DNA of 24,939 bases from Saccoglossus kowalevskii (lineage: Eukaryota > Hemichordata > Enteropneusta > Harrimaniidae). The notes under the pieces are model-generated. The model was not told the DNA's origin, searched no databases, and saw only the letters and a program-made list of their open reading frames with translations. The translations under genes and the position numbers were made by a program. Numbering within the stretch: the stretch's first letter is position 1; the number at the start of each line of letters is the position of its first letter. The stretch lies in the NCBI RefSeq assembly GCF_000003605.2, contig NW_003134846.1, positions 15,439 to 40,377 on the forward strand, read 5' to 3'. Of this stretch, positions 1 to 24,939 are shown piece after piece.

Positions 1-131
1 CTCCTTGTTGAAACAACAAGTCCCATTGCTTTGATACTATACATTGCTCATTTTCTAATGATATTTTCTGTTTTTTAATTGAAATGTGCATTGCTAACAG
101 CGGAGCTATCTCAGCCGACCGGCTGCTTGTT
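1..131 (+). repeat. 3' end of a central-repeat element
   Basis: The last part of an element matching the ends of the copies at 4020-4114 and 13960-14058. It shares TTGAAATGTGCATTGCTAACAG, GAGCTATCTCAGCC and the closing GGCTGCTTGTT. It is cut by the window start. Confidence 0.85.
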
Positions 132-1052
132 TTCTTATTCTAATGTCATATTTCTCAATTTATATGAAGTTATATCCAAATCTATCTGTCTGACTACCTG
201 TCTGTACTAAAAAATGTAACATTTATTTACTTTATTGGGGGTTATTGTGCGACATGTGTACATTCATACATATGGCATATTGACAGCAGATTGTGTGGCA
301 TGTTTAAGGATGCATATGACAGAGAATGTAGCATATATATGTAAGTAAGAAAACATGACCTGTATGCAGCGGAGTGCATGACATGTTGGTGGATGTGTGC
401 CAAAAAAGTGTGGGGCAGGTCCTAATTTTCAGTCAGGATTACCATTAAAACCACCATTTGGCAAATCATGTGCCAGTGATCAGTGTTTGGGTGAGTGGTC
501 AATGTTTTCAATAAACTAGCAAGTGAAAAACATGAATAATGAAAATATGGTCGGAATATACTGCATAGTCAGAAATTAAGCAATAACGATCAACACTTTC
601 AGATTGCTGTTTTGCAAGGACATCTATTTTGCAATGAAGACTTTAATCCGGGGTCTGATACTGTACTGTTCTGTTTTTACAGCAAGGTAAGGTGGGAATG
701 ATTTTAATAATATACTAGAGATATTTGTGTGCACAGATTGTTACTACACTGTAACATCTATATTGAAATGAAGAATTCAATCCCAGGTGTAAAACTGTAC
801 TATTTATGTAATGTTAGCTTGAACAACAATTTTGCCTACCGGGGTGGGAGTGTGGTCAGGTATTTCAAAATCTGATTACATTTTCTAATTTTTGTGAATT
901 TGTTTGTGATTTTCTACAGTATCTATGGAAAGCAAAAGTGCTGAACATATAAGACTACAGATTATTGGGGAAACAAATAAAATTAAAAGTTACAAAGCAC
1001 TGTCAAGCCCATTTGTTTCATTTGGCATTCTACAGTAGATATAAGATGTACT
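132..1052 (+). other. Upstream region with possible 5' UTR splice signals
   Basis: No coding sequence is recognised. Splice-like signals are present: a donor AAG/GTAAGG at 687, an acceptor TTTCTACAG ending at 919, and an acceptor CATTCTACAG ending at 1035, just before the start codon. A non-coding leader exon ending near 686 and joining at 919 or 1036 is plausible. No convincing core promoter is visible. Confidence 0.35.
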
Positions 1053-2784
1053 ATGTTTAGAGTGAATAATAACAACCTCTTACTTTTTTTCTTTGTCAGT
1101 TGTTTGACCAACCACTACTGTACGGGAGATCAGGGGTATGAACCACCAAATGTTCCAGGCATTCTATTTGTTTACGATTCATGGGAAACTGAACGATGTG
1201 GTCTGGATGGATTTCATGTAACTCTCGTCAAACATGTCGCAAATATATTATCATCGATGTACCATATTTACAGCACTGTACTTGAAGTGAGCAGAGAAAA
1301 ATGCAGAAAGGCAGAAGATGAGAATATTCATTTGATTGAGCCAGCAAAGAAAAAAGCAAATTATTGTCCAAGTAGAGAGTGGTTCTTTCTTCATGATAGT
1401 TACTTCCCTGTTTTGAAAAGTATTAATATAAAACATGTAGTTGGATATTCACCAAGAACTGACAATGCTGCATTCACCATTCAAAATGAGCTTTTTAATG
1501 ATGCAAGACTAATTTTAATTAACCATGTTTTGCCTGATGCATTTGAAATGAATGGAGAAATAGATGAATTGGTATACAAGGCTGCTGCAGCATTTATATC
1601 AATTGGACCCTTAATACATGAAGAAAACTATTTAAAATTGCAACTGCTAGGACTGGACGAAAAACCTCATGTAAAATTATATCCATTTCCATCAAAAATT
1701 TTCTTCAAAGAGAGTGTGGTTAAGGATATATTTAATGATAAAACAAAAAAAATTTATATTTCTACCTATGGACATTTTTTTCATCCTAATATTAAAGCTG
1801 TGAATGTATTAGGTGAAGTGGCAAACGTTTTTAAATCGTTGAAGCAGAGTCTTTCACTGAAGATTCTGTGCGTGCCAGATGAATTAGAGATTTTTGAGAC
1901 AATAAATAATTTTGTTAGTAGCTCGGCCTTGCCACTTAATGATGTAACAACATATAGTTCATGTTCTCTGAAACAAATCTTGAGAACTTTGCGAGCGAGC
2001 CATCTTTGTATAATCCCCAAAATCGACATTGAATACAGTTTTGTAGGCATAGAAGCTATAGCATTGGGAGTTCCTGTCTTGGTTGATGAACAATCACAAC
2101 TAGCAGCTTTTTTTGGAGAAGTGTTCAACAACACTTGGCAACATATTGACTTGTGGGAGTCTAAGATTGTGGAAAATACTTTCGAAAGTTGGGAAGAAAA
2201 AATTCGAAACAGCCTACAGTCTTTAAACATGTCTTGGCATAAATCAGCTGCTTTACGAGAAGAATTTAAAACAAGTTACCTTGTATCAAAAAGTTATAAA
2301 GAAGTCGTTGCATTGCTAAATCATACAACTATCAATGAGTGTCCAGAGTGTCCATGCAAATCATGTTTGCCATTAAAAGTACACTGTGTCTTCAATTCAA
2401 CTAATTCGCAAACAAATTCTAAATCAAGTACTCCAACAAATTTCAATCATTGGTTGTGGAAATGCACAGACATTATTACTCAATTAACAATAAACAACAA
2501 AGATTACCAAGAGGAATTGGAATGTGCTGTCCAAAACAAGTGTTCCGCTATTATCCTAGGATACAAGGAAGGGAGTCTTATAATTTACATTACATTCCCA
2601 AATCTCTTTAGCCTATATGTATTCCAGGGCATTGTAAATTCAGGAACACTGGCAAGAGAATTTGACAAGATTTTAATTTCTGAGAAAATGAGGTATGAGG
2701 CAGCTCTACTGAACATCCCCTTTAAGCTGGATTTATCATATGATGAAGAGCAGTTCAAGTTACTTGCCACGTACTTAATAAATC
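1053..2784 (+). CDS. Exon 1: signal peptide, GT-B glycosyltransferase-like domain, Cys-rich linker, TRADD-N-like region
   Basis: This exon encodes residues 1-577 plus one base of codon 578. The ATG is the first in frame after an in-frame TAA about 80 bases upstream, and it begins a good signal peptide (hydrophobic LLLFFFVSCL, likely cleavage near residue 24-25). The GT-B features are: an N-terminal strand and Gly loop (LFVYDSWETERCGLDGF, 38-54), INHVLPD at 156-162, FISIGP at 181-186, a central YISTYGHFFHPNIK stretch (235-248), and SFVGIEAIALGVPVLV at 329-344. Glu334 sits at the second position of the family's E-x7-E motif, but the first position is Ile326, with Glu327 shifted by one, so activity is doubtful. 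CPECPCKSC (430-438) starts a Cys-rich linker. The TRADD-N-like region has GSLIIYITF (507-515) and SGTLAREFDKILISEK (530-545). The donor is GTAAGT at 2785. Reading through it would add a short tail ending at 2837. It is odd that two domains share one uninterrupted exon while the rest is in small exons. Confidence 0.93.
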
Positions 2785-5700
2785 GTAAGTTTAAATTACC
2801 ATTTTTTTTTGCTATGCACACATGGAGGTACATGTGATGTTGTACAGATATATGTATGTAAATTGTGTCCCAATGATAAACCACTGGGTGGATTGGGATG
2901 CAATTTTGTAATTTGCATACTAATTTATTACTTTTTAGCTCCGCTGTTGACTTTGTCGAGCGGAGCTTATCGTATGAGTGATTGTCAGTCGTCGCCGTCG
3001 TCGTCGTCGTCCGTGTCAATGTTTTATATTTTTGACTTCTTCTTGAAAACTACAAGCCTGAATGCTTTGATACATGGTGTATATGTATCTTGCGTATACC
3101 TCTCTTAGGTTTGTTCATTTCATGTTGATATCTTCAATTCTCTAATTTTGGTGAGCATTTTTGTCATTTTTGGTAAAAAGTGATATTTTCGACTTCTTGT
3201 TAAAAACCGCAAGTCCAATTGCTTTGATACTACATATAAAGGTACTACATGTGGACCTCTCTCATATTTGTTCATTTCGTGATGATATCTTAAATTCTCT
3301 AATTTTGGTAAATATTTTTGTCATTTTTGGTAAAAAGTGATATTTTTGACTTCTTGTTAAATACTGCAAATGCAATTGCTTTGCTATTACATATATAGGT
3401 ACTACATGTGATCCTCTCAGATTTGTTCATTTTGTGATGATATCTTCAATTCTCTAATTTTGGTGAATATTTTTGTCATTTTTGGTGAAAAGTGATATCT
3501 TCGACTTCTTGTTAAAAACCGCAAGTCCAATTGCTTTAATATTATATATATAGGTACTACATGTGGACCTCTCTCAGATTTGTTTATTTTGTGATGATAT
3601 CTTCAATTCTCTAATTTTGGTGAATATTTTTGTAATTTTTGATAAAAAGTGATATTTTTGACTTCTTGTTAAAAACCAATAGTTCAATTGCTTTGATATT
3701 ACATGTATAGGTACTACATGTGGACTTCTCAGATTTGTTCATTTTGTGATGATATCTTCAATTCTCTAATTAATTTATTTTGGTGAATATTTTTGTAATT
3801 TTCGGTAAAAAGTGATATTTTCGACTTCTTGATGAAAACCGCAAGTCCAATTGCTTTGATATTACATATATAGGTACTACATGTGGTTCTAACTCGGATT
3901 TGTTCATTTCATGATGATATCTTCAATTCTTTAATTTTGATGTATATTTTTGTAATTTTTGGTAAAATTGATATTTTCCACTTCGTGTTAAAAACCACAA
4001 GTCTGATTGTTTTGATACTATACATATTGTTCATTTTCTAATGATATCCTCTGTTCTTTAATTGAAATGTGCATTGCTAACAGCCGAGCAATCTCAGCCG
4101 ATAGGCTGCTTGTTAAATTTCAAGATATGAATAGAAATGAAAACAATATGAAAATTGGATGATTTTGCAAAGTTTTGAGGAGTTTCACCATGTTCAACAC
4201 ACAGATTTAAATGTGAACACATATTCTTGTAGGCAAAAATGTTAATTTCATGAGGTTGATGTCATGATTTTTCGAATGGGATACTCGTAAGATGGAGAAC
4301 TCATGACACATTACTGCAATGCCTAATTATTCTTGTACTGATGTGGCCATGATGGCGCAATTACATGCGTTATGTAGCACACACGATCCAGAAAACATGA
4401 ATGCAAAATATTTGACCCAACCCAGAGTGAAACAAAAGCTATTCAAATTAAGGCAGAACAAAAATGAGCGCAAAATATTTTCAAGTAGATTTGACCTTAA
4501 CTGAGTGAACATGACTTTAAATTTAACTTTTGAAACATGTGAACACTAAATATAACAATTTAACATGGCCCAAAACAATTCATCTTTGTGGTATTGGGTG
4601 TATTGCAATACCTGGAGTAGTATAGTTTATGGATTGGCACTTGGTATGAATGAAATACGATAGTCTAGCTATGAGGTAGTGCAATGTGCCTTTACTAACA
4701 TAAGTTATAATCATTATTTATTACTAAGCTCATGTATTATAAGACGAATATTCACACAGAACTCCAAGACTTCTTTACCGAAAAACGATTTAACCCCACA
4801 AAAGTTATAATGCATGCATGCTAAGATTACATGTCCGATTATAGCATGCACGTTTTCGCATTATTGCATTTTATTGAGACAATCATTACTTTTTACATTG
4901 TGATTTATAGGAGACGATCATTATTTTTTACATTGTGATTTATAGGAGACGGTGGAAATAGCATTTTCAGCTACATAGATGATGATGTTGGAGATGATGA
5001 TAATGTGATAAATGATGATTACGAGGAAGATGGTATGACTTTGGAAGAGCTTAACAACTTAATTCTGAAGAAAAAAGTATGTAATAATGCATTTATTTAT
5101 GTGTATACACCCGTCCCATTGTGTGTGTGTGTTTGCAATCGTTGCGTGATGGCCCTTTGGGTTACCCCTTAGGCGAGGCCTTTTTCTTAGAGAATGCTAC
5201 CCTAGGGTGTTCCTTGCAGACCTGGGTATATTCTCTAATAGTTTCCATTTGGGGTTGTAATCTGTAATTAAGCAATAAATAAGTAATAAATGAAATTTCC
5301 ACAGATTTTCCACAGGTATGATTAGGTAAACAAACATGTTTCTACAACCTTATTAATCTCATTGAACTCAGGCAAAAAAAATATATATACTGGACTGATT
5401 TGAATGATACATTCCCTAAACATTGGACCCGACAGAAAATTATAATAACACATACTTGACTAGGTGAAAGTAATGCAAACAGCCAGCTCTTGATGTTGCA
5501 ATGCAGTCAACCCATGCATTATATCCAGCCATTATACAGCAAACCAATTCCCTCTGACATACATTTCCATGTGTCACTAACTGTTCCAGCAGATACAAGT
5601 ATGGTATAATTAAAAGCAACAAGTATTTTTTACTTGTCGGATATTGCATTTATGAACTTATGGATATTTGATATGTTCTTTGTACTAACTTTGCATTTCC

Positions 5701-8700
5701 CGTAAATGATTAAGACGACAAAAAAAAATTAACCAACATGGCCACCAGTCGACAATTTGACAGTCAACAAAATTTCAATAATTTGCATGCCTGAGAAATA
5801 ACAGTTGGTTAAATTTCAACTCGCAACCAAGTGTAAGCTTGTATGTTAGTGCATATGTACAAATCTATGCATTGTAAACACATAACTGAATTCTGGAAGG
5901 GCTAAATAGCTAGTTTTAATATGGCTGGTACTCTGTTATCTTGTAATCTGATAATGAAAGAAATGCATGTGAACATGTCAGATATACATGTCCACTTTGA
6001 ATGTGATCAATCCAGTGATGTGCGTGCTACAGACATGTGCTACAGACATATATGAATGCACAGAGGTTAATCCACAAGTCCCATTTTTCGTACAGGTACA
6101 AACAGTAAATCAAATGACATTACAAGGCTTGACATAGGATGGAATAAATCATTAGTCTAAAGACTAGCAAAATACAATCAGTAGTCCTTACACGTTCCAT
6201 CATAAAATAATTTAAATCTCACTATTAATTGTTTAAGTCACGGAAACAAAATTACCACTATTCAGTGATTTGAAAAATAAAATGGCGCATGAAAGTCCTA
6301 TTGTGTTTGTACCAAGTTTACACCAAATCCATTATTCCTCTCAATAAATGGACTCTGAGTTCGTTTAGAGGAAATAAAATGTATATTTATGTTTATATAT
6401 TAGTCTCCCATTTAGCCCAAGCTTGGCACACCTAGTTTTTACTTTTCACCATTAACAGCATTTTAACTCTTCTGTGATTTTTTTGGCTGGGCTGATTTTG
6501 TCCATACTTGGTAGGCAGGTCATATCGTCATTCTAGTTGGGTGGTAAAATCTAAAAAAAAAAGTCTGACCTACAATTTTTTAATGGCTTTGCACCAAATG
6601 TATTTCATCCTTCAATTCCGGGACTAAAACACCTTGGCTCATTCTATTTAGCTTGATATCTTTTTTCATTACCGAGAAATTTGACCTAAGTTGGGGTAAC
6701 TTTAACTCTTCCATGATTTTTTTGGCTAGGCTGATTTTGTTAATACTTGGCAGACAGGTCATACCATCACTCTAGTTGAGTGGTTATATTGGAAAAAAAT
6801 TCCTGATCCACTGTTGCCATGGCAACTGACAAATGTTTTTTTTTTTAAATACTTTCGCCCTAATGTAATACCTACTACAAGTCTTGTAATAGCAGTGTTC
6901 AAATGATCATGCTTTTTATTTTGGCTAAGTTGCCGACTGATGAGAGAACATGTTAGCTTCAGTTCTCGTCCTACCGGCTTGTCGGTGTATGTGTGTCTGT
7001 CTGTTCCACTGATGTATGTTAATGTGCTGATTTAGGTCTTAGTAAAAATCCATGCATATTAATTACCTAATTTGCACGATATTTAGCTAATTTAGCGGTT
7101 CCATGACTGTTCCACTGTTGTCTAAAAAGCTACCCATTTGATTTTGATGAAACTTAGTAAATAGATGATCAGGACTGATGCACAGATTTGATTAGTTTTT
7201 TGTAAAAACATGTGCATATTAATTACCTAATTCGCATAATGACTACTCAGTTTTTGGCTTTCCCGTGATATCTCAAGTACTAAACATCACATTTCAATGA
7301 AACTTGGTACATATATGTCCTAGGACAAAGTACAAACATGATAGTTTATTTTAGCCGAGCATTACATTTACCTAATTTACATAATTAATCAATTTTGCTG
7401 CTTTTTCTTTTTTTCAAATACCAATTACCCCGTTTCAATGACACTTGGTACATAGATGCTTTAGGGCAATGCAGAGACCTAATTAGTTTAGGTTGAAATT
7501 AGTGCATCTTAATTACCTAATTTTCATGATAAACCAATTTTCAACTTTAACGCTGATATCTCAAATACTAATTATTCAATTTCAATGAAACTTGATGCAT
7601 ATATGACCTGTGACATTGTGCAGACCTTATCAGTTGTTTTACTATGAAATCTGTGCATATTAATAACCTGATTTGCATAATTATTCAGCTTTCAGCCTTT
7701 CTATCAATACCACAAATACAAGTAAATTTGAATTCATTTTTTATGTGTCTTCAATACTCTCAGCACACTGGACTTCTTTCTAAGCTTTCTTTGATTATTT
7801 AATATGTTTCATATTTTTGCAAGGCATCTCATACTGAGAATGGAAATTACAATGGTGATTCTAGAGGTTAGTTAGTATCTACTATTACATTTTCCTCCTT
7901 TTAATATTTCAGTGTGTGTGGGTAAATAAGTGCCAACTCAAAATGTCTGTCCAAACACTGTCATGTATGTGGGCTAGAAGAGCATATCTGTTTTGTCAGT
8001 CAGTGTCATGTCAATATGGTTGGAAATGTGTGTGTGTCTTTGAATATTTAAAATAATTTTAAATAAATTTATGAAAAGAATTAAGAAATACTAGTGACTG
8101 CTGACAAGCAACAAAGTTTGGGGCATCTTACAAGCCACTCTGACACTGCATATCATACTCACATCAGCCTATTGTCTTATATTACTTTGCTTTTTATTCC
8201 GTCAGATCATTACAGTGAATTTGAGTATCATAATTTCATAATTGTCTTGTTGGTTGTACTCGCGAGTATATGTAAGTTGAAACAAATTAATGCATTGTTT
8301 ACAGTTTTGCTACATATACATAACTTCTAAATTATACATAATGTCTTCATTGGACTTTTTGGAGGGGGGTTCTGTTGAAATTTAGTGTTGCCTTTACTCA
8401 TAGTGCATTACTGATGCACATCATTCATAAAATATAATTGTGTGACTATTTCTTGTAATCAGATTCATATGTAGGTTTAATATTTGAATCCAGTCTGGTG
8501 ATACAATACAATCAAGCATGTTTACTCTTATTTAGGCATTCTTTGTATCTGAGGCCATGTGTTTTTTTTTTCAAAGGCAGAGACTTTGACATTTATATCT
8601 TGCTTTTCATTATTTTCAGTTATTGGATATTTCATTACACAAAGCATTACAAGACATAGCAGTAAGAAGTTTTTATTAGTTCCTGTTCAGATGGGGACTT

Positions 8701-11700
8701 GTGTTTTGATCTTTGTGTGTATGTGCATGTGCATCTTTCAAACTTAATGCATTTTGGCAGGGGTAATTATTCACTGGGTTATAATTTTGCTTATTTCACT
8801 GACTGGAAAATGGCTAAATTAAAACCCAGTGAATATGTAAAATTTAGCATAAAACAAATTATCTAAATGATAAAACCGTGAATTTAAAACCCACTGAATA
8901 TCCTGAAATTTAAACTCAGTGACAATTAGTCATTTTACAGTACATATGCATGTTCATATGTTTTGTGAGCTGATTCAAGATGGCCAAATGATGATCATTT
9001 TTATTAGCTCCGCTGCCGACTTAGTAGAGCATTGCTTATCATACGAGTGACTGTCCTCTGTCATTGTTGCCGTTGTTGTCCATGTCAACTTTTTACTTTT
9101 TCGACTTTTTCTTGAAAACTACAAGCTTGAATGCTTTGATACTTCTTGTGTATTTAGCTTGGGTAGACCTCTTTTAGATTTGTTCATTTCATGATGATAT
9201 CTTCAGATCTTCAATTTTGATGAATATTTTTCACATTTTTGATACAAATTGTTATTTGGAACTTTTTGAAAACTACTAGCTGGATTGCTTTTATACTTGG
9301 TATGTAGGTACTCAGTGATGACTTAAAATTTAAGCAAATTTAGGTCCCTAAAATCATTTAAAAAGTGATGATGAAATGATCGGCAGGTAGAGGACTGAAC
9401 CATATTTATCCATGAGGTGAATCATTACCTTCTAACATTTATATTTAGATATACACTTGTACCAAAAATCACACTTTGAAAATAATTAGATATTCACAAA
9501 TATTTGTTTAGTCTGCTCTTGCTTTGGGATATGTTGTGATTATATACATACATTCATACTCATAGTTTCTGTTATTTCAGCTGTTGCAGACACTGGGATG
9601 TTTGATGCCGTGAGAGGTTTCAACTATACCAAGTCATTCACTACAACTAGAAGCACAGACAGCCAAGCAATTGAGTATCTTAATCTTATGCTGGTTGGAT
9701 TGCCTTCAAAGTCATTCACTACAACAAGAAGCCCAGGACATATTGAATATCTCAATCTCATGCTGATTGGTAGATGCCCTTCACGGACTGAACGAAATCG
9801 TTTCAATTATATGATAAATCAGAAATCCTCAATGAAAAAAAAGGTAATATTCCAGCTAAATAAATAACCATAGACGAAACAGGATTGTCCATGGTTAGCT
9901 GTATATTTTGTATTGTAGGCTGTTGGGTATAGAGGACGAATATGTATGTATCAGTGGGTGTGTGTTTGCACCGTTCCTTTCAAAGTGTAATAAAATGTAG
10001 TTAGTGCAAAGATATTTCAAAGATAATTCACTCCTATGTAATGCCAATTTGCATTTAAAAAATCAGAAAACAACCAAATTTCAACATGCCTTACCCATTT
10101 CTTATTAGCAGTCAAAAACAGAAACTTATGGATCGAACTCTATCTGTGAATCCCAACCTGTATCTTTCACATGCCTGAGTTGATCGCATTTAAACTTCAC
10201 ACATACGTAATATGCACCTCTATTCAGTTCCTATTCTAATTCAATCATTTCTGCTACTCAAAGTGATGAGTGTATGATGATGGAAATTAGCTACCAACTG
10301 AAAATCCTTATTGTAATAAATGACTTCTACTATGACATTATTTGGTCTACAGTGCTGATATTGATAGTGCACACGCATTGTCAGATTTTGTGACGACATC
10401 TTCAATCTTTTTAGATGACAGAATGGAGCTAGTCAAATAGGTGATTGTTTTTTTGTTCATAGTCTGTCAACAATTTTTTTAACTTCTTCTTGAGAAATGC
10501 GTGTGTATGTACCTCTGGACCTCTGTAAGATTTACTCATTTCTTGATGATATCTTCAAATCTCTATTTGTGGAAAAATATTTTGGTAAATTTTAGTGAAA
10601 AAATGCTATTTTTGACTTTCCTTGAAAACTCAATTGCTTTGATACTTAGTATGTATGTACTTTGGGTGAATATTAGAATTCTTCTTGAACACTACCCACC
10701 CAGTTGCTTTGATATTTTAGTTGTACATTTTTTTGTTGAACAATTTGTTCTCGACAAGGCTACAACAATGTTCTTGTAGGACAGCAGAGCTATTTTGTGG
10801 CTCACATTGCCTTTTGACTTTATTCTTGAAAACTACCAGCTAAATTGCTTAGAATTTTGGTATTACATGTATGTACCTTAAGTGGGCTGCTGTCAGATTT
10901 GTTCATTTCATGACAATACATGTATAATTTATTTTCTCTTTTTTGGCAAATATCCTTTGATTGTTAATTTTGTAAAAAATTATATTTTCGAAATTTTTTT
11001 GTATCACTGCTAAATATTTTTGTGAACAATTTTATGAAGTTGACATTTTCTCAACAGCAAAACCAAACCACCTTCGGTGGCTGTGTGTTAGTTAACTTGA
11101 CTACCACATTGTCTTATCGGAGAGCTAGTTTGATCGTCTGGTCACTTGTTTCATGATGTTATCTTCAATTATTTATTTTTAGCAAATATATTTTCGACAT
11201 TTTTGTTAAAATTTTTGTTTGTTTTTTTCGACTTTTTGAAAAATACAAGCCTTATTACTTTGATACTTGGTATGGTTTGTAACCAGTTGATAACAATATT
11301 GAAATTACCATAGCAACAACTTTATAAACTATCATTGTGATTGGGAACATTGTAATAAAAATAACCATGGCAAATCACTAATATATCATCAATATAGAAC
11401 ATTTTCAACTTTGTTTGTGGAAGACAGAAACATGTGATCACTTGTGGTTTCTTGGCCTTAGTCTTGAGATGCATTTTTTGAGATGGATGTCTATGTGGCT
11501 GATATTTTCAGACCATAATTCAATTTAATTGGGTATATAGAGCTTATATAAAGAAACATTGTAATTCTATACCTGAGAAGTTTGTGGAAATCCACTAAAT
11601 CTAAATCTGAAAATTTATTAGACTAAAAACCATGAATGTCAATTCAAAGGTATTTTCTGTTTTATAAACTTCAGATTATTTTCACATTGTACATCTCAAA

Positions 11701-14700
11701 TAGGATTTGAATATTAGTTGTTCAGTTTTATGTTTAAAAGGCTAATTATTTGCTAATTAATGTCTCCAATAGTCTCAGCACATTGAAGTTTTTTTTTAAT
11801 TTCAGTTTATTATGAATTCTGTATTTTCAGGTATTTTTTCCCTGTTTGAACAAAGTTGGAAATGGAGACTTACCAGTATAATTCATACTTTGATCCTTCT
11901 AATTGTCTGAATTCGTATTTCAGAACTGCAAGAATCAAATCTGTTCATTCTTTGCCATACAGTGACCATACAGTGTACATTCAGAGACATTTTACCTCGT
12001 CACATGATCAGTGATTTGTATATCGTATTTGATTGCATATATTATGCATGTACCTGCATACAACAATTCAATTTGTCAACAGATAAAAATCAACAGACTT
12101 GCAGCCATCATGTTGTTTGGGCATATTACTTTAACTAAACAAAACTTCTTTTAACTCCAATAAGGACTTTGTCATAAACAATGAGTGAAAATTGAGAAGT
12201 GTGAAATACAGAAAGGACATACATTACTTCATTTGCTCTATCACCACTGATAGTGGTGCGATGAACGTAAATAAAAAGTAAATTACATGTATCAAGTCGT
12301 ATTTCAGCATGTGTGCATCTACTAGTCTAATAGAGCATATATGGTGTATATATATTCTAGGTCTCTATATGGTACATATGTACATATATATTTACTAATA
12401 TAAAGTCATTTTTATTTTTTAATTGTATTTTGTTCTAAACATAATTAAAGGAAAAAGAAACTGAACTGAAGCGCACACAGAAGAAATGTGATGATCAGAC
12501 AACAGAACTGACTAAAGATAAGACGAATCATGATAAGGAAGTACAAGCCCTTGATCAACAAATTTCAATCCTACAAGATATAATCAAACAGAAGAATATT
12601 CACCTTAAGGAATTGGAAAAAAAAATACAGGACTATACACAACAGCACGAAAAGCAGCTGGAAGAAAAGGTAAACAATCCAACAATTTAAAATTTACTGT
12701 CACTGTTTATGTCGTTCGCATGCAATTACAATGCAGCAAGGCTGCAGAGCAGGTCAATTATTTAGCCAAAACACCCATTGGTATTCAATATTTGTATCAC
12801 CTTTTGTGTGGGTTCTTAAAATTACACAATTTGTGTATCACAGAGTTAATTTAGTCTGATGTGCACCAATACAGTTCAATACTATTACATGTATAAATAA
12901 ATAAATGGAGACAAGAATTCACACCAGTCATAAATAAATGAAGACAAGATTTCACACCAGTTAATCTTACACATAAAACAAGACGGTAGGCTGGTAGGCG
13001 ATCTGCTCCGCTACGCTCAAAAAGCAAGCAACATGTTTTTGGCTATTGTCACGGTAGGCATGTATGTAAATGTGTTGAGATGGGCGTAGTGCGAGTGGTT
13101 AGTGCTAGTAGCACTAATCCAAAAAAGTACTAGATCTAGTGGTAAAAATGGCACTAGATCTAGCGCAAAAATGGCACTAGATCTAGTGCTAAAATGTGCA
13201 CAGTGCGAGTGGCATTGTTATCGCATTGTTGATATCTTCAACTATCTAATTTTGGTGAATATTTTTGTCATTTTTGGTAAAAAGTGATATTTTCGACTTC
13301 TTGTTAAAAAACGCAAGTCCAATTGCTTTGATACTTCATATATAGGTACTACAAGTGGACCTCTCTCAGATTTGTTGATTTTGTAATGATATCTTTAATT
13401 CTCTAATTTTGGTGAATATTTTTGTCATTTTTGGTAAAAAGTGATATTTTCGACTTCTTGGTAAAAACTGCAAGTCCGATTGCTTTAATATTACATATAT
13501 AGGTACTACATGTGGACCTCTCTCAGATTTGTTCATTTTGTGATGATATCTTCAATTCTCTAATGTTGGTGAATATTTTTGTCATTTTTGGTAAAAAGTG
13601 ATATTTTCGACTTCTTGTTAAAAACTGCAAGTCCGATTGCTTTGATATTATATATATAGGTACTACATGTGGACCTCTCTCAGATTTGTTCATTTTGTGA
13701 TGATATCTTCAATTCTCTAATTTTGGTGAATATTTTTGTCATTTTTGGTAAAAAGTGATATTTTCGATTTCTTGTTGAAAACTGCAAGTCCAATTGCTTT
13801 GATACTACATATATAGGTACTACATGTGAACCTCTCTCAGATTTGTTCATTTCGTGATGATATCTTCAATTCTCTAATTTTGGTGAATATTTTTGTCATT
13901 TTTGGTAGAAAGTGATATTTTCGACTTCTTGTTGAAAACTGTAAGTCCGATTGCTTTGATACTATACATATTGTTCATTTTCGAATGATGTCTTCAGTTC
14001 TTTAATTGAAATGTGCATTGCTAACAGCGGAGCTATCTCAGCCAATAGGCTGCTTGTTGGCGAATAATTTCGGTAAAAATGCTATTTTTCACTTGTATCA
14101 GGTGTCATATGGAATCCATGCATAAATTTGCATAAAAAAGTGGAAGACAACCATTTGATTTCCTTCTCTGTATTTAGTAAGTGTAATACCTAGTTCAGTA
14201 TTGCTCCATTAGTAGTGAAGTGAAATTTGTAAAAGACATGTCTGTCTATCAAGTCATGATTCAGCATATGTGCATCTACTAGTCTAATTAAGCACATATG
14301 GAGTATATATTTTCCAGGATCTCTATATGGTGATAATAATAATCTTTATTGTTATCGTATCATCGATGGGACTTTGATTATAAATACAATTTAGGTATAA
14401 CAATGAAAAAATTAAATGAAACTACAAGAGTAAACAGTTACATCTGTGACTTTACTAATACAAAGTCATTTTTATTTTTTAAATTTATTTTGTTTTTAAC
14501 ATATTTAAAGGAAACAGCAATACAAACAATCACTGAAGAACTGAAGCGCACACAGAAGACATGTGATGATCGGATAACAGTACTGATTAAAGCTAAGGGG
14601 AGTCAAGATGAGAAAGTACAAGCCCTTTATCAACAAATTTCAATCCAACAAGATACAATCAAACAGAAGGATAATCATCTTAAGGACTTGGAAGAAAAAA

Positions 14701-15668
14701 TACAGCAACTATTACTGGAGGAAAAGGTAAACAATGCAACAATGTAAAACAAGGCTGCAGGGCAGGTCAAATATTTAGCCTAAACACCCATTAATATTCA
14801 ATGTTTTTATCTCCTTGTGTGTGGGTTCTTAACCAGTTTAAAATTACACAATTGGAGCCAAAATTACTATCAGACAGGTTACAGTTGAAGACTGTGGCCA
14901 CATGTGATTCCTGGTCAATCAGAATTGTATGGTTGCGAGAGAATCTGCTTCCCAGGGTAAGAAGCGCATGGCCATGGCATGAGGGTGTTGTGCCCCTGCT
15001 CCCTGATCCCTGATCCCTAATAACCCACAGTCTTTTGCACATTACGCCGGAGTACATTGTTTGTTCTCACAGCCCAATCATGGTATCAAATCATAGCATT
15101 CACAGAATCCAGACTGTAAAATGTTGTTACTTGCTTAGTATTTGAACCAAATCGTAGCATTGGCAGAATACTGACTGTAAAATGTTGTTACTTGCTTTGA
15201 ATTTGAACTCTCCAGACTGTAAATTATAGTATTATGTATTTTAGCATTTTATATCATTAACGCACATATTGTAGTTGCATCCTCCACTGTTTTCTACTGC
15301 CCTCAGTGTCAGTTCTGATAGTTGCAGCTTCCACATCTTCTATCTCCCATAACTTACATCCAACCTACATCTTCTGCCGTTCACTCTCATATTAATATGC
15401 TAACGCTAATATTTATTAGTTAGTACTTATTTCTTGATTTTTCAGTCTTGTTTTATATTGAGTTTTTCAGTCTCTCTGTACTTTATTATAACTTTTTCTG
15501 CAGTGGCAGTCAGGCACTACTAACAATCTAATTAGTGGGGCTTGGGTTGAGACTGGTCCAAACTATTCAGATAGTACTTCACAGTTTTCAGCTATGTTAG
15601 GACTGTTATATATGGTCCACCCCAGCACCTTTTTTTTCCAAATAAATACTTTTTTCCTTTATCTGTAG
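1053..15668 (+). CDS. Predicted type I membrane protein: GT-B glycosyltransferase-like ectodomain, TRADD-N-like region, TM helix, ITIM-like repeats, coiled coils (9-exon model)
   Basis: Coding join: 1053-2784, 4946-5076, 7824-7866, 8206-8271, 8620-8661, 9581-9843, 12451-12669, 14511-14726, 15504-15668, giving 958 residues. Every junction uses GT donors and AG acceptors, and phases match throughout (1,0,1,1,1,0,0,0). Layout seen in the translation: signal peptide about 1-24; GT-B fold about 35-415 with the GIEAIALGVPVLV signature at 332-344; Cys-rich linker 430-445; TRADD-N-like region about 465-575; acidic segment 588-608; transmembrane helix about 646-663; two tail repeats 689-739; coiled coils 760-904; tail 905-958. 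Four N-x-S/T sequons (N359, N392, N423, N448) and basic residues just after the helix favour an outside N-terminus and a cytosolic tail. Related GT4-type domains occur in marine invertebrate proteins fused to signalling domains (established knowledge, from memory). A receptor or sensor role is inference; no substrate can be named. The exon chain is strong up to exon 8; the terminal exon is weaker. Confidence 0.85.
2932..4114 (+). repeat. Complete central-tandem-repeat mobile element, about 1.18 kb
   Basis: The 5' end is TTTTTAG plus a hairpin: AGCTCCGCT (2937-2945) pairs with AGCGGAGCT (2959-2967). A short CGTCGT-rich tract follows. The core holds monomers starting with GTGATAT at 3180, 3337, 3492, 3649 and 3812 (spacing 157, 155, 157, 163). 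The 3' end carries AGCCGATAGGCT, which can form a small hairpin, and closes CTGCTTGTT. No protein is encoded, so it is non-autonomous. The layout resembles bivalve pearl elements and HINE/helentron elements by architecture only. Confidence 0.85.
4115..4875. other. Intron 1 remainder, no feature recognised
   Basis: AT-rich intronic sequence. Open frames near 4319-4512 overlap on both strands, have no splice context and resemble no family. A TGCATGCATGCTA / TAGCATGCA near-inverted pair lies at about 4811-4850. Confidence 0.5.
4876..4945 (+). repeat. 35-bp tandem duplication carrying the exon 2 splice acceptor
   Basis: Two nearly identical 35-bp units (4876-4910 and 4911-4945) start GAGAC, contain TTTACATTGTGATT and end TATAG, and exon 2 again begins GAGAC. 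The acceptor is therefore present at 4910 and 4945. Use of the first would read the second unit and hit TAG at 4943-4945. Confidence 0.9.
4946..5076 (+). CDS. Exon 2: acidic linker
   Basis: Enters in phase 1, leaves in phase 0, and encodes residues 578-621. The content is strongly acidic (SYIDDDVGDDDNVINDDYEE), partly from a GAT-rich tract, and ends in LEELNNLILKKK before a GTATGT donor. It sits between the TRADD-N-like region and the transmembrane helix, so in the predicted topology it is juxtamembrane on the outer side. The acceptor lies at the end of a 35-bp tandem duplication and therefore exists in two copies. Only the downstream copy keeps the frame open. Confidence 0.85.
5148..5318 (+). 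repeat. Interspersed repeat, direct copy
   Basis: It contains CCCCTTAGGCGAGGCCTTTT and TGTAATCTGTAATTAAG and ends near an AATAAATGAAATTT tail. It is a reverse-complement match to 22131-22290. No gene function is evident. The rest of intron 2 up to about 6430 shows nothing further that I recognise. Confidence 0.8.
6440..6840 (+). repeat. Two tandem units of about 240 bp
   Basis: The block TTTAACTCTTC..TGATTTTTTTGGCT.GGCTGATTTTGT..ATACTTGG.AG.CAGGTCAT occurs at about 6462 and 6702, with the same downstream order (CTCTAGTTG.GTGG or near). The second unit ends with the palindrome GTTGCCATGGCAAC at 6813-6826. Confidence 0.75.
6912..7720 (+). repeat. Central-repeat element with ~150-bp monomers
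   Basis: A lead region (TTTTTATTTTGGCT..., then a GTGTGTCTGTCTGTTCC tract) is followed by about five diverged monomers. Each is marked by GCAT.TTAATTACCTAATTTGCATAAT (at about 7054, 7214, 7359, 7504, 7654) and by TTTCAATGAAACTTGGTACAT. Spacing is 145-160 bp. It is in intron 2 just upstream of microexon 3. Confidence 0.75.
7824..7866 (+). CDS. Exon 3: 43-nt microexon
   Basis: Acceptor TTTTTGCAAG, donor GAG/GTTAGT, phase 0 in and phase 1 out, encoding ASHTENGNYNGDSR (622-635) and the first base of Asp636. Exon 2 ends in phase 0 and exon 4 must be entered in phase 1, so a connector of this phase is required. This is the only convincing one seen in between. It has no recognisable domain. Confidence 0.7.
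8206..8271 (+). CDS. Exon 4: first half of the transmembrane segment
   Basis: Acceptor TTTTTATTCCGTCAG, donor GTAAGT, phase 1 to phase 1, encoding residues 636-657. After HYSEFEYHN comes FIIVLLVVLASI, the hydrophobic core of the only internal membrane helix. Because the exon is symmetrical, skipping it keeps the reading frame and removes most of the helix, which would give a soluble form. Whether that happens is unknown. Confidence 0.88.
8620..8661 (+). CDS. Exon 5: second half of the transmembrane segment and stop-transfer
   Basis: Acceptor TTTTCATTATTTTCAG, donor GTAAGA, phase 1 to phase 1, 42 nt. It contributes FIGYFITQSITRHS (658-671), which extends the helix and adds Arg669 and His670 after it. 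The basic flank, against an acidic upstream side, fits a cytosolic C-terminus. Like exon 4 it is symmetrical. Confidence 0.88.
8762..8936. mobile_element. Small inverted-repeat (MITE-like) element in intron 5
   Basis: TATTCACTGGGTT (8768-8780) is an exact inverted copy of AACCCAGTGAATA (8823-8835). Two further related AAACYCA-TGA blocks follow, and the outer ends (GGTAATTATTCACTGGGTT versus the complement of AACTCAGTGACAATTAGTC) are also related. Target duplications are not clear, so the exact limits are tentative. Confidence 0.5.
9001..9320 (+). repeat. 5' fragment of a central-repeat element, diverged
   Basis: It starts TTATTAGCTCCGCTGCCGACTTAGTAGAGC, a decayed form of the 5' hairpin at 2932 and 24630, with the same order of sequence afterwards (TTTTTCGAC, GAAAACTACAAGC, GCTTTGATACTT, GATTTGTTCATTTC). 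It fades by about 9320. Confidence 0.8.
9581..9843 (+). CDS. Exon 6: cytoplasmic tail with two ITIM-like repeats
   Basis: Acceptor CTGTTATTTCAG, donor AAG/GTAATA, phase 1 to phase 0, residues 672-759. Two tandem copies of a repeat, K689-S714 and K715-S739, each read KSFTTTRS, then IEYLNLML, then a Pro-Ser end. I-E-Y-L-N-L fits the ITIM pattern I/V/L-x-Y-x-x-L/I/V, and Y-L-N fits the YxN core bound by Grb2-type SH2 domains. Both are general short motifs, so function is inference, but both copies are intact and lie on the predicted cytosolic side of the helix. The exon ends in a basic stretch (SSMKKK) before the coiled coil. Confidence 0.9.
9631..9783 (+). repeat. Coding tandem repeat (78 bp + 75 bp)
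   Basis: Copies at 9631-9708 and 9709-9783 both begin AAGTCATTCACTACAAC and end CCTTCA. They differ by one codon in length and by several substitutions. The Tyr codon context (ATT GA- TAT CT- AAT CT-) is kept in both, which is consistent with, but does not prove, constraint on the encoded motif. Confidence 0.9.
9844..10375. other. Intron 6, 5' part, no feature recognised
   Basis: AT-rich intron sequence after the exon 6 donor. I see no coding, RNA or clear repeat signal here. Confidence 0.4.
10376..11290 (+). repeat. Old, diverged central-repeat element remnants
   Basis: Recurrent blocks match the 157-bp monomer family at low identity: GATTT.TCATTTC.TGATGATATCTTCAA, TTTTTGACTT.CTTGAAAACT and TTGCTTTGATACTT. 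A degenerate AGCAGAGCTATTTTGTGGCT at about 10783 resembles the 3' terminal block. The open frame at 10501-10779 lies wholly in this repeat and is not a gene. Confidence 0.65.
11291..12285. other. Intron 6, 3' part, no gene recognised
   Basis: AT-rich sequence. A perfect short hairpin CACCACT-GAT-AGTGGTG lies at 12242-12258. Nothing else is supported. Confidence 0.4.
12286..12832 (+). repeat. Segmental duplication copy A (exon 7 with flanking intron)
   Basis: The copy includes upstream intron (GTGCATCTACTAGTCTAAT, CTCTATATGGT, AAAGTCATTTTTATTTTTT), exon 7, and downstream intron (GTAAACAAT.CAACAAT, CAAGGCTGCAG.GCAGGTCAA, GTGTGGGTTCTTAA). All blocks recur in order at 14236-14853, so a whole genomic segment was duplicated, not just coding sequence. 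Confidence 0.9.
12451..12669 (+). CDS. Exon 7: coiled-coil exon, copy A
   Basis: Acceptor ATAATTAAAG, donor GTAAAC, phase 0 to 0, 73 codons (760-832). The peptide is highly charged, rich in K/E/Q and without Pro, with heptad-like hydrophobic spacing (EVQALDQQISILQDIIKQKN, then LKELEKKIQ). This is a cytosolic coiled coil in the predicted topology, suited to oligomerisation. It is the partner of exon 8 in a tandem exon duplication. Confidence 0.9.
12892..12964 (+). repeat. 33-bp tandem duplication
   Basis: ATAAATAAATG.AGACAAGA-TTCACACCAGT occurs twice in a row in intron 7. It has no known role. Confidence 0.75.
13099..13190. repeat. Cluster of palindromes
   Basis: TTAGTGCTA (13099-13107) and TAGCACTAA (13109-13117) form perfect arms around a single base. 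Three units with ACTAGATCTAG follow, starting at 13129, 13153 and 13176 (spacing 24 and 23). The last contains the perfect 16-bp palindrome GCACTAGATCTAGTGC (13174-13189). The cluster directly precedes the 157-bp array. Confidence 0.85.
13224..14058 (+). repeat. 157-bp monomer array with intact 3' end, lacking the 5' hairpin
   Basis: Monomers start with GTGATATTTTCG at 13284, 13441, 13598, 13755 and 13912, exactly 157 bp apart each time. The array then passes into the family's 3' end (AACAGCGGAGCTATCTCAGCC..GGCTGCTTGTT). The 5' hairpin and CGT tract are missing. High similarity between monomers suggests recent expansion or homogenisation. Confidence 0.9.
14332..14450. mobile_element. Short retroelement-like insertion in copy B
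   Basis: GATAATAATAATCTTTATTG followed by about 100 bases sits exactly where copy A continues directly to TTTACTAATA. (TAA)n-CTTTATTG is a common reversed 3' end of LINE/SINE-type elements in marine invertebrates, so this may be a short reverse-oriented fragment. The class is inferred. Confidence 0.5.
14511..14726 (+). CDS. Exon 8: coiled-coil exon, copy B
   Basis: Acceptor CATATTTAAAG, donor GTAAAC, phase 0 to 0, 72 codons (833-904). It is clearly homologous to exon 7: ELKRTQK.CDD, KVQAL.QQISI and IKQK..HLK are shared. The open frame runs upstream through the intron to 14349, but that part is inserted repeat, not exon. Being symmetrical, exons 7 and 8 could be used together or singly. Confidence 0.9.
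15088..15207 (+). repeat. 61-bp tandem duplication in intron 8
   Basis: AAATC.TAGCATT..CAGAAT, then ACTGTAAAATGTTGTTACTTGCTT, is present twice at 61-bp spacing. Confidence 0.85.
15504..15668 (+). CDS. Exon 9: candidate terminal exon
   Basis: A strong acceptor (ATAACTTTTTCTGCAG) is followed by 54 open codons in the required phase 0, beginning WQSGTTNNLISGAW and ending at TAG 15666-15668. No domain is recognised. One caution: an AATAAA lies inside the frame at 15641, only about 20 bases before the stop. Further AATAAA signals at 15983 and 16002 would be better placed. A different downstream last exon remains possible. Confidence 0.5.
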   Translation, partial: WQSGTTNNLISGAWVETGPNYSDSTSQFSAMLGLLYMVHPSTFFFQINTFFLYL

Positions 15669-15982
15669 TTTACTTTCTAATTAACACATAAATATGTTTT
15701 TGGTGGAAAAGTCCCATTGTTAGTATTGCCGATTGTACACTGACAAAATTCACAGGCGAAGTCGTGCTTGGAAAAACAAACATGCATTACAAATGAAGAA
15801 GCAGTGGTGATAAACAAAATTTACCAAACTTATAACGATTGCTCCAACTCTTGGTGTTGAATCAGAAAGTCAAATGCACGAGCTGAATTAGCATAATTTG
15901 TAACGATCAACAACAAACACGGCAGCAAAAAATTATTGCATTTTGTCATCATTTTGTTTGGATATTTCATGTCGACAAGGTA

Positions 15983-16035
15983 AATAAAACATCTCTCATT
16001 TAATAAAACTCGTTCATCTGTCTTTGTTTACCGGA
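15983..16035 (+). terminator. Candidate polyadenylation region
   Basis: AATAAA occurs at 15983 and 16002, followed by a T/GT-rich stretch around 16014-16030. This is the expected arrangement for 3' end formation of the gene, about 315-360 bases after the proposed stop. Transcript data would be needed to place the true end. Confidence 0.35.
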
Positions 16036-16971
16036 CAATGTGAATTTGCTCTTCAATTGTGAGACAGTCCAGTGAAGAGCTCAAATGCCAGCGAGAATCA
16101 ATATTATTTTGCCAATAAAAAATAAGCTTGTTTTTTATTCATTTGACACTTTGATTAAAAGCGTTTTTAATTTGTTGTTAGAATATTGATGACATCTTTC
16201 CAGTCGCCACATTTTCGCATTCAGATAATATTCATTGTGTCTTATTCGTAACTTCACAGCCCAAAGTTGCGATGGACTCCTCCTTCCAACCTGAAAGACT
16301 ACATACTCGGTATTCTGAACATAACATGAGACTACTTTTCTATTAGCAATTCGTAAGCAGCTATTGTCTGGTGAAAACTTGGGTGGTCGTTATCGGAAGT
16401 TTAAGTGTTTAATATGTTTACAATAGGGTGGTCGCTGGTCACGTTAAACAGGTGGTCATTATATACAATGTCTTTAACAAAGGTGGTCGTTAGCACAAGT
16501 TTGACTGGTTAATTAGATTTGTTCATGTACTTCAGAAAATGGACAATGACAAATATTATTGTTAATATCGCAGCTAGGACATTTGACAACCACATTTGAC
16601 ACAACAGTGTTCATCATTTTTATGCATAGAACTGCTTCTAATTTAGTCTAAAGTATTTTTAAATAATTTTATATAGATGTAATAATTCACCTGTAGCCCT
16701 TTCCTTTGAAATAACATAAAGTTATTTGCCTTTCTTATTGTACTTAGTCATTAAAGACACTTTATTTTAGACCCAACATTAATATTTACATAAACAACAT
16801 AAACATAATTGTTGGCTTGTCCATAATTAATTGAAGGTAAAGTCATGGTAGTGGCAAAATATCATCCAGCAACATTGTCACTGAACGCAACACCTCAGCT
16901 GATTGCTATCAAACTTATATGTATTTTTTATCTGTAGGTATAATAGGCCTGTATAGACTTCAGACTTGATC
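16036..16971. other. Intergenic region with GGTGGTCG repeats
   Basis: No gene is recognised. GGTGGTCGTTA-type blocks recur at about 16382, 16426, 16452 and 16482 in an otherwise AT-rich stretch. They look like a degenerate minisatellite or an old transposon end. Confidence 0.4.
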
Positions 16972-17190
16972 TTTTTAGCCTTTGCAGACTAAGTCTGACG
17001 AAGGCTTCTAGATTTGCTTTCGTTCATCTGTCTTTTACCTCTCTTAACTTTGATATGCTCTGTCCAATGTTTTTCAAAGTTGGTGCATATGTAATTCTCA
17101 ATGCCATACTTATGCACGCCAAGTATTTTTTTGATTCGCCAAAGTTTCACTGTGTTTTTCTGTGATTTTCAACATTATACTAGTAAAAAT
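16972..17190 (+). repeat. Hairpin-headed repeat fragment, second family
   Basis: TTTTTAG leads into AGCCTTTG-CAGACT-A-AGTCTG-A-CGAAGGCT, an almost perfect stem-loop (16977-17006). A GTTCATCTGTC stretch and CAAAGTTGGTGCATATGTAA follow. The layout matches the 2932 and 22466 families although the hairpin sequence differs. Confidence 0.6.
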
Positions 17191-17935
17191 GCCGAAATGC
17201 CGATTTCTCAAAAGAGCTGGCATAACGTATTGCGCATGTGCCAGTCTAACCGCTGAGGAAATTGCCGTTGTTTTCATCTGAAGTTATTGTATTCCGGGAG
17301 TGTATCTTTCATTGCACACGGCTTATATAGATTAAATGCTATCTCGTCAGTTTCAAAGGTAAGAAAATGTGCTTATGGTATTTATTGTGAACGTTGATTT
17401 ATCTTTTTGTGTCCTGACTTTGGTAAGAAACAAGCGATCGCACAGTGCTGGTCACACTTTGCCAGAAAAAACAGTCCTGCTATTATTGTTAGAACTGGTT
17501 ATGAAATGTGTAAATCGAAAGTTTATCTCGTCATTTAAGAAGCTTGAGAATTACGTTTGGCATATAAAATACTGGAATAATAAAAACGTAAAAGTTTAGA
17601 ACATGCTATCTCGGGATTTGTACGATTGTTATTTCCTGTGTTCATTGGCACTTGCTAGCAGATTGAAAGGAAGTGTGAAACCTGTTTTCGTGACGATATA
17701 TTAGACTAGAATTATCGAGAAAACAAGTCAAGTTCAGCCAACCGTGATTGCCTGAAAGCAATGATGAAATTGAGAAGTACTGTAATTCAATATCAATGAA
17801 TCTATCATCACTTTTAAATTACCTTTGAGGTAAATATGACACTTGAGTGCCGGTTATCATATTAAGAGAGCAGTGAAACATTATTAGGGAGGGAGATAAA
17901 TTCACGTAATCCTCAATTTTAATGATGTTGACTTA
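17191..17935. other. Intergenic; possible leader-exon signals only
   Basis: A somewhat GC-richer patch (17205-17300), a TATATAG at about 17325 and a good donor AAAG/GTAAGAAA at 17361 could mark a promoter and leader exon of a + strand gene, but no matching downstream coding exons are seen. The open frame at 17369-17599 starts after this donor and resembles nothing known. Confidence 0.25.
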
Positions 17936-18355
17936 GGCCAGACTTTTATTATCCCTTGTTTTGCGAACCCGCCGAATGAACAGGAGCCGAAAATGAAATA
18001 AAAATAAAATTTTATTTCAGCGTAATTTCTCACGTCCGCCGACTTGTAAGCGCAACAAATTGCTAACAAATATTATTTTTAATCTTTATTTTTTTACCGC
18101 CCGCCGCATAACAAATTGAAGTTGCATTTTCGTGGGAGTATCATGATCATAGTACTAAAGTCTCGCGCAGATGAGAAATAAGGTTATACATGGAATAAAA
18201 TGTTATTTCATTTCTTCTCTTCGATCAATGATCTCACTTACATTTCCTCGAGAATCACACAAATCTAATGGAAAAAAAGAATTAATTTTTTGTCCCCGCT
18301 CTCAAAAAAATTGCCTTATAAAAACTCGCGAAACAAGGAATAAAAAAGTCTGGCC
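17936..18355. mobile_element. 420-bp MITE with ~31-bp terminal inverted repeats and TTA target duplication
   Basis: The left end GGCCAGACTTTT, then CCTTGTTTTGCGA, mirrors the right end (complement GGCCAGACTTTTTTATTCC, then TTGTTTCGCGA). TTA flanks it at 17933-17935 and 18356-18358. A 3-bp TWA target duplication is typical of PIF/Harbinger elements, so a Harbinger-derived MITE is likely. It has no transposase; the open frame at 18171-18359 lies inside it and is not a gene. Confidence 0.8.
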
Positions 18356-18855
18356 TTAATAGTCATAATTGTTTTTTCAAAACTCCAGATATAATTTTAT
18401 GTAATTGTAAACAGTTAACAATATTAACTAATATATTTTTGGCAATATATCCCATTTTAATTATCTAAATTTGTTTAACTGTATACAGTAAATCTTTATT
18501 TTAAAAATACAACTAAAATATGTTAATTAGTTCATCCTTGACTTTGGTAGAACATGTTTAAAATAGTACAGTACAATAGTACAATTTCTTTCTGGCGGGT
18601 ATAAATATATGAAGTAATATAAATTATTTTTTCGTACTAAAAAAACTCAAATATCTTTTTAATTAAATCTTAACAGCCAATGTGTTTTTTTGCAATTGCA
18701 GAGTCGGAATTTTTTTCTCGGAAAGCAAAGCCACTGGAACTGCATGTATTAAAAAAACATACCAGTACTATTCGCTGCGTGTCTGACAATTGTCTAAAGT
18801 TTCACCGGTCCTCTTTTTTTTCACTTTGAGAAGTGCTGTCAACCAAAGCATAAAT
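18356..18855. other. AT-rich intergenic stretch
   Basis: Very AT-rich, with many short A/T runs. No coding or repeat signal is recognised. Confidence 0.4.
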
Positions 18856-19065
18856 ATGTGTTTCTCTGTACATAAAATTTCACACGATTTGTTAATATTA
18901 ATGTATGATAATAAAAACTTGATACTATTTTTCTGGATTGTTGTACTTTATTTGTATCATTGTCATATGAGAAGTACTCTTGTCCTTATTAGAGATATTG
19001 GAACTAATCCAGGGCCACAAACTAGTTTATCCAACACTGACTCTTCTACATATTTGCAGATCTGA
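18856..19065 (+). pseudogene. LINE-like N-terminal remnant with a 2A-like motif
   Basis: The 69-codon frame contains a hydrophobic stretch (LILFFWIVVLYLY) followed by RDIGTNPGP (18991-19017). This is close to the 2A ribosome-skipping consensus D-x-E-x-N-P-G-P, with Gly in place of the Glu. Hydrophobic N-termini followed by 2A-like motifs are known at the start of non-LTR retrotransposon ORFs in marine invertebrates. The frame stops at 19065 and no endonuclease or reverse transcriptase follows. A short unrelated peptide is the alternative. Confidence 0.45.
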
Positions 19066-19109
19066 TTTGTATACTTCCTTGTCATTTTACCTGTTGTTGG
19101 TTTGTCGCT

Positions 19110-20110
19110 ATCTGGTTTTCTTGCTGAGAATAATGCTGACCTGGATGGAGAGTGCTATAAACTTGAAATTGCCATCGAAATCACGTTTGCCAATTTATGT
19201 CCATGCAACTTTTAAATGACAACTAGCGAAGGCAGTGTCATTCATGACTTGTTTACTTTTACTAGTGTGCCATTAACCCTTGTGTGATCAAGTTGATGTA
19301 AAAGTACATAGGGTAAATTTGCCAGTCTCATCAACTCATTTAGTTTTCTTACCTGTGATTGGTTGTTCATTTCACAGAAGAAAATGGAAGTTTGGACGTC
19401 AGATTCTCTTAATAACTGAAGACGCCATGTCAATGCTCTGGCTTTCAAAACTATCTGTGTAATGATGGCTTGTGCGTCATGCGTGTCTTTAGTGATAACA
19501 TTTCTTTTGTTGTGAAGTTTATGTTAATTTGGAATCCAATGACAATGACAACGTTGCGGATCTAAAGTGTTGGCTGAGTAAAAACTCATCTGCTGTCACG
19601 CTTATGTTGCATTCATCGCCAGATTCATAGCATTTATTCTACAACTGCTCATGACATGTATTATGACTGCTCGATTGCTACAGCAAGTCAACTATGAAGA
19701 GAGTGGTTCGGGAAGAAAACCCCTGCATATTTCATACTGTCGGTTTCTCTAGTTCAATCTGAAGACCAAATATAGTAGTTGGATTACAGCTCAATTGGGT
19801 TGCCTGCCTCCTAGCAATATTATGTGACCTATTTTTGGTTATTCAGGCTCAGAAGACTAAACAAAGCAGCGTACTTCATTACTATGCTGCCTCGACCCTC
19901 CTACGTGCTGTTAAGTGCTGAAAGCTTCCCGGGAACAACATATTACATCAGCTGTGAAAGCTGTGCTCCCAGCTATAACTACCTCTCTGATCTGTAGGTC
20001 GGTGATTTTGCTTCGGTTTCCACTTGTAAAGCCAACTAAACAACTGAGTAATTGTGATAAGTTATTGCCTCTCTATGTTATAGAGGCGTGTCAGTTTGTT
20101 TTGTGAATTA
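19110..20110 (+). pseudogene. Decayed coding-like tract, unidentified
   Basis: Several short segments read like protein but switch frame and hit stops. They lie at 19120-19215 (ENNADLDGECYKLEIAIEIT), 19280-19462 (HLVFLPVIGCSFHRRKWKFG and LITEDAMSMLW), about 19517-19630 (VYVNLESNDNDNVADLKCWL) and 19815-19997 (NKAAYFITMLPRPSYVLL and FPGTTYYISCESC). Base composition here is nearer 42% GC than the AT-rich surroundings (estimate by eye). A broken gene or mobile-element ORF would explain this. I do not recognise the family, and chance composition cannot be excluded. Confidence 0.3.
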
Positions 20111-20580
20111 ATTCTAAATTAACTGGCCATCATGGCTCATTTCTATGGGTCACATATGCACATCTCATCATTTTTGTGATTGGACAAATTTGTGAAATTT
20201 TCAACGATTGGCATCCCCAAAACAGCTTGAATATAAATTGACAATTGCAGTTATTATTCAGCTTTAAAGCACACAGTAGGAGTTTTTGCAGTTAGTGTGT
20301 CTGTATGTATATGTTTATCTGTATACTCATGTGTGCAGGGGGGGGGGTCTAAAAACTAAATCTGCAACGCGATTGTGCTAATTGCCGAATGTCGATTATT
20401 GCACTCTACGAAACGGCATATTATGATCGGAAGACCAATTGTCATAGTGTAATCATGTGGGGACGAGATATGCATGCATTTTTTCATGTTGATATAAATT
20501 CTCAATATTTTGGATACCACTTTATTCTGAATTTCGAGTCTATTATTCCAGTCATCATTATGTCGCACGTCAAAACTTTT
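20111..20580. other. Intergenic, no feature recognised
   Basis: It contains a G9 run at about 20338-20347. Overlapping open frames on both strands (20356-20631) have no family resemblance and are treated as chance. Confidence 0.35.
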
Positions 20581-20665
20581 ATAAGATAAGATAACTTTAT
20601 TGACATTATTCTTCTTGTCAAAGATTAACAAGCAAAGTAAAATAGAAAATTAATAGGAAAAGAAG
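20581..20665 (-). mobile_element. Possible reversed LINE/SINE 3' tail
   Basis: ATAAGATAAGATAACTTTATTGAC resembles the reverse complement of a non-LTR element 3' end with a short tandem-repeat tail (TTATCT)n. It is only a short signal, and the class is inferred. Confidence 0.35.
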
Positions 20666-22086
20666 AATTATTAACTAAATCTCAAGTTTTTGTGACCTTA
20701 CGTGAAGCCTGTAAAGATTTTTCAGGAAGCTACTAGTAATTATTATAACAAGTTTTATTTTCAACATTGGAATCAGCATTCCTGCAAACGAATTTTGTTT
20801 TCAATTCGGAAATTGGTCGTGGTGTGAACGGTAAGGTAGCGTACAGACTGAATTTGTGAAGTTTTACCGATTCCTTCAAACCAGTTACAATGGAAAAACA
20901 TGTTGAACATTTTTTTTCTACTTTTAATCATTTATGATTCAATTTCGACATTACAATGATCTTTCCTTCAAATGTTTTATTTTTGACATTAGCTATGAGG
21001 TGATCAAACTGTTCATGAGTACATGCTGACCCAAATAAACTTAGCAGTCTTCTGACTTATGTTATGTTGGTTATTGTTTTTGACTGTTTATAAACTTGCG
21101 AGATGACACATCTCATAGAACAATAGCTGTGGAACTTATAGACAAAGGTAAAGGTGTGGAAATCAAGCATAGCGGTAATGATTTTGAGCGTAGCGGTGGT
21201 AGCCTCTCAAAGCGGCACTGCCACGCTGTTTGTATCCTGGGGAGAACACTAGATTTAAAATTTCACCTGATCACAAAAAATACTCAGCATTTAAGGTAAT
21301 ATGCATTTTTTTATTGCCAAGTAAAGTATGTTCTGAAACAAACACAACTGCATTGCTTAGTAGCAGATGATCACAGTAGCCATGGTTACTAGTAACTTTG
21401 AAAAGTACTTTGCATTCCACTCTCTTTGAAGCTGCTGCCTATGCTAATGAGCATAGTCGTCAGGACAAAGCCTTACAACTTCAAGATGGTGTTAACGTTA
21501 CACCATAATTAGGCAGTCAACACCAACGTGCATGTTACACTATTTCACTTTTCTAGCCAGCCAAGTGATGTGACATGTGTTTGGTCTCACAATTTGTCTT
21601 CCATGTGCTTGCCAATCACTGAACAGTGTGGCATGTCGCCGGTACATAGTGTTTACACACTTAATTGTTTACTGTAGTTTGCAAGGAACTTTAAGCATTT
21701 TTACTTTTCTCAAGTATCATTCAACAGATTTTAATGAAACAAGATGGGTACATAGATTAGTTTCAGATGACCTCAATAATATGCATAACTGTAATATCAT
21801 AAGTACTGTTGCAGATAGAAACATGTAATTGGTGCTATTGTCTGAAAAGATTACCAAATTATCAAGTCATCATATATGGTCATTATTTCATTAAATTGTT
21901 AACCAATTGTTACTGGGAACTACCCTGAACATTGCTTGTAGTTATATTTTTAAATGGTGTATTTGCTAATTGAAGCTAATGTGCTAACTGTAAATATATA
22001 GTAAATATAGTATTCCTTGATTGTATTTCATGCCTCCAATAATTTTAGCCACACGGGAGTTCTTGCTAAGCTTTCTTTGATTTACT
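20666..22086. other. Intergenic, no gene supported
   Basis: AT-rich. One frame (21096-21299, without ATG) ends next to a GTAATA donor-like site and has moderately protein-like composition (IAVELIDKGKGVEIKHSG), but it has no convincing acceptor or partner exon. The frame at 21577-21828 includes repeat-like ATTTTAATGAAACAAGATGGGTACATAGAT. Confidence 0.35.
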
Positions 22087-22113
22087 TTTAACCTGGTAGT
22101 TTACCAGGTTAAA
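22087..22113. repeat. Perfect 12-bp hairpin
   Basis: TTTAACCTGGTA and TACCAGGTTAAA flank a GTT loop. It lies about 20 bases from the repeat at 22131 and may be part of the same element. Confidence 0.8.
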
Positions 22114-22130
22114 CCTACCAGAAAATCCGT

Positions 22131-22290
22131 GAAAATAATAAATTTCATTTATTACTCGTTAGGCTTAATTACAGATTACAGCCCCAAAAGGAACTTCTAA
22201 AGAATATACCTGGGTCCAAAAGAAACATCCTAGTAGCATTCTCTAGAAAAAAGGCCTCGCCTAAGGGGTTACCCACAGGGTGATCACACA
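22131..22290 (-). repeat. Interspersed repeat, inverted copy of 5148-5318
   Basis: Read on the minus strand it shows GGTAACCCCTTAGGCGAGGC, GAGAATGCTA, GTATATTCT, GGGGCTGTAATCTGTAATTAAG and AATAAATGAAATTT, in the order seen at 5148-5318. The minus-strand open frame at 22169-22357 overlaps it. Confidence 0.85.
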
Positions 22291-22470
22291 CGAAAGGCCT
22301 GCCAATTCCAATTTCAATTTGTTCTGCTGGCCGATGATTGTGTACTTTTGCACACAAAAAAGATGCAGATTGCAGTTTTTTGACCGAGCCTCTCTTGAAA
22401 TCTAGTTGTGATTGACTCCGACAATCAACGTCATTACGGTTAGGCTTTCCTTATTAAGGGCCCTATTTTT

Positions 22471-23587
22471 AGTCCCCGTTCGGACGAAGTCCGAAAACTG
22501 CGACTTATAATTCGGTCTCCGTGCGTCCGTCCGCCCGTGCGTCCGTCCGCCTGTGCTTTGTCAGTTTTCATTCAAATTTAGTACATAGATCATACATGTT
22601 AGGATACATGTCCCCGACCGTCCGTGAGTTCTTGAGTCTGTTGGTCCGACCGTCCGTCTGTCCGTGCGTCAGTCTGTCCAACGTCATATTTCAGAATCCT
22701 TTGGACCGAATCCGTTCATTATATGCATGTGCCTAGTACTTTATGTGGGACATATGCACATGCAGTGGTTTAGCGATTCAATTCAAAATGGCCGACTGGC
22801 AGCCATCTTGTTTTTTGAAAATGTTGTATTTTGGACATGCTTTGTCAGTTTTCATTCAAACTTGGTACATAGATTATACATGTTAGGATACATGTCCATG
22901 ATGATTTATTTCACAATTGGATAAAAAAATGGCCGACTGACAGCCATCTTGTTTTTTGAAAATGTCGTATTTTGGACCTGCTTTGTCAGTTTTCATTCAA
23001 ATTTAGTACATAGATCATACATGTTAGGATACATGTCCCCGACCGTCCGTGAGTTCCTGAGTCTGTCAGTCCGACCGTCCGTCTGTCCGTGCGTCAGTCT
23101 GTCCAACGTCATATTTCAGAATCCTGTGGACTGATTCCGTTGATTTTTTGCATGTGCCTAGTACCTTATGTGGGACATATGCACATGGACGTGCTCTGTC
23201 AGTTTTCATTCAAATTTGGCACATACATGTACTTTATACATGTTAGGATGCATGTCCATGACAATTTGTTTCAAAATCTGGTCAAGGATGGCCGATTGAC
23301 AGCCATCTGACTTTTTCGCCTTACTACTATATTTCAACAATTTATGTACCATTTTCATTCGTATTTAGCACATACATCATACATATCAGTGTGTTTCATA
23401 ATCAGATCAAAGATGGCCGAATAACAGCTGTTTTTATTTTGGCCATACTACTCTGACACGAAACACGTGTTTTGATGTAAATAAACAATCTGTTGTATAC
23501 GCCACTTGGAACTCAAGTTTCAAGGACGCACTCGCGACAACCCCTCCGCTTCAATATGACGAGCACAAAAAGAATTTAACGGGGACT
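22471..23587 (+). mobile_element. 1117-bp repeat element with 10-bp terminal inverted repeats
   Basis: The ends AGTCCCCGTT (22471-22480) and AACGGGGACT (23578-23587) are exact inverted copies. Next to the left end is the hairpin TTCGGAC-GAA-GTCCGAA (22479-22495), then a CGTCCGTCCG tract. Inside, CTTTGTCAGTTTTCATTCAAA blocks recur near 22555, 22840, 22981 and 23194, and a ~210-bp unit (22555-22762) is nearly identical to 22981-23189. AAAATGGCCGACTG.CAGCCATC recurs as well. The open frames within it are repeat translations, not genes. Confidence 0.75.
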
Positions 23588-23739
23588 GTGTCATTTTCAA
23601 TGACTTGTTTCATCTGTTTGTTGACTCAACAGCTCACTATCACTTTTCATGTCTTTTCTTCGATTGAATCATGCTTTAATCATTAAAAAGACTAAGATCA
23701 GGATTTTTCCTCGGCGGAATTTGCGATCTGTGGCATTCA

Positions 23740-24320
23740 CGTTCGTGGCAGCGCTTTGAGGTGGGGTTGTAGCTGAAGAGAGTTGCTATATGCGACATAC
23801 AGTCCATACTGCCCTCTTGGCAAGGAGCGGTTTCAGTTGAGCGAGAGGCAATACTGAGTCAGTACGCCTACCCTACTCTAGCAGGAGACGATCAAGTTTG
23901 ATCTCCTGCGGAGAGGGCCTTGGGTGCATGGCCGACTCGTTGGTAACTGGCTAGCTGATGCGGTGATCGTTATTGGTGGTTGCTCAGGATCAACATATTC
24001 ATTGAAGCAATCATTTTTGTTGGCTAGGGCTGTTTGCCTGTTTTCGGCCAACAGTTCAAACCAAAACCGCAGGATGGCTCAGGCAAGTCCCATGATTTTT
24101 GAACAGACAGCGAGGATCTAAAGCACTCGTGGTCTCCTTCTAAGGAGCAGAAGAAGACCGTGATTGAAGAATGTGGCCCTGGTGGTTGGACGTTCTGGCA
24201 TTTTCGGGTCCAGGGAGCCACAAAGTCTAGTTTAAGGCTTCACCATCTGCCTGGGCATGGATAGTGGTACGACTCCGGGTTTTCCCCTCCAGAGTTTTTG
24301 GACTCAACCTCCTCGTCTTT
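23740..24320. other. Locally GC-richer block, unidentified
   Basis: This stretch is visibly richer in G and C than its surroundings. It contains GCAGGAG(ACG)ATCAA-GT-TTGATCTCCTGC, a bulged hairpin at 23881-23909. Open frames exist in two + strand frames (23924-24121, and then one containing SPSKEQKKTVIEECGPGGWT to about 24270), separated by a frame change. It could be a decayed element or an exon-like remnant; I do not recognise it. Confidence 0.35.
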
Positions 24321-24629
24321 GACCTAAATAAGTAAATATGACCCCGCATCACTGAGTTGCAGATTTGTTTCGTCCCATCATGTCATCAACGTCTTCGATT
24401 TCTTTCTTTTCATCGTCATTGTATTAGTGAGATGGTTATTGGGGATGTGTGTAATTTGAGATGGATTCATTTTATCTGATGAGTGACTTAGATGGCTTTG
24501 CTTGGTGTTATTCAGCAAAGAAGTTACTTGCAGATACCATTTGATTCTAATTGCTTTATCAACCAAATAGGCTTCATTTAACAGTGAGTTTGTAGAATTC
24601 TTGATTCGGTTAAATTATTTAATACTCTG
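24321..24629. other. Intergenic, no feature recognised
   Basis: AT-rich sequence between the GC-richer block and the final repeat. A short minus-strand open frame has no supporting features. Confidence 0.4.
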
Positions 24630-24939
24630 TTTTTAGCTCCGCTGTCGACTTTGTCGAGCGGAGCTTATCATATAAGTGATTGTCCGTCGTCGTCGTCCGT
24701 CGTCCGTGTCAATGTTTTACTTTTTCGACTTCTTCTTGAAAACTACAAGCCTGAATGATTTGATACTTGGTGTATATGTACCTTGGGTAGACCTCTCTTA
24801 GATTTGTTCATGTTGATATCTTCAATTCTCTAATTTTGGTGAACATTTTTGTCATTTTTGGTAAAAAGGGATATTTTCGACTTCTTGTTAAAAACCGCAA
24901 GTGCAATTGTTTTGATATTACATATATAGGTACTACATG
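24630..24939 (+). repeat. 5' part of a central-repeat element, cut by the window end
   Basis: TTTTTAG and the perfect hairpin AGCTCCGCT-GT-CGAC-TTT-GTCG-AGCGGAGCT (24635-24665) are followed by a CGTCGTCGTCC tract and the first monomer. It matches 2932-3250 closely. Confidence 0.9.

Follow-up and report, generated by a model that had tools for sequence, protein, structure and literature searches.

The question raised by this locus is whether the hemichordate Saccoglossus kowalevskii carries a cell-surface receptor whose ligand-binding head is a glycosyltransferase-like domain. We analysed the whole stretch of 24,939 nucleotides (the window), which is contig C2665:15439-40377 of a 572 Mb genome (G000); the contig just 5' of it is nearly all N (9439 of 9901 bases in locus L014). 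An earlier note, made from the letters of this DNA, had proposed nine phase-consistent exons that run from a signal peptide at M1053 through a glycosyltransferase-type domain, a Cys-rich linker, a TRADD-N-like region, an acidic segment and one TM helix to ITIM-like repeats and duplicated coiled coils. We asked which of these parts are present, whether relatives keep them in the same order, and on which side of the membrane they would lie.

Gene model

Every GT and AG in the window (1528 and 1200 respectively) was scored with approximate splice-site matrices. The resulting gene has ten exons, from 634 to 15668, and a product of 960 residues (Table 1). Nine exons do join in phase as the earlier note had it, but neither its exon count nor its start held.

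When the genome was searched with exon 2, 37 matches came back, one of them the window itself, and three of the others cover nearly the whole exon: C3898 (63% identity), C2978 (62%) and C3772:63266 (38%). We use these three as paralogues throughout.

The start at M1053 (MFRVNNNNLLLFFFVSC) was rejected. Its hydrophobic stretch is read from the polypyrimidine tract in front of exon 2, at the 3' splice site, and we discarded this start because the sequence best conserved with two paralogues begins at the AG before TTGTTTGACC and because the C2978 frame upstream of the acceptor differs (MITTSHHFFAS). A signal peptide is predicted all the same, at another position: it lies in an exon of its own upstream (exon 1). 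The donor of this exon (AAG/GTAAGG at 686/687) has the top score in the window, rank 1 of the 1528 GTs, and the exon read from the ATG at 634 ends in the phase needed by the exon-2 acceptor (1099/1100, ...cttactttttttctttgtcag/TTGTTTG), which ranks 10 of 1200 AGs. There is an acceptor immediately 5' of the same exon 2 in C3898 and C2978, and C2978 has an exon-1 homologue (MKNLIFGVILYCFVFTA) that lies 2.9 kb 5' of its exon 2 and agrees exactly with the window in donor score and phase.

How easily could such an exon arise by chance? Among 1000 Markov sequences of 1100 nt, 17 held an exon-1-like exon under a strict filter (donor at least 9, hydrophobicity at least 2.0) and 276 under a loose one. 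The DNA block around exon 1 is 82% identical between the window and C2978 over 213 nt, intron included, and since the adjoining intron is as conserved as the exon, conservation by itself is no proof that exon 1 is coding. We found exon 1 at two loci only, the window and C2978; C3898 has five loose candidates in 5 kb, none of them homologous, and the region upstream of C3772 is N. In the window and in C2978 alike, exon 1 is repeated in degenerate form about 135 bases further on (760-816 in the window; L045/L011 for C2978).

Further on, the exon-2 donor ranks 81 of 1528 GTs. The exon-3 acceptor is ambiguous, as a copy 35 bases upstream (4911) has an equal score and would shift the frame. The putative last exon, exon 10, found no support from the relatives.

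Table 1. Features of the proposed gene, in window coordinates.
Feature	Position	Strand	Basis and remarks
Exon 1	634..686	+	signal peptide MKTLIRGLILYCSVFTA; gene start as corrected
Exon 2	1100..2784 (1685 nt)	+	open frame: GT4-conflict domain, Cys linker, TRADD-N
GT4-conflict glycosyltransferase domain (GT-B), altered active site	1164..2279	+	PF20706, E 2.8e-27
Cys-rich linker CPECPCKSC...C	2340..2387	+	sequence; kept in both close paralogues
TRADD-N domain, predicted outside, GS turn EGSLIIYITF	2448..2783	+	hhalign profile match
Exon 3, acidic stalk DGGNSIFSYIDDDVGDDDN...LEELNNLILKKK	4946..5076	+	phase 1 to 0
Exon 4, juxtamembrane ASHTENGNYNGDSR	7824..7866	+	phase 0 to 1; similar exons in C3898, C2978
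Exon 5, first half of TM helix (DHYSEFEYHNFIIVLLVVLASI)	8206..8271	+	KD19 maximum; same-phase TM exons in C3898, C2978
Exon 6, second half of TM helix (FIGYFITQSITRHS)	8620..8661	+	phase 1 to 1; IAYFIWWRITRPRHS at same place in C3898
Exon 7, cytoplasmic tail, two copies of KSFTTTRS...IEYLNLML	9581..9843	+	homologous tail exons at other loci
IEYLNL motif, first copy	9670..9687	+	fits [ILVS]xYxx[ILV], also YxxPhi and pYxN
IEYLNL motif, second copy	9742..9759	+	fits [ILVS]xYxx[ILV], also YxxPhi and pYxN
Exon 8, coiled coil, first copy	12451..12669	+	frame open in phase 0; acceptor weak, at rank 964/1200
Exon 9, coiled coil, second copy	14511..14726	+	tandem duplicate of exon 8; weak acceptor, rank 564/1200
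Exon 10, putative last exon, 54 aa + stop	15504..15668	+	acceptor rank 62/1200; uncertain

The glycosyltransferase domain and its active site

The proposed GT-B domain is borne out by Pfam, which identifies it as GT4-conflict (PF20706) with 96.2 bits against a cut-off of 26. This cut-off is loose, as all 14 control genomes hold a match above it. NCBIfam gave three families, each under cut-off, two of them weak glycosyltransferases and the third unrelated, and neither PADLOC nor the viral contigs gave a match. Bacterial genome contigs searched against the canonical GT4 alignment (A2) gave 98 pattern matches, none of them confirmed. A plasmid search returned six rhizobial records, five annotated as glycosyltransferase, the best at E 6e-4 over 26% of the query.

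In a tree of GT4 domains (26 rows, L034 having been dropped by length) the window and the three paralogues form one clade with support 100/99. To look at the active site, we aligned the window with 26 other ORFs, 3 in this clade and 23 outside (27 loci were given and L020 fell out by ORF length). The catalytic and donor-site residues of GT4 enzymes are EX7E and GR...K. Outside the clade, the EX7E Glu pair (EPFG...E) is kept in 13 of the 23 ORFs, a count that takes in the near-copies L008 and L025 and to which L034, being without that region, could not contribute; 11 of these 13 also keep the donor-loop Arg and Lys.

Inside the clade the first-Glu, Arg and Lys columns are changed in all four members. 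The first-Glu column has I in the window, S in C3898 and C2978, and D in C3772:63266; the Arg column reads H, H, D and K in the same order, and the Lys column is a gap in the first three and Q in C3772:63266. The GG loop has become CG in all four, and NSG is replaced by QSQ or NSQ. All four retain the second Glu of EX7E, and the window, C3898 and C2978 have a Glu one column on from the first-Glu column, so a shifted EX6E is still possible. Judged from this alignment, the loss of the active site in the clade is not clear-cut. We believe that the window's domain is GT4-conflict by descent and that its transferase activity is doubtful. Since both the donor site and EX7E are altered, the clade probably binds sugar instead of transferring it; the altered residues favour binding over catalysis without proving it.

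Degeneration is not unique to this clade, and divergent rows (L012, L030 and L036, for example) are also without one or both Glu. The genome as a whole, counting the window, holds 36 PF20706 places; in many of them the active-site motifs are intact, and some lie in clusters (C343, C1496, C3803).

The Cys-rich linker and the TRADD-N domain

The Cys-rich linker that follows the GT4 domain was read correctly at the outset: it is CPECPCKSC in the window and CPECSCKSC in C3898 and C2978. The TRADD-N-like region after it is recognised by profile comparison. We built a family profile (A1) from the window, C3898, C2978, two C3772 loci and C4067 and compared it with hhalign to a profile (A3) of TRADD-like_N domains of the same genome, namely four of the six places found there with PF20694; we excluded C3686, and also C2347, which has a stop. 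The match had a probability of 89.9%, E 1.7e-6 and a score of 40.5. The best of 200 column shuffles scored 18.01, none reaching the real score, and the reversed control scored 14.3. All four A3 members match PF20694 (best E 4.8e-5). The profile searches named in the earlier note as a check have found both the GT4-conflict and the TRADD-N domain.

The PF20694 search of the genome gave six places, two of them over cut-off, and the window is not among the six. The window's own TRADD-N region had no Pfam TRADD match at E<=10. One of the six family members matched TRADD-like_N as a single sequence (E 0.057), and C3772:63266 in a longer cut matched PF20694 at E 0.042. PDB, searched with phmmer and hmmsearch, gave no TRADD match; the entries listed in one of these searches were Ika8, Ika4 and a leucine-rich repeat protein, and the score of Ika8 is a sum over repeats that individually fall short. 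Plasmids searched with the TRADD-N part gave no match. AlphaFold, run on the single sequence of the TRADD-N alone, reached a pLDDT of 41, a value uninformative as to an RRM-like fold.

The beta2-beta3 turn of TRADD-N domains is marked by a tiny-Ser (or Cys) motif, according to the accessible part of PMC8195603. Five of the six family members have it, as GS in the window, C3898, C2978 and C3772:206536 and as GC in C3772:63266; the turn in C4067 is AT, outside the motif. The TRADD-N is also the most conserved part by dN/dS, at 0.22 in both pairs with the window.

Paralogues and selection

The search for relatives with the same order, which had been suggested as a check, was successful within this genome, and the paralogues share the architecture exon by exon. 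GT4 is followed by TRADD-N in one open frame in exon 2 of the window and in all three paralogues, which also share an acidic exon and a TM exon (a candidate in C3772:63266). Exon 3 is 60% identical in C3898 and 67% in C2978, and 37% and 35% in the two C3772 loci.

C3898 has counterparts of exons 3 and 4, of the two TM exons and of the tail exon, where the motif reads LAYLNLM, and its exon order and phases are those of the window from exon 2 to exon 7. These downstream exons were picked among candidate exons with 2000 shuffles each as control; the shuffles that aligned as well numbered 0 for exon 3, 9 for exon 4, 8 for exon 5, 0 for exon 6 and 3 for exon 7. The C3898 tail is absent from the results of the genome-wide exon-7 search and was located by local search only.

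C2978 carries exons 1, 2, 3, 4, 5 and 7 one after another on the same strand of a single contig, and exon 6 was not found there. Its tail exon lies about 6 kb further on (67% identity, E 1.4e-26) with IEYLNPM and IEYLNLM, the first having Pro at +3. There is no acceptor AG at the window's position, and the next AG is nine bases on and in phase. Two of the three paralogues, C3898 and C2978, retain a YLNL-type tail. At C3772:63266 we found the acidic exon (37%) and the candidate TM exon ITTVALPVTVIVIVAFMSSLINSLIKRLNH, which has the same phases and is not alignable. A further locus, C3952, has a tail exon with IEYLNLM (E 7.4e-7 in the exon-7 genome search) followed by a coiled-coil exon, and is not among the GT4 matches of the genome. 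Given the exon-by-exon conservation in the paralogues, we consider the predicted order of signal peptide, GT4, TRADD-N, acidic stalk, TM and tyrosine motifs to be supported. A lineage-specific expansion of GT4-conflict domains in this genome is likely.

Between the window and C3898 or C2978, dN/dS was 0.40 and 0.46 for exon 2, 0.39 and 0.46 for the GT4 part, and 0.22 in both pairs for the TRADD-N. Between C3898 and C2978 it was 0.58, 0.69 and 0.38. By these ratios, the codons evolve under purifying selection.

Three other loci resemble parts of the gene. C4067 (L034) has an N-terminal GT4-conflict half in a frame starting MAENN, no signal peptide in that exon, and a TRADD-N-like exon; it is possibly a cytosolic relative in the same genome. 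C3421:87576-91680 (-) has a sub-cut-off TRADD-like_N match 2.8 kb downstream of a same-strand GT4-conflict match with five stops. C3772:206536 (-, L035/L047) has a TRADD-N-like domain and an acidic exon, and no GT4 match is listed beside it.

Predicted membrane topology and the tyrosine tail

A signal peptide and one TM helix are both predicted from the sequence. The acidic segment and the TM helix are in the sequence as claimed, with consistent phases, and the helix is the strongest hydrophobic stretch of the protein (KD19 maximum 2.82 at residues 648-666). The stalk has 4 K+R and 19 D+E and the tail 14 K+R and 6 D+E; an acidic stalk before a basic tail fits an N-out topology. N-glycosylation sequons are not enriched (4 observed vs 5.7 expected).

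Cysteines are present or absent in pairs among the four clade members: columns 25 and 51 in 4/4, 275 and 306 in 3/4, and 86 and 107 in the window only. In the 23 rows outside the clade, there is no Cys at columns 51, 86, 107, 275 or 306. This is the pattern that extracellular disulphides would give, but it is suggestive only, since C19 has no partner and the close paralogues have 15 cysteines.

The tail has two matches to [ILVS]xYxx[ILV] (P 0.008 vs shuffles); two more, at residues 9 and 328, lie elsewhere in the protein. Over four loci there are six copies of the tail motif, and Y-L-N and an I or L at -2 are found in all six, while Leu at +3 and the full pattern are found in five. When we compared the two tail repeats of the window over 18 aligned codons, leaving out 5 and 3 unalignable codons between, there were five synonymous changes and one conservative nonsynonymous change (Fisher p 0.002 on rounded sites). 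The ITIM-like repeats are present as IEYLNL, but ITIM is not their sole reading, as YLNL also fits the consensuses of the YxxPhi sorting signal and of pYxN.

The duplicated coiled coils were also seen rightly. Exons 8 and 9 come from a tandem genomic duplication that includes the flanking introns (window 12000-14850, 72-87% identity), and the coil exon that lies after the tail exon in C3952 is homologous to exon 8. Their core has 19 nonsynonymous vs 1 synonymous differences, with pN (0.14) above pS (0.03). This excess is not significant (p 0.13) and we do not claim diversifying selection on these exons.

Other features of the window

A short open frame at 18787-19065 contains LVLIRDIGTNPGP and has no Pfam match; we take LVLIRDIGTNPGP to resemble the 2A-like start of LINE proteins. 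AT-rich stretches containing ATGGCCGA are repeated at 22500-23430, 3000-4100, 13200-14100 and 24640-24939, those before 15600 having been recognised by eye. ARAGORN found no tRNA in the window, and no Rfam match there reached the gathering score.

A possible receptor and its alternatives

The reading that we prefer, at slightly short of an even chance, is that this locus codes for a single-pass membrane receptor of type I, with a GT-B ligand-binding head and a YLNL signalling tail. The old sugar cleft of the GT-B ectodomain would bind a ligand, most likely a microbial glycan, a glycoconjugate or a nucleotide-sugar, and the extracellular TRADD-N would act beside the membrane as a homotypic or partner-binding module. 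Ligand-driven clustering, aided by the cytoplasmic coiled coils, would lead a Src-type kinase to phosphorylate the YLNL tyrosines. Phospho-YLNL would then recruit SH2 proteins, of GRB2 type via Y-x-N or of SHP type via the ITIM fit, and this recruitment would adjust phagocytosis or the activation of an immune cell. A GT4-TRADD-N conflict module would in this way have moved outside and been wired into receptor-type signalling. Receptor function, ligand, tyrosine signalling and glycan sensing are all things that we infer from the sequence.

The same topology would serve an endocytic or phagocytic scavenger receptor, in which YLNL is a YxxPhi signal for AP-2 and which mainly internalises its ligand, with no SH2 signalling. 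YLNL does fit YxxPhi in five of the six tail copies, but this consensus requires neither the hydrophobic residue at -2 nor the Asn at +2, each found in 6/6, and the first tail copy of C2978 keeps YLN with Pro instead of Phi. In the sea cucumber, according to PMC13133943, phagocytosis is driven by a membrane NLR whose NACHT lies outside the cell. We consider a scavenger receptor unlikely here while giving it real weight. Somewhat further from what we expect is a cytosolic GT4-TRADD-N conflict protein, with exon 1 unused and the helix tethering to the membrane a protein whose GT4 and TRADD-N stay in the cell. PMC8195603 treats the GT4-TRADD-N proteins published so far among intracellular systems, and the MAENN frame of C4067, with its TRADD-N-like exon, has no signal peptide in that exon. 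This has to be set against a signal-peptide exon that has the window's best donor and a homologue in C2978, against the change from acidic before the TM to basic after it, and against the paired cysteines.

We think it improbable that the product is an ER- or Golgi-resident enzyme, that is, an active lumen-facing glycosyltransferase held by a C-terminal TM helix. The GT4 fold and a luminal topology would suit it, as would the second EX7E Glu (4/4) and the Glu one column from the first (3/4, with Asp in the column itself in the remaining member), but the Arg and Lys columns and the CG loop described above do not, nor does the conserved tyrosine tail. Golgi glycosyltransferases are, in addition, usually type II. 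Very improbable, in our view, is a pseudogene, or two neighbouring genes taken as one. The weak acceptors of exons 8 and 9, the unsupported exon 10, the N-filled gaps in the paralogues and the C2978 tail exon without an AG at the window's place could be explained in this way, whereas purifying selection, the shared exon order and phases of C3898 (exons 2 to 7) and the run of exons on one strand of C2978 could not easily be.

If the locus is indeed a receptor of the kind that we prefer, it may belong to a new animal class, although we put this forward more tentatively than the receptor itself: a secreted, membrane-anchored GT4-TRADD-N protein with a pseudo-glycosyltransferase head that binds glycan or nucleotide-sugar, an extracellular TRADD-N interaction module and a tandem (I/L)xYLNL readout. 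Were this true, conflict-system modules shared with bacteria could turn inside-out into surface receptors, an enzyme fold would have been reused as a recognition head, and TRADD-N, known as a cytosolic adaptor, would work outside the cell. The GT4-TRADD-N ectodomain and the YLNL tail are concrete constructs with which to test what conflict-type GT4 domains bind.

Comparison with known systems

In single-pass immune receptors of the ITIM/GRB2 type, the one TM helix is followed by a cytoplasmic tail that carries motifs of the form hydrophobic-x-Y-x-x-hydrophobic. The protein predicted from the window is like them in having tyrosine motifs in the tail after one TM, and differs in an ectodomain that is neither Ig nor lectin.

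With the TM proteins of Crassostrea virginica that have a TRADD-N of the NCOA6 clade, it shares a single TM helix, a TRADD-N and membership of an expanded invertebrate family; those proteins, as the accessible part of PMC8195603 describes them, have the TRADD-N inside the cell with a DED and a Cys-rich domain outside, whereas here the TRADD-N is predicted outside with the GT4. AjNLR-new of the sea cucumber also has a normally cytosolic immune module, in that case NACHT, reported outside on a membrane receptor, and it combines NACHT with Ig domains and is without GT4 or TRADD-N in the accessible text of PMC13133943.

The closest known proteins are the GT4-TRADD-N fusions of cnidarians, cephalochordates and hemichordates (Kaur et al. 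2021, eLife, PMC8195603), in an article whose accessible part also describes GT4 expansions; the claim of the earlier note that GT4 domains are fused to intracellular modules in marine invertebrates agrees with it. As in those proteins, a conflict-type GT4 is directly followed by TRADD-N in an animal and there are lineage-specific copies. They have LRRs after the TRADD-N, and their GT4 is discussed as an effector domain. In the window the GT4 active site is altered, and no LRR family is among the Pfam matches listed for exons 2-10 (25 of 28 families for the coil piece). Our literature search found no GT4-TRADD-N version that is secreted-side (with a signal peptide), membrane-anchored and equipped with tyrosine motifs. 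The GT4-TRADD-N fusion is already published, and the form predicted here, on the secreted side, anchored in the membrane and with tyrosine motifs, looks new: it differs from the fusions of PMC8195603, as far as the accessible text describes them, by its signal peptide, acidic stalk, TM helix, YLNL tail and coiled coils.
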